This document shows positions 1 to 64,000 of a DNA stretch of 64,000 bases, one piece after another. The notes beneath the pieces are model-generated. The model did not search any database and had not been told where the DNA came from. It saw only the letters and a list, made by a program, of their open reading frames with translations. The position numbers and the translations under genes were made by a program. The DNA comes from an uncultured Victivallales bacterium (GTDB taxonomy: Bacteria; Verrucomicrobiota; Lentisphaeria; Victivallales; UBA1829), in NCBI GenBank assembly GCA_944391115.1, contig CALXSJ010000003.1:62001-126000 (forward strand). The letters are read 5' to 3'. Every line of letters starts with the position of its first letter. Position 1 is the stretch's first letter.

Positions 1-84
1 TGAGCGTTTCCGGTAAATATAACAGGTGCGGCGGCGATTGCAACAGTCCATCCGGGAAGTTTTGAAAAAAAATGCGGATATTTG

Positions 85-113
85 TTGCCATTGCGCCTTT
101 CCCGCGTTATGTT
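85..113 (+). promoter_or_regulatory. Sigma-70-type promoter for the membrane protein gene
   Basis: TTGCCA at 85-90 and TATGTT at 108-113 are separated by exactly 17 bases, about 50 bases before the chosen ATG at 165. Assigned by eye against the TTGACA/TATAAT consensus only. Confidence 0.45.
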
Positions 114-164
114 ACCGTTCTGTATTTCCCTTGCACACAATTACAAAGAGAGAGATGGAAAAGT

Positions 165-863
165 ATGAAAGGATCGGATTTCATCGCCGTCGGATTTATC
201 GTCCTGTATTTCTGCGGGGTTTTCTTTTTTCCTCTGACCGTTTCGCCGGAAGGCGCGGTTGTGCCCGGCAGCCTGTCCGAGGGATTTGCCAACTTCGGGC
301 GCATGACGGGCGCCCACCCGTATCTCATGGGATTTTTCAAAGTCGGGCTGCTTGCGACATTCGGGGAAATGCTGAAGGTGCGCCGCAAAACCGGTTCCTG
401 GAAAGTCCCGCGTCTGTTTGCCCGGTTTGTCGTATGGGGAATCACCGGGCTGGTTTTCTCCTATGTGTTCGCAATGTTTGCCGCCGGCGTCGGCGCCCTG
501 ATGGGCTCTCCTGTCTGGCCTGTCGGAAGTGTGGAGAGAAACACCTGGAGCGCAACGCTGATTTTTGCCGTTTCCACCTCTTTCTGGCAGAACATGATCT
601 TCGCCTATCCCATGATGCTCGGGCATGAATGGTGCAACGAGGTCATCAACAAAAGGCGTTTTGTCGGCGGGGAGGAGTTTCTCGCTTCCATCGACAGGCA
701 CATCTGGGGATCCTTCATCCCGAAGACGATCGTCTTTTTCTGGATTCCCGCGCATACCGTGACATTCTGTCTGCCGCCCGATTACCGCGTGCTGATGAGC
801 GCAGTCCTGAGTCTGGCCCTCGGGTTCATCCTGACGTTCCGCCCGAAACCGGCGAAGCAGTGA
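165..863 (+). CDS. Integral membrane protein of unknown function
   Basis: A 232-residue hydrophobic protein with about five membrane-spanning stretches. These include the region around FIAVGFIVLYFCGVFFF near the N-terminus, a segment ending VFSYVFAMFAAGVGAL, and a C-terminal pair around TIVFFWIPAHTVTFC and AVLSLALGFILTF. The reading frame could begin upstream at 72, but the ATG at 165 follows an AGAGAG-type ribosome binding stretch and gives a normal membrane-protein start, so it is preferred. The invariant-looking core GEMLKVRRKTGSW sits between helices and would face the cytoplasm. I do not recognise a transporter or enzyme motif. It stands alone, convergent with the radical SAM gene 28 bases downstream. 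Confidence 0.75.
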   Translation: MKGSDFIAVGFIVLYFCGVFFFPLTVSPEGAVVPGSLSEGFANFGRMTGAHPYLMGFFKVGLLATFGEMLKVRRKTGSWKVPRLFARFVVWGITGLVFSYVFAMFAAGVGALMGSPVWPVGSVERNTWSATLIFAVSTSFWQNMIFAYPMMLGHEWCNEVINKRRFVGGEEFLASIDRHIWGSFIPKTIVFFWIPAHTVTFCLPPDYRVLMSAVLSLALGFILTFRPKPAKQ

Positions 864-890
864 CGCCGTTCCGCGTGTGAGCGCCGGTTC

Positions 891-2552
891 TCAGATTCCC
901 TTACGGGGTGTTTTCCAGATCCCCGCGGGGCGGTTGATCGCATATCTGCGGTTGAATGCAAACCAGAAGCAGGCGTCTCCGCAGTCCAGACGGAGAAAAC
1001 GGGTCTCTCTCTCCTCCCGCGATGCCGGATCCCCTTCCGCCAAAAGCGCGTCTTCCGGCGGACGTTCCGCTTTCCGCGCCGCCGCGCCGGGTCCGGCTTC
1101 CGGCGGAAATCCGGCCCGGAGCCATTGATATGCCAGAACTTCCCGGGGCAGTTTCCAGTTTCTGCCGGAAAGATAACTTTCCACAAGCAGAAAACGCTTC
1201 TTCAGATCGAAGATGCGTTTCAGGTCCAGTCCGTTCGAGAGGAAAAACGAAAGAAATTCCGGCAGGAAATCCTCTTTTTCCCGGTGAACGGCGCGGATGA
1301 CTTCATGCAGCGCCGGATGGTTGCAGGTCAGATCCAGGAGGCGGGAGAGTTTCCGTGCAAGCAGAATGTCTTCCGCTGACATGGTTCCGGTCCGCATGAC
1401 GTCATACGGGGCTTCCGGCGAAAAAAGAATTCCTGCTTCCGCGGCCTGGCTGCGCAGCGGGGTTCCCGGCAGAACTTTGAGCGTTTCCAGCTGAATTTCC
1501 GCCGCGCCGGTTTCGATCAGGAGCGAGACGTCCCGGAACAGACTGTCCATCGTCTGCCCCGGCAGACCGGCCAGCAGATCCGCATGGGTTTCAAAATTCG
1601 GGCATGAACAGAGAAAGCGCAGTCCGGAGAGGACCTCCTCTGCGCGGCTGTTTCTTCCGATCGCCTTCTGCACATCATCCTCCAGGGATTGAACGCCGGC
1701 CTCCAGATGCAACTGTCCGTGCGGGGCTTCCGCCAGTTCCTTCCGGATTGCGGCGTTCAAATACTGCGGGTGGATTTCCAGATGGAAGCGCAGATCGGGA
1801 AAATCCTGCCGGAAGAGCCGCAGCAGTTCCGCGCCGCGTTCCTGCGGGAGGTTGAACGTGCGGTCCAGCAGACGGATTTCCCGGACGCCTTTTTCCCGCA
1901 GCAAGGCCAGTTCCTCGGCCACGGCGTCAAGGCTTTTGAAACGGAGTTCCGTCCGGCAGCTGGTGCAGTAGGCGCATCCCATCGGACAGCCTCGCGAAGT
2001 TTCCATCTGGACAAACGGCCTGTCCGTTCGGAAGAACGGGTCAGCGGCCGGCGGGATCGAGTGTTCCCATGTCTTGAAAACGGCGTTCCCCCCGGGAGGC
2101 AGAATCCGCCCCGCATTTTCCATTGCAGGGAAACGCTTCAGAAATTCCGGAAAAAGCGCTTCGCCTTCTCCGCGGAATACGGCCAGAAGAAAGGGGAGGC
2201 GCTTCAGAAGTTCCTCCGCTCCTGCGCCCAGGCATTCGGGACCGCCCGCGGCAATCCGGCAGTCCGGGGCCAGCGTGTGGAAGCGTTCCAGAATGTCAAT
2301 GACGGCGTTCCGGTTGAAGAGATAAAGCGTCGTGCAGAGCAGGTCGCCCCGCATGGCCGCCAGGCGCGCGGCCGTTTCGGCCCGGTCGTCGGCGGCAGTC
2401 GTTTCCAGGGGAATCCATTCCCAATCCGGCAGCTCTCCGCATGCCGCGTGGATCAGCGGCAGGGCAAGCGAGACATGCGAATAGGAACTGTTGACGGAGA
2501 GCCAGAGCAGACGCCGTTTTCCGGGAGACTCTTTTTTGCGGGAATCGAACAT
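891..2552 (-). CDS. B12-binding-domain radical SAM protein (DUF4080-like)
   Basis: A 553-residue protein. The N-terminal half (about 15-165) has the Rossmann-like cobalamin-binding layout found at the front of B12-dependent radical SAM enzymes. A radical SAM core follows, with the cluster motif C189-x3-C193-x2-C196 in RGCPMGCAYC. The C-terminal region from about residue 400 resembles the DUF4080 extension of this subgroup. The frame runs open 53 codons further upstream, but the ATG at 2552 has AAAGGT eight bases before it and the start MFDSRKKESP leads straight into the B12 domain. The substrate cannot be read from the sequence; relatives include methylases and ring-rearranging enzymes. The gene is alone on its strand, so context gives no clue. 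Confidence 0.85.
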   Translation of the reverse strand: MFDSRKKESPGKRRLLWLSVNSSYSHVSLALPLIHAACGELPDWEWIPLETTAADDRAETAARLAAMRGDLLCTTLYLFNRNAVIDILERFHTLAPDCRIAAGGPECLGAGAEELLKRLPFLLAVFRGEGEALFPEFLKRFPAMENAGRILPPGGNAVFKTWEHSIPPAADPFFRTDRPFVQMETSRGCPMGCAYCTSCRTELRFKSLDAVAEELALLREKGVREIRLLDRTFNLPQERGAELLRLFRQDFPDLRFHLEIHPQYLNAAIRKELAEAPHGQLHLEAGVQSLEDDVQKAIGRNSRAEEVLSGLRFLCSCPNFETHADLLAGLPGQTMDSLFRDVSLLIETGAAEIQLETLKVLPGTPLRSQAAEAGILFSPEAPYDVMRTGTMSAEDILLARKLSRLLDLTCNHPALHEVIRAVHREKEDFLPEFLSFFLSNGLDLKRIFDLKKRFLLVESYLSGRNWKLPREVLAYQWLRAGFPPEAGPGAAARKAERPPEDALLAEGDPASREERETRFLRLDCGDACFWFAFNRRYAINRPAGIWKTPRKGI

Positions 2553-2625
2553 GCGCGGGACCTTTCGTTTGCTGCGTGCCCTGTGCTGAAGAATACTATA
2601 CTGTCCGAACGCTTTTTTGCCAGTC
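2522..2625 (-). promoter_or_regulatory. Start region of the radical SAM gene (weak promoter candidate)
   Basis: On the minus strand, CTGGCA and TATAGT occur 18 bases apart about 45-70 bases before the ATG at 2552. The -10 is good and the -35 matches four of six positions. The rest of the 2553-2848 divergent spacer shows no other clear element. Confidence 0.25.
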
Positions 2626-2848
2626 TTTCCGGAGTGTTTTTGCCGGATTGTTCCGCCTTTGTTCCGTTCCGGAGCGGACGGACATGCCGCGCCATTGGAA
2701 AAATGGAACATCGGCTGGTCTCCGAACTTGATTTTTCCGGAAAAGAGTTTAGGTTATAGCTTTTCATGTAAAAAAACAACGGCCCGGGGCATGGAAGGTT
2801 CCGCGGATTTTCCCGGGCTTCAAACTGTTTTCACCGGAGGGAGCGGCC

Positions 2849-4489
2849 ATGCCGATTACGGAAATACTGGAAAACAATGCGAAGCTGTACGGAAACGACG
2901 TCGCGCTCATTGAGATCAATCCGCAGGAACTGGAAAAACGCCATACGACCTGGCGGGAGTATTCCCTGATCGAACCGAGCCGCATCGACGCGTTCCGCAG
3001 CGAAATCACCTGGGGTGAATTCGACCGCCGCGCCAACCGCGTGGCCAATTTCCTGCTGACGAGACGCATCGGGAAGGGGTGCAAAGTGGGCATCCTTCTG
3101 ATGAACTGCCTCGAATGGCTGCCGATTTATTTCGGCATTCTGAAAAGCGGGGCGATGGCGGTTCCGCTCAATTTCCGCTACACCCCGCAGGAGATCAAAT
3201 ACTGCCTGGAGCTGGCCGACGTCGACATCCTGATTTTCGGTCCCGAGTTTGTCGGGCGCATGGAGTCAATCTGCGAAAGCCTGCCGCGCGTGAAATCCAT
3301 GCTCTATGTCGGCGACGACTGCCCCTCCTTCGCCGAACCCTATTACAATCTGGTCTCCTACTGCTCCAGCAAGTCGCCGTCCATCGCGCTCTCCGACACG
3401 GAAGAGGCTGCGATCTATTTTTCCTCCGGAACCACGGGATTTCCCAAGGCGATTGTTCATCCGCACCGCAGTCTGATGCACGCCTGCATTGTCGAGCAGA
3501 AGCATCATCATCAGACGAGGGAAGACACGTTTCTCTGCATTCCGCCGCTCTATCACACCGGCGCCAAAATGCACTGGTTCGGCAGTTTTCTGGTCGGCGG
3601 CAAGGCGGTCCTTCTCAAAGGGGTCAACCCGGAGTGGATTCTCCGTTCCGTTTCGGAGGAGCAGTGCACGATCGTCTGGCTGCTGGTTCCCTGGGCACAG
3701 GACATTCTGGACGCAATCGAGCGCGGCGACATTGAACTTTCCGATTACAAGCTTGACCAGTGGCGGTTGATGCATATCGGCGCGCAGCCGGTTCCGCCGA
3801 GCCTGGTCAAGCGCTGGAAGTCGGTTTTCCCGCATCACGACTACGACACGAACTACGGGCTGAGCGAATCCATCGGTCCCGGCGCGGTGCATCTGGGCAT
3901 TGAGAACGTCGATCACGTCGGCGCGATCGGCGTTGCCGGTTACGGATGGCAGACCAGGATCGTGGACGAGAAGCACAATCCCGTTCCGCGCGGAACCGTC
4001 GGCGAACTCGCCGTCAAGGGCGACGGCGTGATGAACTGCTATTACAAGGATGAAAAGGCCACGAAGGAGGTGCTTGCCGACGGCTGGCTGTTCACCGGCG
4101 ACATGGCCAAGGAGTCCGAGGACGGCTTCATTTATCTGGTCGACCGCAAGAAGGATGTCATCATCACCGGCGGGGAGAATCTTTATCCCGTCCAGATTGA
4201 GGATTACCTCCGGAAGCACGGTGCGGTCAAGGACGTTGCCGTGATCGGTCTGCCGGACGCCCGGCTCGGGGAAATCGCCGCCGCAATCATCGAGGTGAAG
4301 CCCGGGTATACGCTGACCGTGGAGGAGGTTATGAGCTTCTGTCATGACATGCCCCGCTATCAGCGGCCGCGCAGAATCATTTTCGCGGATGTGCCCCGCA
4401 ATCCCACAGGAAAAATCGAAAAGCCGAAGCTGCGGAAGATGTACGGCGCGGACAAGCTGGTCGCCCAGCAGTACGAACTCTCCCGCTGA
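2849..4489 (+). CDS. AMP-forming acyl-CoA synthetase / ligase
   Basis: A 546-residue ANL-superfamily enzyme that adenylates a carboxylic acid and transfers it to CoA. The phosphate-binding loop YFSSGTTGFPKA lies at 190-201. Further on are YGLSE, the DGWLFTGD hinge-region motif, GGENLYP, and the catalytic lysine K522 in NPTGKIEK. Length is normal for medium/long-chain or aromatic acid CoA ligases. The start is fixed by GGAGGG just upstream of the ATG. There is no signal peptide, so it acts in the cytoplasm. It is monocistronic and followed by a strong terminator. The acyl substrate cannot be told from sequence alone; fatty acid, O-succinylbenzoate-like and aryl acids are all possible in this family. 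Confidence 0.92.
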   Translation: MPITEILENNAKLYGNDVALIEINPQELEKRHTTWREYSLIEPSRIDAFRSEITWGEFDRRANRVANFLLTRRIGKGCKVGILLMNCLEWLPIYFGILKSGAMAVPLNFRYTPQEIKYCLELADVDILIFGPEFVGRMESICESLPRVKSMLYVGDDCPSFAEPYYNLVSYCSSKSPSIALSDTEEAAIYFSSGTTGFPKAIVHPHRSLMHACIVEQKHHHQTREDTFLCIPPLYHTGAKMHWFGSFLVGGKAVLLKGVNPEWILRSVSEEQCTIVWLLVPWAQDILDAIERGDIELSDYKLDQWRLMHIGAQPVPPSLVKRWKSVFPHHDYDTNYGLSESIGPGAVHLGIENVDHVGAIGVAGYGWQTRIVDEKHNPVPRGTVGELAVKGDGVMNCYYKDEKATKEVLADGWLFTGDMAKESEDGFIYLVDRKKDVIITGGENLYPVQIEDYLRKHGAVKDVAVIGLPDARLGEIAAAIIEVKPGYTLTVEEVMSFCHDMPRYQRPRRIIFADVPRNPTGKIEKPKLRKMYGADKLVAQQYELSR

Positions 4490-4507
4490 TCCGTTCTGAT
4501 ACGGCAG

Positions 4508-4544
4508 GCGCCGCACCGGAAAATTCCGGATGCGGCGCTTTTTT
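4508..4544 (+). terminator. Rho-independent terminator of the acyl-CoA synthetase gene
   Basis: GCGCCGCA at 4508-4515 pairs perfectly with TGCGGCGC at 4531-4538. An inner CCGGAA/TTCCGG pairing extends the stem with one bulged A, and a run of six T follows (4539-4544). It begins 19 bases after the stop codon. Confidence 0.9.
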
Positions 4545-4568
4545 CATCTTCTGCCGTCAGAATCGTTT

Positions 4569-6536
4569 TCAGGGAGTGTTCCGCAGCGGAAGTTCCGGAA
4601 TTTTTTCCCGGCGGTTCAGTTCGGCAAGGTCGTCGCGCTGCCAGACTCTCACATAATCGACCTTGAAGTCCATCGGCAGTTTCTCATCCTCGACGATGAA
4701 GCCGCCCCAGCTTCCCATCTGGACGCAGAACTTGAGGTAGATTGCCACTGATGGAACTGCGGGGCTCTCCCAGATTCCGACAGCCTTTCCGTTCATGTAC
4801 CAGGTCATTTTTCCGGGTTCCCAGAGCACTCCGGCGTTGACGTATCCGTCCTTGTCCGCACGGAAGTAGATGCGGCTGTTTCCCGTTTTCTTGTGATTCG
4901 CGCCGTAGCCGTCCCAGTGACAGGCGATGTTGTTGCGGAAGGGGCCGAAACGCGTCGGATGCTCGAAGATGTCGATCTCCGTTCCGCCGTTGACCGTGTT
5001 GCGCCGGTCTTTCCGCGCCGCCTGCCTGCCGTGGTCCGGCATGGCCCAGAACGCGGGCCACAGCCCCACCATGGGGCAGACCCGGACGCGCGCTTCGAAA
5101 TAGCCGTAGCGCTGTGAAAATTTGTCGAACGAGGTCATGGCGCCCGCCGTGTATTCGCGCGTTTCCGGCAGGGTCGGGATGTCGTAAATGGTGCCGCGCT
5201 TCTTTTCCGCGCGGATGTGCAGGAAGCCGTCTCTGACGAAAACGTTGTTCGTGCTGTAACGCTGGAGTTCGTTCGGCTGGAGCGCGGTCCAGGGCAGGCG
5301 CGGCGTCCAGATGCTGCTGTTGAGCTTGTCGCCGTTGAACTCGTCTTCGAGCGTCAGCGTCCATTTGCCTTCGACGGGGGGGCGTTTCCCGACCCACTCC
5401 GGAACGACGTCCGGCGGACTGACCGAACAGACCACTTTCTCAATCACGATTTCGGCATGCCGATCGGTTCTGACCGGACCGACGACCGCGCCGAATGTTT
5501 CATCACTGTAAAATCCGGTTCCGCCGCTTTCCGCCGCGCCTTGGACGCGTTCGCTCGCGGCGTCGGAGATTTTCGCCTTCCCGTCGGATTGCACCTTGCT
5601 GTGCCAGATCTTCGACGCCGCAAAAGGAAGAAGAATTGTTTTTCTCTCGCCCGGCGCAAGAGTTGCCGTGACGCGAGTGCCGCTCGCCGGATCAATGTTG
5701 TTGAAATTGGTCATCTGGCAGTAGACTTCCAGCGCCTCCCTGCCGGGATTGCGGAGCGTGAACTCCGCCTGATCGTAATCCGCCAGGTTCCAGAGCTGTT
5801 TCGGGCCATTGAGGATGACGCCGGGAATCCCGCGTTTCGGATTGGCCGGAAAAATGGCGCGGATGCTTCCGTCCGGATCTTTCCTCACGTATCCCGCGCG
5901 GGGATTGGCATAGCGGTCGAAACGTCCGGATTTGAAGTCCGCAAGAACGCCGTTTTCCGGCTTGACCAGAACCGCCTGCCAGGCGGGACGGTCCCCGGGA
6001 CTTCCTGCTGCCTTGATGGAATCAATCCGCAGATCGAAAGGTTTTTTCAGAGCATACAGATAGAAAAACACCTGGGAAATCCGTGTCGTGTCGAGAATAT
6101 AGTTGCGTCCGTATCCGTTGTTTGTGAAATAGAGGCGGACGATGGCGCTGCTTTTCGGTGGAATATCGCCGAACGTGAGGTTCTGTGTCCGTCGCGTAAG
6201 CCCGCTGCAGTCGTCCACGCGCATCCAGACACGGAGTTTTTCCTCGTTCGGATTGTAGACCTTTGCTTCGATTGTTCCGTATTTCGAAAGATCCCAGCCT
6301 CCCTCCGGCGCCACCAGAGCGCCTCCGGGCCACAGGGTGTCCCCGGGGGTTGCCGTGAACAGCACAGCCTTCCCGTTTTCGCCGTCCACGACGCGGAATG
6401 CGGCGTTCTTCTGACCGATCGCGGCAAATGACTGGAGAATGCCGGGGCGGCTGAAATCGTCCAGTTCCTTCGGAGGTTCGGCCGCGGCGGCAAGCATCGC
6501 GGCGAAGGCAAGAATCAGAGTTCCATAGTGTTTCAT
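4569..6536 (-). CDS. Secreted GH16-family glycoside hydrolase
   Basis: A 655-residue exported protein. Residues 1-19 form a signal peptide ending in an alanine-rich cleavage region. Residues 20-380 are beta-rich and resemble tandem carbohydrate-binding or galactose-binding-like domains. Residues about 390-640 are a GH16 jelly roll starting LEDEFNG, with the catalytic signature EIDIFE, in which E520 would be the nucleophile and E525 the acid/base. GH16 enzymes cleave beta-1,3/1,4-glucans, agar, carrageenan or porphyran; the sequence does not decide which. AGAAGGAT precedes the ATG. The gene is last in the unit LacI, pseudopilin, GH16, with a copy of the hairpin repeat between it and the pseudopilin gene. 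Confidence 0.9.
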   Translation of the reverse strand: MKHYGTLILAFAAMLAAAAEPPKELDDFSRPGILQSFAAIGQKNAAFRVVDGENGKAVLFTATPGDTLWPGGALVAPEGGWDLSKYGTIEAKVYNPNEEKLRVWMRVDDCSGLTRRTQNLTFGDIPPKSSAIVRLYFTNNGYGRNYILDTTRISQVFFYLYALKKPFDLRIDSIKAAGSPGDRPAWQAVLVKPENGVLADFKSGRFDRYANPRAGYVRKDPDGSIRAIFPANPKRGIPGVILNGPKQLWNLADYDQAEFTLRNPGREALEVYCQMTNFNNIDPASGTRVTATLAPGERKTILLPFAASKIWHSKVQSDGKAKISDAASERVQGAAESGGTGFYSDETFGAVVGPVRTDRHAEIVIEKVVCSVSPPDVVPEWVGKRPPVEGKWTLTLEDEFNGDKLNSSIWTPRLPWTALQPNELQRYSTNNVFVRDGFLHIRAEKKRGTIYDIPTLPETREYTAGAMTSFDKFSQRYGYFEARVRVCPMVGLWPAFWAMPDHGRQAARKDRRNTVNGGTEIDIFEHPTRFGPFRNNIACHWDGYGANHKKTGNSRIYFRADKDGYVNAGVLWEPGKMTWYMNGKAVGIWESPAVPSVAIYLKFCVQMGSWGGFIVEDEKLPMDFKVDYVRVWQRDDLAELNRREKIPELPLRNTP

Positions 6537-6607
6537 TTCTGCATCCTTCTTTTTATTGGTCTATGGATTTTGCAAGGAACAGTCCCTGTGCGGAGCACGT
6601 GCTTGTA

Positions 6608-6712
6608 TCGGGGATTTCTCCTCCGGCGGGCGGCTTGCGCCGCCGGGGCGCGGCAGGGCTCACAGGAAAGCTCGAAGCAGTTTTTGCGATGCGATGCATC
6701 GCGGGATTAATC
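6608..6712 (-). repeat. Multi-hairpin dispersed repeat, copy 0
   Basis: Read on the minus strand, this holds hairpin GCGATGC-ATC-GCATCGC, then a GC-rich second element, then GGCGGC-GCAA-GCCGCC, then GCCGGAGGAG followed by AAATCCCC. The same order and the same AAATCCCC tail occur in the copies near 31.6 and 31.8 kb. It lies between the pseudopilin and GH16 genes, so it would be transcribed within that mRNA. Confidence 0.7.
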
Positions 6713-6740
6713 CAATTTTTTTTAATGAAATGCACATTCT

Positions 6741-7496
6741 TCAGTATCCGCTGGCCAGATTCCAGTAGGTCTCGTATGCGGCATTGGAGGCGCCGTCCCA
6801 GATTTCATTGCTGGACATCTGCGCGACGTGTCCATCGTAAAATGCAGTGTTGACCTGTTTGTTATGGCGGTAGAAAACTTTCTGAAGATCGCTTGGAACA
6901 CTGCCCCAGTTCATGAGTTCGTCCTTGCCGAATGTTGTAGTCGGATCCGCCTCCTGAATGCGGCAACCGCCGTTCAGTGCGTCGATGAAATCCACTTTTT
7001 TGGATGGCGATTGGAGTTTTCCCGGTTTGACAGCACGGACTTTCGGATTCAGCCACTGATAATTGAGCGGCGTAATATTGCGCCCGTAGGAATTTTTCGG
7101 AGAGGCGAAATTGCTGTATTGCCTATAATAATCGCTGTCATTTTCTATGCCGTAATGGTAAGCCCGCGACTTCGGGCAGAGAAACCGTTTTGCGCAGTTC
7201 TGTTTTTCCGTCGGCATCAGTTCGATACCGGTCATCTCCATGTAAAAGGTGTTCTGATACCACCAGCTGCCTGTGATGTAGCTGCTGTCATCGCAGTAAA
7301 CTACGGGAACACTGACCCCGAAATCCACGGAATAGAGATGCGTTCCCTGTGAAAAGAATTTGATATTGTTGATGCAGGTGGTCTGTTTGGCGCGGTCGCG
7401 CGCCTGATTCAATGCGGGCATGAGAAGCGCAGCCAGAATCGCGATGATCGAAATTACGACAAGAAGCTCGATCAGTGTGAAAAAATCTCTTTTCAT
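6741..7496 (-). CDS. Pseudopilin-like protein with H-X9-DG motif (cassette A)
   Basis: A 251-residue protein starting MKRDF then [17 protein letters not shown], the class III (prepilin-type) N-terminus with the conserved Glu at mature position 5. The residue before the would-be cleavage site is Phe, not Gly. After one membrane helix the rest is a soluble domain carrying H211-x9-DG ([14 protein letters not shown]), the prepilin-processing-associated H-X9-DG motif. Such proteins are greatly expanded in Lentisphaerae and Planctomycetes; their role is not established. Its ATG lies three bases after the LacI stop codon, so the two are translationally coupled. GH16 follows in the same direction. 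Confidence 0.9.
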
Positions 7497-7499
7497 TCC

Positions 7500-8588
7500 T
7501 TATCTCCGTGGATCGCCGTGCTTCCGGCGACTGGGTTTCTGTTTGACGGCGCCGTCTGCCTCCTCCGCCATTGCGGGAGGAGCGGCGGACCGCCGGATTT
7601 TGATTGAAACGGGCATGATGATCTCACGGGGCGCCGTGTCCCCGGAAAGCAGAAGATCAATTGCGCTTTCACACATGTGCACATAGGGCGGCGCAACGGA
7701 CGTGAGCGGCGGTGCGGAGAGCTGATCGGTCGGCAGGTTGCCGAATCCGACGACGGAGAGATCGTCCGGCACCCGCAGTCCGCAGCGCCAGGCTGCGCGA
7801 AGAGTCACCATGGCGCTTTCGTCGCAGTTGCAGACGAATGCCGTCGGGCGGGCGGAAGAATGCAGAATGTCGCAGACCGCCGTTTCGGAACGCTCGAAGA
7901 CATCGACGGGCTGGTGGTTGTCCGTGTTGCAGAGACATCCTTTCAGGTTTCCCGCGGATGCCTCGACTGCATCCAGAAAACCCTGTCTGCGGCGTCTGGT
8001 GAACGGCTGGAAATCCTCGAAGGCGATGTAGGTGAGTCTGCGATGCCCGAGACTGGCAAGATATTCCACTGCCTGGCGCATGCCGTCGCGGTCGTCCGCA
8101 ACCACAGAGGGCAGGGGAGGGGTGTCAAACGCGCTGTCAAGCAGGATGACAGGAATGCCGGCGGGCAGAAGTTTCTCGTGAAGTTCCTCTGCTTTCGCAA
8201 GATCGCGTGTCCGGAGCAGAACGCCGCACATGCGGTAAGCCTGGCAGGTATGCGCCAGTTCCGTCACGGACGAGCGGGAGGACAGCAGCTTGATCGAATA
8301 ATCGCGCTCGGTCGCATAGCGGACTGTTGCGGAAATCAGCTGGCAGACGCTGATTGCAACCTCTTCGGCGACATCGAATCCGATGCAGCCGATAATCCGG
8401 CTTTTCCCTTTGGCGACCGATGTGGCGAGTTCGTTCTGGCAGTAGCCGAGTTCAAGGGCGACGCTTTTGACCTTCCTGCGTGTTTCGTCGCTGATGTTGA
8501 CGCCTTTGATGTAGCGGTTGTTCAACACCAGGGAAACGGTCGTCCGGCTGACCGCCGCCGCCCTTGCAATGTCTGCCATGGATACCAT
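7500..8588 (-). CDS. LacI-family transcriptional regulator (cassette A)
   Basis: A 362-residue regulator. Residues 1-60 are the LacI helix-turn-helix and hinge (MADIARAAAVSRTTVSLVLNN). The rest is a periplasmic-binding-protein-like sensor domain ending in a basic tail. The ATG at 8588 has AAGGTT upstream; a second Met four codons later is an alternative. It sits at the head of the unit regulator, pseudopilin, GH16 and divergent to the secreted esterase. A consensus promoter and an ATAAC-N4-GTTAT operator lie just upstream, and a second near-identical operator lies at the esterase promoter. It is therefore likely an autoregulated local repressor controlling both directions in response to a glycan-derived sugar. 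Confidence 0.92.
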   Translation of the reverse strand: MVSMADIARAAAVSRTTVSLVLNNRYIKGVNISDETRRKVKSVALELGYCQNELATSVAKGKSRIIGCIGFDVAEEVAISVCQLISATVRYATERDYSIKLLSSRSSVTELAHTCQAYRMCGVLLRTRDLAKAEELHEKLLPAGIPVILLDSAFDTPPLPSVVADDRDGMRQAVEYLASLGHRRLTYIAFEDFQPFTRRRRQGFLDAVEASAGNLKGCLCNTDNHQPVDVFERSETAVCDILHSSARPTAFVCNCDESAMVTLRAAWRCGLRVPDDLSVVGFGNLPTDQLSAPPLTSVAPPYVHMCESAIDLLLSGDTAPREIIMPVSIKIRRSAAPPAMAEEADGAVKQKPSRRKHGDPRR

Positions 8589-8670
8589 ATTGCAGGAACC
8601 TTTTCCCTTCTGCCTTTTTGCGGCCAGGACCGGAACAAGGCGGAATGCCGCATATCGTTACGCCTTATAA

Positions 8671-8684
8671 ATAACTCGCGTTAT
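8671..8684. promoter_or_regulatory. LacI-type operator at the regulator promoter
   Basis: ATAACTCGCGTTAT is an inverted repeat ATAAC/GTTAT around a central CG, the usual LacI-family layout. It overlaps the expected transcription start of the lacI-like gene. The same pattern recurs at 8978-8991. Confidence 0.75.
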
Positions 8685-8687
8685 TAT

Positions 8688-8715
8688 ATTATAATCATAA
8701 AATAAAAATTGTCAA
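8688..8715 (-). promoter_or_regulatory. Consensus promoter of the LacI-pseudopilin-GH16 unit
   Basis: On the minus strand, TTGACA (8715-8710) and TATAAT (8693-8688) are both perfect, 16 bases apart. The operator at 8671-8684 begins just downstream, so bound repressor would block initiation. Confidence 0.8.
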
Positions 8716-8751
8716 GATCCTTTCCCTAAAAAAATATTTTTTCCTCTTTAG

Positions 8752-8775
8752 AAATTTTTCGCCGCAGAAAAATTT
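8752..8775. other. A/T-rich hairpin inside the divergent spacer
   Basis: AAATTTTTC and GAAAAATTT flank GCCGCA in the 469-base spacer 8589-9057. Apart from this hairpin, the promoters and the two operators, I see nothing else in the spacer. Confidence 0.35.
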
Positions 8776-8974
8776 TCCGCCGAATCAACCCCAAAGCGGG
8801 AAAACTTCCTCTCCCTTCCTGATTTTTGAGTTGAATCAATACTGGAATCCGGAACGAAATTTCCATTCCCGCAGCAGGAGATTCCTGGCGCAGATTTCCA
8901 GCAGAAGAAAATTTACGGAGAGAAAACGACGGAACGGATGTAAGGAAAAATCAATAAAAAGATCAAAATTTTTC

Positions 8975-9002
8975 TTGATAACACGAGTTATTGGGATACA
9001 GT
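8975..9002 (+). promoter_or_regulatory. Esterase promoter with embedded LacI-type operator
   Basis: TTGATA (8975-8980) and TACAGT (8997-9002) are 16 bases apart. The operator ATAACACGAGTTAT at 8978-8991 overlaps the -35 and spacer, a position suited to repression. It differs from the site at 8671-8684 only in two of the four central bases. Confidence 0.6.
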
Positions 9003-9057
9003 AATGATGCATGAAAAAATGCCGTTTCAACATTTAAAACTGAAATCAGGAGGAAAA

Positions 9058-10389
9058 ATGCGTTCCCGATCCCTTCTCTTCCTTGCGGCCTGTCTGGCTG
9101 TCCTGTTCTGGAGTTTTGCTCTGTCCGCTGCGGAAAAACCAGCTCAGCTGACACTGTCATGTGATCTTCCCGGACATCTTGCAAAAACGGGGCAGGAAGT
9201 AACCGTGAATCTTCATCTTTCGCAGGACGGCAGGGCGCTTGCAGATGCGCCGCTGCTCTGGCTGATCGAGGGACATGCAAGCGTCTTCGGCTACCGCCGC
9301 GGAAAAACGGATGCTTCCGGCAATCTGACCATCCGGACGAAACTCGACCGTCCCGGTTTCCTCCGCATCCTTGCGGTTTACAAAAGCGGAAAACCGGGAG
9401 AAAAAGAGATTCAGAAACGGATCGGAATTGCCGTAGACCCGGAAAAGATCGTGTCCGCCCGCCCGAAACCTGCCGATTTCGACGCCTACTGGGACGGCGA
9501 AATCGCCGCAATGAAGAAAATGCCGCTCCGGGCCGAGGTCTCCAGAGTGGAGGTCGCCAATCCAAACTACCGGGAGCGGGTCGACATGTATGATGTCAAA
9601 ATCAACACGCCGGGCGACCGGCCGTTTGTCTACGGTTATCTCTGCATTCCGAAGAATGCCGCGCCGAAATCGCTGCCGATCATGATGTCCTATCAGGGGG
9701 CGGGTTTCCGCAGTTCCGTGCAGACGCTCTTTCTTGCTTCCCTCGGACGCATGGTGCTGGACATCAATGCGCACGGGCTCCCCAACGGGAAAAGCCGCGA
9801 ATTCTACGCGGAGGCGGATCGGAAAAATTCCGACTACCGCTACCGGGGCAGCGACAGGCGCGATACCATTTATTTCCGTTCCATGATTCTGCGCGCTGTC
9901 CGCGCCCTGCAGTACATGAAGTCCCGTCCGGAGTGGGATGGACGCACGATTCTGGTTTCCGGCGGCAGTCAGGGCGGAGGGCAGGCGCTTGCTGTCGCCG
10001 GGCTAGATCCCGATGTCACCTTCTGTTTCGCCGGTGTTCCCGCGCTCGCGGATCACGGCGGCGTGCTGGCCGGACGCCAGAGCGGATGGCCGCAGATTCT
10101 CAAAACGGCCGAACGCGCCGGATTTCCGGCGAAACCGGAAGCGTGCGATTACGTCGATGCCGTCTTCTTCGCTTCCAGAATCAAACATGCCGAGTGTCTG
10201 CTGAGCGTCGGGTTCTTTGATTTCGTCTGTGCGCCGGACAGTGTGTATGCCGCCTACAACGCGATTCCGTCGAAAAACAAAAAAATCATTCATGATGTCA
10301 ATTCCGACCATACGATGCCGCTTGCCACTCATCTGGCAGGGCAGAAGGCCGGAACGGAACACATCCGGACCGCGGCTTCCGGAAGATGA
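9058..10389 (+). CDS. Secreted acetyl-xylan-esterase-like alpha/beta hydrolase
   Basis: A 443-residue protein with a signal peptide (1-24, ending FALSAAE). A beta-sandwich-like N-terminal region (about 25-125) precedes an AXE1-type hydrolase domain. The nucleophile is S304 in SGGSQGGGQA; an Asp in GFFDFVCAP and H418 in SDHTMP complete the expected triad. It probably removes acetyl or similar groups from polysaccharides outside the cytoplasm. The ATG at 9058 is preceded by GGAGG; an earlier in-frame ATG at 9004 lacks a binding site and would bury the signal peptide. It is a paralogue of the equally long protein at 28641-29972. It shares a LacI-type operator with the pseudopilin/GH16 unit and is probably co-regulated. 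Confidence 0.85.
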   Translation: MRSRSLLFLAACLAVLFWSFALSAAEKPAQLTLSCDLPGHLAKTGQEVTVNLHLSQDGRALADAPLLWLIEGHASVFGYRRGKTDASGNLTIRTKLDRPGFLRILAVYKSGKPGEKEIQKRIGIAVDPEKIVSARPKPADFDAYWDGEIAAMKKMPLRAEVSRVEVANPNYRERVDMYDVKINTPGDRPFVYGYLCIPKNAAPKSLPIMMSYQGAGFRSSVQTLFLASLGRMVLDINAHGLPNGKSREFYAEADRKNSDYRYRGSDRRDTIYFRSMILRAVRALQYMKSRPEWDGRTILVSGGSQGGGQALAVAGLDPDVTFCFAGVPALADHGGVLAGRQSGWPQILKTAERAGFPAKPEACDYVDAVFFASRIKHAECLLSVGFFDFVCAPDSVYAAYNAIPSKNKKIIHDVNSDHTMPLATHLAGQKAGTEHIRTAASGR

Positions 10390-10478
10390 CTCCGTCCGGA
10401 TGCCGTGACGTCTGCCGGGAAAGGGGAAGGACGGATATGCAGCCGGGCCTTCCCGCCTGCTTCCGGAGAGAGTTCCCC

Positions 10479-11825
10479 TTAGATTCCCTGCTCAAGCTGA
10501 CCGACAATGTCCTCCCGCAGCAGTTGAATGTGGGTTGCCATGAACTCTTCCGCATCGGACAATCCGTTGTCCTGCCAGAAACGGCGCGCCTCTTTTTCCC
10601 ATTCGTCCGCTTTCGGAAGCAGAGTCCGGAACGGTTCCACGCAGTTTTTCCGGAACATGCCGTCGTCCCGTCCGACAAAATCCGACACGCGCGTCAGGGT
10701 TCTCCGCGTGGCGCGGTGAATCAGAAATTCCTGCTGCAGCGCCTGATAGCGCACCGCAAGATTCAGCCAGCGCAGAACTTCTTTTTCCAGCGGGGACGCA
10801 GCGGGCAGCGTCGGAAGTTCCTCCGCGGCCTTCTGCAGCTCCGGCACCTGATTGCGCAGCATGATGTCTGAAAGCTCTTCCATGAAGGTGCGCCAGGGAT
10901 GGCTTTCCCAGCGCGCCGGATCGCCGCCCGCGACAAACGCCGGATACGCGCCGTGCCACGGCCCGTAAATATTCCAGAGACTTGCACCCCGCGTCCAGGT
11001 GGTGTGGATGACGCCGGTTCCGTGTTCCGCCGCCCATTTGTACCATCCGGTGACATTCCGGATGCGGCTTGACGGTTCGCTCTGCACCTGGAAACAGTGT
11101 TCCCACCATCCGATCATCGCGCCGGAGGCTCCCATGATCTCCCTGCCGCACTGCATCAGCTTTTCCGTGCTCTCATACGGCGGGATTCCGTTGTACTGCC
11201 AGTCCACCGGAATTGTGCCTTCCGGCAGCTGCGGAACCAGATCCAGACGTTTTTCATTCCAGAACATATCCGCCCAGATGAGCGGGCGGCACCCTTTTTC
11301 CAATGCATGGCGGCAGAGTTCGGACACATGTTCCTGATACAGTTTCATCGGATCATGTTTCCTGCATTTTCCGCAGGTCCCCAGATTCCAGGTTTCATCC
11401 GCTCCCAGATGCAGGAACCGGATGCCGGGATGCAGTTCGACGACCTCGTCAATCCACTGTTTCAGGCGGGGGAGCGCCTCCGGATGAAGGGGACAGATTT
11501 CGTTGCCGGATCCGTTTTCCCGCCAGTCGCGCCACTCTTCATGCTTCAGCAGCCATTCCAGGTGACCGATGACCTGAATCAGCGGAATGACCTCCAGTCC
11601 GAGATCCGCGCAGGTCCGCACCAGATCCTGCTGTTCTTCGAGCGTATATCCGCCGCGCCAGGTCCCCGGCCAGGTTTTCCACGGAATCCGGTCGTCATAT
11701 TCCAGAACCACGCCGTCATAGCCGCATTCCTTCCAGAAGTGCAGCAGTTCCCGCATTTTTTCCGGATTCGGGATTGCGCCTTTCAGATCCAGATGCAGCC
11801 AGTTGTTCTTCGGTCTGAGTTTCAT
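10479..11825 (-). CDS. Cytoplasmic GH20-like glycosidase
   Basis: A 448-residue TIM-barrel protein with no signal peptide. The motif HLGADETW (D143-E144) matches the Asp-Glu pair of GH20 hexosaminidases, where Asp orients the substrate acetamido group and Glu is the acid/base. The N-terminal GH20 beta domain is missing, as in single-domain intracellular members. The ATG at 11825 has GGAG nine bases upstream. Although the frame stays open for a further 456 codons, that stretch is antisense to the prenyl synthase gene and is rejected. It is divergent from that gene. The likely role is hydrolysis of imported beta-linked amino-sugar oligosaccharides; substrate not proven. Confidence 0.8.
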   Translation of the reverse strand: MKLRPKNNWLHLDLKGAIPNPEKMRELLHFWKECGYDGVVLEYDDRIPWKTWPGTWRGGYTLEEQQDLVRTCADLGLEVIPLIQVIGHLEWLLKHEEWRDWRENGSGNEICPLHPEALPRLKQWIDEVVELHPGIRFLHLGADETWNLGTCGKCRKHDPMKLYQEHVSELCRHALEKGCRPLIWADMFWNEKRLDLVPQLPEGTIPVDWQYNGIPPYESTEKLMQCGREIMGASGAMIGWWEHCFQVQSEPSSRIRNVTGWYKWAAEHGTGVIHTTWTRGASLWNIYGPWHGAYPAFVAGGDPARWESHPWRTFMEELSDIMLRNQVPELQKAAEELPTLPAASPLEKEVLRWLNLAVRYQALQQEFLIHRATRRTLTRVSDFVGRDDGMFRKNCVEPFRTLLPKADEWEKEARRFWQDNGLSDAEEFMATHIQLLREDIVGQLEQGI

Positions 11826-11988
11826 GTTGTTTTCTCCGTTGTTTTTTCTGTCAGTGTGTATTATAAATGCCTTTTCATGGCTGTCAACGTCCGGAAACGG
11901 AAAAACGGAAAAATCCGCGGAGATGTCCCCGCATCTTCTGTCTCGGAAAGAATCGGGAAAAAGATGGCTCTTCTTTGCGCGTCTCCGC

Positions 11989-12017
11989 TTGACATATCGC
12001 TCTTCCGCGTATAGACT
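11989..12017 (+). promoter_or_regulatory. Promoter of the polyprenyl synthase gene
   Basis: Perfect TTGACA (11989-11994), 17 bases, then TAGACT (12012-12017), 42 bases before the ATG at 12060. Confidence 0.65.
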
Positions 12018-12059
12018 ATCAGGCTGTTTTTCAATCCGCGAATCTGAAAGGAGGCAGGC

Positions 12060-13139
12060 ATGAGCAGCAACCTGAAAAAAGAACTTGAACAGATTTCCAG
12101 ACTGATTACGCAGACCATTGCGGAAGATACCTTCCCTTCCGGGATCTCGCCGGAATGCCTGGCCTCCGCCGTCCGCGCCTATCCGATCCACGGGGGAAAA
12201 CGCATCCGTCCCGCGCTTCTGCTGTGGTCCTGCGGTGCGCTCGGCGGATTTCCGGACAGCGCGGTTCATGCCGCCGCCGCGGTGGAAATCTATCACTCCT
12301 GGACTCTGGTTCATGACGACATCATCGACGAGGACGACATGCGCCGCGGGTTGAACACCTCGCATGTGGAACTTGCCGTTCACGCGAGGAAAGCCTACCA
12401 TAAAGAGCGCGCGGTCTGCGAAAAGTTCGGACGCGATTTCGCCATTCTCGCCGGCGACATGCAGCAGGCCTGGGCCGTCAGCATGCTGCTGCGTTCCGTG
12501 GAAAAAGGCGTTTCGCCCGAACTGGTCCTCCGGCTGGTTTCCGCCCTTTCCCTTGTCGTCAACCGCAGGCTGATCTCCGGCGAGGCGGCCGACGTCGAAT
12601 TCCCGATGCGTCCGCTGGAGGGAATTCGATCTGATGAGGTCATGAAAATGATCTCGGGGAAGACCGCCTGCCTGCTCCGTTTTTCCGCTCAGTGCGGCGG
12701 CGCGATCGCGCTGAATACCGCGGACTTTTCCCGGGAGCCGCTCGCCGCGCTCGGCGTATATGCGGAGAATCTCGGAATTGCCTTTCAGCTCCGGGACGAC
12801 TATCTCGGACTCTTCGGCGATGTCCGGAAGTTCGGCAAGCCGCTCGGTTCCGATTTTCAGGAGGGCAAGCCGACGTTTCTTTATCTGGAGGCGATGCACC
12901 GGCTTTCCGAAGCGGGCAAGAAACGTCTGCGGGAGCTGACCTTCCTGCCGGAATATCCGCCGGAAATCATCGAAGAACTCCGGGGAATGATGCATGACTG
13001 CGGCGCGGAGGATGCGCTGCTCCGGCAGACGGAGTCCTTCACGGAAAAGGCCGCCGGGGCGCTTGCGCTTCTGCCCCGGAACAAATATGCGGACCTGCTT
13101 GAAGCTCTGCTGGATTATCTGCTGGCCCGGACGGTCTGA
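12060..13139 (+). CDS. Polyprenyl (farnesyl/geranylgeranyl) diphosphate synthase
   Basis: A 359-residue isoprenyl synthase condensing isopentenyl diphosphate onto allylic diphosphates. It shows GGKRIRP, the first aspartate-rich motif DDIIDEDDMRR and the second motif LRDDYLGLFGD, followed by the GKPT-like segment EGKPTFLYLEA. The family is secure; chain length depends on residues before the first motif and is not decided here. AAAGGAGG precedes the ATG and a consensus promoter lies upstream. It is monocistronic with a double hairpin terminator downstream. The product would feed quinone, undecaprenyl or carotenoid synthesis. Confidence 0.92.
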   Translation: MSSNLKKELEQISRLITQTIAEDTFPSGISPECLASAVRAYPIHGGKRIRPALLLWSCGALGGFPDSAVHAAAAVEIYHSWTLVHDDIIDEDDMRRGLNTSHVELAVHARKAYHKERAVCEKFGRDFAILAGDMQQAWAVSMLLRSVEKGVSPELVLRLVSALSLVVNRRLISGEAADVEFPMRPLEGIRSDEVMKMISGKTACLLRFSAQCGGAIALNTADFSREPLAALGVYAENLGIAFQLRDDYLGLFGDVRKFGKPLGSDFQEGKPTFLYLEAMHRLSEAGKKRLRELTFLPEYPPEIIEELRGMMHDCGAEDALLRQTESFTEKAAGALALLPRNKYADLLEALLDYLLARTV

Positions 13140-13149
13140 GCTTCCGCCG

Positions 13150-13205
13150 CTGCCGGGCGCGCCTGCAAGCGCCCGGCAGGTTGTCCGAAACATTGCGGAC
13201 TTTTT
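13150..13205 (+). terminator. Tandem hairpin terminator after the polyprenyl synthase gene
   Basis: An 11-base-pair stem (CTGCCGGGCGC at 13150-13160 with GCGCCCGGCAG at 13169-13179) is followed by a second hairpin GTCCG/CGGAC (13183-13200) and TTTTT at 13201-13205. Confidence 0.8.
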
Positions 13206-13210
13206 CCCGG

Positions 13211-15271
13211 TTACTGCAGTTCAAAAATCCCCGCGGCAAGAGCCGGGAGCGTGCATTCGCATTTTCCCCCGGAGAAATTCAGGACGGGGCCGGAGTAACC
13301 GAACTCCTTCAGCGGCACGGCTTTTGTAAATGCGGGGTCCGGGAGGACGAGATTGGCTTTCTCCTCCCGCCGCTGGTCGTTGGCCAGGAAGAGATAGGTT
13401 TTCCCGTCCGCGCGCTTCAGGGAGGCGTGAACGGCGGGCTGTTTCTCCGGATCGGAGACGACTCCCGGCAGATTCGGTTCCACCAGAATCTTTTCGAGGC
13501 TCCGGACATCCGAAAGAAAGGTCTTCAGCATGGAGACGATTTCTGGACGTTTTGCGGCATGATAGGCGGACGGCTTCTTTTTTGTCCGTTCGTCCCAGGA
13601 GTAGATTCCCAGTCCGTTTGCGCCGTTTGCAATTGCGATGATTCCCATGCAGCGGAGCTCCTGAAGATTCGGAATCTTCGGTTCGTAGCATCCGAGGATG
13701 GTCCAGACGGGTTTCAGGCCGAAGCTCGCCTTGGAGGCGTCGCGCGTCAGGGCCGCGACGGAACGGAGCGACACATTCGGGACCGGATAGGGATCGCACC
13801 CGACAATGTCGCAGGTCGGCGCGGTGTTTTTCATGTGCATTTCACGGCACTGGACCGTCATGACCGGGAATTCCCCGCCCGCGCCGCGGATGAAATTGTA
13901 GTTGTCGCGCAGTCCCTCCCAGTCCCGCCACGGTTCGTCCGCGCCGTACCAGAAGAGCATTTTCGGCAGCTTCCGGTAAATTCCGACGTATTCCGAAACA
14001 TTCGGATCAAAGACGTTGACATTGAAATGCAGATAGAGATTGTTCGCAATGGCCGCCTTGTTCCATTTCTGGCGCATGGCGATATCCCGGGAGGGAATTC
14101 CGAAGAACGCCGTGTCATGATCCCTTGCTCCGGCGGTGGTGAAACCGAGTTCCGCCACCTGTTTCAGATCTTCGGCGAAAACGCCGTACAGGAGGACGGG
14201 AAAAATTTTCATCCCCCGGTAGCTGATGGATTTGTCGGGATTGATCCTGACGCTTCCGTTCCGGGGAAGTGGCGTATTGTTGTAGCGTTCCATGGCGTTG
14301 TAGACTTCCTTTCCTCCGGCGTAAACCTTGAGGTAGAGCGGACGCGTGGCGGACCAGGTGCGCGGCATGGGAATTTCCATGTGCAGAACTTCGGCGGGTG
14401 AGGAAAAGGTTTTGGTATGAACCTCTTTCGTCCCTTCCAGAATCGCCATGACTTCAAGCGGGAAGGGGAGCGACGGGTCGATCTTGTCAAGAGTCAGCAC
14501 CATTTTATTCTGCCAAGGGAGCTGGTTCAGATAATGTTTCATGAGAGGCACCTTGCCCGGATGATGAACGCCCGCCCGGATCCGCAGACCGGCGACCTTT
14601 GCGTTTCTGATCCCGTGGAACGCCCGCAGGCGGCCTCCCGTTTTCAGCGTCAGATACTGCGGACCGTCCCGGAGAAGTTCGCATTCGCGATCGATTCCGC
14701 CGTTGATCCAGCTCCGGAGCATTTTCCCGTTTTCATCATAAACCACAGCGACGTGATTCCATTTCCCCTGCCTGAGAGGGAGCATGCCGTGAAATGAAAC
14801 GCTTGTGGGATAATAGTTGAGCCGTTTCTTTTTCATTTCCGGCTCGACATAGATTTCCTGCGTCGGAAAATTGATCCAGTTGGCCGTGAGGCAGTTGTTC
14901 CGGAAGGCGATGCTTCCCAGCCCGCCGCAGAGGAAAAATTCTCCATTCAGGGCGGAATCCGGCTTGACCCACGCTTCGAGTGTCATGCCTTTTCCCTTCA
15001 GAACGTTTCCGCTGCCGCGGTAGATCAGGGAAAGGCTTCCTTTGCCGCTGCCGTCGAAGGCGAGCACTTCGCCCATCTCCGGATCGCGTTCCGCCTTCGC
15101 TCCGGAAACCGACGCCCTGGCGCCGGAAACGAGATCCGTCATTGCGCCGTCTTTGACGGTCAGGAGGACGGGAGTGTCCCCCCTGCCGGATTTGAGCCAT
15201 TCCGCAGGCGTCTGCACGCACAGGGCGGATGCCGCCGCCATCAGAAGGGAAACTGCTGCTGTGATCTTCAT
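13211..15271 (-). CDS. Secreted LamG-like plus TIM-barrel protein, probable novel glycosidase
   Basis: A 686-residue exported protein (signal peptide about 1-19). Residues about 75-240 form a concanavalin A/LamG-like domain, with the typical LEAWVKPD and WNHVAVVYDENG segments. Residues about 340-600 look like a TIM barrel: GFTTAGARDHD, then FWYGADEPW with a candidate acidic pair D445-E446, then GCDPYP and SWDE. A short beta domain closes the protein. I cannot place it in a named GH family. It is the last gene of a three-gene unit; its ATG begins two bases after the upstream gene's stop codon. AAGGAG precedes it. Confidence 0.75.
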   Translation of the reverse strand: MKITAAVSLLMAAASALCVQTPAEWLKSGRGDTPVLLTVKDGAMTDLVSGARASVSGAKAERDPEMGEVLAFDGSGKGSLSLIYRGSGNVLKGKGMTLEAWVKPDSALNGEFFLCGGLGSIAFRNNCLTANWINFPTQEIYVEPEMKKKRLNYYPTSVSFHGMLPLRQGKWNHVAVVYDENGKMLRSWINGGIDRECELLRDGPQYLTLKTGGRLRAFHGIRNAKVAGLRIRAGVHHPGKVPLMKHYLNQLPWQNKMVLTLDKIDPSLPFPLEVMAILEGTKEVHTKTFSSPAEVLHMEIPMPRTWSATRPLYLKVYAGGKEVYNAMERYNNTPLPRNGSVRINPDKSISYRGMKIFPVLLYGVFAEDLKQVAELGFTTAGARDHDTAFFGIPSRDIAMRQKWNKAAIANNLYLHFNVNVFDPNVSEYVGIYRKLPKMLFWYGADEPWRDWEGLRDNYNFIRGAGGEFPVMTVQCREMHMKNTAPTCDIVGCDPYPVPNVSLRSVAALTRDASKASFGLKPVWTILGCYEPKIPNLQELRCMGIIAIANGANGLGIYSWDERTKKKPSAYHAAKRPEIVSMLKTFLSDVRSLEKILVEPNLPGVVSDPEKQPAVHASLKRADGKTYLFLANDQRREEKANLVLPDPAFTKAVPLKEFGYSGPVLNFSGGKCECTLPALAAGIFELQ

Positions 15272-15272
15272 G

Positions 15273-16976
15273 TCATTCTCCTTGTTCAGAGCTGGATTTT
15301 CCGGAATTTCCGGTGAATTTGTTCATCAGGTGGCTTCCCCGCAGCTCCTCTGCGAGGAAATCCGTTTCCATCAGATCGGGGAGGGTGGTCTCTGCAAATG
15401 CTTCCGGCGTCATCTTTCCGGAGCGGTATGCGGCAATGGCCTCGTCCAGTTTCCGGAATGCCGGGGCGAGAAGGGTGCGCGCGAAATCCCGGTCGCCCAT
15501 GTCCGGATCGTTCCAGAATTCGAGGAGACGCCCTTTGTCCCGGTTGTATTTCGCAATGCCGTGTTCGGCGATTTTCTCCCGGATTTTCCGTTTCAGGACG
15601 GGATCGGGCTCCTCCCAGACGAGTTTCCCCATTCTCCCGAGTTCATGGACGCGCCCGCCCCAGGTGATTCCGCCGGCAGGCGTCCAGCGGATGACGCCGA
15701 AACGCCAGGAGGAGTTCGTGTCGAACGGAAGGACGTCGTAGAAGAAGATCCAGGGCAGGAATACGTAAGTGCCCATCTTTCCGTCCCGGCAGAGCGTTTC
15801 CGATTTCATGAATTTCCGGATGTCGCGGTAGTGACGGGAAAACGAACCTTTTTCATAGCAGTCGATCCGGTTGTCCGGCAGGCTGATGATGAACTGATAA
15901 TAGTCTTCCCGTTCCATGCCCGGAGAAAGAAAAATCTCCAGAGAGCCCGCGCCGGTGTTCAGACTGCGGTATTTTTCCAGATCGCTCTCCCCGGAAACAA
16001 GGAAAAGATGAACTCCCTCACTGTCGTAGCGTAGATGGAAACGCGTGTTTTTCAGATAGAAGTCCAGATTCTTCTTTTTTCCTGTCAGACGTTCCGCCGT
16101 GGCGTCCGCGGCAAGCGTCGCCTCCGCCGCCTGATCGTAGGGAATGAAATTTCCGCTTCCGCCAAGTGTCCACGCGTCGCTCAGAATCCATCCGCCGGCT
16201 CCGGGCGGGGCGGGCTCCTGCGCCTTCACCGTGCAGCTGTTGCGCCGGAAGGGGGTTTCAAGCTTGCGCGCTTCCGCAAGAGCCTCTTCCGCCGCATCCG
16301 CATGGTTCAGAAGGAGCAGCGCGGAGGCGGCCCGCTGAAGCAGTGCGTGCCGGACCTCGGGAGAAAGCCGGGAGAATTCCGGCAGTGCGCCGATGGTCTT
16401 TTGAGCGTTTCCGGAGGGGGCGGCGGCAAGTTCGCGGATGATCCGCAGTTCCAGCGCGTTTTCCTCCGGCAGGGATTTTGCCTTTGCGATGCTTGCAAAT
16501 GCCTGATGACTGCCGGTCTTTGCCGCCGTCCAGATCAGCTGGGGAAAGAATTCCGCGCGCTGTTTTGCCGTCAGGTGATCCGCCTGGTCCAGCAGGGAGA
16601 GTCCGATTTTCAGGGAGACCGGATAGCGGTGTTCCCGGGAACTGCGGCGGAAAGCGTCCAGACGGATTGCGTTTTCCTGTCTGCGGTTGTTGGACGGCAG
16701 GTGTGCCGCCAGTTCCAGCGCCTGCGCCGCCAGTTCATAATCCTTTGCAATCGTGGCGTTTGACGCCATATGAAGCGCGATCCGGTAATGGTGCCCGGCA
16801 TCCAGCGTTTTGTCTTCGAGGGCGCGGCGGCACTCCGCGATGGCGTCCGGGCGGTTCCGGTTCCGTTCATGCTTCTGGATTTCCGCCAGATAATCCGTTT
16901 TTCCCGCCTGTGCGGACAGCGCGCCGGCGCAGCCTGCGGCGAGAAAAAGAAGTTTCAGAATCCCATGGTGCTTCAT
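15273..16976 (-). CDS. Secreted helical-repeat plus CBM9-like protein
   Basis: A 567-residue exported protein (signal peptide 1-24). Residues about 28-250 are alpha-helical and TPR-like, with repeated AAEEALAEAR-type helices. Residues about 265-475 resemble a carbohydrate-binding family 9/DOMON beta-sandwich (ATLAADATAE, SLEIFLSPGMEREDYYQF, SSWRFGVIRWTPAGG). A helical tail follows. No catalytic residues are evident, so a binding or scaffolding role is inferred. One base separates its stop codon from the next ATG, and the same is true of the gene upstream, so the three secreted proteins are translated as a coupled set. Confidence 0.7.
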   Translation of the reverse strand: MKHHGILKLLFLAAGCAGALSAQAGKTDYLAEIQKHERNRNRPDAIAECRRALEDKTLDAGHHYRIALHMASNATIAKDYELAAQALELAAHLPSNNRRQENAIRLDAFRRSSREHRYPVSLKIGLSLLDQADHLTAKQRAEFFPQLIWTAAKTGSHQAFASIAKAKSLPEENALELRIIRELAAAPSGNAQKTIGALPEFSRLSPEVRHALLQRAASALLLLNHADAAEEALAEARKLETPFRRNSCTVKAQEPAPPGAGGWILSDAWTLGGSGNFIPYDQAAEATLAADATAERLTGKKKNLDFYLKNTRFHLRYDSEGVHLFLVSGESDLEKYRSLNTGAGSLEIFLSPGMEREDYYQFIISLPDNRIDCYEKGSFSRHYRDIRKFMKSETLCRDGKMGTYVFLPWIFFYDVLPFDTNSSWRFGVIRWTPAGGITWGGRVHELGRMGKLVWEEPDPVLKRKIREKIAEHGIAKYNRDKGRLLEFWNDPDMGDRDFARTLLAPAFRKLDEAIAAYRSGKMTPEAFAETTLPDLMETDFLAEELRGSHLMNKFTGNSGKSSSEQGE

Positions 16977-16977
16977 C

Positions 16978-18891
16978 TCAGCGCTCCTTGTTGCGGGATA
17001 CGCCGGAGATGGCGTCCCGGAGTTTCAGAATCTGTTCGATCATCTCCATTCTCAGCGTGTCCAGATTGACGCGGTCGGCCTGCGCGAGAGCCAGAAAGCG
17101 GAGCGCCTTCTTTCCCGCGTAGTATGCGTCGGTGTTCTTCCGCGCGATCGCCTCCTCCGCGAGAAGGCGGAGTTTTGTCGCATAGCGGATGTCGTCGATT
17201 CCCGCGCGGAATCCTTCGTAATGCAGCGTGTCTAGAACGCCGTCCGCGGCGGGATAGACGAATGCGAACGTGCGGAAGATGCTGCCGGTGTCGCGCCAGA
17301 CGTTTCCCGTTCCGTTTTCGAGGAAATGATAGTTGCAGCTTCCGTCATAGTCCGCCTTGTAAAGCGCCATGCCGTGGCTTCTGCGGATGTAGTCGGGATT
17401 TTCGGGCCCCGTGTGCGGATTGGCGTAATTGGTGATCCGGTTTCCCATGGCGTGCCAGATCCGGGCGCTTTCCGGGGAGAGGGTTCCGGCGTAATTGGCG
17501 AAATCCTCGTTGTATGCGCCGTACTGGAGGTGGCGGTCTTTGGCCGTGGAGAGGATTTTCATGCCTCTGTCATGGATTTTCCGCCAGAAGGGGCGCTGCC
17601 CCACCAGCAGTTTCATGCCGGGTTCGTCCCAGCCGATGGAATATACCTCCGTCTCTTTTCCCATGACGGAGCGGATGGCCGCCAGATCCCGGTCCACATC
17701 CCGGAAGAATTTCTCCTCGTATCCCGCGGGACGCTGCTCCGGCTTCCGGAACACAAGATACCAGTCGCAGTTGCCGACGCCGCCGAAGACCGCGTCGGTC
17801 GCAAGCCCGCAGTCCCGCATCCATTCCAGATTGTTCCGGAACAGTTTTTCCGCTTCGGCATCCGGAAGATCGCCGCGGTTTCTCCTGTCCACGAGCGGAT
17901 AGAGAAGGTTGTGATCCCGCATGTTCCGGTACATCGCCTTCCTGCGTTTTTCCACGAGCTTGAAATCCCCGTCTGCCATGCGGAGTCCCTCGCTGAGCGG
18001 CGGCATGTAGATGGAGGTGTAAAACTTCTTTTCGAGGTCATACCAGGTCCGCGGATCGGGCAGCTTGAACGGGAGAACCCGCAGCGCGACCTGCAGGGTG
18101 CCGAGCTCCTTGCCCGCGGCATGGATTTTCAGCGTTCCCGCATAATGTCCGGGCGCAGTTCCGTCCGGCAGGCGGACCGTCAGGAAAAACTTCTTGTTCT
18201 CTTCGGGATCCAGCGAGAAGGCCGCAAGTTTTCCGGCGTCCCGGACCGGCGCCTTCACATAGTTGAACCGGCCGTACCGGATGCTTTCCGGATAGCTGAT
18301 CCACTGCCAGGAGTCGCCGACGCGCAGATAGTTGTGTTTCTTTTCATGATCCACGCGGATCAGATTTTCATCGTGAAGCAGCAGTTCCGGAACCAGTTCC
18401 TGCTGAAGCGGATCGGCAAAATAACTGCACCATGCCGTGCCGTCCTGATACCAGTATTTCACGATCCGCAGATCCAGCGCCGATGCGGGAATCGAGCTGG
18501 ACTTTCCGCGCAGGGGCGAGACGGAAATCCTGACGCCGGATTCCCTGCGGAACGGCAGAAGCAGAAATGCGGCGTGTCCGATTTCATTCGGAGTCATGAC
18601 AATGGAAAGCTTATCCTCATATCTGCCGTCCGGCGGAAGTTCGTCGGGGAGATGCCGGCAGCCCGACAGGGGCGGGACAATGGCGCAGGCGAAAGCCCGG
18701 TTTTTCCATTCGCTGGTGTTTTTGAGCTTCCGCAGAAATGCCTTGCGCGTCTCTCTCCGCTTTTCCAGACTGTTCCGCGGAAGTGTTTTTGCCGGATCCC
18801 GTCCTGCTGTCCGGTTCCCTGGTGAGGCGGCGCACGCCTGAAGAAGGCAGAGGATTCCCGCCAGCGCCCATGCTGTCAGATGTAGTTTCAC
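16978..18891 (-). CDS. Exported DUF4091/GH123-like protein
   Basis: A 637-residue protein with a hydrophobic N-terminus ending LLQAC, either a signal peptide or a non-canonical lipobox (Cys20). An N-terminal beta-sandwich (about 65-275) is followed by a TIM-barrel-like region containing SIGWDEPG (D422-E423), the position of the acid pair in GH123 beta-N-acetylgalactosaminidases. The C-terminal DTLHYEGFRAGIDDIRYATKL matches the DUF4091 end. Members act on amino-sugar-containing glycans or remain uncharacterised. It is the first enzyme of the unit, 33 bases after the pseudopilin gene. Family placement is by motif only. Confidence 0.72.
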   Translation of the reverse strand: MKLHLTAWALAGILCLLQACAASPGNRTAGRDPAKTLPRNSLEKRRETRKAFLRKLKNTSEWKNRAFACAIVPPLSGCRHLPDELPPDGRYEDKLSIVMTPNEIGHAAFLLLPFRRESGVRISVSPLRGKSSSIPASALDLRIVKYWYQDGTAWCSYFADPLQQELVPELLLHDENLIRVDHEKKHNYLRVGDSWQWISYPESIRYGRFNYVKAPVRDAGKLAAFSLDPEENKKFFLTVRLPDGTAPGHYAGTLKIHAAGKELGTLQVALRVLPFKLPDPRTWYDLEKKFYTSIYMPPLSEGLRMADGDFKLVEKRRKAMYRNMRDHNLLYPLVDRRNRGDLPDAEAEKLFRNNLEWMRDCGLATDAVFGGVGNCDWYLVFRKPEQRPAGYEEKFFRDVDRDLAAIRSVMGKETEVYSIGWDEPGMKLLVGQRPFWRKIHDRGMKILSTAKDRHLQYGAYNEDFANYAGTLSPESARIWHAMGNRITNYANPHTGPENPDYIRRSHGMALYKADYDGSCNYHFLENGTGNVWRDTGSIFRTFAFVYPAADGVLDTLHYEGFRAGIDDIRYATKLRLLAEEAIARKNTDAYYAGKKALRFLALAQADRVNLDTLRMEMIEQILKLRDAISGVSRNKER

Positions 18892-18924
18892 GTTGCAGTT
18901 TCTCCTGTTATTCCTGTTCGTTCA

Positions 18925-19665
18925 TTATTCATACAAAACGTTGCCGGAAGCACGGTTTGCGATGTTTTCCAGCCCCTGGTCCAGATTTCTGTTGAAGTGT
19001 CTGGCTTCCACATGACCGTCCATGAAATAGATCTGCGCTTGTCCCGAGTGCCGGTAATCCACCTGTCTGTTCGTGGAGTTATAGGCCGTGTTTGAGAGGC
19101 GCGCCACGACATTGCCGCCGTTTCCGTCAATCATGCCCAGATTCAGAGAGGGTTTTCTGATGGCACTGATTTTCCGCGCCGGAGGAATCGTGGAGGAGGG
19201 CCAGTTTGCCGTTCCGTCCGCATCAAGCTGCGGATAAATGTGCTTGTTGATATTGTAGAAACTCCAGCCCGGCCAGGCGCTTTCCGTGAAATCGCTTTTC
19301 GCACGGCAGCGGAAGATATTGCCCGAAAGGGGCATATTGAGCGGAGTCACCACTTTGTTGAAGATATAGGGTGTGAGAAATGCGTAATAGTAACGGGTTG
19401 TGCCGGGGGTGCTGTAGTCCAGGGAGATGCAGAAATACTCCTTGTTGTCGCCGCAGTAGCTGGCGGAGGCGAGAAACCATTGTTTCAGATTGTTGGCGCA
19501 GTCCGTCCTGTAAACCGCCTCCCGCGCCTTCTGCAGCGCGGGAAGAAGCAGGGAAGCCAGAATCGCAATGATTGCAATAACAACGAGAAGTTCTATTAAA
19601 GTGAAAATCGAACCGTTCCCCGCTGTTTCTTCGCTGTGGATCTTTTTTGATGCAAGACAATTCAT
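18925..19665 (-). CDS. Pseudopilin-like protein with H-X9-DG motif (cassette B)
   Basis: A 246-residue protein. After a 20-residue leader ([10 protein letters not shown]) comes [17 protein letters not shown]; the residue at -1 is Ile rather than Gly. Two conserved cysteine positions and a soluble domain follow, with H206-x9-DG in [14 protein letters not shown]. It heads the unit encoding the three coupled secreted proteins and is divergent from the AraC/PocR regulator. On the minus strand a perfect TATAAT is visible at 19716-19711, about 45 bases upstream of the start. Confidence 0.88.
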
Positions 19666-19737
19666 GGTTTTCTCCGCTGATGGTGTTTTCCTTTTGCTTT
19701 CGTATTATTAATTATATCTGTTTTTCCGCATGAAACC

Positions 19738-19766
19738 TTGAATTTTTCGGCTTTTTATCTTAAATT
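19738..19766 (+). promoter_or_regulatory. Promoter of the AraC/PocR regulator
   Basis: TTGAAT (19738-19743) and TAAATT (19761-19766) are 17 bases apart, upstream of AAGGTG and the ATG at 19799. Confidence 0.45.
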
Positions 19767-19798
19767 TTCAGAGATATCTGGAAAAAGGTGTTTTTTTG

Positions 19799-20572
19799 AT
19801 GAATTTATCCGAATTGATGCTGACTGTGGAGGAACTTTGCAGCGTGACGGTTTCTCTGGAAGCGGTGGGACCTGCGCTTCATGACTGCCGTTCCCTGCGT
19901 CTGGCGATGGATCAGTATCTGCATCACAGTGAAGCATGCAGTGCGGTTAAACTTTCTCCGGGAATCGAAGTCTGCCGGAAAAACAAGACGCGGAGTGTTT
20001 CCATCGCCAGACGCGGGAAGAGTTTCTGCGGATGCTGTCCGAACGGGATCTGGGATCTTGCCGTGCCTGTTTTCTATCAGGACAGCCTGGTTGCCGTGAT
20101 TTATCTCGGCGGAGGGCGGACGGAACCGGATGAAAAGAAACGGCGGGAGCTCCGGATGTACGGAAGATTCATCGCACGTTTTCTCGTTGTGGAACTGTAT
20201 CGGAATGCAAAGCTGTCCGCACCGCACCGCAAGCGGCGCGATGAAGCTTTTTACATTGCGAACAGCCGCCGTTTCATTGAGGAGAAATATTGTGAAGGAG
20301 TTTCTCTTGCGGATCTCGCCGAAACGCTGAACATCAATTCCAACTATCTGGGAAAACTGCTTCAGCGGAATCTCGGACAGAGTTTCCGGGAGCTTCTGTG
20401 CGAACGAAGAATGAAACAGGCAGAAGTGCTTGTCCGGCTGCACAATACGCTCAACTTTACGCAGATTGCGCATCTCTGCGGATTCAGTGACAGCAATTAC
20501 TTCAGCACCGTGTTCAAGCAGCATTTCGGAGTATCCCCGAAAAATTACCGGGAACGGCACAGACGCAGCTGA
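19799..20572 (+). CDS. AraC-family regulator with PocR-type sensor domain (cassette B)
   Basis: A 257-residue regulator. Residues about 10-140 match the PocR ligand-binding domain, with cysteines spaced as in CSAVKLSPGIEVC and CGCCPNGIWDLAVPV and the core VAVIYLGGGR. Residues about 155-255 are the double helix-turn-helix AraC domain (SLADLAETLNINSNYLGKLL; IAHLCGFSDSNYFSTVFKQHFG). The frame also has a TTG three bases earlier, but AAGGTG is better placed for the ATG at 19799. It faces away from the pseudopilin/secreted-enzyme unit across a 133-base spacer and is its likely activator. PocR domains bind small ligands such as diols or sugar-like compounds. Confidence 0.88.
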   Translation: MNLSELMLTVEELCSVTVSLEAVGPALHDCRSLRLAMDQYLHHSEACSAVKLSPGIEVCRKNKTRSVSIARRGKSFCGCCPNGIWDLAVPVFYQDSLVAVIYLGGGRTEPDEKKRRELRMYGRFIARFLVVELYRNAKLSAPHRKRRDEAFYIANSRRFIEEKYCEGVSLADLAETLNINSNYLGKLLQRNLGQSFRELLCERRMKQAEVLVRLHNTLNFTQIAHLCGFSDSNYFSTVFKQHFGVSPKNYRERHRRS

Positions 20573-20636
20573 GCTGCCTCTGCCGCGTGGCGGCATGCCT
20601 GCAGAAATAAAAAAAACTTCTTTTTACAAAAAAGAC

Positions 20637-20665
20637 TTGACAATCCGATTTCCAGCTGTTACATT
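20637..20665 (+). promoter_or_regulatory. Promoter of the LacI-pseudopilin-GH5-GH38-GH130 unit
   Basis: Perfect TTGACA (20637-20642), 17 bases, and TACATT (20660-20665) preceded by TGT, an extended -10. No clear palindromic operator was found beside it. Confidence 0.65.
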
Positions 20666-20710
20666 GATAGTTAGTTTACACGAGGGAAGCAACTTTGCGA
20701 AAGGTCTGAA

Positions 20711-21817
20711 ATGGCAACCGGAAATCCAGCGCTGACAATGAAACAGATGGCGGCCGAACTGCGGCTCAGCCGACGCGTGATCTCCGCCGTCATCAACGGC
20801 AGCTGCGGCAAAGTGCGGATCTCCTCCGCGACGGAACAGCGGGTGCGCGACTATCTTGCCGCCTCCGGCTATGTGCGTTCCAAATCGGCGCTGCAGCTCA
20901 AGCGCGGCGGGACCAGCGAGCAGATCGGAATATTCTACTGCGGCAAGTTTGTCGCGCTGGAATACCTGACCGATGCGCTGGCGATTCTGACTGCGGACAT
21001 CCGGCGCCGCTGCGGCTTCTTCGAAATTTCCGGGGTCGATCCCGAGCGCCTTTACGAAGGCGTCGGCGAAATCATCGCCAAGGGCATCCGCAAACTGATC
21101 TGGATTCACGGGAACACGCCGCACGAGGAGTATCTTCATGCGGAAAAGCTTTTTCCCCTTTTCCGTCAGCTGGACAAGGTTGTGATCTTCAAATACGATT
21201 TTCTCTATTCGGAACTGGAAAAAGCCTATCTCGACAACGGGATTGAACTGGTCGGGTTCGACAGTGTGAAGTCCTATCGGGATGCCGCGCGTCTTTTCCG
21301 GGAAAGCGGGCACACTTCCGCCGCTCTGAACGATATTTTTTTTGAAAACGGCCTGCCGCTTCCGGGAAACGACCGTCTTCTGGAGGCATTCCAGTCCGAG
21401 GGACTGCGGGTATTCGGCGTGCAGCCGCCGCTGGACACGCCGCCGGACCGCCTTCCTGATGAAGTCGCCCGGAACATTCTGTTCTTCCATCGCAGGGAAG
21501 GGGTTCGCGCTGTTTTTATCCGCAATGACCTGCTGACGGCAAAGGTCATGCATCTGCTGCAGGCGCGCGGGCTGCGCATCCCCGGCGACATCGCGGTGGC
21601 GGGATTCAGCGGTTCGGCATATTCAGCCTTCCTCCAGCCGCCGCTGACGACCTTTGTCCACCCCATCGAAGCTATGTGCCGCCGGACCATGGAACTGATC
21701 GATGCGCCCCGGACGGGAACGCCGGCAAGACGGCATATCTTTGAAAACGAGTTCGTTCTTCGCAAAAGTCATCAATACGGCAATCAGGATAAAAATATGA
21801 AAGGACATACAAAATGA
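20711..21817 (+). CDS. LacI-family transcriptional regulator (cassette C)
   Basis: A 368-residue regulator. Residues 8-65 form a divergent LacI helix-turn-helix ([21 protein letters not shown]) in which the usual second-helix SxxTVSxVLN is changed to RRVISAVIN. The sensor domain spans about 70-345 and ends in the typical [20 protein letters not shown]. The stop codon overlaps the next ATG by four bases (ATGA), placing it in one transcript with the pseudopilin and GH5, GH38 and GH130 genes. As the first gene behind a consensus promoter it is probably autoregulated. Confidence 0.88.
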
Positions 21818-22569
21818 GACACAGGAGCCATTCCCCGTATTCCGGCCAAAGAAGAAGTTTCACTTTGATCGAGCTGCTGGTTGTGATTGCGATCATCGCG
21901 ATTCTGGCCAGCATGCTTCTCCCGGCGCTCAACAAGGCGCGATCCAAAGCGCAGCGGACCGGATGCCTTTCCAACTGCAAGCAGGTCGGCGTCGGTATTC
22001 AGCTTTATACTGCCGACTACAAGGACTGGCTTCCCGGAGGAAAATCCGATGGAGGAACACCGGGAAACTGGAAATTTGAAATCGGTCCCTATTGCGGTCT
22101 GCCGCAGGAACAACTGTATAACGATGCCATAAAAAACCCGAAATATGGAATCGGAAGCGGCACTTCCTGTCCCTTATTCAGGGGATTCACCCGCAATGCA
22201 AAGGTTATCAGCGACGCAAAGGGTAATCCGGGAAAATATTCCGGCCTCGGATGGAATGATTATGTCAGTTACTCCGCTCAGCCTGGAAAACGGGCAAAAG
22301 TCCAGAGTGTCAGCAGATACGCCACGGAAACCGCGCTGGTCGGCGATACGGTCGACGATACGCAGTGGGACTTTGGAAACTACAAGGACGACTATAATGT
22401 TCTTCTTCCCATCCGCGGCGGCGATCTCCCAGACCAGCGCGTTTCACGCAGGCATGACAAGGGATTGAATATTGTCTGGGTGGACGGTCACGCCTCCTGG
22501 GTCACCCAGCATCAGATGAGCTTCGGGAAAAACGGAAACATCGCATGGTATTACAGTTCCTCAAAGTGA
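21814..22569 (+). CDS. Pseudopilin-like protein with H-X9-DG motif (cassette C)
   Basis: A 251-residue protein: a basic 15-residue leader ([10 protein letters not shown]), then [17 protein letters not shown], with Ser at -1 instead of Gly. The C-terminal motif is H214-x9-DG in [16 protein letters not shown]. Its ATG overlaps the LacI stop codon. It is followed 57 bases later by GH5. Location is inner membrane or periplasm, with the soluble domain outside the cytoplasm by analogy with pseudopilins. Confidence 0.9.
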
Positions 22570-22626
22570 AGACCGTTCCGGATGCACTGTTTGAATCAAT
22601 CACAGAATAAAATAAGGATATGATCT

Positions 22627-24420
22627 ATGAAAAAAGTTATTTTATGGAGCGCGGTGTTTTTCGCGGCTCTTGCGCTGAACGCGGCACAGCCGCAGATCCC
22701 GTTCACCACCTCCTCCGGCACCGTGATGCAGCGCCTTCTCCCGACCGACGGGCGGAAGGCGGAAGTCAGGGACGGCATTGTTGCGCACGTTCCCGGCGGC
22801 AAAACACCCAGGCATCTCTTTTTCCGTTCGATGCTGATTCTGAAGCCTGCGCTGAAAAGCGATTTCGCGCCGGAAGATGCGCTTCTTGTAAATCTCCGCG
22901 TGGAGAAGGACACGCGCATCCGCGTCCGCTGGCGCAAGAGCGACAAGACCTATATCGACCAGCCGATTCCGGAAGTGCCGCTGACCGGGAAAAAAGAGTT
23001 TCAGAATGTGACTCTTCCGCTTCCCGAAGCGCCGGGCAAACAGTATACGACGCTTTTTCTGGAATTCACCCCCGATCCCGGACGAGTGGAGTATAAGAGC
23101 GTTGCGATTGCCCGTCCGCGCAAAGTGACTTTGAAACTGAGTGGAAATCCGGCGAAGGTGCAGGATCGTCTGATCGTCACGGGAACCACGGCGGAACCTG
23201 AAGCGGAAGTGACGGTCCGTGTCCGGAATTCCGCGGGCGCGGTTGCGGAAAAGTCCGTCCGGAGCAAGGACGGACTTTTCCGTCTCGAGTGGAAGCGCCC
23301 GCCGATCCACATCTACCGCTGGAACACTCTCTCGGCAAGCGTGAACGGAGGACGTGAAAGTGCGGACAATTCCATTGAAATTCCGCTTTACGGCTATCGT
23401 GCGGACGATTCACACGCATGGCTCCGCGTCAGGGGGCGCGACATCGTCACCTCTCCGAAGGCGAAGGAGGGCGAACGCGTCTTTCTTCCCGCCGGAATCG
23501 GCTATGCCCGCGACGTGATTCTTCCCGCGCAGGACGAGGAAGTGATGAGGTTCTGCCGCGCACGCAATCTGAACACTGTGAGACTCGCTTTCTACACGCG
23601 CTTTTTCAACAACCGCGACTCCGAACCGCTGGACATTGAGGAACATATCCGCGACTTCATCGTGCCGGTCGTGCTTGCGGCGAAGCGGCACAACATGTAT
23701 GTGATTCTGGACGATCACGGCTATTTCACGGCGAAGATCGACGAGGCGAAGGCTCGTGAGAAACAGAGTGTTCCGCGCTGGAGCGAAGCAGGTTTTCAGG
23801 AGTGGATCCGCCGCTGGGTGAAGGTGGCGGAGTTCTTCCGGGACGAACCGAACGTGCTTGGCTATGAACTGCTCAACGAGCCGCACGACATCACGCCGGA
23901 TCTGACGCGCGAATGGTATACGCGCTGTCTCAAGGCGATTCGCAAGGTTGACACCCGCCATATCATTCTGGTCGGGAACTGCGACTGGTCCCATGCCCGG
24001 GCGATGGAGCGCACCTGGGGAAAAACGGCCAAAACGGTCGATGCGCCTTACAACAATGTGGTTTTCGCATTCCATGACTATCCGGAGGACAATCATCCCT
24101 GGGACGTGATGCGCTTTCTGGAGGCATTTCAGAAAAAACACAATGTGCCGGTGCTCTGCACGGAATTCGGTGCGACGCACTGGAACAAGAGCGAGACCGT
24201 CTGCCGCATGTTCGAGGCCGGCATGTTCACGGTGTTTGCCAGACTGAATGTCGGCTGGATGATCTGGGCCCTGGGACGTCTGGAGGACAATCCCCGTGCG
24301 CCTTACAATGAAGTGGACAAGGTCGGGCTCAAACCTCCGCGCTTTGACTCCGCGGCTTACAGCGACATCTGGATTCCCGCCGCGAAAGTCATGGCGTCTC
24401 CGTTCCCGGGAGCAAAATGA
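22627..24420 (+). CDS. Secreted GH5-like endoglycosidase
   Basis: A 597-residue exported enzyme (signal peptide about 1-20). Residues 25-165 are a beta-rich binding-like region and 167-255 an Ig-like domain. The TIM barrel from about 262 carries LLNEPHD (acid/base E418) and CTEFGAT (nucleophile E513), the GH5/clan A signature, plus HDYP and WMIWALGR. GH5 covers cellulases, mannanases and glucosylceramidase-like enzymes; the mannose-active neighbours suggest a mannose-containing substrate. AAGGAT lies upstream of the ATG. The stop codon overlaps the GH38 start (ATGA). Confidence 0.88.
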   Translation: MKKVILWSAVFFAALALNAAQPQIPFTTSSGTVMQRLLPTDGRKAEVRDGIVAHVPGGKTPRHLFFRSMLILKPALKSDFAPEDALLVNLRVEKDTRIRVRWRKSDKTYIDQPIPEVPLTGKKEFQNVTLPLPEAPGKQYTTLFLEFTPDPGRVEYKSVAIARPRKVTLKLSGNPAKVQDRLIVTGTTAEPEAEVTVRVRNSAGAVAEKSVRSKDGLFRLEWKRPPIHIYRWNTLSASVNGGRESADNSIEIPLYGYRADDSHAWLRVRGRDIVTSPKAKEGERVFLPAGIGYARDVILPAQDEEVMRFCRARNLNTVRLAFYTRFFNNRDSEPLDIEEHIRDFIVPVVLAAKRHNMYVILDDHGYFTAKIDEAKAREKQSVPRWSEAGFQEWIRRWVKVAEFFRDEPNVLGYELLNEPHDITPDLTREWYTRCLKAIRKVDTRHIILVGNCDWSHARAMERTWGKTAKTVDAPYNNVVFAFHDYPEDNHPWDVMRFLEAFQKKHNVPVLCTEFGATHWNKSETVCRMFEAGMFTVFARLNVGWMIWALGRLEDNPRAPYNEVDKVGLKPPRFDSAAYSDIWIPAAKVMASPFPGAK

Positions 24421-27026
24421 AACAGGTTGATCCATATCGCGGACTCCATCTGCATGTAGTCTCCCACACCCACTGGGACCGGGAGTGGTATCAGCCGTTC
24501 GAGGTATTCCGACTGCGTCTGACGGACCTGATCGACCATCTGCTCGACATCTTCCGGAAATATCCGGACTATGTCTTCGAGCTGGATGCGCAGACGATCT
24601 GCCTTGAGGATTATCTGGAAATCCGTCCCGGGCGGCGCGAAGAACTGGCGGAACGGATCCGCGCGGGCAATCTCCGAGTCGGACCCTGGTATGTCCAGAA
24701 CGACTTCTTCCTGACCAGCGGCGAGGCGACAGTCCGCAACCTCCTGACCGGCAGACGGATCGCCGCCTCGTTCGGACGCTGCGGCGACGTCGGATACGCG
24801 CCGGACCAGTTCGGACTGATCCGCCAGCTGCCGCAGATCCTCGCCGGATTCGGAATCGACAGCTGTGTGTTCGGGCGCGGATTCGACCGCCGCACGCGGA
24901 ATGAGTTTTACTGGGAAAGTCCGGACGGCTCCCGGGTCCTTGCCTCCTTCCTGAGCCGCTGGTACAACAATTTCCAGCGCATTTCCGCGGATCCGGAGCG
25001 TGCCGCGCACTATGCGGCGACCGCCGTTTCGCGCCAGAATGACGAAGCGGCGACCTCCCACCGGCTGCTGATGAACGGCGTCGATCACCTGGAGGCGCAG
25101 GAGGATCTTCCCGAGCGTCTGGCGCTTCTGCCCGGATTCCGGCAGTCGACGCTCCGCGCATTCCTCGACGGGGTCAAAGCCGAGGCCGGCGACAAGCTGC
25201 CGGTTCTTGCCCAGGAGATGCGGAACGACTCTTTTGAAATGCTCCTGAGCGGAACCCTTTCCGCTCGGTCTCCGCTGAAGGCGCGCAACGTCCGCGCGCA
25301 GGCCGCGCTCGAACTGGGAGTCGAACCGCTCGGCGTCATTGTTGCCGAAAGCGCCGGAGACTGGTCGCTCTATGAGAGCGCCCCGCTGCGTTACGCTTGG
25401 AAGCTCCTGCTTCGGAATCATCCCCACGACTCCATCTGCGGATGCGGCAATCCGCGTGTGCATGCGGACAACGAAAACCGTTTCGCGCGTCTCGAGGATC
25501 TGACCGGAGCTCTGCGCGACCGGCTGTTCCGCCGTTTTTTCGAACGGCTCGACCGCACCGGCATGGCTCCGGAAGATTATCTTCTTGCCGTCTTCAATCC
25601 GGCGCCGGAGCGTGTCTCGGAGGAGGTGGAGGCGAAACTGTTTCTGCCGCTGGCGGACAAGGTTTCCAATTTTGAAATCCGCGATCCGGCAGGGGAAATC
25701 ATTCCGTTCGAAGTGTGTGCAAGCCGTCTCCGCTCGTTCGGGAATTATCCGCCGGTCAATCTGCCCGGCAAATGCGACTGCCGGGAACTGGACATCCGCT
25801 TTCCCGCCGTGAATCTGCCCGCGGCCGGCTACCGGGTCTACACGGTACATCCCTGCGCGGGGCGTCTGCCCGCCGCAGGAAAGGCGTGCCGCATGGAAAA
25901 CGAGTTTCTCTCCTTTGAAGTGGAAGCGGACGGAAAACTGCGCGTCACGGATCGTGAAACGGACCGGGTTTATGAAAATCTGGTCGCATTCCGCGACGAG
26001 GCGGATATCGGGCATACCTACAATTTCTTTCCCGCTCCCGGAGACCGGGAGATCGATCTCGGTGCGGTCAGCCGGGTTTCCGTGCATCGCCGTTCCGCGT
26101 GTGTGGAGGTCGATTACCGCTTTGAACTGCCGGCGGATTATGATTTCGCCCGGCACCGCCGCACGGGAAGAACGAGGAGGAACTCTCTGACCGTCCGCTA
26201 CTCCCTGAAGCGTTTTTCCCGTCATCTGAACGTGGATTTCGAGCTGGACAATCATTCCTCCGCACATCGGCTCAAGGTCCTGTTCCGCGTGCCGGGTACG
26301 GATGCATCTGCGCATGCCTCGGTGCCGTTCGGATTCGAGAAACGCCCGAAGGGGAATTTCTTCCGGGGCTTTCCAAGCTGCGGCGTCGCTTCCGTGGAGA
26401 ATCTGGCGGTCTATCACTGCGGACTTTACGAATTTGAATACCGGGCGGACGGATGGCTCTCCCTGACGCTTCTGCGGTGTGTCGGAAGAATCACGAATTC
26501 CGCGTATCCCGATGCGCCGTCGGTTGCCGAACCCTATGAGTGGGAGGCGCCCGACGCGAACCTGATTGGCACGCACCGCTTTTCCGCCGCGCTCCGTTTC
26601 GGCAAAGCGTCGCTTCCGGAGCTGGAACGCGAATACCGACGCTTTCTCCAGCCCGCAATGGTCGCCTTCGATGCGGCGGATGAACGGAAATTCACCTCCG
26701 GACGTCCCTGCGAACAGACGGCGGATCTTGCCGAAACCTTTTTCCGGACTCTGCCGGAAGAAACGAAACGTCTGACACGGGAATACAGTTTGTTTTCGCT
26801 GTCCGGCGATGCGGTTCTTTCCTGCTGCAAGCGAGCCGAGGAGAGCGATCAAACTGTCATCCGCGTCTTCAACCCGGATTTTGAACATTGCGCCGCGTTT
26901 GCCGTGGAGGGAGCGCAAAGCATCTCTCCCGCCGACCTTGCGGAACGGTCGCGCGCGCCTTCCGGAACGCCGGGAGTCCTGCGCAAAGGCGAAATCGCAA
27001 CCTTTTACCTGAAACCTTCCAGATAA
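24417..27026 (+). CDS. Cytoplasmic GH38 alpha-mannosidase
   Basis: An 869-residue enzyme with no signal peptide. HTHWDREWY (H17, H19, D21) supplies zinc ligands and D130 in GYAPDQFG is the expected nucleophile of the retaining GH38 mechanism. A three-helix region and C-terminal beta domains follow, giving the usual bacterial length. It would remove terminal alpha-mannose from imported oligosaccharides. It is translationally coupled to GH5 upstream, and its stop codon is embedded in TAAGGAG, the ribosome binding site of GH130. Confidence 0.93.
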   Translation: MKQVDPYRGLHLHVVSHTHWDREWYQPFEVFRLRLTDLIDHLLDIFRKYPDYVFELDAQTICLEDYLEIRPGRREELAERIRAGNLRVGPWYVQNDFFLTSGEATVRNLLTGRRIAASFGRCGDVGYAPDQFGLIRQLPQILAGFGIDSCVFGRGFDRRTRNEFYWESPDGSRVLASFLSRWYNNFQRISADPERAAHYAATAVSRQNDEAATSHRLLMNGVDHLEAQEDLPERLALLPGFRQSTLRAFLDGVKAEAGDKLPVLAQEMRNDSFEMLLSGTLSARSPLKARNVRAQAALELGVEPLGVIVAESAGDWSLYESAPLRYAWKLLLRNHPHDSICGCGNPRVHADNENRFARLEDLTGALRDRLFRRFFERLDRTGMAPEDYLLAVFNPAPERVSEEVEAKLFLPLADKVSNFEIRDPAGEIIPFEVCASRLRSFGNYPPVNLPGKCDCRELDIRFPAVNLPAAGYRVYTVHPCAGRLPAAGKACRMENEFLSFEVEADGKLRVTDRETDRVYENLVAFRDEADIGHTYNFFPAPGDREIDLGAVSRVSVHRRSACVEVDYRFELPADYDFARHRRTGRTRRNSLTVRYSLKRFSRHLNVDFELDNHSSAHRLKVLFRVPGTDASAHASVPFGFEKRPKGNFFRGFPSCGVASVENLAVYHCGLYEFEYRADGWLSLTLLRCVGRITNSAYPDAPSVAEPYEWEAPDANLIGTHRFSAALRFGKASLPELEREYRRFLQPAMVAFDAADERKFTSGRPCEQTADLAETFFRTLPEETKRLTREYSLFSLSGDAVLSCCKRAEESDQTVIRVFNPDFEHCAAFAVEGAQSISPADLAERSRAPSGTPGVLRKGEIATFYLKPSR

Positions 27027-27036
27027 GGAGTCAAAC

Positions 27037-27981
27037 ATGTCCGCTCTTCCGTCCTTTCAGCTGAAACGTTACGCCTCGCATCCGATTCTCCTGCCGCTTG
27101 CGGAGAGTCCCTGGGAGTGTGAAAATGTTTTCAATCCGTCGGTCATTTATGCAAACGGGCTCTTCCACATGCATTACCGCGCCGAAGGCAAGGACTGGAC
27201 CAGCCGGATCGGTTACGCCGTCAGCCGTGACGGCATCCATTGGAACCGCCTCCGCGAACCGGTGCTTGCTCCTTCCTGCGAATATGACCGCAAGGGGGTC
27301 GAGGATCCCCGCGTCACCTGCATTGACGGAATCTACTACATGGCCTACTGCGGGAATTCCTATTACAGCGGGCGCGGCGTCAACTACTGCGGAAGCATCT
27401 ACCCGATGTTCGCCCGGAGCCGGAACCTGATCGACTGGGAGGTGATCGGGCCCATGGTCGAAGGGGAGGACAACAAGGATCATATGCTTTTCCCGAAGAA
27501 GTTCGATGGGAAATTCTGCGCCTTTCACCGCCGCAGACCCGACATCTGGCTGGCGTTTTCCGAAAACCTGCGCGACTGGCCGGAAGCGGAGATGCGCAGA
27601 CTCTGCGGCGCGCGCTCCGATGTCGCATGGGAAGGCAAATACATCGGCATGAACGGCGTCCCCATCGAGACCGAGGCGGGATGGATCGCATTTTATCATG
27701 GGGCGGACAGCGATCATGTCTATCGGATCGGCGTCATGCTGCTGGACCGTGGGGATCCCTCGAAAATCATCGCCCGTCCGCGCACGCCCGTGCTGGAGCC
27801 GAGGGAACGCTGGGAGTGCCGCGGCGATGTCCCAAACGTCGTCTTCAGCGCGGCCAATCTGCTGGTTGACGGAACGGTCTACGTTTATTATGGAGGTGCG
27901 GATCATGTGATCGGACTTGCGACGGCTCCATTGACGGAACTTCTGGAGTTCCTGCTTGATCCGGCGAACCGCACCCAATAA
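27037..27981 (+). CDS. GH130 beta-mannoside phosphorylase or beta-mannosidase
   Basis: A 314-residue five-bladed propeller enzyme. It shows FNPSVI, the catalytic-acid motif GVEDPR (D90), HRRRPDIWLA and YYGGADHVIGLA. GH130 enzymes phosphorolyse or hydrolyse beta-1,4-mannosyl linkages. Next to an alpha-mannosidase this fits sequential removal of alpha-mannose and then of the Man-beta-1,4-GlcNAc core of N-glycans, an inference from known GH38/GH130 pairs. Basic residues in HRRRPD favour the phosphate-binding (phosphorylase) type, but this needs structural alignment. It is the last gene of cassette C; the hairpin field begins just downstream. Confidence 0.88.
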   Translation: MSALPSFQLKRYASHPILLPLAESPWECENVFNPSVIYANGLFHMHYRAEGKDWTSRIGYAVSRDGIHWNRLREPVLAPSCEYDRKGVEDPRVTCIDGIYYMAYCGNSYYSGRGVNYCGSIYPMFARSRNLIDWEVIGPMVEGEDNKDHMLFPKKFDGKFCAFHRRRPDIWLAFSENLRDWPEAEMRRLCGARSDVAWEGKYIGMNGVPIETEAGWIAFYHGADSDHVYRIGVMLLDRGDPSKIIARPRTPVLEPRERWECRGDVPNVVFSAANLLVDGTVYVYYGGADHVIGLATAPLTELLEFLLDPANRTQ

Positions 27982-28015
27982 AAAAAGTGCGCGCGAAGCT
28001 GCGCAACTAAAAAAA

Positions 28016-28098
28016 ATAATTTGCAGAGCAAATTATAATTCGTGCAGGACTTTCAGTCCTGCCGCGGTCCGGCTGCGCAAGCCGGCCGCCGGAGGCGG
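28016..28098 (+). repeat. Multi-hairpin dispersed repeat, copy 1 (head part)
   Basis: Four hairpins in a row: ATAATTTGC/GCAAATTAT around AGA (28016-28036); GCAGGACTTTCAGTCCTGC (28044-28062); CCGGCT/AGCCGG around GCGCA (28069-28085); CCGCC/GGCGG around GGA (28086-28098). The same series recurs at 28424-28506 and, with changed but still paired stems, at 31581-31667. Confidence 0.85.
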
Positions 28099-28326
28099 AA
28101 TCTCTTCCGGCGGCGGTTCCAACCGCTAAAGGACGAGAAGCGAAGCTTCGAGAGCCGCCGGTACAGTGTGCAACCTCGGGAAAATGCCCGGAGCTCTCGC
28201 TGGTAAAAATATATTGAAAGAAAGTCCGAAAAGAAAAATGATACAGGGACGCCCGGAGCTCTCGAACTTTTCCAGCGGAAAAGTTCTCGTCACTGAGCGG
28301 TTTGAACCGCTCCGGGCGGGGGATTT
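28099..28326 (+). repeat. Unique nested-hairpin insert between repeat parts
   Basis: CCGGCGG (28107-28113) pairs with CCGCCGG (28155-28161), enclosing GCGGTT/AACCGC and GAAGC/GCTTC hairpins. Further on are GAACTTTTCC/GGAAAAGTTC around AGC (28264-28286) and GAGCGGTT/AACCGCTC (28295-28312). GCCCGGAGC (28251-28259) could also pair with GCTCCGGGC (28309-28317) around both. No convincing reading frame is present. Confidence 0.7.
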
Positions 28327-28416
28327 CGTGCTTCGCGCGACCAGCGTTTCGCCGCTGGATCACGCCAAGGGCCGGAAGGCCCTTGACCCCGCGAAAAATG
28401 CTTGCGCATTTTTCCG
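28327..28416 (+). repeat. Multi-hairpin dispersed repeat, copy 1 (tail part)
   Basis: CGTGC/GCGCG around TTC (28327-28339), CCAGCG/CGCTGG (28341-28358), CAAGGGCC/GGCCCTTG (28366-28385) and GAAAAATGC/GCATTTTTC around TTGC (28393-28414). Repeated at 28514-28603. Confidence 0.8.
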
Positions 28417-28423
28417 TAAAAAA

Positions 28424-28603
28424 ATAATTTGCAAAGCAAATTATGATTCGTGCAGGACTTTCAGTCCTGCCGCGGTCCGGCTGCGCAAGCCGGCCGCCGG
28501 AGGCGGAAACTTTCGCGCTGTGCGCGACCAGCGTTTCGCCGCTGGATCACGCCAAGGGCCGGAGGGCCCTTGACCCCGCGAAAAATGCTTGCGCATTTTT
28601 CCG
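28424..28603 (+). repeat. Multi-hairpin dispersed repeat, copy 2 (head plus tail)
   Basis: The complete unit: the four head hairpins (28424-28506) then the four tail hairpins (28514-28603). The first tail hairpin is CGCGC/GCGCG around TGT where copy 1 has CGTGC/GCGCG around TTC, so the pairing is kept while the loop changes. It ends 38 bases before the esterase start. Confidence 0.85.
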
Positions 28604-28640
28604 TTTTACAAGGGAAAATTGAAAAACAAGAGGAGTGAAA

Positions 28641-29972
28641 ATGAAACAGTTTGCAGTTCTGCTCGGGATTGCCGCGCTATGTGTCGCGGGAGAAATCCTG
28701 CCGGCCGCCGCTCAGGAGAAAAAAGCCGAAGAAGTCATCCGGATCGATCCCGCCACCGTCACCATCACCGGGAGAACAGACAAGGATCCGCTTTCCTATG
28801 CGCCCGGCGAGACCATGACCTTTACCCTGAACCTTCATTTCAACGGGCCGAAGCCGACCGTTCCTTATTTCATCGCATGGCGCAGGAGCGGGGACGACGG
28901 AAAACAGACCACGGGGCGCGCTTCCGCGTTTGAACCTGTCATCATCAAAACCTCTCTGGATCGTCCCGGCTTCGTCCGGATCTATGCCAAGCTGATCGAC
29001 GAGCGCAACCGGAACGTGGTCGTGAAACAACATGAGGCGGGAAGTTTCAACGGCGGCGCCGCCGTTCAGCCGGAGACACTCAAAGGCACGCCCCCTCCGG
29101 CGGATTTCGATGCGTTCTGGGCGAAGCAGAAGGCGCGTCTCGCATCCGTTCCGCTGAAAAGCGAAATGAAAAAGGTCGCCTCCGCGCAGAATGCGGAAAT
29201 CTACATGGTCAAAGTGGATTGCGCCGGACCACGGCCGGTCACCGGATACCTCGCCATCCCGCATGGGGCAAAGGAGAAATCCCTCTCCGCCGAAGTTGTT
29301 TTTGACGGTTACGGCTTCAGCGGTGTCCGCGATCAGGGGCCTCCGGACGGTCCGAAGAAGCATATCCGTTTCAAAGTCAACGCGCACGGCTACGATCTGC
29401 GGCGCGAAAAGGCCTATTACGACGCCTTTCTGAAGAAGATCTGTCCGCGCGGGAAGGGATACGCATTTGATCCCGTGGAAAACTCGGATCCCGGGACCGC
29501 TTATTTCAATGGAATGGCGCTGCGTGTGCTCCGTGCGCTGGAATTCGTCAAGACCCTCCCGCAGTGGAACGGAAAAATCCTGATGGTCAACGGCGGAAGC
29601 CAGGGCGGATTGCAGACGATCTGGGCGGCCGCGATGGATCCGGATGTGACAAGCGCGTCCGCGGCGGTTCCCTGGTGCTGCGATCTGGGCGGCGCGGCGA
29701 ATTTCGGAAGACTCACCGGAGGATGGCGCCTTGCCTACACCCGTGCGCTGGATTATTACGATCCCATCCATTTCGCGCCGAAAATCAAATGCCGCTTTTC
29801 CATTCCGCGCGCCGGACTTGGCGATTATGTCTGTCCCCCCTCCGGAATCGCGGTCTTCTATAACAGTCTGACCTGCCCGAAAAACATTCTCTGGGTGCAG
29901 GGATCTACGCATAATCTGGTTCCGAAGAATCCTCAGAAAACGGAGTGGCGGAACGAAGGGAAATCCCGGTAG
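28641..29972 (+). CDS. Secreted acetyl-xylan-esterase-like alpha/beta hydrolase, second paralogue
   Basis: A 443-residue protein, the same length as the paralogue at 9058-10389 and of the same layout. It has a signal peptide (1-24), a beta-rich region, then an AXE1-type domain with S320 in NGGSQGGLQT and H424 in STHNLVP. The shared segments SLDRPGFVRI, PPPADFDAFW, VNAHG and NGGSQGG show common descent. AGGAG lies five bases before the ATG at 28641; a GTG two codons earlier overlaps that site and is rejected. It is monocistronic, placed between the hairpin field and a clear terminator, and lacks the LacI-type operator of its paralogue. Confidence 0.85.
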   Translation: MKQFAVLLGIAALCVAGEILPAAAQEKKAEEVIRIDPATVTITGRTDKDPLSYAPGETMTFTLNLHFNGPKPTVPYFIAWRRSGDDGKQTTGRASAFEPVIIKTSLDRPGFVRIYAKLIDERNRNVVVKQHEAGSFNGGAAVQPETLKGTPPPADFDAFWAKQKARLASVPLKSEMKKVASAQNAEIYMVKVDCAGPRPVTGYLAIPHGAKEKSLSAEVVFDGYGFSGVRDQGPPDGPKKHIRFKVNAHGYDLRREKAYYDAFLKKICPRGKGYAFDPVENSDPGTAYFNGMALRVLRALEFVKTLPQWNGKILMVNGGSQGGLQTIWAAAMDPDVTSASAAVPWCCDLGGAANFGRLTGGWRLAYTRALDYYDPIHFAPKIKCRFSIPRAGLGDYVCPPSGIAVFYNSLTCPKNILWVQGSTHNLVPKNPQKTEWRNEGKSR

Positions 29973-29986
29973 GAAGTCCGGAATGG

Positions 29987-30012
29987 ACGGGCGGAGCGAA
30001 TCCGCCCGTTTT
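29987..30012 (+). terminator. Rho-independent terminator of the second esterase gene
   Basis: ACGGGCGGA (29987-29995) pairs with TCCGCCCGT (30001-30009) around GCGAA, followed by TTTTC. It lies between convergent genes. Confidence 0.8.
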
Positions 30013-30021
30013 CTCTGTTTC

Positions 30022-31386
30022 TCAGGCGAAACACGAACCGCCCGCAGTGAGCAGGCGGCGGGTTTCCCGGAAATCCGTTTCCGCGATGCCGCACCGGTGA
30101 TGCACCGCCTGCCATGCGGCGACTCCGGCGGCTTCTCCGCACTGGTTCAGATTCACCATGACGCGCACGGCGCCGAAGGCCACGGGATCGGCGTCCAGCA
30201 TCCGCCCCGCACTGATGACATTGCGTGTCCCTTCCGGGATCAGGCAGCGGAGCGGAATCCGGTAGAACGGCAGGATTTTCCCCTCCGGCAGCCAGCGTTC
30301 CTCCGAAACCAGACGGCTGGCTTTGTAGACAAGCTTCTGACCCGTCAAATACATGAAGGAGATGGATTCATCTTCGTTTCCATGAATGTCGACCGGATAG
30401 GTCCCGCATCCGATGGTGTCGGGAAAATCGGTTCCCGCAAGCATTTCTTCTCCGCGCAGGGGGGCAAGAGAACGGATGTGGCCGCCTTCACGGATTCCGA
30501 GCACGGACGGGAGCGTTTCCAATGCGAGTTTTGAATCCGGGCGGATCTTCCGGAAGAGATCCATCAGCGCACGGATCTGTTTCCGGGACTCGAATTCGCC
30601 GCGCGTGATTTCGTCGGCGTCGGAGCAGTCGCAGTGCATCACCCGTGTCCCCGCGAACATCATGAGCGTGCTGCCGGGAATGTCCATGCTCCATGCATAA
30701 CCGCACGGAAGATCGGGAAATTCATCACGGTGCTGATCGCAGATTTCCTTCAAGTTGAACTTTCCGAGAGTATCCCATCCGGAGAATCTGGCGCAGGCTG
30801 TCGGCGGCTGCGGATGCGCCGGAAAATGCAGGGGGAATCCCGCGTCGCGGCAGAGGACAGCATCGCCGGAAGCGTCGATGAAGGCGTCTGCCCGGACGCC
30901 GAAGCGCCCGGACTTGTTTTCCAGAACCAGCGCTTCCACTGTTCCGTCCGGTTTCCGGACAGTTTCGGAATAGCGGGTCTGAAGATAGACGCGGATGTTT
31001 TTCTGTTCCAGAACCATTGCATCGAGTTCCAGTGTCAGTTCCTCGCTGTTCAGGCGGATCCCCCATCTCCGGCTTTCCGCCGGATCGCGGAACTCGCTGA
31101 CCGCGCCGCGTTTTTCCAGACGTTCAAGCATTTCGAAGGTCAGTCCGCCGATGACCTGTTTTTCTCCCGTGATGTCGTAGACGGAGTGCCACATCCCGAC
31201 CAGTCCGCAGGTCGCGACGCCGCCGAAACGGTTCTGCTCTTCCACCAGAATCACTTTTGCTCCGAGACGCGCTGCCCGCACGGCGGCGAATACGCCGGTG
31301 CAGCTTCCTCCGACAATGCAGATATCCGCGGAATCCGTCACTTTTACTTTCCGCGCGGGAATTTCAATGGTGTCATTTCCGTTCAT
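30022..31386 (-). CDS. FAD-dependent oxidoreductase
   Basis: A 454-residue flavoprotein of the FAD_oxidored/fumarate-reductase-like group. The dinucleotide-binding motif ICIVGGSCTGVFAAVRAARLG begins near residue 22. GGVATCGLVG follows, then ADAFIDASGDAVLCRDAG, and a C-terminal NVISAGRMLDADPVAFGAVRVM with the second FAD contact. Proteins of this type are widespread near glycan or polyol loci in PVC bacteria; substrates are mostly unknown. The frame is open 47 codons upstream, but AAGGAG precedes the ATG at 31386 and the extension reads like membrane or leader noise. Cytoplasmic; alone on its strand. Confidence 0.85.
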   Translation of the reverse strand: MNGNDTIEIPARKVKVTDSADICIVGGSCTGVFAAVRAARLGAKVILVEEQNRFGGVATCGLVGMWHSVYDITGEKQVIGGLTFEMLERLEKRGAVSEFRDPAESRRWGIRLNSEELTLELDAMVLEQKNIRVYLQTRYSETVRKPDGTVEALVLENKSGRFGVRADAFIDASGDAVLCRDAGFPLHFPAHPQPPTACARFSGWDTLGKFNLKEICDQHRDEFPDLPCGYAWSMDIPGSTLMMFAGTRVMHCDCSDADEITRGEFESRKQIRALMDLFRKIRPDSKLALETLPSVLGIREGGHIRSLAPLRGEEMLAGTDFPDTIGCGTYPVDIHGNEDESISFMYLTGQKLVYKASRLVSEERWLPEGKILPFYRIPLRCLIPEGTRNVISAGRMLDADPVAFGAVRVMVNLNQCGEAAGVAAWQAVHHRCGIAETDFRETRRLLTAGGSCFA

Positions 31387-31560
31387 CTTTTTCTCCTTCT
31401 TGGGTTGTGCGGAACAATAATCCGCAAAAAAGCTTTTTTCTATGAAAAAACAGCCATTTTTTATGAGAATAATGCTGCCGATAATGAAAACATAACAAAA
31501 AATATGGAATTTTAAAGGGTGGATCACGTGAGAAAGATTTCCTGGAAAAGTTTCATTTCA
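31387..31560. other. A/T-rich gene-free stretch upstream of the FAD oxidoreductase
   Basis: Contains TGCGGA/TCCGCA flanking ACAATAA and a TTTTTTC/GAAAAAA hairpin. On the minus strand the latter is followed by six T, a possible weak attenuator before the oxidoreductase. No reading frame or promoter is convincing here. Confidence 0.3.
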
Positions 31561-31578
31561 AAAAAATTTAGGTTGATA

Positions 31579-31699
31579 CCGCGATGCTCTGCATCGCCAA
31601 AAATTGCTTCGTGCAGGACTCTCAGTCCTGCCGCGGTCCAGCTGCGTAAGCTGGTCGCCGGAGGCGAAATCCCCAATACCGCGCATGCTTGCATCGCGG
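31579..31699 (+). repeat. Multi-hairpin dispersed repeat, copy 3 (covariant)
   Basis: GCGATGC/GCATCGC around TCT (31581-31597), GCAGGACT/AGTCCTGC around CTC (31613-31631), CCAGCT/AGCTGG around GCGTA (31638-31654), TCGCC/GGCGA around GGA (31655-31667), AAATCCCC, then CCGCG...GCATCGCGG around TT (31679-31699). Stems differ from copies 1 and 2 by compensating changes. Confidence 0.85.
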
Positions 31700-31726
31700 T
31701 AATTTATTCAAAAAAATCGGGTTAAT

Positions 31727-31847
31727 CGCGTGATGCCTTGCATTGCGGAAAATATCTTCGTGCTCTCCTGTCAGTCCTGCTTCAATCCAGCTGAATGATC
31801 TGGTCGCCGGAGGCGAAATCCCCGATTTTCCATGTGCATTGCACAGG
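31727..31847 (+). repeat. Multi-hairpin dispersed repeat, copy 4 (diverged)
   Basis: An imperfect first hairpin around GATGC-CTT-GCATT, a changed second hairpin, CCAG/CTGG, a perfect TCGCC-GGA-GGCGA (31804-31816) with AAATCCCC, and TGTGC-ATT-GCACA (31833-31845). It resembles copy 0 in its second element (CTCTCCTGTC against CTTTCCTGTG). Confidence 0.7.
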
Positions 31848-31908
31848 AGAGTTCTTACAGAAATAAAAAAGATAAAAAAGATAAAAAAAATGAAAAAATG
31901 AAGGAATG

Positions 31909-31938
31909 ATGACTTGCTTTTTTAATTTGTAGTATAAT
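31909..31938 (+). promoter_or_regulatory. Promoter of the GntR-led unit
   Basis: A perfect TATAAT at 31933-31938 lies 18 bases after ATGACT (31909-31914), upstream of GGAGGAG and the gntR ATG. Confidence 0.55.
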
Positions 31939-31974
31939 AGTATCTATAAAAAATACGGGAGGAGATGCGGATCG

Positions 31975-32646
31975 ATGGAAGCGATTTCGAAAGTGTCCAT
32001 GCTGGATCTTGCCATTCAGGCGATCCAGAAATACATAGTGGAAAACGACTTGCAGCCGGGAGCGGTTCTGCCGACGGAGTTTTATTTCTCCAGCAAGCTC
32101 GGAATCAGCCGGAATATCACGAGGGAGGCGATTCAGCATTTCAAGACGCTGGGTATTGTCATGTCGAAAACGAAAGTCGGCAATATTCTCTGTTCAACCG
32201 TTCCTGTGAGCCCGTATGAGAATTACAAACCCTTCCTGCATGACAGCCGGACGCTGCGTGAGCTTTCCGTCATGCGCAAGATTCTGGAAGTCGGCGCAGT
32301 TTCCGAAATTTGCCGGGAGGCCAGGGAGGATGACATCTTGAAACTTGAGGAGCTTCAGGAGCGGATGATTCACTCCGGCCTGTCCGGAGACGGCAGTTCG
32401 GAGCTGGAAGTCGCGTTTCATTCCCGGATTCTCGAAATTCCCCGCAACCGTTTTCTTTCCGGCTATGTGCCGCTTGTGATTGATTTTTTCACGCTTCTGA
32501 AAAAGCAGTTTGCGGAAAAGAGTTTCCGCCATTCCCGCGAAGAAGTGAACCGTCAGCACCGCATGCTGATTGATGCGATCATCAAACGGGATCCGGACGC
32601 GCTCCGCACGGCGTTTGAAGTTCACGGAAAATCGTATATCGACTGA
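31975..32646 (+). CDS. GntR/FadR-family transcriptional regulator (cassette D)
   Basis: A 223-residue regulator. Residues about 8-75 are the GntR winged helix (LPTEFYFSSKLGISRNITREAIQHF). Residues about 90-222 are an all-helical FCD-type effector domain, with RELSVMRKILEVGAV and VNRQHRMLIDAIIKRD. GGAGGAG lies ten bases before the ATG. It is followed ten bases later by the propeller enzyme gene, so the two are probably cotranscribed. FCD regulators bind sugar acids or related carboxylates through a metal, which hints at a uronate or aldonate signal but does not prove it. Confidence 0.88.
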   Translation: MEAISKVSMLDLAIQAIQKYIVENDLQPGAVLPTEFYFSSKLGISRNITREAIQHFKTLGIVMSKTKVGNILCSTVPVSPYENYKPFLHDSRTLRELSVMRKILEVGAVSEICREAREDDILKLEELQERMIHSGLSGDGSSELEVAFHSRILEIPRNRFLSGYVPLVIDFFTLLKKQFAEKSFRHSREEVNRQHRMLIDAIIKRDPDALRTAFEVHGKSYID

Positions 32647-32655
32647 GGCGCTCTT

Positions 32656-33945
32656 ATGAAGGAAATCTATCGTTTCCAGCACAGAATCAAGCGGGAGCTG
32701 TTCATCGACGATACTCTGCTCGACACCGCCGAAGGTCTGGAGTTCCAGGTGCAGAAGCCCGTTCCGCAGCCGCCGGAGGAGAGCGCGCCGCAGGGATACT
32801 ATTCCACTGTGATTTTCGACGATGTGAAATACCGCTATTATTTCCGTGAGTTTCCGTCGGAGCGTCATACCCTTTATGCGGAGAGCGCCGACGGGCGGAG
32901 ATGGGATCATGCCTCGCAGGGACCGGCCTGGGACCTTGACCGGAACAGCGCACTGCGTCTGCCAAATTTCACACATAACTTCACCCCGTTTCTCGACCGG
33001 AATCCGGCGGCTCCCGCGGAGGAACGCTACAAGGCGATTGCCGGGACTTACCTGGATCGCGGACTTGCCTCCTTTTATTCCGCTGACGGCATTCATTTCA
33101 AGCGCTATGACCGTCCGCTGATTCTGCCTGTTCCGGAAGGGGTGGAGATGCTGGATTCCCAGAATACCGCTTTCTATTTCGAGGCGGAAAACTGCTACGT
33201 CATCTTCTTCCGGGTGTTTCATCTGCCGGACGGCCGGAAAATCCGTTCCGTCGCCAGAGTGACATCCCCGGACTTCGAGCACTGGGGGGAAATTGAATTC
33301 TTTCCTTCTCTGAACGAGCCGGATGAACATCTCTATACCAGCGGGCTGACGCCTTATTACCGCGCACCGCATATCTGCGTGGGAACTCCGACGCGCTTTT
33401 TCGAGGATCACGGGGCGGCAACGGACATCGGACTCTTTTTCTACCGCGCCGGCAGGGGGTTCGTGCGTCCGGGAAAAGAAGCCTGGATTCGTCCCGGACT
33501 GGATGAGGAACGCTGGAAGAACCGGGCGAATTACCTTGCGCTGAATCCGGTTCCGACTGCGGAGAATGAGCTGTCGTTTTATCATATTTTCAGCAGGGTC
33601 CGCTACACGCTTCCTCTGGACCGCTTTGTCTCTCTGCATGCGGGGACGCGGGAAGGATGCTGGATCAGCCGCCCGATCGAACACCCCGGCGGGACACTTG
33701 AACTGAATGCCGCAACCTCCGCGGGCGGACGGATTGTCCTGGAACTGTGCGACATGGAGGGGAACGTGCTGCCCGGCTGCGGAGCCGCGGATTTTGAAAC
33801 ATTCTGGGGGGACCGGATTGCCTGGCGCCCGCAGTGGCGTCCGAGTGGAAACGGAATCGGAAAGGGGGAGGTCTTCCGGATCAGGGCGTTCATGAAGGAG
33901 GCGGATCTCTTCAGCATGTCATTCTGCAATCCGGAGGAGGTCTGA
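32656..33945 (+). CDS. Beta-propeller (GH-clan F/J-like) cytoplasmic protein
   Basis: A 429-residue protein without a signal peptide. Repeated blade-like segments (YYSTVIFDDVKYRYYFRE, SADGIHFKRYDRPLI, DSQNTAFYFEAENCYVIFFR, TSPDFEHWGEIEF) resemble the five-bladed propellers of GH32/43/117/130-like proteins common in Planctomycetes and Lentisphaerae. A small beta-sandwich closes the C-terminus (from about 330). Candidate acids are the Asp in DDVKYRYYFRE and the Asp in MLDSQNT. No named family is assigned. A perfect hairpin begins at its last base. Confidence 0.65.
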   Translation: MKEIYRFQHRIKRELFIDDTLLDTAEGLEFQVQKPVPQPPEESAPQGYYSTVIFDDVKYRYYFREFPSERHTLYAESADGRRWDHASQGPAWDLDRNSALRLPNFTHNFTPFLDRNPAAPAEERYKAIAGTYLDRGLASFYSADGIHFKRYDRPLILPVPEGVEMLDSQNTAFYFEAENCYVIFFRVFHLPDGRKIRSVARVTSPDFEHWGEIEFFPSLNEPDEHLYTSGLTPYYRAPHICVGTPTRFFEDHGAATDIGLFFYRAGRGFVRPGKEAWIRPGLDEERWKNRANYLALNPVPTAENELSFYHIFSRVRYTLPLDRFVSLHAGTREGCWISRPIEHPGGTLELNAATSAGGRIVLELCDMEGNVLPGCGAADFETFWGDRIAWRPQWRPSGNGIGKGEVFRIRAFMKEADLFSMSFCNPEEV

Positions 33946-33969
33946 GCCGCATGAGCAGTTCATGCGGCT
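33945..33969. other. Perfect 10-bp hairpin at the stop codon of the propeller gene
   Basis: AGCCGCATGA (33945-33954) and TCATGCGGCT (33960-33969) flank GCAGT. There is no T-run, so it is not a classical terminator. A second hairpin CGCGGT/ACCGCG lies about 20 bases further on. The style matches the hairpin field at 28 kb. Confidence 0.55.
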
Positions 33970-34100
33970 GGAACAATTCGAAGTCCCGCGGTGCCGACCG
34001 CGCTGCGTTTCGGGATTTGCGGTTCCGGCGTGTATGCCCGTAACTCTTTTTATATCGGGCGGAGTCCGGAATAAATATTAAAATCACAAGGAAGATGAAA

Positions 34101-34946
34101 ATGAAACACACTGCATTGCAACTGGTCGCGGGACAGAAAATCCATTCGGCTTCGGACGCTTCCGGCACCCCGCCGCCGAACAAGGGATGGGGAAGGTTTT
34201 CCTCTTTCTGCACGGGAGGGCAAAATTTTACATTGATCGAGCTCCTTGTTGTGATTGCGATCATCGCGATTCTTGCCGCGCTGCTTCTGCCCGCTCTGGG
34301 CGCGGCGAAAGACAGCGCCAAAAGAATCCAGTGCGCCAACAATCAGAGACAGATTCTGCTGGGCTATCACATGTTTGTGCAGAACTACAAGGACAATATG
34401 CTTCCCTGGCGCATCTATCCGGACGAGAGTTACGGGGTGGACCAGCGCAATTACACGGGAACCAGCGGCATGCAGTGGACCTGGCTGATGCGCGACGAGC
34501 TGAAGATGACGAATCTGATGGATTATGCCTCGAAAGGGCAGGCGGATGACACGATTGCTCCGGCGTCCAGAAAGGTTGTCACATGCCCGTCCGCTCCGAT
34601 CAAGGTCCAGTACTGGGGATATATTCATTACGGGATGATGCGCTACTTCGCAGGCGGCGACCGCGCCTATGCCACGGACCTTACGCCGATGCCGAAGAAA
34701 CTTACCGATGTGAAGTCCCCCCGGATGATTCTCTTCGCGGACTCCTACGATCATGCGACCAAGGGCGGATCCAGCGTCATCGACAACGGCACAATCGTCA
34801 CATGGGGATTTTCCAGACATCGCAACAGTGTCAACATCTCCCACATTGACGGCGCCGTTTCCACGATGAAATATGTCGAGCACCTGAAACGGAGCAACAA
34901 TCCGTCCCTGTGGCGTTATGATCACTATCTCGGCAATCCGAAATAA
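34101..34946 (+). CDS. Pseudopilin-like protein with H-X9-DG motif (cassette D)
   Basis: A 281-residue protein with an unusually long leader of about 40 residues, then [17 protein letters not shown] with Asn at -1 instead of Gly. The C-terminal motif is H240-x9-DG in [14 protein letters not shown], where the His that follows DG in the other three copies is replaced by Ala. AAGGAAG favours the ATG at 34101 over the one two codons upstream. It lies between the propeller protein and two large secreted proteins in one direction. Confidence 0.87.
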
Positions 34947-34962
34947 TCGCGGAGGCGTTGAG

Positions 34963-36537
34963 ATGATGAAACACCTGATGCCCGGCGTGCTTCTTTGCGT
35001 CATGCTCCAGAGCGGATGCCCGGCGTTTTCCGCGGAACTGCGCTTTGCCGGACTGCTGGGGCAGAGCTCGGAAAAGCCGCCGCTGCTTTCCGAAGTCGCC
35101 TGCGGGGGCGTGGCGGCCGATGAGAATCATACGCTTTTTTTCCGGAACGGAACCGTCCTTTACCGGATCGTCCCGGAGACGGGAGAACCGGAAGCGCTTC
35201 TGTCCGGCGTTTCCGGAAAAGTGACAGGCGATGCCCGGGATGTATATCTGTGGCGCGATGGACGCTTTCTCGACCGTCTCCTGAAAAGGAAGGATGGAAA
35301 ATACGCTCTGGAGAAAAAGATTGATCTCGGGCGGGCATTCGGCAGCGTCTGCCTGATTCCGGAGGCGATGCGGCGCCGCTGGCAAAACGGAAAGCGCATT
35401 CTGGCCCTGGATGCGGGGCGGCGGAAGATTTACGCATTCGACGGGGAAGGACGGAACGAAACGCTTTTTCTGGATCTGGCCGCATTTGCGGACGGGAAAA
35501 AATCCCCGCTTCTGGCTGTCGGCGTCTTTCCCCGCCGAGACTGGATTCTGGTGTCCACCGGATACCCGGACAGCAAAGTCTACCGTTTTGACCTCAAGGG
35601 GAGAGTTCTGAACGGCGGAATCTGGCCGCTGCAATGCGGTGCGAAGGCGTTTTCCATGCAGAATGGCGAAGTCTGGGCGGTCTGGGCGCAGGCGACAAAA
35701 ATCGAGGAGAGCATGGAGGAGGGCGCACGCCTGCGGATCGGCGGCGACAACGACATGTTCACCGAATCCGTTGCAAAAGACCTTTCCGGCGCCTGGTATC
35801 TGGCCACCTCCTCCGGACTGAAATATTACTCTCCCGCCATGCCGAACCATTGCATGAGACGTCTGGGGGGAGCCGGAAAACCTCTCGCCCTTGCGTGTGC
35901 GCATGGCAAAGTTCTCTTTGCGCGCGGAAGCGCACTGAATATGCTTGCGCTGGACAGTTTTCCGGATGAACCGCTGGAAAGCAACGGCCATGTTTCCTGG
36001 ATTCTCGGACGGGACTGGAGCTCCCGGACGGCCGCCGCTCTTCCCGACGGCGGGAATTTTCTGCTTCTGGACGCCGCAGGCGGACGGGTGATCCGCTTTG
36101 ATCCCGCCGCGGGACCGAACGACGCCGGGCGTTTCAAAATTCTGGAACAAGGCTTGAAAGACCCTTCCGACATGGCCTTCGCGGGCGGAAAACTGCTGAT
36201 CGCGAGCGGGGGAAAGCTCAATGTCCCATGCGATTTCGGAAGGAAAATCGAGCGGGTTGCGGCGTTTTCCGCCGATGAATTTGCCGTTTTCGGCGAAGGC
36301 TGCCTGGGATATGTGGCGGGCGGAAAGACGATCTGGCGGAAAACGCTCTCCTGTCATGACATCGAGGTCATGGGGGAGAATATTCTGGCCGCCGGAAAAC
36401 AGCTGCTCCGTCTTGACCGCGGGGGACGGATCGTCCAGTCTCTTCCTTATGAACTGCATGCGCTCGCGGCGGACGGACCGTATCTGGTCGGCGCCGATCA
36501 CGCATGTTCGGCTCTGCGGCTTTTCCTCCTGGATTGA
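34963..36537 (+). CDS. Exported propeller-like protein of unknown function
   Basis: A 524-residue protein with an N-terminal signal (about 1-24, ending FSAE; the QSGC before it is not a good lipobox). The rest is beta-rich with repeated blade-like units (VYRFDLKGRVLNGG, LLDAAGGRVIRFDPA, QLLRLDRGGRIVQSL), suggesting a WD/NHL/PQQ-type propeller. No catalytic motif is evident, so a binding or sensing role outside the cytoplasm is inferred. GGAGG precedes the ATG at 34963, 16 bases after the pseudopilin stop codon. The next gene starts six bases after its stop. Confidence 0.65.
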   Translation: MMKHLMPGVLLCVMLQSGCPAFSAELRFAGLLGQSSEKPPLLSEVACGGVAADENHTLFFRNGTVLYRIVPETGEPEALLSGVSGKVTGDARDVYLWRDGRFLDRLLKRKDGKYALEKKIDLGRAFGSVCLIPEAMRRRWQNGKRILALDAGRRKIYAFDGEGRNETLFLDLAAFADGKKSPLLAVGVFPRRDWILVSTGYPDSKVYRFDLKGRVLNGGIWPLQCGAKAFSMQNGEVWAVWAQATKIEESMEEGARLRIGGDNDMFTESVAKDLSGAWYLATSSGLKYYSPAMPNHCMRRLGGAGKPLALACAHGKVLFARGSALNMLALDSFPDEPLESNGHVSWILGRDWSSRTAAALPDGGNFLLLDAAGGRVIRFDPAAGPNDAGRFKILEQGLKDPSDMAFAGGKLLIASGGKLNVPCDFGRKIERVAAFSADEFAVFGEGCLGYVAGGKTIWRKTLSCHDIEVMGENILAAGKQLLRLDRGGRIVQSLPYELHALAADGPYLVGADHACSALRLFLLD

Positions 36538-36542
36538 CAACC

Positions 36543-39455
36543 ATGACCAAACGGAATGCATATGCCATGAAATGTTTTCTGACTCTTCTGCCGCTGCTTT
36601 TCGCAGCCTCTCTCCTGTCCGCCGCGGATTTCCGCTGCACGACGGAGAATCCTTACAACAATCTTTTCCGAAAGGGGAAGGCCGTGCGCCTGAAGTTTTC
36701 CGCAGGGAAACTTTCCGTGTCAACACCCCTGAAACTGCATGTGGAGATTTTCGACCATGCCAGCCGCCGTGTCCGGAAACAGACGCTTCCAGTTGCCGTC
36801 CGTCCGGACGGGAGCTGGGAGACCGTGCTGGAGGCGCCCGGGGACCGCTACGGATATTTCCGTGTCAACGCCTCCCTTTCCAACGGAGAGACCCTGCCGA
36901 AGCTCGGCAGCCGTCCCGCCGGATGCATCACCTATGCCGTTCTGCCTTCCCCGGAGGAACGCAGGCTTCTTCCCCTTGAGGAGAGCTTCTGGGGACTGAT
37001 GGGCAATGCGCACGGAAAGGCTGATCTGCGTCCGTGGATCGGTTCGCGGATCAACAGCATTGTACTGGCGCGGACGCCGGAGGAATACCGGAAGACGCTG
37101 GCGGAATCGGCAAAACGGCGCACTCCGTGGGAGGTTTACGGATATGAGACCTTCCGCGTTTACAATTCCGTCGCTTCGCAGCTGACTCCGGAGCAGCTTG
37201 CGAAACATACAAAAGGAGGAAGGGGCACCTTGATCCGCTTCACGGATGCGGAAGGGGAGAAACTCTTTCTCCGGGCCTACGCCGCGGTGGCGTCCCGGGC
37301 CTCCTGGCAGCTCGGGATCAACAAGGTGATGCGTTACCAGGCGCTCTGGGAGCCGGATCTGGCCATGACCGACGAGGAGATCATCGCGGTTTCGAAAACC
37401 GCGTTCCGGGCTGTCCGCAAAGCCGATCCGACGGGAATTCTCATGGGGCCGTGCCTCATGAGCATCAACGACATGACCGTCGCCCGCATGCAGGGACTGT
37501 GTGAAAAGGGCCTGCTGAATTATGTCGACGAAATTTCCCTGCATCCCTATACCTATCTTCCGGCCGAGCACAATCATTTCGTGGAAAGCATCCGCGCGCT
37601 GAAGAAACTCCTCGCCAGATACGGGAAGGGCCGGGACATTCCGATCCGCGGCACGGAATCCGGCTACAGGTGCGGGAACTCTCCGGACGAGGAATATCTG
37701 AAGATGTACGGACTGCTCCGGGCGAATCTCATTCTGCTGGGAGAGGGGTTTGCCTCCAATGAGATTTTCTACGGATTTGATTTCGGAAACGATCTCGGCG
37801 ACGCGGCGAACGGCGATTACGGATTGTGCTACAATCTGGAACTGGATCTGAAACAGCCGCAGCGCAGGTATTCCACAAGCACGGTTTCGCCGCGGCCTGT
37901 TTTCGCCGCCATCAGTGCGGCGTCCAAACTTCTTGAGGGCTGCCGCGGGGTTGCCCCCATTGAATATCTGGGGCGCAACATTCTGGGATACGTGTATGCG
38001 GACCGGGCGGGCAATCACAAAATCGCCCTCTGGAACTTCGGTGGAGGAAGCGCGGAAGTCGAAGTGCCTGTCGGACGTGAGAAAATCACCGTTGCGGACA
38101 TCATGGGAAACTGCAGGGAAATGCGCACCCGGAACGGCAGTTTGAAGCTGAAGGTTGCCGAGGAGCCTGTTTATCTGCTGGATGTCCCCGGGAGTCTCTG
38201 GGGCAGGGAGGCGGAACGGAAACTGAGACTGGACGGCACGGAATTCCGCTGTATTGCCGGCGAGTCCGCCGTATTATCCGGGCGTGTGCCTCCTGGCAGC
38301 GGAAAAGTCTCTGTGTTCAGCAGAGAGCTGCCGTGTCTGAACCGGACCGTCATTCCCGGTGCGGACGGACGTTTTTCCGTCCGTGTTCCGGTTCCTCTCC
38401 ATACCGCAACGGATCAGTATGCCGTCTTCTTCCGCTGGGAAGACGCGGGTGGAGTTCTGGCCGCGCGGGGGGCATCCGTCGTGGTGACCGCGCCGGTGAA
38501 AATCAGATCGATTGTTCCCGCTGCCGTTGCCGGGAGTCCGGGCGTGGAGGTGGAGCTGGAGAATCTGAGTTCCGGGAATCTGGACGGCATGCTTGCCACC
38601 CGCATCCGCGGAATTCCGCAGGCCCGCAGGCGAATCCCGTTTGCGCTTGCTCCGAAGCAGTCGGAGAAACTGCGCATTGCGTTTCCCCGTTACCGCCCGG
38701 ATCCCTTTTCCCTGCAGAAGATTGAAGTGACTGCAATTCCGCGGGGGAAAAGCCCGGTTGCGGAAACGGCGGAACGGAACTTCTTCTTTGCAAAACGCCA
38801 TCCCGGGACCGACATGAGGATTCCCGGCGTGTGGGGCGATCCCCGCAGAAGCCGGATCCCGCCGGACAGCGTCGTCCGGAGCGCGAAGTTCCATTCCGGG
38901 GAGAAAGATTTGTCCGCCGGAATCGCCGCGGGATGGAATGACGAATTCCTGCTTTTCGATGTCCTGGTGTCCGACGACTGTTTTCTTCAGCCCTACCGCG
39001 GTTTCCAGATCTGGTACGGGGATTCCATCCAGCTCGGACTTGCGAAGCGGCGCGTTTCCCCCTCCGGAGCGAACGATCTTGCGAAACGTCATGAACTTGC
39101 ATACAGCGAGATCAATTTCGGGCTGTCGTCATCCGGACCGGTGGCGAACCGCGCTGTCAGTTTCGATACGGACGCCTTTCCGCTCAGCGACATTCCGCAA
39201 TCTCTTCTTCCTCTCTCGATTTCCCGGAACGGATCGCTGATTCACTACCGGATCGCCGTCCCGTGGACGTTCCTGAACATCCGGAAACCGGTCCCCGGAG
39301 ACACCGTTTACTTTGCACTGACCGTGAACGACCGCGACACCCGGGAGCAGACCGATGTCTCCGCCATCGGGATTTTCGAACTGAAGAAAAGCGCGCCGAA
39401 CCGGTTCGGCGCACTGACGCTGCTGGCGCCGGGAGAGGAGATTTCCGGAAAATAA
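36543..39455 (+). CDS. Large secreted TIM-barrel glycosidase with C-terminal CBM9-like domain
   Basis: A 970-residue exported protein (signal region ending LLSAADF). An N-terminal beta domain (about 30-140) is followed by a clan-A-like barrel (about 150-500) containing QALWEPDL and RGTESGYR, whose glutamates are candidate acid/base and nucleophile, and DEISLHPY. Beta domains then lead to a DOMON/CBM9-like C-terminus (RGFQIWYGDSIQLGL, HYRIAVPWTFL). It probably cleaves a polysaccharide outside the cytoplasm; the family cannot be named. The start at 36543, five bases after the upstream stop codon, is preferred, with the ATG at 36567 as alternative. Confidence 0.72.
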   Translation: MTKRNAYAMKCFLTLLPLLFAASLLSAADFRCTTENPYNNLFRKGKAVRLKFSAGKLSVSTPLKLHVEIFDHASRRVRKQTLPVAVRPDGSWETVLEAPGDRYGYFRVNASLSNGETLPKLGSRPAGCITYAVLPSPEERRLLPLEESFWGLMGNAHGKADLRPWIGSRINSIVLARTPEEYRKTLAESAKRRTPWEVYGYETFRVYNSVASQLTPEQLAKHTKGGRGTLIRFTDAEGEKLFLRAYAAVASRASWQLGINKVMRYQALWEPDLAMTDEEIIAVSKTAFRAVRKADPTGILMGPCLMSINDMTVARMQGLCEKGLLNYVDEISLHPYTYLPAEHNHFVESIRALKKLLARYGKGRDIPIRGTESGYRCGNSPDEEYLKMYGLLRANLILLGEGFASNEIFYGFDFGNDLGDAANGDYGLCYNLELDLKQPQRRYSTSTVSPRPVFAAISAASKLLEGCRGVAPIEYLGRNILGYVYADRAGNHKIALWNFGGGSAEVEVPVGREKITVADIMGNCREMRTRNGSLKLKVAEEPVYLLDVPGSLWGREAERKLRLDGTEFRCIAGESAVLSGRVPPGSGKVSVFSRELPCLNRTVIPGADGRFSVRVPVPLHTATDQYAVFFRWEDAGGVLAARGASVVVTAPVKIRSIVPAAVAGSPGVEVELENLSSGNLDGMLATRIRGIPQARRRIPFALAPKQSEKLRIAFPRYRPDPFSLQKIEVTAIPRGKSPVAETAERNFFFAKRHPGTDMRIPGVWGDPRRSRIPPDSVVRSAKFHSGEKDLSAGIAAGWNDEFLLFDVLVSDDCFLQPYRGFQIWYGDSIQLGLAKRRVSPSGANDLAKRHELAYSEINFGLSSSGPVANRAVSFDTDAFPLSDIPQSLLPLSISRNGSLIHYRIAVPWTFLNIRKPVPGDTVYFALTVNDRDTREQTDVSAIGIFELKKSAPNRFGALTLLAPGEEISGK

Positions 39456-39470
39456 TGCGGATTCTTTCCT

Positions 39471-41273
39471 TCAGAAGAGATCCTGTTTTGCGCTGAGCAT
39501 CTTCCGGTAGCTGTCGAACACGCCCGCCTTGGAGACGAATCCGAGGTATTTCCCGTTTTCCACAACCGGAAGATTCCAGACATGCAGATTTTCGAAGAGC
39601 AGCGTGGCGTCATGCAGGGAATCCGTCGCTTCCAGCGCGGGACCTGTCGGCGACATGATGTCGAAAACCAGCACCATGTCATACAGTTCCGTGTCCAGAA
39701 GGAACGGGCGGATGTTCTCCACGCGGACGATGCCGACGATCGCGCCCTCTTCGGAGATCACGGGGAAGATGTTCCGTTTGGATTTCATCAGCGCCTTCAG
39801 GAGCGTGCGCAGCGTATCGGTCTGCCGGACCGGGACGTAATCGTTTTCCACGAGGTCGCGGAGCTGTTTGCGCATCATGATGACCGCTTCGTCCTTCTGC
39901 TCCGGCGTTCCGCCCTTCATGGCGATCATGGACTTGTAGACGTTGTGCCGCGCGATGCGTTTGCTGATGAAGCTGGAAAGCGCCACGACAATCATCAGCG
40001 GAACGAAAAGCTTGTAGCCGCCGGTCAGTTCCGCGATCAGGAACATGCCCGTGAGCGGCGCGTGCATGACGCCGGCGAGGACGCCGCCCATCCCGACCGC
40101 GACGCAGTTGACGGGGTCGATCACGGTCACTCCGGTGAGATTCAGGATTTTTGAAATGAAGTAGCCGAGAAAGGCTCCGATGAACATCGAGGGGCCGAAG
40201 ATCCCTCCGTCTCCGCCGCTCTCGATGGAGACCGCCGAAACGAACGGCTTGATGACGATCAGGATCCCCAGAAGAACGACCAGCGCGTTCGGACCGCTGA
40301 ACCAGGTGGTGACCGGGCTTCCCGCCGCGATGGCGCTCTCGTTTCCGGCAAGAAGGCTGGAGACATATCCGTAACCTTCGCCTTTCAGCGCGGGAAACAG
40401 CAGGAAGAACACGTAGAGAATGAGGCAGCCGAGCGCGCCGCGCACCCAGACGTTCCTGAATTTTTCCGCCCGCTTCGCTGTGACGATCGATGTCCGGATG
40501 ATGAACGAGGAAACCAGCCCGGCCGCAAGCCCGATCAGGACATAATACGGGATGTTGCTGACGGTCCATGCCGTCCCCTCGCTCAGCTGGATGAAGGTGT
40601 CCTGGCTGTAGAAGAGTTCCGAAACCACGGCCGCCGCCGCGGAGGCCATCAGGAGCGGAACCAGCGCCGGAACCGAAAAGGAGGGCAGGAGGATTTCGCA
40701 GGCGAAGAGCGCTCCCGCGACCGGGCTGTTGAAAATCGCCGAGATGCCCGCGCCTCCGCCGCATGCCAGCAGAAGGGTCCGGCTCTCGCGCCCGAGCTGA
40801 AGCACCTTCGCCACATTGGAGCCGATTGCCGAACCCGTCAGGGCGATCGGCGCCTCGAGTCCGGCGGACGCGCCCATGCCGACCGCCAGTCCGCTGGTGA
40901 TGATGTGGGAATAGGTTTTGCTGCGGGGCAGGTCGCTTGTGCCGTTGGTGGTTGCCGCGATGACTCCCGCAAGGCTTTTTTCATACGGCCCCTTGTTGAA
41001 GAAGAGCCGGACGATGACGATGCAGCCGAAGATGCCGGCCGCCGGAACAAGCGGGAGGACCCACATCATCCAGGGGAGGCGTCCTCCGAGCATTTCCGCA
41101 AAGCTGTGGCAGCTGTGCGCAAAAAGTTTCAGCAGCACGGCCGCGCTTCCGGAGATGACTCCGACGGCGATGCTCAGAAGAAGAATGTAGCCCTTGTCTC
41201 CGAGCGTCCGGTGAATGACGCCCATGAAGGAGTAGTTCTGAATAACCCGTTTCGTGAAGGCAAGAAATTTCAT
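39471..41273 (-). CDS. CLC-family chloride channel/transporter with CBS pair
   Basis: A 600-residue membrane protein. GMGASAGLEAPIALTGSAIG carries E140 at the gating-glutamate position; AIFNSPVAGALFACEI and SGGDGGIFGPSMFIGAF complete the CLC pore motifs. Residues about 466-600 are two CBS domains (FPVISEEGAIVGIV; WNLPVVENGKYLGFV). The second acid of the FACE-E pair used for internal proton transfer in CLC-ec1 is Ile194 here. The frame is open 102 codons upstream but that part is antisense-like overlap of nrdR, so the ATG at 41273 is used; it lacks a clear ribosome binding site and is probably coupled to nrdR, seven bases upstream. Confidence 0.9.
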   Translation of the reverse strand: MKFLAFTKRVIQNYSFMGVIHRTLGDKGYILLLSIAVGVISGSAAVLLKLFAHSCHSFAEMLGGRLPWMMWVLPLVPAAGIFGCIVIVRLFFNKGPYEKSLAGVIAATTNGTSDLPRSKTYSHIITSGLAVGMGASAGLEAPIALTGSAIGSNVAKVLQLGRESRTLLLACGGGAGISAIFNSPVAGALFACEILLPSFSVPALVPLLMASAAAAVVSELFYSQDTFIQLSEGTAWTVSNIPYYVLIGLAAGLVSSFIIRTSIVTAKRAEKFRNVWVRGALGCLILYVFFLLFPALKGEGYGYVSSLLAGNESAIAAGSPVTTWFSGPNALVVLLGILIVIKPFVSAVSIESGGDGGIFGPSMFIGAFLGYFISKILNLTGVTVIDPVNCVAVGMGGVLAGVMHAPLTGMFLIAELTGGYKLFVPLMIVVALSSFISKRIARHNVYKSMIAMKGGTPEQKDEAVIMMRKQLRDLVENDYVPVRQTDTLRTLLKALMKSKRNIFPVISEEGAIVGIVRVENIRPFLLDTELYDMVLVFDIMSPTGPALEATDSLHDATLLFENLHVWNLPVVENGKYLGFVSKAGVFDSYRKMLSAKQDLF

Positions 41274-41280
41274 GAGCTTG

Positions 41281-41739
41281 TCAGCGTTTCTTCGCCCCCA
41301 TGGTGCGGATCTCGGAGATGAATTCCTCAATATCCTTGAAATCGCGGTAGACCGAGGCGAAGCGCACATACGCCACCTTGTCGAGCTGGCGCAGCGCGGC
41401 CATCGCCTTGTTGCCGATTTCCACGCTGGGGATTTCCCTGTCGTATTCGGATTCGATTTCCGAGACGATTTTTGAAAGCAGCGCATCAATCTGCTCGGGC
41501 CGGATGTTCCGCTTCCAGCAGGCTTTCTCAATGCCGCGCCGGAGCTTTTCCCGGTCGAAATCCTCGTGGGTGTTGTCACGCTTCAGCACTTTGAGCTCCG
41601 CCTGGATGATTTCCTCGTAAGTGGTGAAGCGGTGCCCGCAGCTGAGGCATTCCCGGCGGCGGCGGACTCCCGCGCCCTCCTTGGTCGCCCGGGAATCCAT
41701 TACCTTGTCGTCCTGGCAGGCGCATCGTGGACATCTCAT
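41281..41739 (-). CDS. nrdR: Transcriptional repressor NrdR
   Basis: A 152-residue protein of standard NrdR size. The zinc ribbon is C3-P-R-C6 with C31-L-S-C34 (RRRRECLSCGHRFTTYE). The ATP-cone domain follows (VLKRDNTHEDFDREKLRRGI, and KVAYVRFASVYRDFKDIEEF). NrdR senses ATP/dATP and represses ribonucleotide reductase genes through NrdR boxes. No ribonucleotide reductase gene lies in the window. It is the middle gene of a three-gene minus-strand unit: TIM-barrel isomerase, nrdR, CLC. Confidence 0.97.
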   Translation of the reverse strand: MRCPRCACQDDKVMDSRATKEGAGVRRRRECLSCGHRFTTYEEIIQAELKVLKRDNTHEDFDREKLRRGIEKACWKRNIRPEQIDALLSKIVSEIESEYDREIPSVEIGNKAMAALRQLDKVAYVRFASVYRDFKDIEEFISEIRTMGAKKR

Positions 41740-41776
41740 GATTCCGAATTCTCCGTCAAAAGGGTTCGCGCGCCGG

Positions 41777-42667
41777 TTAAAGCGGGTTGGCGACGAACGA
41801 TTCGCCGCGGCATCTCTTCAGATAGTTGAGTCCGGCGACCTGTCCGGTCATTTCCAGTTCGCCGCGGTAGACCGGGTCGTGCCATCCCTCGATGTCGATG
41901 TTCCCTTTGTAGGAGATCATGCGCAGTTCGGAGATGATGTCCGTCCAGTTGGAGTCGCCGAAGCCGGGCGTGCGGTGCCAGCACGGGATTTCCTTCCCGT
42001 AGTAGCCGTGTTTCGCGATGACGTCGCGCCGGATCGTGGCGTCCTTGCCGTGGATGTGGAAGAACTTGTGCCCCCATTCCCGGATCTGCGGCATCGGGTC
42101 GATCAGCTGAACCATCTGATGGCAGGGTTCCCATTCCAGACCGATATTGTCCATCGGGACGGCTTCGAACATCAGTTCCCAGGCGTCCGGATTGATGGCG
42201 ATGTTCCAGGAACCGCTTTTCCAGTCGCCTCCCATATTGCAGTTCTCGAAGGCGATCCGCACACCCTTTCCCGCGGCGTATTCGGTCAGCGGAAGCCAGA
42301 TTTCACGGAAGCGCGCGATATTGTCCGGAATGGATTTTCCGATCTCCCTTCCGGTGAATCCTGTCACAAGATTGCTGCCGAAGAGCGCGACCGTGTCGAT
42401 GGCGTGCCTGAAGCACTGGCGCGTGACTTCCGCCTCTTCCGTGTGCTCCAGCATGTTGCCGAATACGGAAATGTTGGAAACCTCGATATTGTTTCTGCGC
42501 AGGATCGGCATCACGGATTCCGCGAGCTGTTCCGGAGCGAACCCGTTGAATTTGCCGCCTCCGTAGGTGAAGGCAAAGCATTCGAAGCCGTGAGGAATGA
42601 TCTGTTCAATGTAGGAGGCCGCTTTTTCATTGGCCTGGACCATGGTGCCGATTTTGATCTGATGCAT
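41777..42667 (-). CDS. Xylose-isomerase-like TIM-barrel sugar isomerase/epimerase
   Basis: A 296-residue AP-endonuclease-2-like barrel. IAFENCN, IGLEWEPCH, FFHIHGKDA and IDIEGWHDP supply the conserved Glu, His and Asp residues of the divalent metal site typical of sugar phosphate isomerases/epimerases. AGGGAG-type GGGAG lies upstream of the ATG at 42667; the frame extends 18 codons further without a binding site. No signal peptide. The substrate is unknown. It is the first gene after a good promoter, and nrdR starts 37 bases downstream. Confidence 0.87.
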   Translation of the reverse strand: MHQIKIGTMVQANEKAASYIEQIIPHGFECFAFTYGGGKFNGFAPEQLAESVMPILRRNNIEVSNISVFGNMLEHTEEAEVTRQCFRHAIDTVALFGSNLVTGFTGREIGKSIPDNIARFREIWLPLTEYAAGKGVRIAFENCNMGGDWKSGSWNIAINPDAWELMFEAVPMDNIGLEWEPCHQMVQLIDPMPQIREWGHKFFHIHGKDATIRRDVIAKHGYYGKEIPCWHRTPGFGDSNWTDIISELRMISYKGNIDIEGWHDPVYRGELEMTGQVAGLNYLKRCRGESFVANPL

Positions 42668-42723
42668 TGTCGTTTCTCCCGTCGGTTGCGCCGCGGAACA
42701 AATCAGCGGCTTTAAAACCATTT

Positions 42724-42752
42724 AAAATATCAGCGGATTGCCGGGAAATCAA
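42724..42752 (-). promoter_or_regulatory. Promoter of the isomerase-nrdR-CLC unit
   Basis: On the minus strand, TTGATT (42752-42747), 17 bases, TATTTT (42729-42724), about 55 bases before the ATG. Confidence 0.5.
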
Positions 42753-42792
42753 GTCCAAGTTGTGAAATCGTGCTGGCTTTTTGACAAAGTTG

Positions 42793-42801
42793 TGTTACAT
42801 T
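42793..42801 (+). promoter_or_regulatory. Extended -10 element for the yjbQ-xseA unit
   Basis: TGTTACATT is an extended -10 without a well-spaced -35; the TTGACA at 42781 lies too close to serve it. The same TGTTACATT occurs at the cassette C promoter. Confidence 0.35.
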
Positions 42802-42840
42802 GCTCTTCAGTGAAATACGGAAAAACAAGGAGGACCGCCC

Positions 42841-43260
42841 ATGAAGAGTTACCGTAAGGAACTGGTGTTCAACATTCCCGGACGCCGGGGATTTGTCAAC
42901 ATTACGCCGCAGATTCAGAAAGCGCTGGAGGAGTCCGGCATCCGCGAGGGCCTGCTGCTCTGCAACGCCATGCATATCACGGCGTCCGTCTTCATCAACG
43001 ACGACGAGTCCGGACTGCATCAGGATTACGACAGATGGCTGGAAAAGCTCGCGCCGCATGAACCGACCACCGCCTATCTGCACAATCTCGCCGGAGAGGA
43101 TAACGCCGATGCGCATATGAAGCGGCAGATCATGGGCCGCGAGGTCGTGATCGCTGTGACCGGCGGCAAACTTGATTTCGGACCGTGGGAACAGGTGTTC
43201 TACGGGGAATTCGACGGCGGCCGCCGGAAACGCGCGCTCATCAAGATCATCGGTGACTGA
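42841..43260 (+). CDS. YjbQ/UPF0047-family protein
   Basis: A 139-residue protein with the family's conserved core: [38 protein letters not shown] and [19 protein letters not shown]. Family members show secondary thiamine-phosphate synthase activity in vitro, but the physiological role is unclear. AAGGAGG precedes the ATG. It is the first gene of a compact four-gene unit with an inositol-phosphatase-like enzyme, a site-2 protease and xseA. Confidence 0.9.
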
Positions 43261-43263
43261 GTG

Positions 43264-44145
43264 ATGGACTCCTGGAACGCCGGGCGCGTCATCGAGCTTT
43301 TTGCCGCGTGCGGAGAACTTGCGCTTTCCATCAAAAAGCGTCCGAACACGATGCTCAAGAGCGACCGCACGCTCGTGACCGACGCCGATCACGCGGTCGA
43401 ACGCTTTCTTTCCGACGCCCTGTGCTCCGGCGATGAAAACGTGCATCTTCTCGGCGAGGAGACCCATCGGAACCGGACGGAGTCCGGACTTGCCGCCGCG
43501 CTGACCGGAAAAACCTGGATCGTCGATCCGATCGACGGCACCGCCAATTTTGCGCACGGCCGGACGCTGTGGGGAATTTCCATTGCGTTTGCCGAGGGCG
43601 GTATGATCCGCGAGGGCGGCGTCTACATGCCCGAACTTGGAGAACTGATGATTTCATCCGGTGCGGAAGCGTATTACGCCTCCGTGTCCGGCGCGCCCGA
43701 CGCCGCCGCGCTTGCTTCCGCGATGCGGGAAATGACACCGCCGCAGATCCGCTTCGACGATTCCGCCTCGGTCAATCTCTCGCAGGCGATGACGAAACGC
43801 GGCGTGTTCCGGGGACCGAATCCGGTGATCGCCACGGGGACATGCGCCTATTCCTGCGTCGAGCTCGCCCTCGGAAAGGACGCCGCCTACATCACGGGCT
43901 GCAAGATCTGGGACATTGCCGGCGCGCTTCCTTCGCTGCGTGCACTCGGATTCCACGGACGGACGCCCGCCGGGGACGATCTGCTCACGGGGGAGATCAG
44001 CGGGCGGCTTTACGATCTGGATTTCCATTCCCCGCGTCTCTTTTCCATTCGCGGGCAGACGATTCTGGCTCTGAACGAATCCATCATGGATGCTGTGGCG
44101 GTGTCCTGTGTATGGCCGGAATCCGCGAAAAAACTTTCTTCCTGA
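43264..44145 (+). CDS. Inositol-monophosphatase-family phosphatase
   Basis: A 293-residue cytoplasmic enzyme with the metal-binding motifs GEET, WIVDPIDGTANFAHG and CKIWDIAGALPSL that define the IMPase/FBPase/CysQ superfamily. It hydrolyses a small phosphate monoester such as inositol phosphate, PAP or fructose bisphosphate; the subgroup is not decided. An in-frame GTG one codon earlier is an alternative start. It begins three bases after the yjbQ-like stop codon, so translation is probably coupled. Confidence 0.92.
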   Translation: MDSWNAGRVIELFAACGELALSIKKRPNTMLKSDRTLVTDADHAVERFLSDALCSGDENVHLLGEETHRNRTESGLAAALTGKTWIVDPIDGTANFAHGRTLWGISIAFAEGGMIREGGVYMPELGELMISSGAEAYYASVSGAPDAAALASAMREMTPPQIRFDDSASVNLSQAMTKRGVFRGPNPVIATGTCAYSCVELALGKDAAYITGCKIWDIAGALPSLRALGFHGRTPAGDDLLTGEISGRLYDLDFHSPRLFSIRGQTILALNESIMDAVAVSCVWPESAKKLSS

Positions 44146-44157
44146 GGAGAAATCGAC

Positions 44158-44793
44158 ATGCTTTTCATTCAGACGCTCTGGACCAATCCGGTTTATTTCT
44201 GCATGGTCTGCCTGATTGTGATTTTTTCCGTCTGCGTGCATGAATACTTTCACGCGCAGATGGCGGTATGGGAGGGCGATTATACGCTTCAGGATCATCT
44301 TACGCTCAATCCCATGAAGCAGATGGGGCTGATGTCGCTGGTGATGATGGCGTTTTTCGGCATCGCCTGGGGCGGCGTTCCCGTGGACCGTTCCCTGCTC
44401 CGGCGGCGCTGGAGCATGCTGCTCGTGTCCGCGGCCGGGCCGTTCGCCAATTTCGTTTTGTTTCTGACCGGTGCGATCCTGCTTGGACTGTGTTCCCGGC
44501 TTCCGCTTCCGGAGGGCAATGAAAAGGCGATGCTTCTTCAGTTCCTGAGTTTGTTCGGCATTTACAATTTCGTGCTTCTCGTCTTCAATCTGATCCCCGC
44601 GCCGGGACTGGACGGCTGGCAGATTCTGGCGAGCATTTTTCCGAAGCTCAACACCATTTCCTCGGAAGCCGTCAAGGGATTCATGCTTTTCATCATTCTG
44701 CTTGCCTTTTTTGCGGTCAATTTCATTTTCATTCTCGGAAGTCTTATGGTGAACATCATCGCCTGGCTGATCGCCGGGGCGGGGGCCGCGTGA
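44158..44793 (+). CDS. Site-2 protease family (M50) membrane protease
   Basis: A 211-residue polytopic membrane protein. HEYFH (28-32) is the HExxH zinc motif inside the first helix. NLIPAPGLDGW (144-154) provides the third zinc ligand, D152. It has about five or six membrane helices and no PDZ domain, as in the compact Rv2869-unlike group of small M50 proteins. It cleaves substrates within the membrane; the target is unknown. TGAGGAG before the ATG serves as ribosome binding site. Confidence 0.93.
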   Translation: MLFIQTLWTNPVYFCMVCLIVIFSVCVHEYFHAQMAVWEGDYTLQDHLTLNPMKQMGLMSLVMMAFFGIAWGGVPVDRSLLRRRWSMLLVSAAGPFANFVLFLTGAILLGLCSRLPLPEGNEKAMLLQFLSLFGIYNFVLLVFNLIPAPGLDGWQILASIFPKLNTISSEAVKGFMLFIILLAFFAVNFIFILGSLMVNIIAWLIAGAGAA

Positions 44794-44794
44794 C

Positions 44795-46000
44795 ATGCCG
44801 GAAGAGGATCATATCTTCAGTGTAAGCGAACTCAACGGGATCATGCGTGAAATCGTGGAAGGTTCGCTCCGTCCGATGTGGGTCGGCGGCGAAGTCGGCA
44901 ATCTGACGCTGCACCGGAGCGGACACGCCTACATGACGCTCAAGGACGCCTCCTCTCAGATCAAGGCGGTCTACTTCGGCGGCGCGAACGAGTGCGCGAA
45001 GCTCAAGGTCGCCGAGGGTTCCCGGATCGAGGCTTACGGAAAACTCTCCGTCTACATGCCGCGCGGCGAATATCAGTTTGCGATCCGCAGTCTGCGTCCT
45101 CTGGGGCTGGGGGAACTCCAGCGGCAGTTTGAGCTTCTGAAACAGCGCCTTGCCGCCGAAGGACTGTTCGACGAATCGCGCAAAAAACCGGTTCCGTTTC
45201 TGCCTGCGCGCATCGGGCTGGTGACTTCGCCGGACGGCGCGGCTCTGCACGATTTTCTGAAAATCTCCCTTTCGCGTTTTCCCGCGCTCGACATCAAAAT
45301 TTATCCCTCTCCCGTGCAGGGGAAGGGGGCGGAGCGTTATCTCGCCGCCGGAGTGAATTTCTTCAACCGTTACGGAAAGGTCGATGTGATCGTTCTGACG
45401 CGTGGAGGAGGGAGTCTCGAGGACCTCTGGCCGTTCAATGAAGAGGTCGTGGCGCGGGCGATTGCCGCGAGCCGGATTCCGGTTGTGAGCGCGGTCGGGC
45501 ACGAGATTGATTTCACGATCGCGGATTTTGCCGCCGATCTGCGTGCTCCCACGCCGTCGGGTGCGGCGGAGATGCTGATCCCGGAAAAAGAGGCGCTCGA
45601 GGAGACGCTTTCGTCGTTCCGGAGCCGGATCCTCGGGGCGGTCTCGCTCTCCTACGAGCGCGCGAAAAGCCGTCTGGACGGACTGATCGCCTCGGAAGCG
45701 CTGCGCAAACCCTCTTATTTCGTGATGGAGAAAAGCCAGGAGATTGATCTTCTGCTCAAGGACATGGCATCTGCGCTGGAATGCGCGCTTTCCGATGCGG
45801 ATGCACGTTTGCGACTCATGCGCGGCCAGTTGAAGACATTAAACCCGTATTCCATTCTGAACCGCGGGTATGCAATGCTGTTCGGCCCGGACGGGTCTCC
45901 TCTTGCAGATGCATCCGCCGCACCGGCGGGGACGCTTCTGACGGCACGGCTTGCCAGGGGCACGCTCCGTGTCCGTTCCGAAGGCGTTGCGGAGGAGTGA
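44795..46000 (+). CDS. xseA: Exodeoxyribonuclease VII large subunit
   Basis: A 401-residue protein with the N-terminal OB fold (MWVGGEVGNLTLHRSGHAYMTLKD) and the catalytic region containing ARIGLVTSPDGAALHDFL, DVIVLTRGGGSLEDLWPFNEE and VSAVGHEIDFTIADFAADLRAPTPS. The C-terminal coiled coil ends in LNPYSILNRGYAML. The family normally works with a small subunit XseB, whose gene is often adjacent; none is seen here. The ATG is one base after the stop codon of the M50 protease gene. A TTTTCC-GGC-GGAAAA hairpin lies 20 bases past the stop but has no T-run. Confidence 0.96.
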   Translation: MPEEDHIFSVSELNGIMREIVEGSLRPMWVGGEVGNLTLHRSGHAYMTLKDASSQIKAVYFGGANECAKLKVAEGSRIEAYGKLSVYMPRGEYQFAIRSLRPLGLGELQRQFELLKQRLAAEGLFDESRKKPVPFLPARIGLVTSPDGAALHDFLKISLSRFPALDIKIYPSPVQGKGAERYLAAGVNFFNRYGKVDVIVLTRGGGSLEDLWPFNEEVVARAIAASRIPVVSAVGHEIDFTIADFAADLRAPTPSGAAEMLIPEKEALEETLSSFRSRILGAVSLSYERAKSRLDGLIASEALRKPSYFVMEKSQEIDLLLKDMASALECALSDADARLRLMRGQLKTLNPYSILNRGYAMLFGPDGSPLADASAAPAGTLLTARLARGTLRVRSEGVAEE

Positions 46001-46162
46001 AGTGACCTCTGCGGAATTTTCCGGCGGAAAACGGATTTGTTCTCATGCCTCTGCGATGCCTTTTCCGGCAAAGCGGTTTTTCTTATGGTGGAAGGATGGC
46101 ATTCCTGTCTGTTTCGGGAGCCTCAAAAAACAGAAAAAAATGACGCCTGCCTTGTTTCCGGA

Positions 46163-46190
46163 TTGACTTTTCCGTCGGCGGTTGTATCTT
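46163..46190 (+). promoter_or_regulatory. Promoter of the structured leader RNA
   Basis: TTGACT (46163-46168), 16 bases, TATCTT (46185-46190). Expected transcription start near 46197. The stretch 46001-46160 upstream holds no gene that I can support. Confidence 0.5.
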
Positions 46191-46196
46191 TATTAA

Positions 46197-46450
46197 AAGA
46201 GAAGTGTTGTTTTTCGAAAAACTCAAAGGAGATTGAATGAATCAGAACTGAAGATGATCCTTTCAGAAGATAGAAAATAGAAACTGTATGAACGTCGAGC
46301 CTTGAACTACCACTTCAAATGAATGACGTTGCACAACCGGAAAAAACGGACGCGCTGATGTTTTCTGGCGTACTCCGATTCCTTATGGGTTGTGTAACGC
46401 TGTGGTAGGCGGAAGGCTCGCATAATTAAATCGGAGTGCGCCTTTTTTTT
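46197..46450 (+). ncRNA. Highly structured leader or small RNA upstream of the ankyrin gene
   Basis: A gene-free stretch with a long rod: CGAGCCTT (46296-46303) with AAGGCTCG (46413-46420); CTACCAC (46307-46313) with GTGGTAG (46402-46408); and a 12-bp helix of 46327-46338 with 46388-46399. A 14-bp stem, 46367-46380 with 46429-46442, is followed by eight T. The rod and the terminator stem cross each other, so they are alternatives or a pseudoknot. AAAGGAG precedes a four-codon frame MNQN at 46237. I do not recognise a known riboswitch, 6S, tmRNA, RNase P or SRP signature. Confidence 0.6.
46367..46450 (+). terminator. Intrinsic terminator ending the leader RNA
   Basis: GGCGTACTCCGATT (46367-46380) pairs with AATCGGAGTGCGCC (46429-46442) with one G-T wobble, and T8 follows (46443-46450). 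The large loop of 48 bases is unusual and contains half of the alternative rod. It lies 34 bases before the ankyrin start codon. Confidence 0.7.
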
Positions 46451-46483
46451 GCAGGACGGCGGACTCCGGGGGAGATGAGTCCG

Positions 46484-47362
46484 ATGCTTCCACGATTATC
46501 CGGCGGTCTGTATCCGTTCCGTTCCATTCTTCAAAGGATATCCGGATGCCTGCGTTATTTCCGCGGATCATCCGGAGACGGTCTGCTTCTGCTTGTATTT
46601 CTCTTTTTCTGTGTATTCATGGGGCTCTTTTTTGTGCCGGATTCCCGCATGAGCAGGGATGCCGCTGATGCCGCGGCCCGGAAAAAAATCCGCCTTTCCA
46701 GGGATTTCTGCATTGCCGCCGCGGAGGGAAATCTGAAAAAAGTTCAGTTTCTCCTGGCGCATGAGCGTATTTCTCCGAATTTTCCGCGATCGGGCTTGTT
46801 TCATGAGACTCCGCTGATTCTGGCCGTGAAAAACCGTCATTGGACGCTTGTGCATTATTTACTGCGGAAGAATGCCTCTCCCAATCTGGGAAGATGCAAT
46901 GGCGTGAGCCTGCTGGAATATGCTTTTCATCATGGCTCTGAGGATTTGTTTGCCTTGCTGCTTCGATACCGGGCGAATCCCAATGTCAGGGACGGAAATG
47001 GAGACCCTTTGCTGTTTGCCGCTGTCCGCGGGGGAAAGCATGCCATGCTGAAACTTCTGCTGGAGGCAAAAGCGGATCTCCGCAGACGAGACCGCAGGAA
47101 CAGGAGTGTTCTCCATGAAGCGGTGAACTGCAATGACGGACAGAGTGCAAGGCTGCTTTTACAATACGGTGCGGAAATCAATGCGCTGGATTGCCTTCAG
47201 GAAACCCCCTTGCATCTTGCCGCCCGAAAACGGAATATGGATATGATGTTTCTGCTGTTGAAACATGGGGCCGATCCGGGCATGCGGAATATTTCCGGTC
47301 AGACCGCACAGGAACTTTTCAGAACAGATTCTTTCCGTATCCGGAGTATGCCTGAGTTTTGA
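46484..47362 (+). CDS. Membrane-anchored ankyrin-repeat protein
   Basis: A 292-residue protein with one membrane helix near residues 36-57 (LLLLVFLFFCVFMGLFF) and about six ankyrin repeats from residue 75 to the end, for example TPLILAVKNRHWTLVHYLL, GDPLLFAAVRGGKHAMLKLL and TPLHLAARKRNMDMMFLLLKHGADP. The topology suggests repeats facing the periplasm. Ankyrin repeats mediate protein binding; the partner is unknown. GGGGGAG favours the ATG at 46484, with 46475 as alternative. Expression would require readthrough of the terminator directly upstream, so the leader probably regulates it. Confidence 0.82.
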   Translation: MLPRLSGGLYPFRSILQRISGCLRYFRGSSGDGLLLLVFLFFCVFMGLFFVPDSRMSRDAADAAARKKIRLSRDFCIAAAEGNLKKVQFLLAHERISPNFPRSGLFHETPLILAVKNRHWTLVHYLLRKNASPNLGRCNGVSLLEYAFHHGSEDLFALLLRYRANPNVRDGNGDPLLFAAVRGGKHAMLKLLLEAKADLRRRDRRNRSVLHEAVNCNDGQSARLLLQYGAEINALDCLQETPLHLAARKRNMDMMFLLLKHGADPGMRNISGQTAQELFRTDSFRIRSMPEF

Positions 47363-47522
47363 TACAGAGCCTCTTATTCCGGAGCGGGGAATGCTTCCTC
47401 CGGTCTGCTGCCGCTTTTCCGGAAAACGAAGCGGCGCGGCAGATCATTGAAAATCATCACTGCACTTTCATGGATTTCATACGTGAGACGGATTTGAAGT
47501 ATCCGGGAGTTTCTCTTATTTT
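47363..47522. other. Spacer between convergent ankyrin and asnB genes
   Basis: Contains a GCCGCTT/AAGCGGC stem with an outer CTGC/GGCAG, but no T-run. A short plus-strand frame here (47359 onward) looks weakly protein-like at first but runs into asnB and is not called. Confidence 0.3.
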
Positions 47523-49409
47523 TTACGGAATGCGTGTTTCCTTCCTCTGTTTCCAGAGGGCAAGAACGTATAGCAGCCAGAGGAAATACTGGTTATTCCT
47601 GCGTTCCAGCCAATGATCCTCCAGAAGCTTCCGGATGAATTCCGGTTTGAAATTCCATTCCCGGTGTATGGTTTCCGGGGTGAGCAGCTGTCGGGAGGAA
47701 TCTTTGAGTGCTGTGCGGAACCAGTCGCCGAGCGGGGTGGAGAAACCCTGTTTGGGGCGATCCCACAGCGTTCGCGGGATGTAACGCTCCAGCACCTTTT
47801 TCAGGATTCTTTTCCCTCCGTGACGGCGATCATATTGAAAGGAGAAAGGCAGGGAAATTGCAAATTCCACAATCCTGTGATCCAGCAGGGGCGGACGCAC
47901 CTCCAGGGAATGCGCCATACTGGCCCGGTCGACCTTGCAGCAGATGTCATCGGGCAGATAAAGCGCCATGTCGAGGAACGGCGCCAGGTAACGGGAGGGA
48001 ACCTGCTTTTCAAACTCCTTCAGGGCCCGGCGCAGCACCGAGTGTACAGAGTCAAACTTGCGGCCGGTCAGCTGCTCGAAGCGCAGGCGGGAGTAAACGC
48101 CGGAAATCATGCCGTACATATCATCAAACCGGTCATAGGAAACCACCGCTCCGCATCTGCCTGGAAGGGATTCCGTTCCGAACAGTGTTTCCAGAATTTT
48201 TCCTCCGCAGCGGCGCAGAACGCGGGGAACATACTCATCAATCCATGCAAATTTCCATAAGGCGGAGAGATTATTGTATCCGAAAAACAGCTCATCTCCG
48301 CCATCGCCGGAAAGCGCGGCCGTGACCTGTTTCCTTGCCACGGCGGACAGCAGATAAGTCGGCAGGGCGGAATCGTCGCCGTATGGTTCATCATAGATGT
48401 CCGGCAGTTTCGGCAGAATGGCGAAGAGTTCCTTTCCCGTCATGATTTCACAGGTGTGATCCGTGCCCAGATACTCCGCGATTTTTGCCGCATGATGAGT
48501 CTCGTCTTCCTGTTTTGTTTCAAAGCCGATGGTGAAGGTTTTCAGCTTTCCTGTACCGAGATGGTGCTGGGCGATTGCGCAGATCAGACTGGAGTCGATT
48601 CCTCCGGAAAGAAAAGCGCCGAGGGGCACGTCGGACATCAGCTCTTCCCGGACCGCCTCGTTTAGAAGGCGGTCCAGTTCATCGGCGGCATCCTCCGGCG
48701 TTCCGGAGAATTTCGTTTCCGGGATCCGGATTTTCCAGTAGGTTTCGGTCCGGCATTTCCCGTTTTCAAAAACCGCATATTGTCCGGGAGAAACTTTGAA
48801 GGTGTTCTGGTAGATTGTCAGCGGGGAGGGGATATAGCGCAGCAGCAGATAATGATCCAGGGCGACGGGATCCATCTTTTCCCGGCATTCCGGCAGAGCG
48901 GTAATCGCCTTGAGTTCCGAGGCGAAAACAAGCGTTCCCCCGCGGAGGTGGTAGTAAAGAGGTTTGATTCCCATTCTGTCGCGGAGCAGGAGCAGGCGGG
49001 GGACGCTGTTTCTGCGGTCCCATAGTGCCGCGGCGTACATCCCGCGCAGACGGCGGAAGAATGATTCCCCCTTGAAACAGAACCCCCAGAGGAGAACTTC
49101 GGAATCGGAGTCTGAGCGGAAATGCGCGCCCTGTTTTTCCAGCTCCTCCCGCAGTTCGCGGTAATTGTAGATTTCCCCGTTGACGGCCACTGCGACGCGC
49201 CGGTCCGGTGTGACGAATGGCTGCCTCCCCGCCTCGGAAAGATCAAGAATGCTCAGGCGGCGGTGTCCCATCCAGAGTTTCCAGTCCGTTTCCGTGTCGG
49301 AAAAAACGCCCTGCTGGTCCGGTCCCCTGTGCCGGAGTGTCTCCAGCGCCGTTTTCATCTTGTTTTCATCGGGGATGCAGCGTCCTGCATATCCGAAAAT
49401 CCCGCACAT
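47523..49409 (-). CDS. asnB: Asparagine synthase (glutamine-hydrolysing)-like amidotransferase
   Basis: A 628-residue two-domain enzyme. Cys2 of MCGIFGY is the glutaminase nucleophile (N-terminal Ntn domain with RHRGPD and AVNGEIYNY). The synthetase domain has the PP-loop LSGGIDSSL and ALSGDGGDELFFGY. It forms asparagine or, in glycan clusters, amidates sugar acids or related acceptors. Being the last gene of a ten-gene glycosyltransferase cluster favours the second role, by inference. The start is fixed because Cys must follow Met. There is an 11-base gap to the GT9 gene. Confidence 0.93.
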   Translation of the reverse strand: MCGIFGYAGRCIPDENKMKTALETLRHRGPDQQGVFSDTETDWKLWMGHRRLSILDLSEAGRQPFVTPDRRVAVAVNGEIYNYRELREELEKQGAHFRSDSDSEVLLWGFCFKGESFFRRLRGMYAAALWDRRNSVPRLLLLRDRMGIKPLYYHLRGGTLVFASELKAITALPECREKMDPVALDHYLLLRYIPSPLTIYQNTFKVSPGQYAVFENGKCRTETYWKIRIPETKFSGTPEDAADELDRLLNEAVREELMSDVPLGAFLSGGIDSSLICAIAQHHLGTGKLKTFTIGFETKQEDETHHAAKIAEYLGTDHTCEIMTGKELFAILPKLPDIYDEPYGDDSALPTYLLSAVARKQVTAALSGDGGDELFFGYNNLSALWKFAWIDEYVPRVLRRCGGKILETLFGTESLPGRCGAVVSYDRFDDMYGMISGVYSRLRFEQLTGRKFDSVHSVLRRALKEFEKQVPSRYLAPFLDMALYLPDDICCKVDRASMAHSLEVRPPLLDHRIVEFAISLPFSFQYDRRHGGKRILKKVLERYIPRTLWDRPKQGFSTPLGDWFRTALKDSSRQLLTPETIHREWNFKPEFIRKLLEDHWLERRNNQYFLWLLYVLALWKQRKETRIP

Positions 49410-49419
49410 GGCTCCGTCC

Positions 49420-50445
49420 TCAAGATTTTTTGCATGTTTTCAATATGTCCCATCCCGCCAGCGCCTGATAAAAATCATCGGTTGCAATGGATGCCAGGCA
49501 TTTTGCCGGATTCCCGAAACGGCAGGTCCTGAGATTGCAGCCGGAGCATTCCATCTCCTTTCGCAGGATGAATGAGTTCCGGCTGAACGGATGCCATTGG
49601 TTCGGCGGCAGGTCGTGTGCGGAGAAAACCGCGGCGCAGGGAATTCCCGCTGTTGCGGCAAGATGCATGCTGCCGGTGTCATTGCCGATATAGCACAGAC
49701 AGAAACGCAGAAACGCAATGGTCCGCCGCAGAGAGCGGCAGTCCGTGTCAAACAGGAAAGTTCCGCCGTATTTCCGCCTGAGCATATCGGCTGCCTCCCG
49801 GTCATCCTCTCCGCCAAGATACACAGGGAGAAAAGCATGGTTTTCTGAAAGGCGTCCGATCAGTTCCTCATAGCGCTGCAGAGGCCAGCGGCAGACATCT
49901 TTTCTTCCACCGATTCCGAATGCAATCATGGGAACTTCATGTGTCCTGCGGAGATGCAGCGCAATTTTTTCCGCATGACTGATCTCTTCCGGCGTGGAGG
50001 CAAATGCGAAAAGATCTTTGTTTCCGCGTGATAACCCCAGTGCTTCCAGACGTTTCAAATATCCTTCCGCAAGCATGATGTTTTCATGCTTCAGATCTGG
50101 AGTGCAGTGATAGATGCGCCTGCCGCGGAACAGCCGGAACAGGAGTGTCAGCGCCTTCGGCGGAGAGGGGGAAAAACAATACAAGGCGGAATAGGATGTC
50201 CGCAGGACCGCCAGAAGAAAGTAGAAATAGAACAGAAGCCTGCCGCCGGGTTTCAGGAAAGTTGTCCGTGTGAACAGGGTATTATGTTCATACAGTTCCG
50301 CCTGCGGCAGGGACGGTACCACGGAGATATTCAGCAGATGTAGCTCCGTATCCGGAAAGTTCTGCTGAATCATGCGGAAAGCGGGAAGAGCGACAAGCGT
50401 ATCCCCGATTCCCGCCACATGATAGATCAGAATTCTCTTTTTCAT
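49420..50445 (-). CDS. GT9-family (heptosyltransferase-like) glycosyltransferase
   Basis: A 341-residue GT-B enzyme. ILIYHVAGIGDTLVALPAFR is the family N-terminal motif, and YIGNDTGSMHLAATAGIPCAAVFSAHDP-like residues form the donor-binding site. Cysteines near the end (CSGCNLRTCRFGNPAKCL) resemble the C-terminal Cys cluster seen in some family members. It transfers a heptose or other sugar to a lipid-A-core or surface glycan acceptor. Its ATG overlaps the upstream GT2 stop codon by four bases. Confidence 0.9.
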   Translation of the reverse strand: MKKRILIYHVAGIGDTLVALPAFRMIQQNFPDTELHLLNISVVPSLPQAELYEHNTLFTRTTFLKPGGRLLFYFYFLLAVLRTSYSALYCFSPSPPKALTLLFRLFRGRRIYHCTPDLKHENIMLAEGYLKRLEALGLSRGNKDLFAFASTPEEISHAEKIALHLRRTHEVPMIAFGIGGRKDVCRWPLQRYEELIGRLSENHAFLPVYLGGEDDREAADMLRRKYGGTFLFDTDCRSLRRTIAFLRFCLCYIGNDTGSMHLAATAGIPCAAVFSAHDLPPNQWHPFSRNSFILRKEMECSGCNLRTCRFGNPAKCLASIATDDFYQALAGWDILKTCKKS

Positions 50446-51458
50446 TTTGCCTGTTGTTCCTTTTCCCGCGGAGCATCCGCCTTGACAATGAAATCCCGGA
50501 CCATGGAACGCGTGCCGAAGCCATAGCGGTAATGATCCCCCAGACGGGGAAGGGCGGAGACCAGCATGAAGAGACGTTTCCAGCGCGGTTTCTTCAAGAG
50601 TTCCGCGCGCCAGGAGAAATAACGGGAATATTGTATCAGCAGCTTCCGGTTGGGATTTTCCGGATAACTTTCTGTGAAACGGACGAAATCCCTCAGGAGA
50701 TCGGCAATGTAGAAAACATCATCGGACGTTTTCCATATTTCATGAAAGCGATGGAGCAGATTTTTCTTTATTTTCTGCACACAGGGAGTGGAGGTGTTCT
50801 GTGCATGCATCCGGTATTTGGTCAGCGGCCGGTCCACATAGCGAAGCACGCCGAGAAGTCCTGCGCTGTGTTCCAGCCAGAGGTCATGTGCCCGATAGCT
50901 TTCCGGAATCCGGGTAAATACCGGCAGATAACTTCTCTTCATTGCCATGTTGTGTCCGGAAAAGCCGATGGACTGGTTTAAAAGGGGGAAAAAACCTTTT
51001 CCCTCATTAATCCGTTTCATTTTTGTCTGGAAATCGCTGATGCCGTCCAGAAGTGTTTCATGCAGCGGATTCAGCTCCGCGTCGACCATCTCGCTGTTGC
51101 ATACGGCAACCCGGGATGCCGGATCATTCTCCAGAATCCCGGAAAGGATTTCGATTTTTTCCGGATGCCAGACATCGTCCTGATCGGAGAAGAAGATGAT
51201 ATCTCCTTCGGCTTCCTGCGCAAGATGGACGAAATTCTTTACAAACCCCAGCCGTTCCGGGTTCCGGATATACCGGAGTGTCCCCGGATATTGATCCCGG
51301 AGCGATTCCACGACCTGATGCGTGGCGTCATTCCGGGAGTCGTCTCCGATCAGGATTTCATCCGGGAGACGAGTCTGGCGGAAAATGCTCTCCAGCTGTT
51401 CCCCGATGTATTTTTCGCCATGATAGGCGGCAAGCACGACAGATATTTTAGGAGTCAT
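50442..51458 (-). CDS. GT2-family glycosyltransferase (rhamnosyltransferase-like)
   Basis: A 338-residue GT-A enzyme: ISVVLAAYHGEKYIGEQLESI, then LIGDDSRNDAT and FFSDQDDVWHPEKIE with the DxD-like metal site, then HDLWLEH. The ATG at 51458 gives an 11-base overlap with the upstream gene; Met codons at 51476 and 51500 are possible but lack binding sites. It is clearly paralogous to the next gene upstream, sharing GEKYI-EQLES, QTR-PDEILIGDDS and DQDD-W-PEKIE. Acceptor and donor unknown. Confidence 0.9.
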   Translation of the reverse strand: MTPKISVVLAAYHGEKYIGEQLESIFRQTRLPDEILIGDDSRNDATHQVVESLRDQYPGTLRYIRNPERLGFVKNFVHLAQEAEGDIIFFSDQDDVWHPEKIEILSGILENDPASRVAVCNSEMVDAELNPLHETLLDGISDFQTKMKRINEGKGFFPLLNQSIGFSGHNMAMKRSYLPVFTRIPESYRAHDLWLEHSAGLLGVLRYVDRPLTKYRMHAQNTSTPCVQKIKKNLLHRFHEIWKTSDDVFYIADLLRDFVRFTESYPENPNRKLLIQYSRYFSWRAELLKKPRWKRLFMLVSALPRLGDHYRYGFGTRSMVRDFIVKADAPREKEQQAK

Positions 51459-52470
51459 AATCAGGATCACTTTCATGAATTTGGTGACAGATGAAATCAT
51501 GAAGCATGGTTTTCATCCCGCTGCAATATTGAAAATAACGGAAGAAGTCAGTGGAGGAAAAACAGAAAGGCCGCAGATACAGAGGGGAAGAAAGAGCCTT
51601 TCTCCGTTTGTCAAAAAAACGGATCAGATCGGACAGGTATCGGGAATTTTCCGGAATATCTCCATAATGCTCCCCGAGACGGGATTGCAGAAAATCGCGC
51701 AGAGCGCACATCCTCCGTGTGAATTCATGCAGTTTCTTTGCGTGTGTCAGACCGTCCCTGGGATCATACTTCTGAATAGTTTTCCGCTTGTCGAAAAGCT
51801 TTGACACATTTCGCTCGTGTCGCCGGTAAAGAGTCAGCGCCTCCGGCAGACAGCGTATCCGCTCCATATAAGAGGTCAGATATTTTAAATGCTGGTCATG
51901 ATACGTGGCTGCCTCGCTCTTGAAGGGGAAAATGTTGTATCCCAGCGGCTTTTTCAGCGCGATATCATGTCCGGCGACAGGAATATCCCTCATGACGACA
52001 AGAGGAAACGCCTTCCCCCGGTTGATCCGGCGTATGTCATTGGATGTCAGTCCATAACGTTCAAACATCGTAAATCCGAGCGGATGAAGAAACTGATCGG
52101 TACATGCGCTGTCGCAGAAAAGCAGATCACAGGTTGGAGCCGATTCCAGGAATTGACTCATTTTCTCGATTTTTTCCGGCAGCCAGATGTCATCCTGGTC
52201 ACAAAGGAAAACAATGTTTCCCCGCGCTTCACGGTATAAATTCTCAAAATTGGTGCTGAATCCTTTTCTGTCCGGATTGCGGATATACCGCAGTTCGCCG
52301 TGATATCGTCCGCGGATTGCGTCAATTGCGCGGAATGTTGCATCGTCTGCGGAATCGTCTCCGATCAGAATCTCATCCGGGACACGGGTCTGGCAAAACA
52401 GGCTCTCCAGCTGTTCCGCAATGTATTTTTCTCCGCTGCAGGCGGCAATGGCAACAGTGACAAGACTCAC
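51448..52470 (-). CDS. GT2-family glycosyltransferase
   Basis: A 340-residue GT-A enzyme: VTVAIAACSGEKYIAEQLESL, EILIGDDSADDAT, FLCDQDDIWLPEKIEKM. The start is taken as GTG at 52470: AAGGAG lies eight bases before it and GTGA overlaps the stop codon of the gene upstream. The ATG at 52488 lies upstream of that binding site, so it would add six residues (QGAFT) without one. A tandem duplicate of the following gene. Confidence 0.9.
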   Translation of the reverse strand: MSLVTVAIAACSGEKYIAEQLESLFCQTRVPDEILIGDDSADDATFRAIDAIRGRYHGELRYIRNPDRKGFSTNFENLYREARGNIVFLCDQDDIWLPEKIEKMSQFLESAPTCDLLFCDSACTDQFLHPLGFTMFERYGLTSNDIRRINRGKAFPLVVMRDIPVAGHDIALKKPLGYNIFPFKSEAATYHDQHLKYLTSYMERIRCLPEALTLYRRHERNVSKLFDKRKTIQKYDPRDGLTHAKKLHEFTRRMCALRDFLQSRLGEHYGDIPENSRYLSDLIRFFDKRRKALSSPLYLRPFCFSSTDFFRYFQYCSGMKTMLHDFICHQIHESDPDYDS

Positions 52471-53519
52471 GGTAAAGGCTCCTTGCACATCAGGCGGGAT
52501 ATAGTTTTCCGAATTCCCTCTTCTTTCATGCCCATGCGGGCGATTATGCGGCCCAGCCGTTCCAGAAGGCTGTGGGGCGGGGATTTGAAATAATTCAGAG
52601 CCAGCATTCGCTCGAAACGATCCGGGAAACGATTCCAGAACCAGATCAGAGATGTTTCGTCACGGGTCGCAAGAAAACAGGAGAGCATCCGGTTCAAATA
52701 CTTCAGATAAGTTTCCTCCCAGAGCTCCGTTTCTTTTTTCCGGCCGGCGAAGAGTTGGAAAACGGCGTCATAAAAAGCCAGTTCAGGCTCTTTGTATTTT
52801 TGGAAAAAAGCAGCTTCCTGTTTTTCCAGAGAAGAATACATTCCGCCGTCATGTTTCCGGTAAACAGACATGACATCCGGCAGATAACCGATCTTTCCCT
52901 CTTTTGCGTGAAGCAGGTGCAGATACCAGTCTCCGGGGCAGATGCCCCGGGGATAGATTTTCCGGAACGTGTCGCCATAATATTTCCAGCGGTACACGGC
53001 GGATGCGGTCGTCAGTGCATTGCAGTGCAGCATGTATTTCAGCGGGATGCATCCTTTTCGGGAAAAGCGCGCATGAAATCCCGGTTCCGGATAAATTATT
53101 TCATGCCGGGCGGAAGACATCCCGTCATGAAGGATTGCGCCTGGATGAGCGCACATGGAAAAGTCCGGATGGGTCTCCAGGAAATTCACCTGTTTCTGCA
53201 GTTTCAGCGGATCTGTCCAGTAATCGTCTCCCTCGCATACCGCCGCATATTTTCCCGTGACACGGGAAAAGGTGTCAACCCCGTTGGCTACCGCCCCGAT
53301 CCGCTGCTGGTGGAAAACTGGTTTGACGATTGCCGGATGTGCCGCGGCATACTCCGCAATCGTTTTTCCCGTACTGTCTGTGGATGCGTCATCCGAAATC
53401 AGGAGTTCAAAGGGAAAATCCGTTTTCTGCGCCAGAATGCCGTCCAGACATTGCGCGATGAAGCGTTCCTGCTGACAGCAGATGACGACTACGGAAAGAA
53501 ATGGAGTTCCTGTTTTCAT
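52467..53519 (-). CDS. GT2-family glycosyltransferase
   Basis: A 350-residue GT-A enzyme: LSVVVICCQQERFIAQCLDGIL, LLISDDASTDST, CEGDDYWTDPLKLQKQ with the DxD-type site, and GDWYLHL. Less similar to the two other GT2 genes. The start ATG overlaps the stop codon of the acyltransferase gene by four bases and AGGAGTT-like bases lie upstream on the message. Part of the surface glycan cluster; specificity not determined. Confidence 0.9.
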   Translation of the reverse strand: MKTGTPFLSVVVICCQQERFIAQCLDGILAQKTDFPFELLISDDASTDSTGKTIAEYAAAHPAIVKPVFHQQRIGAVANGVDTFSRVTGKYAAVCEGDDYWTDPLKLQKQVNFLETHPDFSMCAHPGAILHDGMSSARHEIIYPEPGFHARFSRKGCIPLKYMLHCNALTTASAVYRWKYYGDTFRKIYPRGICPGDWYLHLLHAKEGKIGYLPDVMSVYRKHDGGMYSSLEKQEAAFFQKYKEPELAFYDAVFQLFAGRKKETELWEETYLKYLNRMLSCFLATRDETSLIWFWNRFPDRFERMLALNYFKSPPHSLLERLGRIIARMGMKEEGIRKTISRLMCKEPLP

Positions 53520-54181
53520 GATTGTTTATGAAATACGGTTTTTGACAGATTGTCCCTGATTTTTCTGGCCGGATTGCCCGCGACAACAGAATTGGCTTCC
53601 ACATCACTGGTGACAACGGCTCCCATTCCGACAATGCAGTCCGTTCCTATGCTGACATGATCCCGGATCGCTGTCGCCAGACCGATATAGCAGTTGTCGC
53701 CGACGGAAACCGCACCGCCCAGCACGGTGCGGTGCGACAGAACCGAATTCCTGCCGATTCTGTCGTCATGAGTCAGAACAATGCCGGTCTGAAGAACCGT
53801 ATTTTCTCCGATTGTCACTCCCGGAAGAAGAATTGAGCCTGGAAAAATCAGACAGCCCGCCCCAATCTCAATATCGGAAGATTGCTGCAAATCGGGAGAG
53901 ATCAGTCGGCCCAGACGATAATGCGCGGCGGCAATTTTTTCCGCCAGAATTTTCCGCTGTGCAGGCTCGCCCACGGCTATGACGACATGCGTATCCTCCG
54001 GAGAATATTTTTCTGCGAAATCATCGAACGGACACATTGCGCGGGAACAGAAATATCCCGCCGGCTTTGTATCGTCAATCCAGAGCAGTTCCGAATAAGG
54101 TGAGAAATGCCGCATAACGGTTTCTGCCAGAAAACAGACTTCCCTTCCAAGTCCGCCGGATCCGTAAATGGCAAGTCTCAT
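53516..54181 (-). CDS. NeuD/PglD-like sugar O- or N-acyltransferase
   Basis: A 221-residue protein: an N-terminal Rossmann-like part (LAIYGSGGLGREV) and a left-handed beta-helix of hexapeptide repeats (IEIGAGCLIFPGSILLPGVTIGENTVLQTGIVLTH, catalytic-type His in SHRTVLGG, ending VVAGNPARKI). Transfers an acetyl-type group to an amino sugar or nucleotide sugar. GGAGAG supports the ATG at 54181; two upstream Met codons lie in or next to the preceding gene. Together with the DegT aminotransferase it suggests synthesis of an acylated amino sugar. Confidence 0.9.
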   Translation of the reverse strand: MRLAIYGSGGLGREVCFLAETVMRHFSPYSELLWIDDTKPAGYFCSRAMCPFDDFAEKYSPEDTHVVIAVGEPAQRKILAEKIAAAHYRLGRLISPDLQQSSDIEIGAGCLIFPGSILLPGVTIGENTVLQTGIVLTHDDRIGRNSVLSHRTVLGGAVSVGDNCYIGLATAIRDHVSIGTDCIVGMGAVVTSDVEANSVVAGNPARKIRDNLSKTVFHKQS

Positions 54182-54201
54182 ATTGCTTCTCTCCGATTCA
54201 T

Positions 54202-55512
54202 TCATTTGATTCTTCTTCTTGATTCCAGCGGGATGACCGGACAGCATTTCATGCAGTCCCGGTAGTCTCCGGACAACATCCGCTTGCGGGCCAGCCGTAT
54301 TTCCGGAGCATTGAACAGCTGTTCCCAGTCCACCGCATCATTCCGGATGTAATCCTGCAGGCGGACCATATCCTTTGTCTGCCAGCCGCAGAACTGAATG
54401 CCGCCGGAAAGAGACAAGTCGATCTGTTTCCAGGCATGTGCACAGACTTCTTTCCCGTCAATGGATGTTAGCTGCGATAACAATCTGCTATTCTCAATGA
54501 GTGTAAAAGATTTTTTCCCGAATGTCTGCCGAAATTTTTCACATTCCCGGTGTTCTCCGGACACAGAACGGTTTTCGGCTAAGTCATAGATATCCTGATA
54601 CTGTTTTCGTATCTCCGTCACAGGGATATTTGAGACAATTTCCTTTGCGGACAAGACTTCTCCCCATGGTGCGTATAAGTCATGCTGAATAAGAAAGTGG
54701 TCTTGCAGAAGGAGTCTGATCTTCTCAATTTCAATCAGGAGATCATGCAGTTCTTTGTTCCGGAAGAATTCCAGTCCTACAGGAGACTCGGACACTTCAA
54801 AAAAGAACTGGCAGGAGCCGGCTTTCATCTTCAACGCCATCCGGATGAAATCAATGGCCTCATGCATGGTTCCCGTGCTGACAACCATGCTGAAACACGG
54901 CGCAAAACAAAGCATTCCCTTCTGCTCCAGAAGCTGAATGAAGTCATGGACATTCTGCCGTGACAGACGATAAGCGTTTTTTCCTCCGGGGGCGTCTTTC
55001 TCCCAGACCGCGTTCAGAAAGGTTTCTTCTGAAACCGCATTCAGAGAAAAAGAGGTTCGGAACAGGTGATCTGCTGCGAGCTTCTGCCATTTGAAATCGA
55101 ATCCGATTCCGTTGGATTCCGTTGCGATAGTCGCTTTCGGGTATTTCTCCGCAATTTCGGAAAACAGTGCAAAGGCCCCGGGAGCCATAATGAACTCGCC
55201 ATGAGTAAAAGAAATAACCTTGGCTTTTTCATAGAGCGGTGCACAGTAGTCATGAATCCATCTGGGATCCATATCTTCATTCGGCGTCGCGGAACAACGT
55301 AAGGCGCAGAATTTGCATTTTGAATTGCAGCGGTTCGATATCCGGATCCGGACAATCAGATCTTCCAGATCGGAAAAGAGGAATGGCGAATGCAGGAATG
55401 GCCTCCGGCAGAATACATTGATTTTACCGGCAAGCTGCCGCAGGAAAAGTCTTGGATGTTCAATGCCGGTGATCCCGCGGATTGTTTTTTTCAAGAAGCT
55501 TTTTATACTCAT
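54202..55512 (-). CDS. Radical SAM protein with SPASM-like C-terminus
   Basis: A 436-residue protein. The cluster motif is C62-x3-C66-x2-C69 in SNRCNSKCKFCALRC. The C-terminal region has further cysteines (CAHAWKQI, FCGWQ, CMKCCPV) arranged as in SPASM/twitch domains that bind auxiliary iron-sulfur clusters. Such enzymes oxidise or epimerise sugars, cyclitols or peptides. Inside a glycosyltransferase cluster a sugar- or acceptor-modifying role is likely but unproven. It lies between the DegT aminotransferase and the NeuD-like gene on the same strand. Confidence 0.85.
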   Translation of the reverse strand: MSIKSFLKKTIRGITGIEHPRLFLRQLAGKINVFCRRPFLHSPFLFSDLEDLIVRIRISNRCNSKCKFCALRCSATPNEDMDPRWIHDYCAPLYEKAKVISFTHGEFIMAPGAFALFSEIAEKYPKATIATESNGIGFDFKWQKLAADHLFRTSFSLNAVSEETFLNAVWEKDAPGGKNAYRLSRQNVHDFIQLLEQKGMLCFAPCFSMVVSTGTMHEAIDFIRMALKMKAGSCQFFFEVSESPVGLEFFRNKELHDLLIEIEKIRLLLQDHFLIQHDLYAPWGEVLSAKEIVSNIPVTEIRKQYQDIYDLAENRSVSGEHRECEKFRQTFGKKSFTLIENSRLLSQLTSIDGKEVCAHAWKQIDLSLSGGIQFCGWQTKDMVRLQDYIRNDAVDWEQLFNAPEIRLARKRMLSGDYRDCMKCCPVIPLESRRRIK

Positions 55513-55547
55513 TCTTCCATCCTTTCATGAGACCCGACTAAGTGTTG

Positions 55548-56615
55548 TCATAGTTCCCGGCAAATTCGTTCCACCAGTTCCCGATCCATTTCCGGAAACA
55601 GCGGCAGACAGGCGATTCTAGAAGCGATATCCTCCGAGACCGGACAGGACGCCCGGCAGTTCAGATAGGGCAGTCTGTTCAGAGAGGGATAAAAATATCT
55701 GCGCGGGAAGATCTGTTTTTCCGCAAGACGTTCAAACGCATGAAGCAGCGCCTGCTCGGAAGGGAACAGAACCGGATAATAGCCGTAATTGCCGGAAAGC
55801 CCTTTCTGCGGGGCCGGACGGACAATTGCATCGGGAAGCATTTCGTCATACCAGCGGGATACGGTTTTCCGCGCTTCCAGGTTCCTTTCGAAATATTTCA
55901 GGTTGCAGAGCCCCATGGCGGCATGGAATTCGCTGTTTTTCGCATTGATTCCCAACTGGATGTGGTTGTCGTAATGGTGGCCGAAACGCCGGGCGAGATC
56001 CATGGCGTGGCAGTGTTCATCGCAATGGAGAACGCAGCCGCCCCCTTCGACGGTGTGGAACACCTTGGTCGCATGGAAACTGCATGCCGCGATATCTCCG
56101 TAGGAAAGCAGGGAGCGTCCGCGGTAGATGCATCCGAATGCATGTGCGGCGTCATAGATCACCGGAATATGGTGCCGCTTCGCGACCGCTTCTATCTGCT
56201 CCGTATCGCAGGCGAAACCGAAAACATGGGTCGCGAGGATGGCCCTGGTGTTCTTTGTGACGAGAGGCTCAATGGCGGCGGGATCCATGCAGAAATGTTC
56301 CGGTTCTATATCCGCATAGACCGGCTGGCAGCGTTCCCAGAGCACCGCAGAAGTTGTCGCCACATAGGAAAAAGGCGTCGTGATGACTTCCCCCCCGTCG
56401 ATTCCGAGAACATGGAGCGCAAGCTGCAGAGCCAGTGTGCCGTTGCTCAAATACAGAAAATGGGGAACCTGCAGATACTCTGCAATTTTTCTTTCCAGTT
56501 CCTGTACCAGTTCTCCCTGATTTGTCAGAATCCGGGACTGCCATATCCTGTTCAGCAGAAGAAGATATTCATCCTTCGGCGGAAGAAAAGCTTTTGTAAC
56601 GTAAACTGGAACCAT
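55548..56615 (-). CDS. DegT/DnrJ/EryC1/StrS-family aminotransferase
   Basis: A 355-residue PLP enzyme. FLYLSNGTLALQLAL binds cofactor phosphate, VIYDAAHAFG has the PLP-stacking Asp155, and SFHATKVFHTVEGG carries the Schiff-base lysine K184. It makes amino sugars from nucleotide-linked keto sugars. The start at 56615 (MVPVYVTKAFLPP) is the family-typical N-terminus; the frame extends 22 codons into the epimerase stop region. The ribosome binding site is weak, so coupling to the upstream gene is likely. Confidence 0.93.
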   Translation of the reverse strand: MVPVYVTKAFLPPKDEYLLLLNRIWQSRILTNQGELVQELERKIAEYLQVPHFLYLSNGTLALQLALHVLGIDGGEVITTPFSYVATTSAVLWERCQPVYADIEPEHFCMDPAAIEPLVTKNTRAILATHVFGFACDTEQIEAVAKRHHIPVIYDAAHAFGCIYRGRSLLSYGDIAACSFHATKVFHTVEGGGCVLHCDEHCHAMDLARRFGHHYDNHIQLGINAKNSEFHAAMGLCNLKYFERNLEARKTVSRWYDEMLPDAIVRPAPQKGLSGNYGYYPVLFPSEQALLHAFERLAEKQIFPRRYFYPSLNRLPYLNCRASCPVSEDIASRIACLPLFPEMDRELVERICREL

Positions 56616-56634
56616 ATGATATCTGCTTTTGTTG

Positions 56635-57648
56635 TTACTTGCTGTAGAACTTGCGGTACCAGGCAACAAAATTGCCGACACCTTCCTCTAACGGCGTGGA
56701 GGGCGAAAATCCATAATCACGCTTCAGTTTTGCGGTATCCGCCCAGGTGCGGTACATGTCGCCGGGCTGAAGCGGAAGAAGATCCAGCTGGGCCGTCTTT
56801 CCCGTCGCTTTTTCAAGGGCGTGAACAAAGTCCATAAGCCCGACAGGATGGCCGTTGCCTATGTTGTAAACCCGGAACGGAACCTGATCCGCCTTGCAGA
56901 GCGGCTTTTGCAGAACGCGCACGACCCCTTCCACAATGTCGCCGATGTAGGTGAAATCCCGCTGCATGTCTCCGTGGTTGTAAAGCGGAATCGGTTTCCC
57001 TTCCAGAATGGCTCTGGTAAAACGGAAGAGCGCCATGTCCGGGCGTCCCCAGGGACCGTAAACCGTGAAGAAACGCAGTCCCGTGGAGACCAGTCCGAAC
57101 AGCGATGCGTAGGAGGAAACCATCAGCTCGCTGCTCTTTTTCGTCGCGGCATACAGACTGACCGGATTCGCCTGCGGATCATCCTCGGAAAACGGAATAT
57201 TGGGGGAACTCCCGTAGACACTGGAGCTGGAGGCGAAGACAAAATGCTCCACGGGATTTTCGCGGCATCCTTCCAGAATATTGAAAAAGCCGTCGATATT
57301 GCTCTGAATGTAGACGGACGGATTTTCCACGCTGTAGCGCACCCCCGCCTGGGCGGCCAGATGGCACACCCCGTCAAAACGCTCCCTGTGAAACAGTTTG
57401 ACAATGGATGCCGCGTCTTCCAGGCTCATCTGGCAGAACCTGCCTCCGGAAGGCGCGGAAAGCATCCGTCCGTAAGCGATTGATTCCGGCTCGAAACCGC
57501 AGTCTTTCAGACGGGCCAGCTTGAGATTCACGTCGTAATAATTGTTGAGGTTGTCAATCCCGAGCACGTCATAGCCCATGGAGACAAGCCGCTTGTAAAG
57601 ATGATGACCGATGAAGCCGGCCGCGCCTGTCACAAGAATTTTCTGCAT
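56635..57648 (-). CDS. NAD-dependent nucleotide-sugar epimerase (UDP-glucuronate 4-epimerase-like)
   Basis: A 337-residue short-chain dehydrogenase. GAAGFIG at 8-14 binds NAD. YDVNLKLARL and HLAAQAGVRYS, SSSSVYG and YAATKKSSEL provide the catalytic Ser-Tyr-Lys set, with FFTVYGPWGRPDMALF typical of UDP-glucuronate epimerases. It supplies an epimerised nucleotide sugar to the cluster. The ATG at 57648 is four bases after the GT4 stop codon; the 31-codon upstream extension lies within that gene. Confidence 0.93.
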   Translation of the reverse strand: MQKILVTGAAGFIGHHLYKRLVSMGYDVLGIDNLNNYYDVNLKLARLKDCGFEPESIAYGRMLSAPSGGRFCQMSLEDAASIVKLFHRERFDGVCHLAAQAGVRYSVENPSVYIQSNIDGFFNILEGCRENPVEHFVFASSSSVYGSSPNIPFSEDDPQANPVSLYAATKKSSELMVSSYASLFGLVSTGLRFFTVYGPWGRPDMALFRFTRAILEGKPIPLYNHGDMQRDFTYIGDIVEGVVRVLQKPLCKADQVPFRVYNIGNGHPVGLMDFVHALEKATGKTAQLDLLPLQPGDMYRTWADTAKLKRDYGFSPSTPLEEGVGNFVAWYRKFYSK

Positions 57649-57652
57649 GAAA

Positions 57653-58753
57653 TCAACTGCCGAGTTCTGAAAAAAGTTTTTTATACTGTTTGACGACAAC
57701 TTCCTCGGAATGATGCCCTTCCACATAGTTCCGGGCTTCATTCCCCAGTTTTTCCCGCAGTGCGGGATCTTCCGCCAGTCTTATAAGCCGCTGTGTGCCG
57801 GCTTGAATATCGCCTTTCGGAAAAAGCAGGCCGGTCCGTCCCTCGTGAATCACTTCCGAAGTCCCGTCCACATCGCTTGCCAGAATCGCGAGCGATGCCG
57901 CCATTCCTTCCAGCAGAACATTGGCAAGCGGTTCCCAGTGCGCCGTGTGAAGCAGGATGTCCATGGCTCCGTAGACGGATTCCACATCTTTCCGGAATGG
58001 AAGAAACACCACGGAATCCTGGATTCCGAGTTCTCTTGTTTCCTGTTGCAGTTTTTCTTTCAGTTCTCCGTCCCCCAGCAGGAAGAATCTGAGCTCCGGA
58101 ATCTGCTTCAACGCGCGTGAGGCGATGCGCAGGTAATCGCTCTGCGCTTTCTGCGGCATGAACCGTCCCGTGTTCAGCACCGCGATTGAATTGGCGTCAA
58201 GGCCCAGTTCCTTCCGCAGCCGGAGCCGTTCGGCGGCGGTGGGACGGCGGAAACGGTCCAGTTCCACGAAGTTGCGGATGATGCAAATTCTGCTGTCCGG
58301 AATGCCGCGCGCCAGCAGCTGCCTGCGGATTGCATCCGAAACCGCCAGCGCCTTTGTATTGAATGAAGTGAACAACCGGTCCAGCCATGGAAAACTGCAC
58401 CATCCGCGGACCGACATGTTTCTGGACATGTTGATCCGTTCCACGCAGGGCACATGCGCCAGCTTTGCCGCAAGAGCCAGAAAACGCGATGCGTGCAGAT
58501 AGATTACATCCGGATTTTCCTGCCTGAGCTCATGGATCATGGCAAAAAGAAAAAAGGGATTCATCCTGGAAAAATGCATGATTCTGCAGGGGATGTTCCG
58601 TTTCCTCATTTCTTTTTCCAGAGGCCCTTTCCGGAAAAGCCAGCAGGAGAAGTGAATGGACGGATCGGCAGCCATGGCGTCGATCAGTTTCAACAGAAAG
58701 ACCTGACTTCCGCCCAATTCGCCGTATGTGACCGGCACCAGTACCTTCAACAT
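57653..58753 (-). CDS. GT4-family glycosyltransferase
   Basis: A 366-residue GT-B enzyme: YGELGGSQVFLLKLI at the acceptor side, TGRFMPQKAQSDYL, FFLLGDGELKEKL and HWEPLANVLLEGMAASLAILASDVDGTSEVI with the EX7E-type donor site. AAGGAG precedes the ATG. First gene of the ten-gene surface glycan cluster, 78 bases downstream of the expected transcription start. Sugar and linkage unknown. Confidence 0.93.
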   Translation of the reverse strand: MLKVLVPVTYGELGGSQVFLLKLIDAMAADPSIHFSCWLFRKGPLEKEMRKRNIPCRIMHFSRMNPFFLFAMIHELRQENPDVIYLHASRFLALAAKLAHVPCVERINMSRNMSVRGWCSFPWLDRLFTSFNTKALAVSDAIRRQLLARGIPDSRICIIRNFVELDRFRRPTAAERLRLRKELGLDANSIAVLNTGRFMPQKAQSDYLRIASRALKQIPELRFFLLGDGELKEKLQQETRELGIQDSVVFLPFRKDVESVYGAMDILLHTAHWEPLANVLLEGMAASLAILASDVDGTSEVIHEGRTGLLFPKGDIQAGTQRLIRLAEDPALREKLGNEARNYVEGHHSEEVVVKQYKKLFSELGS

Positions 58754-58837
58754 CCAAAACTCCTTCCTCCGGATGGCTGTAGCGCAAGTGTCTCATCCCT
58801 CATTGCCGCTGACATGCCGTGCATCGCTTCGCCGTGG

Positions 58838-58866
58838 AATATAATCCGGATCATCTCTGAATGCAA
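58838..58866 (-). promoter_or_regulatory. Promoter of the surface-glycan cluster
   Basis: On the minus strand, TTGCAT (58866-58861), exactly 17 bases, TATATT (58843-58838). The following ten genes have few gaps, and four-base overlaps or near-overlaps are frequent, so this may serve them all. Confidence 0.65.
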
Positions 58867-58988
58867 GTCCGCTGCGTCGTTTTTTTTGTGGCAAAAAGCC
58901 CTGCTTCTGACCGGAATTTTCCGGAATGACAGAGCTCTGCAATGGCGCGGAAACTGCCGCCGGTCCGTTATGAGGCGGAATCCGCGGT

Positions 58989-59145
58989 TCAGAGATCCCG
59001 CAGTTTCCCTGCGTTGTCTCTGGCGGTTTTCCGGAAGACGGATTCGGTAATTTCTTCTTCGCGGCGCAATGCGGATTGCGCGCTGGCCGATGTCGCAGAA
59101 CGCAATGAAGTGTTCCGGATACCGGGCTGCAATCCGCAGAACCTC
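58989..59145 (-). pseudogene. Amidohydrolase remnant with internal deletion and frameshift
   Basis: Two fragments typical of amidohydrolase-2 (TIM-barrel metal hydrolase) proteins lie next to each other in different frames. EVLRIAARYPEHFIAF is read from 59145, and ITESVFRKTARDNAGKLRDL runs to a stop at 58989. In intact family members these stand roughly 200 residues apart, near the start and at the very end. A stop codon precedes the first fragment. The remaining gene-free sequence of 58754-59329 shows only the glycan-cluster promoter. Confidence 0.5.
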
Positions 59146-59329
59146 TTCATCGCTTCAAGGGGAAGCGGATGCCTCCATATTGCGGAACGGCAGAAGCGAC
59201 GCGCGCCCAATGCCGAGCTCCCGAGGAGGGTCGGGGTGCATTTCCGCAGCTTTCCTATGTCGCCCTCCCGGACGGCGGAATACGTCGTCTCCGGCATTTC
59301 TCACGTATCCCATGCGCTGCTTTCCGAAT

Positions 59330-60349
59330 TCAGGAGGCCGGGAAGTTTTTCGGCGGCGCCGTGGATTCTCTTGCGATCAGCCGCCGTTTCACCCGGCAGA
59401 CGGACCGGGGCGCGGACGGTTCCTCCATCCGGTGCAGGAGCGTGGTGACAAGTGCGTCCGCCAGTGTGTCTTCGGAAAGTTCTCCGAAACTGGTCAGCGT
59501 CGGCGTCACGACTTCCGTAAACGGAATATTGTCGCATCCCGTCACGCTCAGATCTTCCGGCAGGTGATAACCGCGGCAGGTCATCTCGCGCATGAAATAA
59601 ATTGCCAGCATGTCGGTGGGAAACACGATTGCGGTCGGCCGGTCCCGCATTGCCTCATACCAGTCCGCCACCAGCTTTGCAAGACACGGCAGATTCGACT
59701 GCGACAGAACGGAAAAACCGTCAAATGCCTCCATCCACTGCGTGGAGAGTCCGTGCGCGGTCAGCTCGGCTGCGAAATGTTCGGTCAGGCTTCTGTAATG
59801 CGGCGCCAGCATGCTGGAATAAGGATAGGCGATCCGGCGATGTCCCAGGCCGTGAAGATACGCGATCACCTGCGTGAAGATATCCCTGCCATCGAAATCG
59901 ACCACGTCAAAACGGGGATCGTCCGTAATCAGGGAGACCACGGGAATGTCGGTGGCTTCCGGAATATGGCGGGGCTCCACGGTGATGATGCCGGACGGAC
60001 AGCGGCAGAGGATGCTTTCCGCCGCCCGTTCCTGCCCCCTGCTGTCTTTCCAGAAGGCGAAGGAGGAAAGATATCCGTGTTCCTCCAGCAGAGGGCACAG
60101 CGCACCTGTCAGATAGCTGTAGATATTGTTTGTCGGAACGGGAAGCAGGATTCCGACGGAGAGGCTTTTGCCCAGGCGCAGTTCCTGCGCCGCCAGATTC
60201 CGGCGGTAGCCGAGACGCTTGGCCGTCTCCATGATCTTCCGGGCGGTTTTTTCGCTGATCCTGCGCTGCCGGCCCTGTCCGGAAAGCACCGCTGAAACCG
60301 CAGTCTGGCTGACACCCGCAAGCGCGGCAATGTCTTTGGTCGTAATCAT
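59330..60349 (-). CDS. LacI-family transcriptional regulator
   Basis: A 339-residue regulator: helix-turn-helix TTKDIAALAGVSQTAVSAVLSG (about 3-24), hinge with LAAQELRLGKS, and a sugar-binding-like domain ending PTLTSFGELSEDTLADALV. AAGGAG sits just before two adjacent ATG codons (60352 and 60349); spacing favours the second. A consensus promoter and an imperfect palindrome centred on CG lie upstream, so it probably represses itself. No glycosidase follows it directly; the downstream neighbour is the amidohydrolase remnant, which may have been its original target. Confidence 0.9.
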   Translation of the reverse strand: MITTKDIAALAGVSQTAVSAVLSGQGRQRRISEKTARKIMETAKRLGYRRNLAAQELRLGKSLSVGILLPVPTNNIYSYLTGALCPLLEEHGYLSSFAFWKDSRGQERAAESILCRCPSGIITVEPRHIPEATDIPVVSLITDDPRFDVVDFDGRDIFTQVIAYLHGLGHRRIAYPYSSMLAPHYRSLTEHFAAELTAHGLSTQWMEAFDGFSVLSQSNLPCLAKLVADWYEAMRDRPTAIVFPTDMLAIYFMREMTCRGYHLPEDLSVTGCDNIPFTEVVTPTLTSFGELSEDTLADALVTTLLHRMEEPSAPRSVCRVKRRLIARESTAPPKNFPAS

Positions 60350-60374
60350 CATACTCCTTTCCGGATTTTACTCT

Positions 60375-60390
60375 GCTGCTACGCAACAGC
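60375..60390. promoter_or_regulatory. Candidate LacI-type operator
   Basis: GCTGCTACGCAACAGC pairs at six of eight half-site positions around a central CG and lies just downstream of the expected transcription start of the lacI-like gene. Confidence 0.45.
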
Positions 60391-60402
60391 TTTTCTTGTT
60401 TC

Positions 60403-60431
60403 ATTATAATCACATTTCGGGAAAAAAGCAA
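60403..60431 (-). promoter_or_regulatory. Promoter of the LacI-family gene at 59.3-60.3 kb
   Basis: On the minus strand, TTGCTT (60431-60426), 17 bases, perfect TATAAT (60408-60403). Confidence 0.65.
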
Positions 60432-60432
60432 T

Positions 60433-60475
60433 AGCGCCGGATGGAAAAAATGATTTTTTCAGGCAGGGCGGCGCT
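60433..60475 (-). terminator. Possible terminator after the IclR gene
   Basis: AGCGCC/GGCGCT (60433-60438 with 60470-60475) encloses a GAAAAAA/TTTTTTC hairpin (60444-60460). It lies about 50 bases past the IclR stop codon and just before the next promoter. It lacks a clean T-run outside the stem. Confidence 0.35.
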
Positions 60476-60522
60476 GTGATCTTTCCGGGGGGAGGGGAGG
60501 CGTTGGGAATTTCCGCCGGAAA

Positions 60523-61299
60523 TCACAACTCATTTCCCGTGCAGCGCAAGTAACGCATGACGGCGGCGGCCGCCTGTTTCAGGTGTGCGAGTATGATGCG
60601 GTCGCGCGCTTCTCCCGCATGTTCGGGAAGAGTGTAGACTCCCAGCGCTCCGGCGATTTCGCCGTCCGGCGCGAAGACCGGCACAGCATAACTGTAAGTC
60701 CGGTAGCGTTTGCGGAGCGTGATGCAGTATCCCCGTGTGCGGATCCGTTCCATTTCATTTGCGTAATCGGGCCAGTAAAATTCGGGCATGCCGTTTTCCT
60801 CCGTGAGAAGCTGCCGGCGTTCCGGAGACGAGAAAGAGAAGATGACTTTTCCTGTCGCGGTTTCATAGAGGTAAAAACGCCGGACGGGTTCGACATCCGG
60901 TCTGTGAAGGTCACCGCGCGGGCCGACGTTCACGAAAGTGGTCCAGACGTTGTTTTCCAGAAGGATGTACGTCATTCCTTCTCCGATTTTTCTCACATGG
61001 CGCAGGAGAATGTTTGTCACGTGCGACTGGAAGCGGCAGGTTGCGGTCTGATTGCGGTAGGCGATTTTCCTGCACTGGCTCCCTGCGGTGTAATTTCCGA
61101 ATCCGTCTTTCTCGATGTAGCCGCAGTGTGCCATTGTCTTCAGCAGATTGTGAGCCGTCTTGACGGAAAGGCCCTGCTTCTGTGCGAGTGTTTTCAGACG
61201 CATGGAACTTCCGCGCGGATTGTCAAACAGCAGAATGGACAGCATGTCCAGCGCCTTTTTCACCGATTTGACGGGCACTTCCTCTTTTTTTCCCCTCAT
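60523..61299 (-). CDS. IclR-family transcriptional regulator
   Basis: A 258-residue regulator. Residues about 8-75 are the winged helix (ALDMLSILLFDNPRGSSMRLKTLAQKQGLSVKTAHNLLKTM). The rest is the IclR GAF-like effector domain (GEGMTYILLEN, YLYETATGKVIFSFS, RTYSYAVPVFAPDGEIAGALGVYT). AGGGAG precedes the ATG at 61299; the much longer open frame upstream is antisense to GH89 and rejected. Divergent from the GH89 gene and likely its regulator. An inverted repeat in the spacer is a candidate binding site. Confidence 0.9.
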   Translation of the reverse strand: MRGKKEEVPVKSVKKALDMLSILLFDNPRGSSMRLKTLAQKQGLSVKTAHNLLKTMAHCGYIEKDGFGNYTAGSQCRKIAYRNQTATCRFQSHVTNILLRHVRKIGEGMTYILLENNVWTTFVNVGPRGDLHRPDVEPVRRFYLYETATGKVIFSFSSPERRQLLTEENGMPEFYWPDYANEMERIRTRGYCITLRKRYRTYSYAVPVFAPDGEIAGALGVYTLPEHAGEARDRIILAHLKQAAAAVMRYLRCTGNEL

Positions 61300-61360
61300 G
61301 GAGCATCTCCCTTCTGTTTCCCGGAAACAATAGCCGGCCGCGACGGGATTTGCAACTTCA

Positions 61361-61384
61361 AATTTCCCGCAATGTGGGAAAATT
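61361..61384. promoter_or_regulatory. Candidate IclR operator in the IclR/GH89 spacer
   Basis: AATTTCCC (61361-61368) and GGGAAAATT (61376-61384) form an inverted repeat with a seven-base centre, midway between the divergent genes. Confidence 0.45.
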
Positions 61385-61444
61385 CCGTTTCCCGGTTGCT
61401 TTTGCGTCCCGCCGGGCGGATAGTAAAGGCGGAAAATCCCGAAC

Positions 61445-61477
61445 GTGCGCATCCTCCGCGGAAGCGCGCTTTTTTTT
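61445..61477 (+). terminator. Attenuator-like hairpin in the GH89 leader
   Basis: GTGCGC (61445-61450) pairs with GCGCGC (61464-61469), followed by eight T (61470-61477), 41 bases before the GH89 ATG. It looks like a terminator but sits upstream of the gene. Confidence 0.5.
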
Positions 61478-61518
61478 GAGCGGGGAAAACAGCCACCGGA
61501 AAACAAGGAGGGCCTGAC

Positions 61519-63852
61519 ATGTTTAAAATTCTGATCCCGGAAGAGAGTGCGGGAATTCACCGGATCGCAGCGGATGTTCTTGCCGCCTGTACGCGGGAGA
61601 TTACCGGACGGACGCCGGAAACCGTTATGCGCGACGATGCGGAAAGCGATCTTGTCGTGCTGGGTTCCGATGCGGAAAATCCCTTTGTGCTGGATTTGCT
61701 GCTGGGGGGAAAGCTTGACACGCCCCGCATCCGCTGCGGCAGCGATGATTATGCCCTGACGAGTCTGCGCGACGGCGGGCGGAAGCTGCTTCTGATCGCG
61801 GGCGGACGGGGGCGCTCCCTCCTTTACGGCGTCTACGATTATCTGGAACGCTGCGGCTGCGCCTGGTTCTGGGATGCGGATCTTTTTCCGAAACTGGACG
61901 AGCTGCCCCTGGAAAACTTCCATGTCTGCGGGAGACCCCGTTTCGAATACCGCGGACTGCGTTATTTCGCGCACCGCAGTCTGCACCGCTTTCAGGCGGA
62001 GCACTGGAATCTGGAAGACTGGAAGCGGGAGATCGACTGGATTCTGAAAAAACGCCTGAACTTCTTCATGCTCCGCATCGGCCTGGACGATCTCTTCCAG
62101 AAGGCCTTCCCGGAGATTGTCCCCTATCCCCCTCCGGAAGGGAGCTCCGCAACGGACATTCCGCGCTCGTTCAACGACCGCACGCCCTTCTGGAGTCTTG
62201 CGGAACGGGGGAAGCTGCGGGAGGCTCTTCTCCGGTACGCGCGGGAACGGGATCTCATGCATCCCGAGGACACCGGGACGATGACGCACTGGTACAGCCG
62301 GACCCCGCAGGAGTTCCTGGACGCCGTGAAACCGGAGTTCATGCCCCAGGCGAACGAAAAGCAGTACGGCGAACCTTCCGGTCTCGTCTGGGACATCCGG
62401 AAGGACAGGAATCTGGACAATTATTTCCGGCTTACGGAGGCGCACATCGCACTCAGCGGGCCTCCGGAACTCTTTCATACCATCGGCCTTGCCGAACGTC
62501 TCTGTTTTCACGATCATGCCCGGAATCATGCCCTGAAGCTCTACACCTACCGCAGGATTGTCGGGAAACTGCGCTCACACTATCCTCTGCCGCCGCTGCT
62601 GATCGCCTCCTGGGATTTTCTCTGTTCCTGGACGCCGGAGGAGGTCCGCGGCCTGCTTGCCGAACTGAACGCCGGGAACACCCTGATTCTCGATTACACC
62701 TCCGACAGCTGCGATGAACTCAACAACTTCCTGAACTGGAATCTGGTCGGAAAGTTCCCGTGGATGTTCGGCATCTTTCACGCGTTTGAATCCAATACGG
62801 AGATGCGCGGCAATTATGATGTGATTGAACGCCGTCTGCCCGTCGCCGCGGAGGATCCCATGTGCAGGGGAATGATCTTCTGGCCGGAGAGTTCCCATAC
62901 GGACACCCTCATGCTGGAATATTTTGCGGCCAATGCCTGGAATCCCGCACATGTCCGGATTGCGGAGTTCCTGGAGATTTTCTGCTCCCGGCGTTACCGC
63001 GGCGCGGAAGCAGGACAAATGACTCCCGTCTGGCGTGTCATGCTGCCCCTGATCCGGAGCAACTACTGGCGCCAGAACCGGCAGACCCCCATACGCGGCG
63101 CCCTCTATCAGGATTATGTCTTTCATATTCTGGGATATGCCATGACGGATCTTTATCCGCTCTGGCTGGAAAATCATGAAGCAATCACGAAGGAGCTGGG
63201 CAGAGCGATCCATGCCGCGCCACTCTGTTTCCGGATGCTTGGAAAGATCGACTATTGCTCGTTGAGCCCCCATGCAAAACGGGACTGGATCGATCTGGCG
63301 CGCTGCGCCGCTTCGCGTCTCTCCAATTTCGCATGCGGCGTTCTTGCCATGCAGATGGAGGCGTGGCGGAACGGAGAGGCCGATTCCGAATCCGTTCTGG
63401 AGTATGCGGAAGCCATCGGCGAACTCCTCCGGATGGAAAAGATGCTGCTCGGCGCCCATGAGGATTATTCGCTTTACGCCTCTCTTCTCCGGATGCGGGA
63501 GAGCGCATGGACCAATCCCGCCTTCGAGACGGCCTTGAAAGGCAATGCGGAAAATGAATACTGCCGCAGTTTTGCAAGCGAACTCTTCGACGCCTGCTAT
63601 CTGCCGGAATTCGAGTGCTACCGGAAATGGCTGGAGCGGAAAATCACCTCCGGGGACCGTTCCCCGTGGCGTTATCCGAAGGCTCTGTTCTCACAGGAGA
63701 AAAAACGGATCGAGGACCGTTTTTATGAGACGCCGCTGGCGGCTTTCGCTCCGGACCGGGAGGGCTGCATTGCGGCGCTTCCCGTGACATTGTCGAATCT
63801 GGAAGGGATCGCGGAAACGCTTGTCTCCGGTCCCGGAGCAGCCTGCGCCTGA
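61519..63852 (+). CDS. Cytoplasmic GH89-like alpha-N-acetylglucosaminidase
   Basis: A 777-residue protein with no signal peptide. The N-terminal domain (about 1-130) ends GRGRSLLYGVYDYLERCGC, as in the NAGLU N-terminal fold. The barrel contains WKREIDWILKKRLNFFML. By alignment with human NAGLU from memory, E326 (in TIGLAER) and E457 (in FWPESSH) occupy the acid/base and nucleophile positions. The usual NE dipeptide at the first site is AE here, so the protein is a divergent member. The helical C-terminal domain spans about 500-777. AAGGAGG precedes the ATG. It would release alpha-GlcNAc from mucin-type or glycosaminoglycan-derived oligosaccharides. Confidence 0.82.
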   Translation: MFKILIPEESAGIHRIAADVLAACTREITGRTPETVMRDDAESDLVVLGSDAENPFVLDLLLGGKLDTPRIRCGSDDYALTSLRDGGRKLLLIAGGRGRSLLYGVYDYLERCGCAWFWDADLFPKLDELPLENFHVCGRPRFEYRGLRYFAHRSLHRFQAEHWNLEDWKREIDWILKKRLNFFMLRIGLDDLFQKAFPEIVPYPPPEGSSATDIPRSFNDRTPFWSLAERGKLREALLRYARERDLMHPEDTGTMTHWYSRTPQEFLDAVKPEFMPQANEKQYGEPSGLVWDIRKDRNLDNYFRLTEAHIALSGPPELFHTIGLAERLCFHDHARNHALKLYTYRRIVGKLRSHYPLPPLLIASWDFLCSWTPEEVRGLLAELNAGNTLILDYTSDSCDELNNFLNWNLVGKFPWMFGIFHAFESNTEMRGNYDVIERRLPVAAEDPMCRGMIFWPESSHTDTLMLEYFAANAWNPAHVRIAEFLEIFCSRRYRGAEAGQMTPVWRVMLPLIRSNYWRQNRQTPIRGALYQDYVFHILGYAMTDLYPLWLENHEAITKELGRAIHAAPLCFRMLGKIDYCSLSPHAKRDWIDLARCAASRLSNFACGVLAMQMEAWRNGEADSESVLEYAEAIGELLRMEKMLLGAHEDYSLYASLLRMRESAWTNPAFETALKGNAENEYCRSFASELFDACYLPEFECYRKWLERKITSGDRSPWRYPKALFSQEKKRIEDRFYETPLAAFAPDREGCIAALPVTLSNLEGIAETLVSGPGAACA

Positions 63853-64000
63853 CGCATGCCGGACGGAAATGGATGGGATACCGTCCGGAAAGGCGCGTGC
63901 AGGATGTTCCTCCGCGTCCGTGCGGTTTTTCCGTCACATCCCTTTCTCCCGCAACGGTTCCGCTTCCGCCTCCTTTCCGGCGTCCGCGGCGGATGCCGTG
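63853..64000. other. Window end after GH89, no gene seen
   Basis: The last 148 bases contain no convincing reading frame, terminator or repeat; the next gene probably lies beyond the window. Confidence 0.5.

Follow-up and report, generated by a model that had tools for sequence, protein, structure and literature searches.

The leader RNA described here lies on the + strand of the 64-kb window, that is, the whole stretch of DNA analysed, directly ahead of a gene for an ankyrin-repeat protein. It follows a gene at 44795-46000 that we take from its translation to be the exonuclease VII large subunit, and the ankyrin gene is flanked on its other side by what is, again read from the translation, presumably an asparagine-synthetase-like protein (47523-49409). 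The ankyrin product matches Pfam PF12796 (Ank_2) with an E value of 5.9e-39, and its start at 46484 is backed by a comparison of starts across genomes G001-G003. A search of genome contigs for protein relatives of this product returned a near-identical copy from a Victivallales MAG alone, and a tRNA scan of the window found none. The minimum free energy of the leader is -71.8 kcal/mol, compared with -58.6 +/- 4.6 for shuffled sequences (z -2.87), which is a moderate signal. The features of the locus are as follows.

46163-46190, + strand: promoter-like -35 box TTGACT and -10 box TATCTT, 16-nt spacing (sequence scan)
46225-46231, + strand: SD-like AAAGGAG in the leader; position kept among copies, start codon not kept
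46237-46251: SD-led frame ATG AAT CAG AAC TGA (MNQN), read from the sequence
46291-46296, + strand: P1 5' strand AACGTC, partner 46325-46330
46297-46303, + strand: P2 5' strand GAGCCTT, partner 46413-46419
46304-46306, + strand: H1 5' strand GAA (TGAA counting T46303), partner 46314-46316
46307-46313, + strand: loop 1 CTACCAC, kisses 46402-46408
46314-46316, + strand: H1 3' strand TTC, partner 46304-46306
46325-46330, + strand: P1 3' strand GACGTT, partner 46291-46296
46331-46338, + strand: P3 5' strand GCACAACC, partner 46388-46395
46347-46353, + strand: P4 5' strand CGGACGC, the putative antiterminator strand (local folding of 137 copies)
46367-46380, + strand: terminator 5' arm (T1) GGCGTACTCCGATT; 46368-46370 and 46374-46377 double as P4 3' strand
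46383-46387, + strand: T2 5' strand TTATG, partner 46421-46425
46388-46395, + strand: P3 3' strand GGTTGTGT, partner 46331-46338
46398-46400, + strand: H2 5' strand CGC (covariation)
46402-46408, + strand: loop 2 GTGGTAG, kisses loop 1 at 46307-46313
46409-46411, + strand: H2 3' strand GCG (covariation)
46413-46419, + strand: P2 3' strand AAGGCTC, partner 46297-46303
46421-46425, + strand: T2 3' strand CATAA, partner 46383-46387
46429-46442, + strand: terminator 3' arm (T1) AATCGGAGTGCGCC (covariation)
46443-46450, + strand: U-tract T8, directly 3' of the T1 3' arm
46484-47362, + strand: ankyrin-repeat protein gene, 292 aa, the putative regulated gene; start codon 34 nt past the U-tract

All three genomes examined from the same genus yielded close copies of the leader in a DNA search, which also detected traces of it in further genera of the family. 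Covariance model R1, built from six copies with the kissing pairs included, located the element in 16 of 36 genomes of the family and in 55 of 137 genomes of the order Victivallales, where about 145 copies were counted. Given that a genome can hold as many as 13 copies, a sizeable regulon of accessory genes is likely. A further model, R2 (28 sequences), comprises P2, H1, P3, P4 and H2 and omits the kissing pairs, P1 and the terminator. It detected the element in 60 of 198 genomes of the class and, within an even sample of 388 genomes of the phylum, in 11 genomes outside the class. Judged from sequence, the leader is a copy of a widespread RNA family that is scattered through the Verrucomicrobiota. 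Elements were read out from about 140 loci, and the pairing and covariation counts given below are based on alignment A7, which was made by R2 and has 112 distinct rows. Unlike most other genera of the window's family, which carry the element, one genus (g5) had no copy in any of the genomes searched (G007, G014, G021, G025 and G027-G035). This absence provides a handle for a search for trans-acting factors by gene presence and absence.

The initial annotation had described an interrupted rod within the leader. The pairing of 46297-46338 with 46388-46419 does exist, but the structure that results consists of P2, P3 and the kissing hairpins H1, TGAA(CTACCAC)TTCA, and H2, CGC-T(GTGGTAG)GCG. The two loops change jointly among copies, for example to CUGGUAC/GUACCAG, UUACGAC/GUCGUAA, CUGCAAC/GUUGCAG or CCGGAAA/UUUCCGG. 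Since the two flanking stems covary as well, for which a plain rod gives no reason, we replaced the rod reading by that of two kissing hairpins. The kissing helix is paired in 99.9% of cells of A7 with covariation at 7/7 pairs, many sequences of this alignment having first been retrieved with R1, which contained the kissing pairs. In 19 copies from other families and classes that were found by R2 only, the kissing helix is complete or nearly so, P1, P2, H1 and H2 are present, and the terminator helix is even longer. P2, which has 7 bp in the window, is paired in 99.2% of cells (6/6 pairs covarying), H2 in 94% (3/3) and P3, with 8-12 bp, in 86-95%, every pair covarying. H1 reaches 84% and occurs in the variants TGAA/TTCA, AGAA/TTCT, CAAA/TTTG and GAAA/TTTC.

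Arm swaps between copies agreed with these alignment counts. P3 scored 11.1 in its native combinations and 7.5 after swapping, and a P1 score of at least 5 was obtained for 92% of native compared with 51% of arm-swapped copies. When partners were slid by one column, pairing fell from 84% to about 35%, and all slid controls collapsed. None of 500 shuffles (0/500) attained the covariation observed for the kissing helix, P2, T1 and T2, and no shuffle reached any of the five core measures. Thus, the pairings on whose conservation in homologues the initial annotation had staked its reading are retained, with covariation, in about 145 diverged copies. Outside the named helices, unpaired positions conserved above 85% were confined to G208, T209 and A269 of A7, which now belong to T2, and to the U-tract. 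Because so few unpaired bases are strictly conserved, no metabolite pocket is evident. Loop and stem sequences diverge widely among the copies within one genome.

The 14-bp terminator stem with T8, also part of the earlier description, is present. In the window, the 14-nt arms of T1 pair perfectly, including one G-U pair, and run directly into the T8; in 112 copies, 95.7% of T1 cells are paired and 10/12 pairs covary. A U-tract of at least 6 T in 8 nt was found in 134 of 137 copies. A G+C-rich hairpin directly followed by a U-tract is what characterizes an intrinsic (Rho-independent) terminator, and T1 is predicted to act as one. Because its loop, which is itself folded, is unusually long (about 48 nt), a simple terminator scan misses the terminator of the window. 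T2 is paired in 97.6% of cells, all three pairs covary (3/3), and GTG/CAC alternates with GTA/TAC in other copies. It starts exactly at the end of P3 and immediately past the end of P2. Since T2 adjoins both ends, the terminator, P2, P3 and the kissing helix are best seen as one pseudoknotted fold, which the sequence allows them to share. With P2 and P3 next to each other, an arrangement to which the kissing of H1 and H2 points, the terminator helix could span from the end of one to the end of the other.

The mutual exclusion of rod and terminator that had been proposed was consequently not upheld, as P2, P3, the kissing helix and the terminator could coexist in this fold. The helix that excludes the terminator is P4: its 3' strand is part of the terminator 5' arm, for which reason we regard P4 and the terminator as the true exclusive pair. 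When the copies were folded with their upstream sequence, P4 took up five or more nucleotides of the terminator 5' arm in 136 of 137; with the upstream strand shuffled, the share was 66%. The mean energies are near balance, with -19.1 kcal/mol for P4 and -16.8 kcal/mol for the terminator duplex. As the inner part of P4 is variable in the alignment, some of its columns being paired in 52-63% of cells, part of the evidence for P4 stems from the folding of individual sequences. An antiterminator and a terminator that exclude each other, as expected of an attenuator, are therefore encoded as a potential of the sequence.

Ahead of the element, the promoter-like TTGACT/TATCTT reported initially is found at 46163-46190. 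Across 131 copies, the best matches to a -10-like box peak 60-105 nt upstream of the element, and their mean score is modestly above that of shuffles. The SD-led MNQN frame is likewise present in the window, but it is not conserved. An SD-like motif occurs between -95 and -45 in 92 of 137 copies, compared with 28 in shuffles, and is trailed by a start codon at a distance of 3-11 nt in 6 of 117 copies; within the genus, the frame is already absent from G002 and G003. Given the rarity of the start codon, we rejected MNQN as a conserved leader peptide. In most copies from the order, the SD-like purine motif (AAGGAG, GAGGT or AAAGG) is fixed about 45-60 nt before the element. Pairing of this motif with the CCUCUUUU tail was considered and discarded, as the two are complementary, yet without covariation (native 7.25, swapped 7.13).

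Several loci deviate from the single complete copy. Tandem elements 0.4-0.6 kb apart were observed at L089 (1066 and 1501), L121, L151 and L048, in some cases with barely a complete gene, or none, in between, and resemble tandem riboswitches or decayed gene copies. L094 (578-1501) contains an exact duplication of about 0.92 kb that comprises the element and a 126-aa gene of a nameless small family. Truncated or chimeric elements were seen at L104 (1083 and 1512), L173 (992) and L156 (559). In these, the 3' half of one type is joined to another 5' half, and the partner of loop 1 is missing or mismatched, which may reflect recombination between copies, decay or an assembly error. Furthermore, an extra conserved small hairpin (ATGCGT-CAACGCAT or TAGCATCAACGCTA) directly 5' of P1 was noted in other families of the Verrucomicrobiota (L210-L212, L214, L215, L218, L220 and L222-L224).

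In 114 of 127 cases, the element and the nearest ORF downstream share a strand; the figure is 99 of 107 for those ORFs within 150 nt, compared with 79 of 125 for upstream ORFs. From the U-tract to the best start codon, which is usually accompanied by a ribosome-binding sequence, the median distance is 42 nt, so that most copies could hardly accommodate a separate promoter in between; in approximately 25% of copies, no start codon is found within 120 nt. The element thus occupies the 5'-leader position expected of an attenuator. Within its own genus, the leader keeps the ankyrin gene as its partner, and in G002 both are found together at another locus with a different upstream neighbour. The 119 downstream proteins included EcoRI-type adenine methylases (13), staphylococcal-nuclease domain proteins (12), ankyrin proteins (7) and Sel1 proteins (4). 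GmrSD N-domain proteins, UDP-sugar dehydrogenases, M48 peptidases and sulfatase/phosphoethanolamine-transferase-like proteins occurred twice each, besides zinc-ribbon proteins and small nameless families. PADLOC models match several of these proteins, and such matches of the ankyrin and methylase proteins do not by themselves prove a role in defence. Because the downstream genes share no pathway, a ligand cannot be guessed from them. Copies with loop 1 CCACCAC (L066, L071, L121 at 1512, L143, L161 and L170) mostly precede genes for EcoRI-type adenine methylases, so that the type of leader partly goes with the type of gene.

The element is probably a cis-acting transcription attenuator that would gate readthrough into the downstream gene, here the ankyrin gene, and a member of a new class of structured leader RNAs. 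The initial annotation had left the choice between an attenuator and an independent sRNA. The former is strongly favoured by the pairings of P4 versus the terminator, the U-tract, the same-strand gene about 40 nt further on in most copies and the relocation of leader and ankyrin gene together in G002. The latter is the main rival and less likely. A free-standing trans-acting sRNA of about 160-260 nt would end at its own terminator, and expression of the gene would come from leak-through or another promoter. Promoter, compact knotted fold and strong terminator do form a complete unit that exists in several copies per genome, and a terminator helix belonging to the fold is what a stable, end-protected RNA would have. 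The same-strand gene starting a median of 42 nt past the U-tract, the pairing of leader and ankyrin gene after relocation and the conservation of the alternative helix P4 nevertheless speak against it. Moreover, loops and stems differ so widely among the copies of one genome that no common trans-target sequence is preserved, and we consider an sRNA of this kind rather unlikely.

Less probable still is antitermination by a protein-responsive or processive element of the put or EAR RNA type, which would modify RNA polymerase so that it passes this and later terminators. A large structured leader RNA with few conserved unpaired bases in front of gene sets without a common pathway would suit such a role, but the element possesses a conserved terminator of its own and a competing helix, which is the logic of an attenuator, whereas put and EAR elements are located upstream of separate terminators. 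A search of the literature on processive antitermination yielded nothing comparable. There is only a slight chance that the element acts at the DNA level, as an attC-like or repeat-family mobile or recombination element that spreads with accessory genes and whose RNA fold is incidental. The multiplicity of copies, some of them tandem or partly chimeric (L089, L094, L104 and L173), and the association with genes of accessory type, among them EcoRI-type methylases, nucleases and GmrSD, would fit this explanation. It is opposed by the placement nearly always upstream of a gene in one orientation, with a 5' promoter and a 3' U-tract, and by the conservation of strand-specific RNA features (G-U pairs and the U-tract). 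Plasmids and phages also gave no match to the probes tried; in viral contigs, one pattern produced zero matches and an exact 15-mer hit 42 chance-like stretches, none of which was convincingly backed by R2. Least credible of all is ribosome-mediated attenuation via the MNQN frame: the frame exists in the window and the SD-like motif keeps its position about 50 nt upstream of P1, but the motif is followed by a start codon in only 6/117 copies, and the frame is lost within the genus.

For the transcription attenuator, we propose the following order of events. RNA polymerase would start about 100 nt upstream of the element, and the 5' strand together with P4 would fold first, with P4 occupying the terminator 5' arm. 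Once the 3' strand of P3, H2 and the 3' strand of P2 emerge, the core could fold, namely P3, the kissing loop, P2 and probably P1, thereby laying the terminator 5' arm beside the emerging 3' arm. T2, situated between P3 and P2, might then nucleate the terminator helix, so that P4 is displaced and transcription stops at the U-tract. We infer that the core promotes rather than prevents termination and that a signal acts on the core; the fraction of readthrough would depend on a signal by which the core is stabilised or disturbed or P4 is held. This signal may be a small molecule and could equally be a protein, an RNA or the speed of the polymerase. As a broader and clearly more tentative proposal, the element may represent a new phylum-wide riboswitch-like class, associated with many horizontally variable accessory and defence-like genes. 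Its terminator would lie inside a knotted tertiary fold, with the kissing hairpins side by side and the terminator spanning from P2 to P3, and termination would report on the integrity of the entire fold as a general cellular signal changes it. The element would constitute an orphan regulatory RNA class outside Rfam, found in many Victivallales and in scattered members of the phylum. Its architecture poses the question of whether tertiary folding of a nascent RNA can drive intrinsic termination, and it offers a handle on a signal that may gate genes for methylases, nucleases, zinc-ribbon and ankyrin proteins in a phylum that has received little study.

The initial annotation had recognised no riboswitch class, in agreement with the comparison to Rfam 15. 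At gathering and permissive thresholds, only chance matches to CRISPR-repeat and T-box models appeared in the leader and none at the element, and no family matched the element in 16 diverse relatives. Our literature search retrieved no paper describing the element, which goes unmentioned in the main texts of the 104-motif, 50-genome and human-microbiome papers; an earlier listing as an unnamed candidate in survey supplements or in the 224-motif paper is possible. The kind of RNA is already known, namely an attenuator or riboswitch-like leader, but no described family fits as far as covariance models can tell. Integron attC is a single-strand hairpin site that follows the cassette gene and carries conserved R boxes. 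We rejected it on account of placement, given that the element precedes its gene, with a promoter and a U-tract. The Acido-Lenti-1 RNA (RF01687) has been reported from Lentisphaerae and is listed as not cis-regulatory (PMC2864571). Its model matched neither the window nor the relatives.

Type III toxin-antitoxin systems (ToxIN) share with the element the order of promoter, pseudoknotted RNA, terminator and gene; their RNA consists of tandem short repeats and their gene has the ToxN/AbiQ fold. This candidate was also rejected, since each leader holds a single unit without short tandem pseudoknot repeats and the downstream genes are diverse (methylases, nucleases, zinc-ribbon, ankyrin and dehydrogenase) and not one toxin family. 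The c-di-GMP (GEMM) riboswitches resemble the element in being present in several copies per genome before functionally unrelated genes. The architecture of the element differs, however, and the GEMM model matches neither the window nor its relatives. The ZTP and fluoride riboswitch classes are transcription-terminating and have aptamers that overlap the terminator. The same applies to the HMP-PP/thiS riboswitch (eLife 2019, PMC6478431). Like these three, the element is a 5' leader with a strand shared with the terminator, mutually exclusive terminator and antiterminator, and a gene immediately downstream. While their small aptamers lie inside the terminator, the element spans about 150 nt and has a 7-bp kissing loop and a pseudoknotted terminator. 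It further differs from them in having few conserved unpaired bases, which sets it apart from most metabolite aptamers, no gene pathway in common and no Rfam match. Lysine and purine riboswitches contain two hairpins on a multi-branch junction that are locked by loop-loop pairing. In contrast to these, all seven loop bases of the element pair and change freely by compensation, and its terminator 3' arm, placed immediately past the closing stem P2, pairs into the loop of P3.
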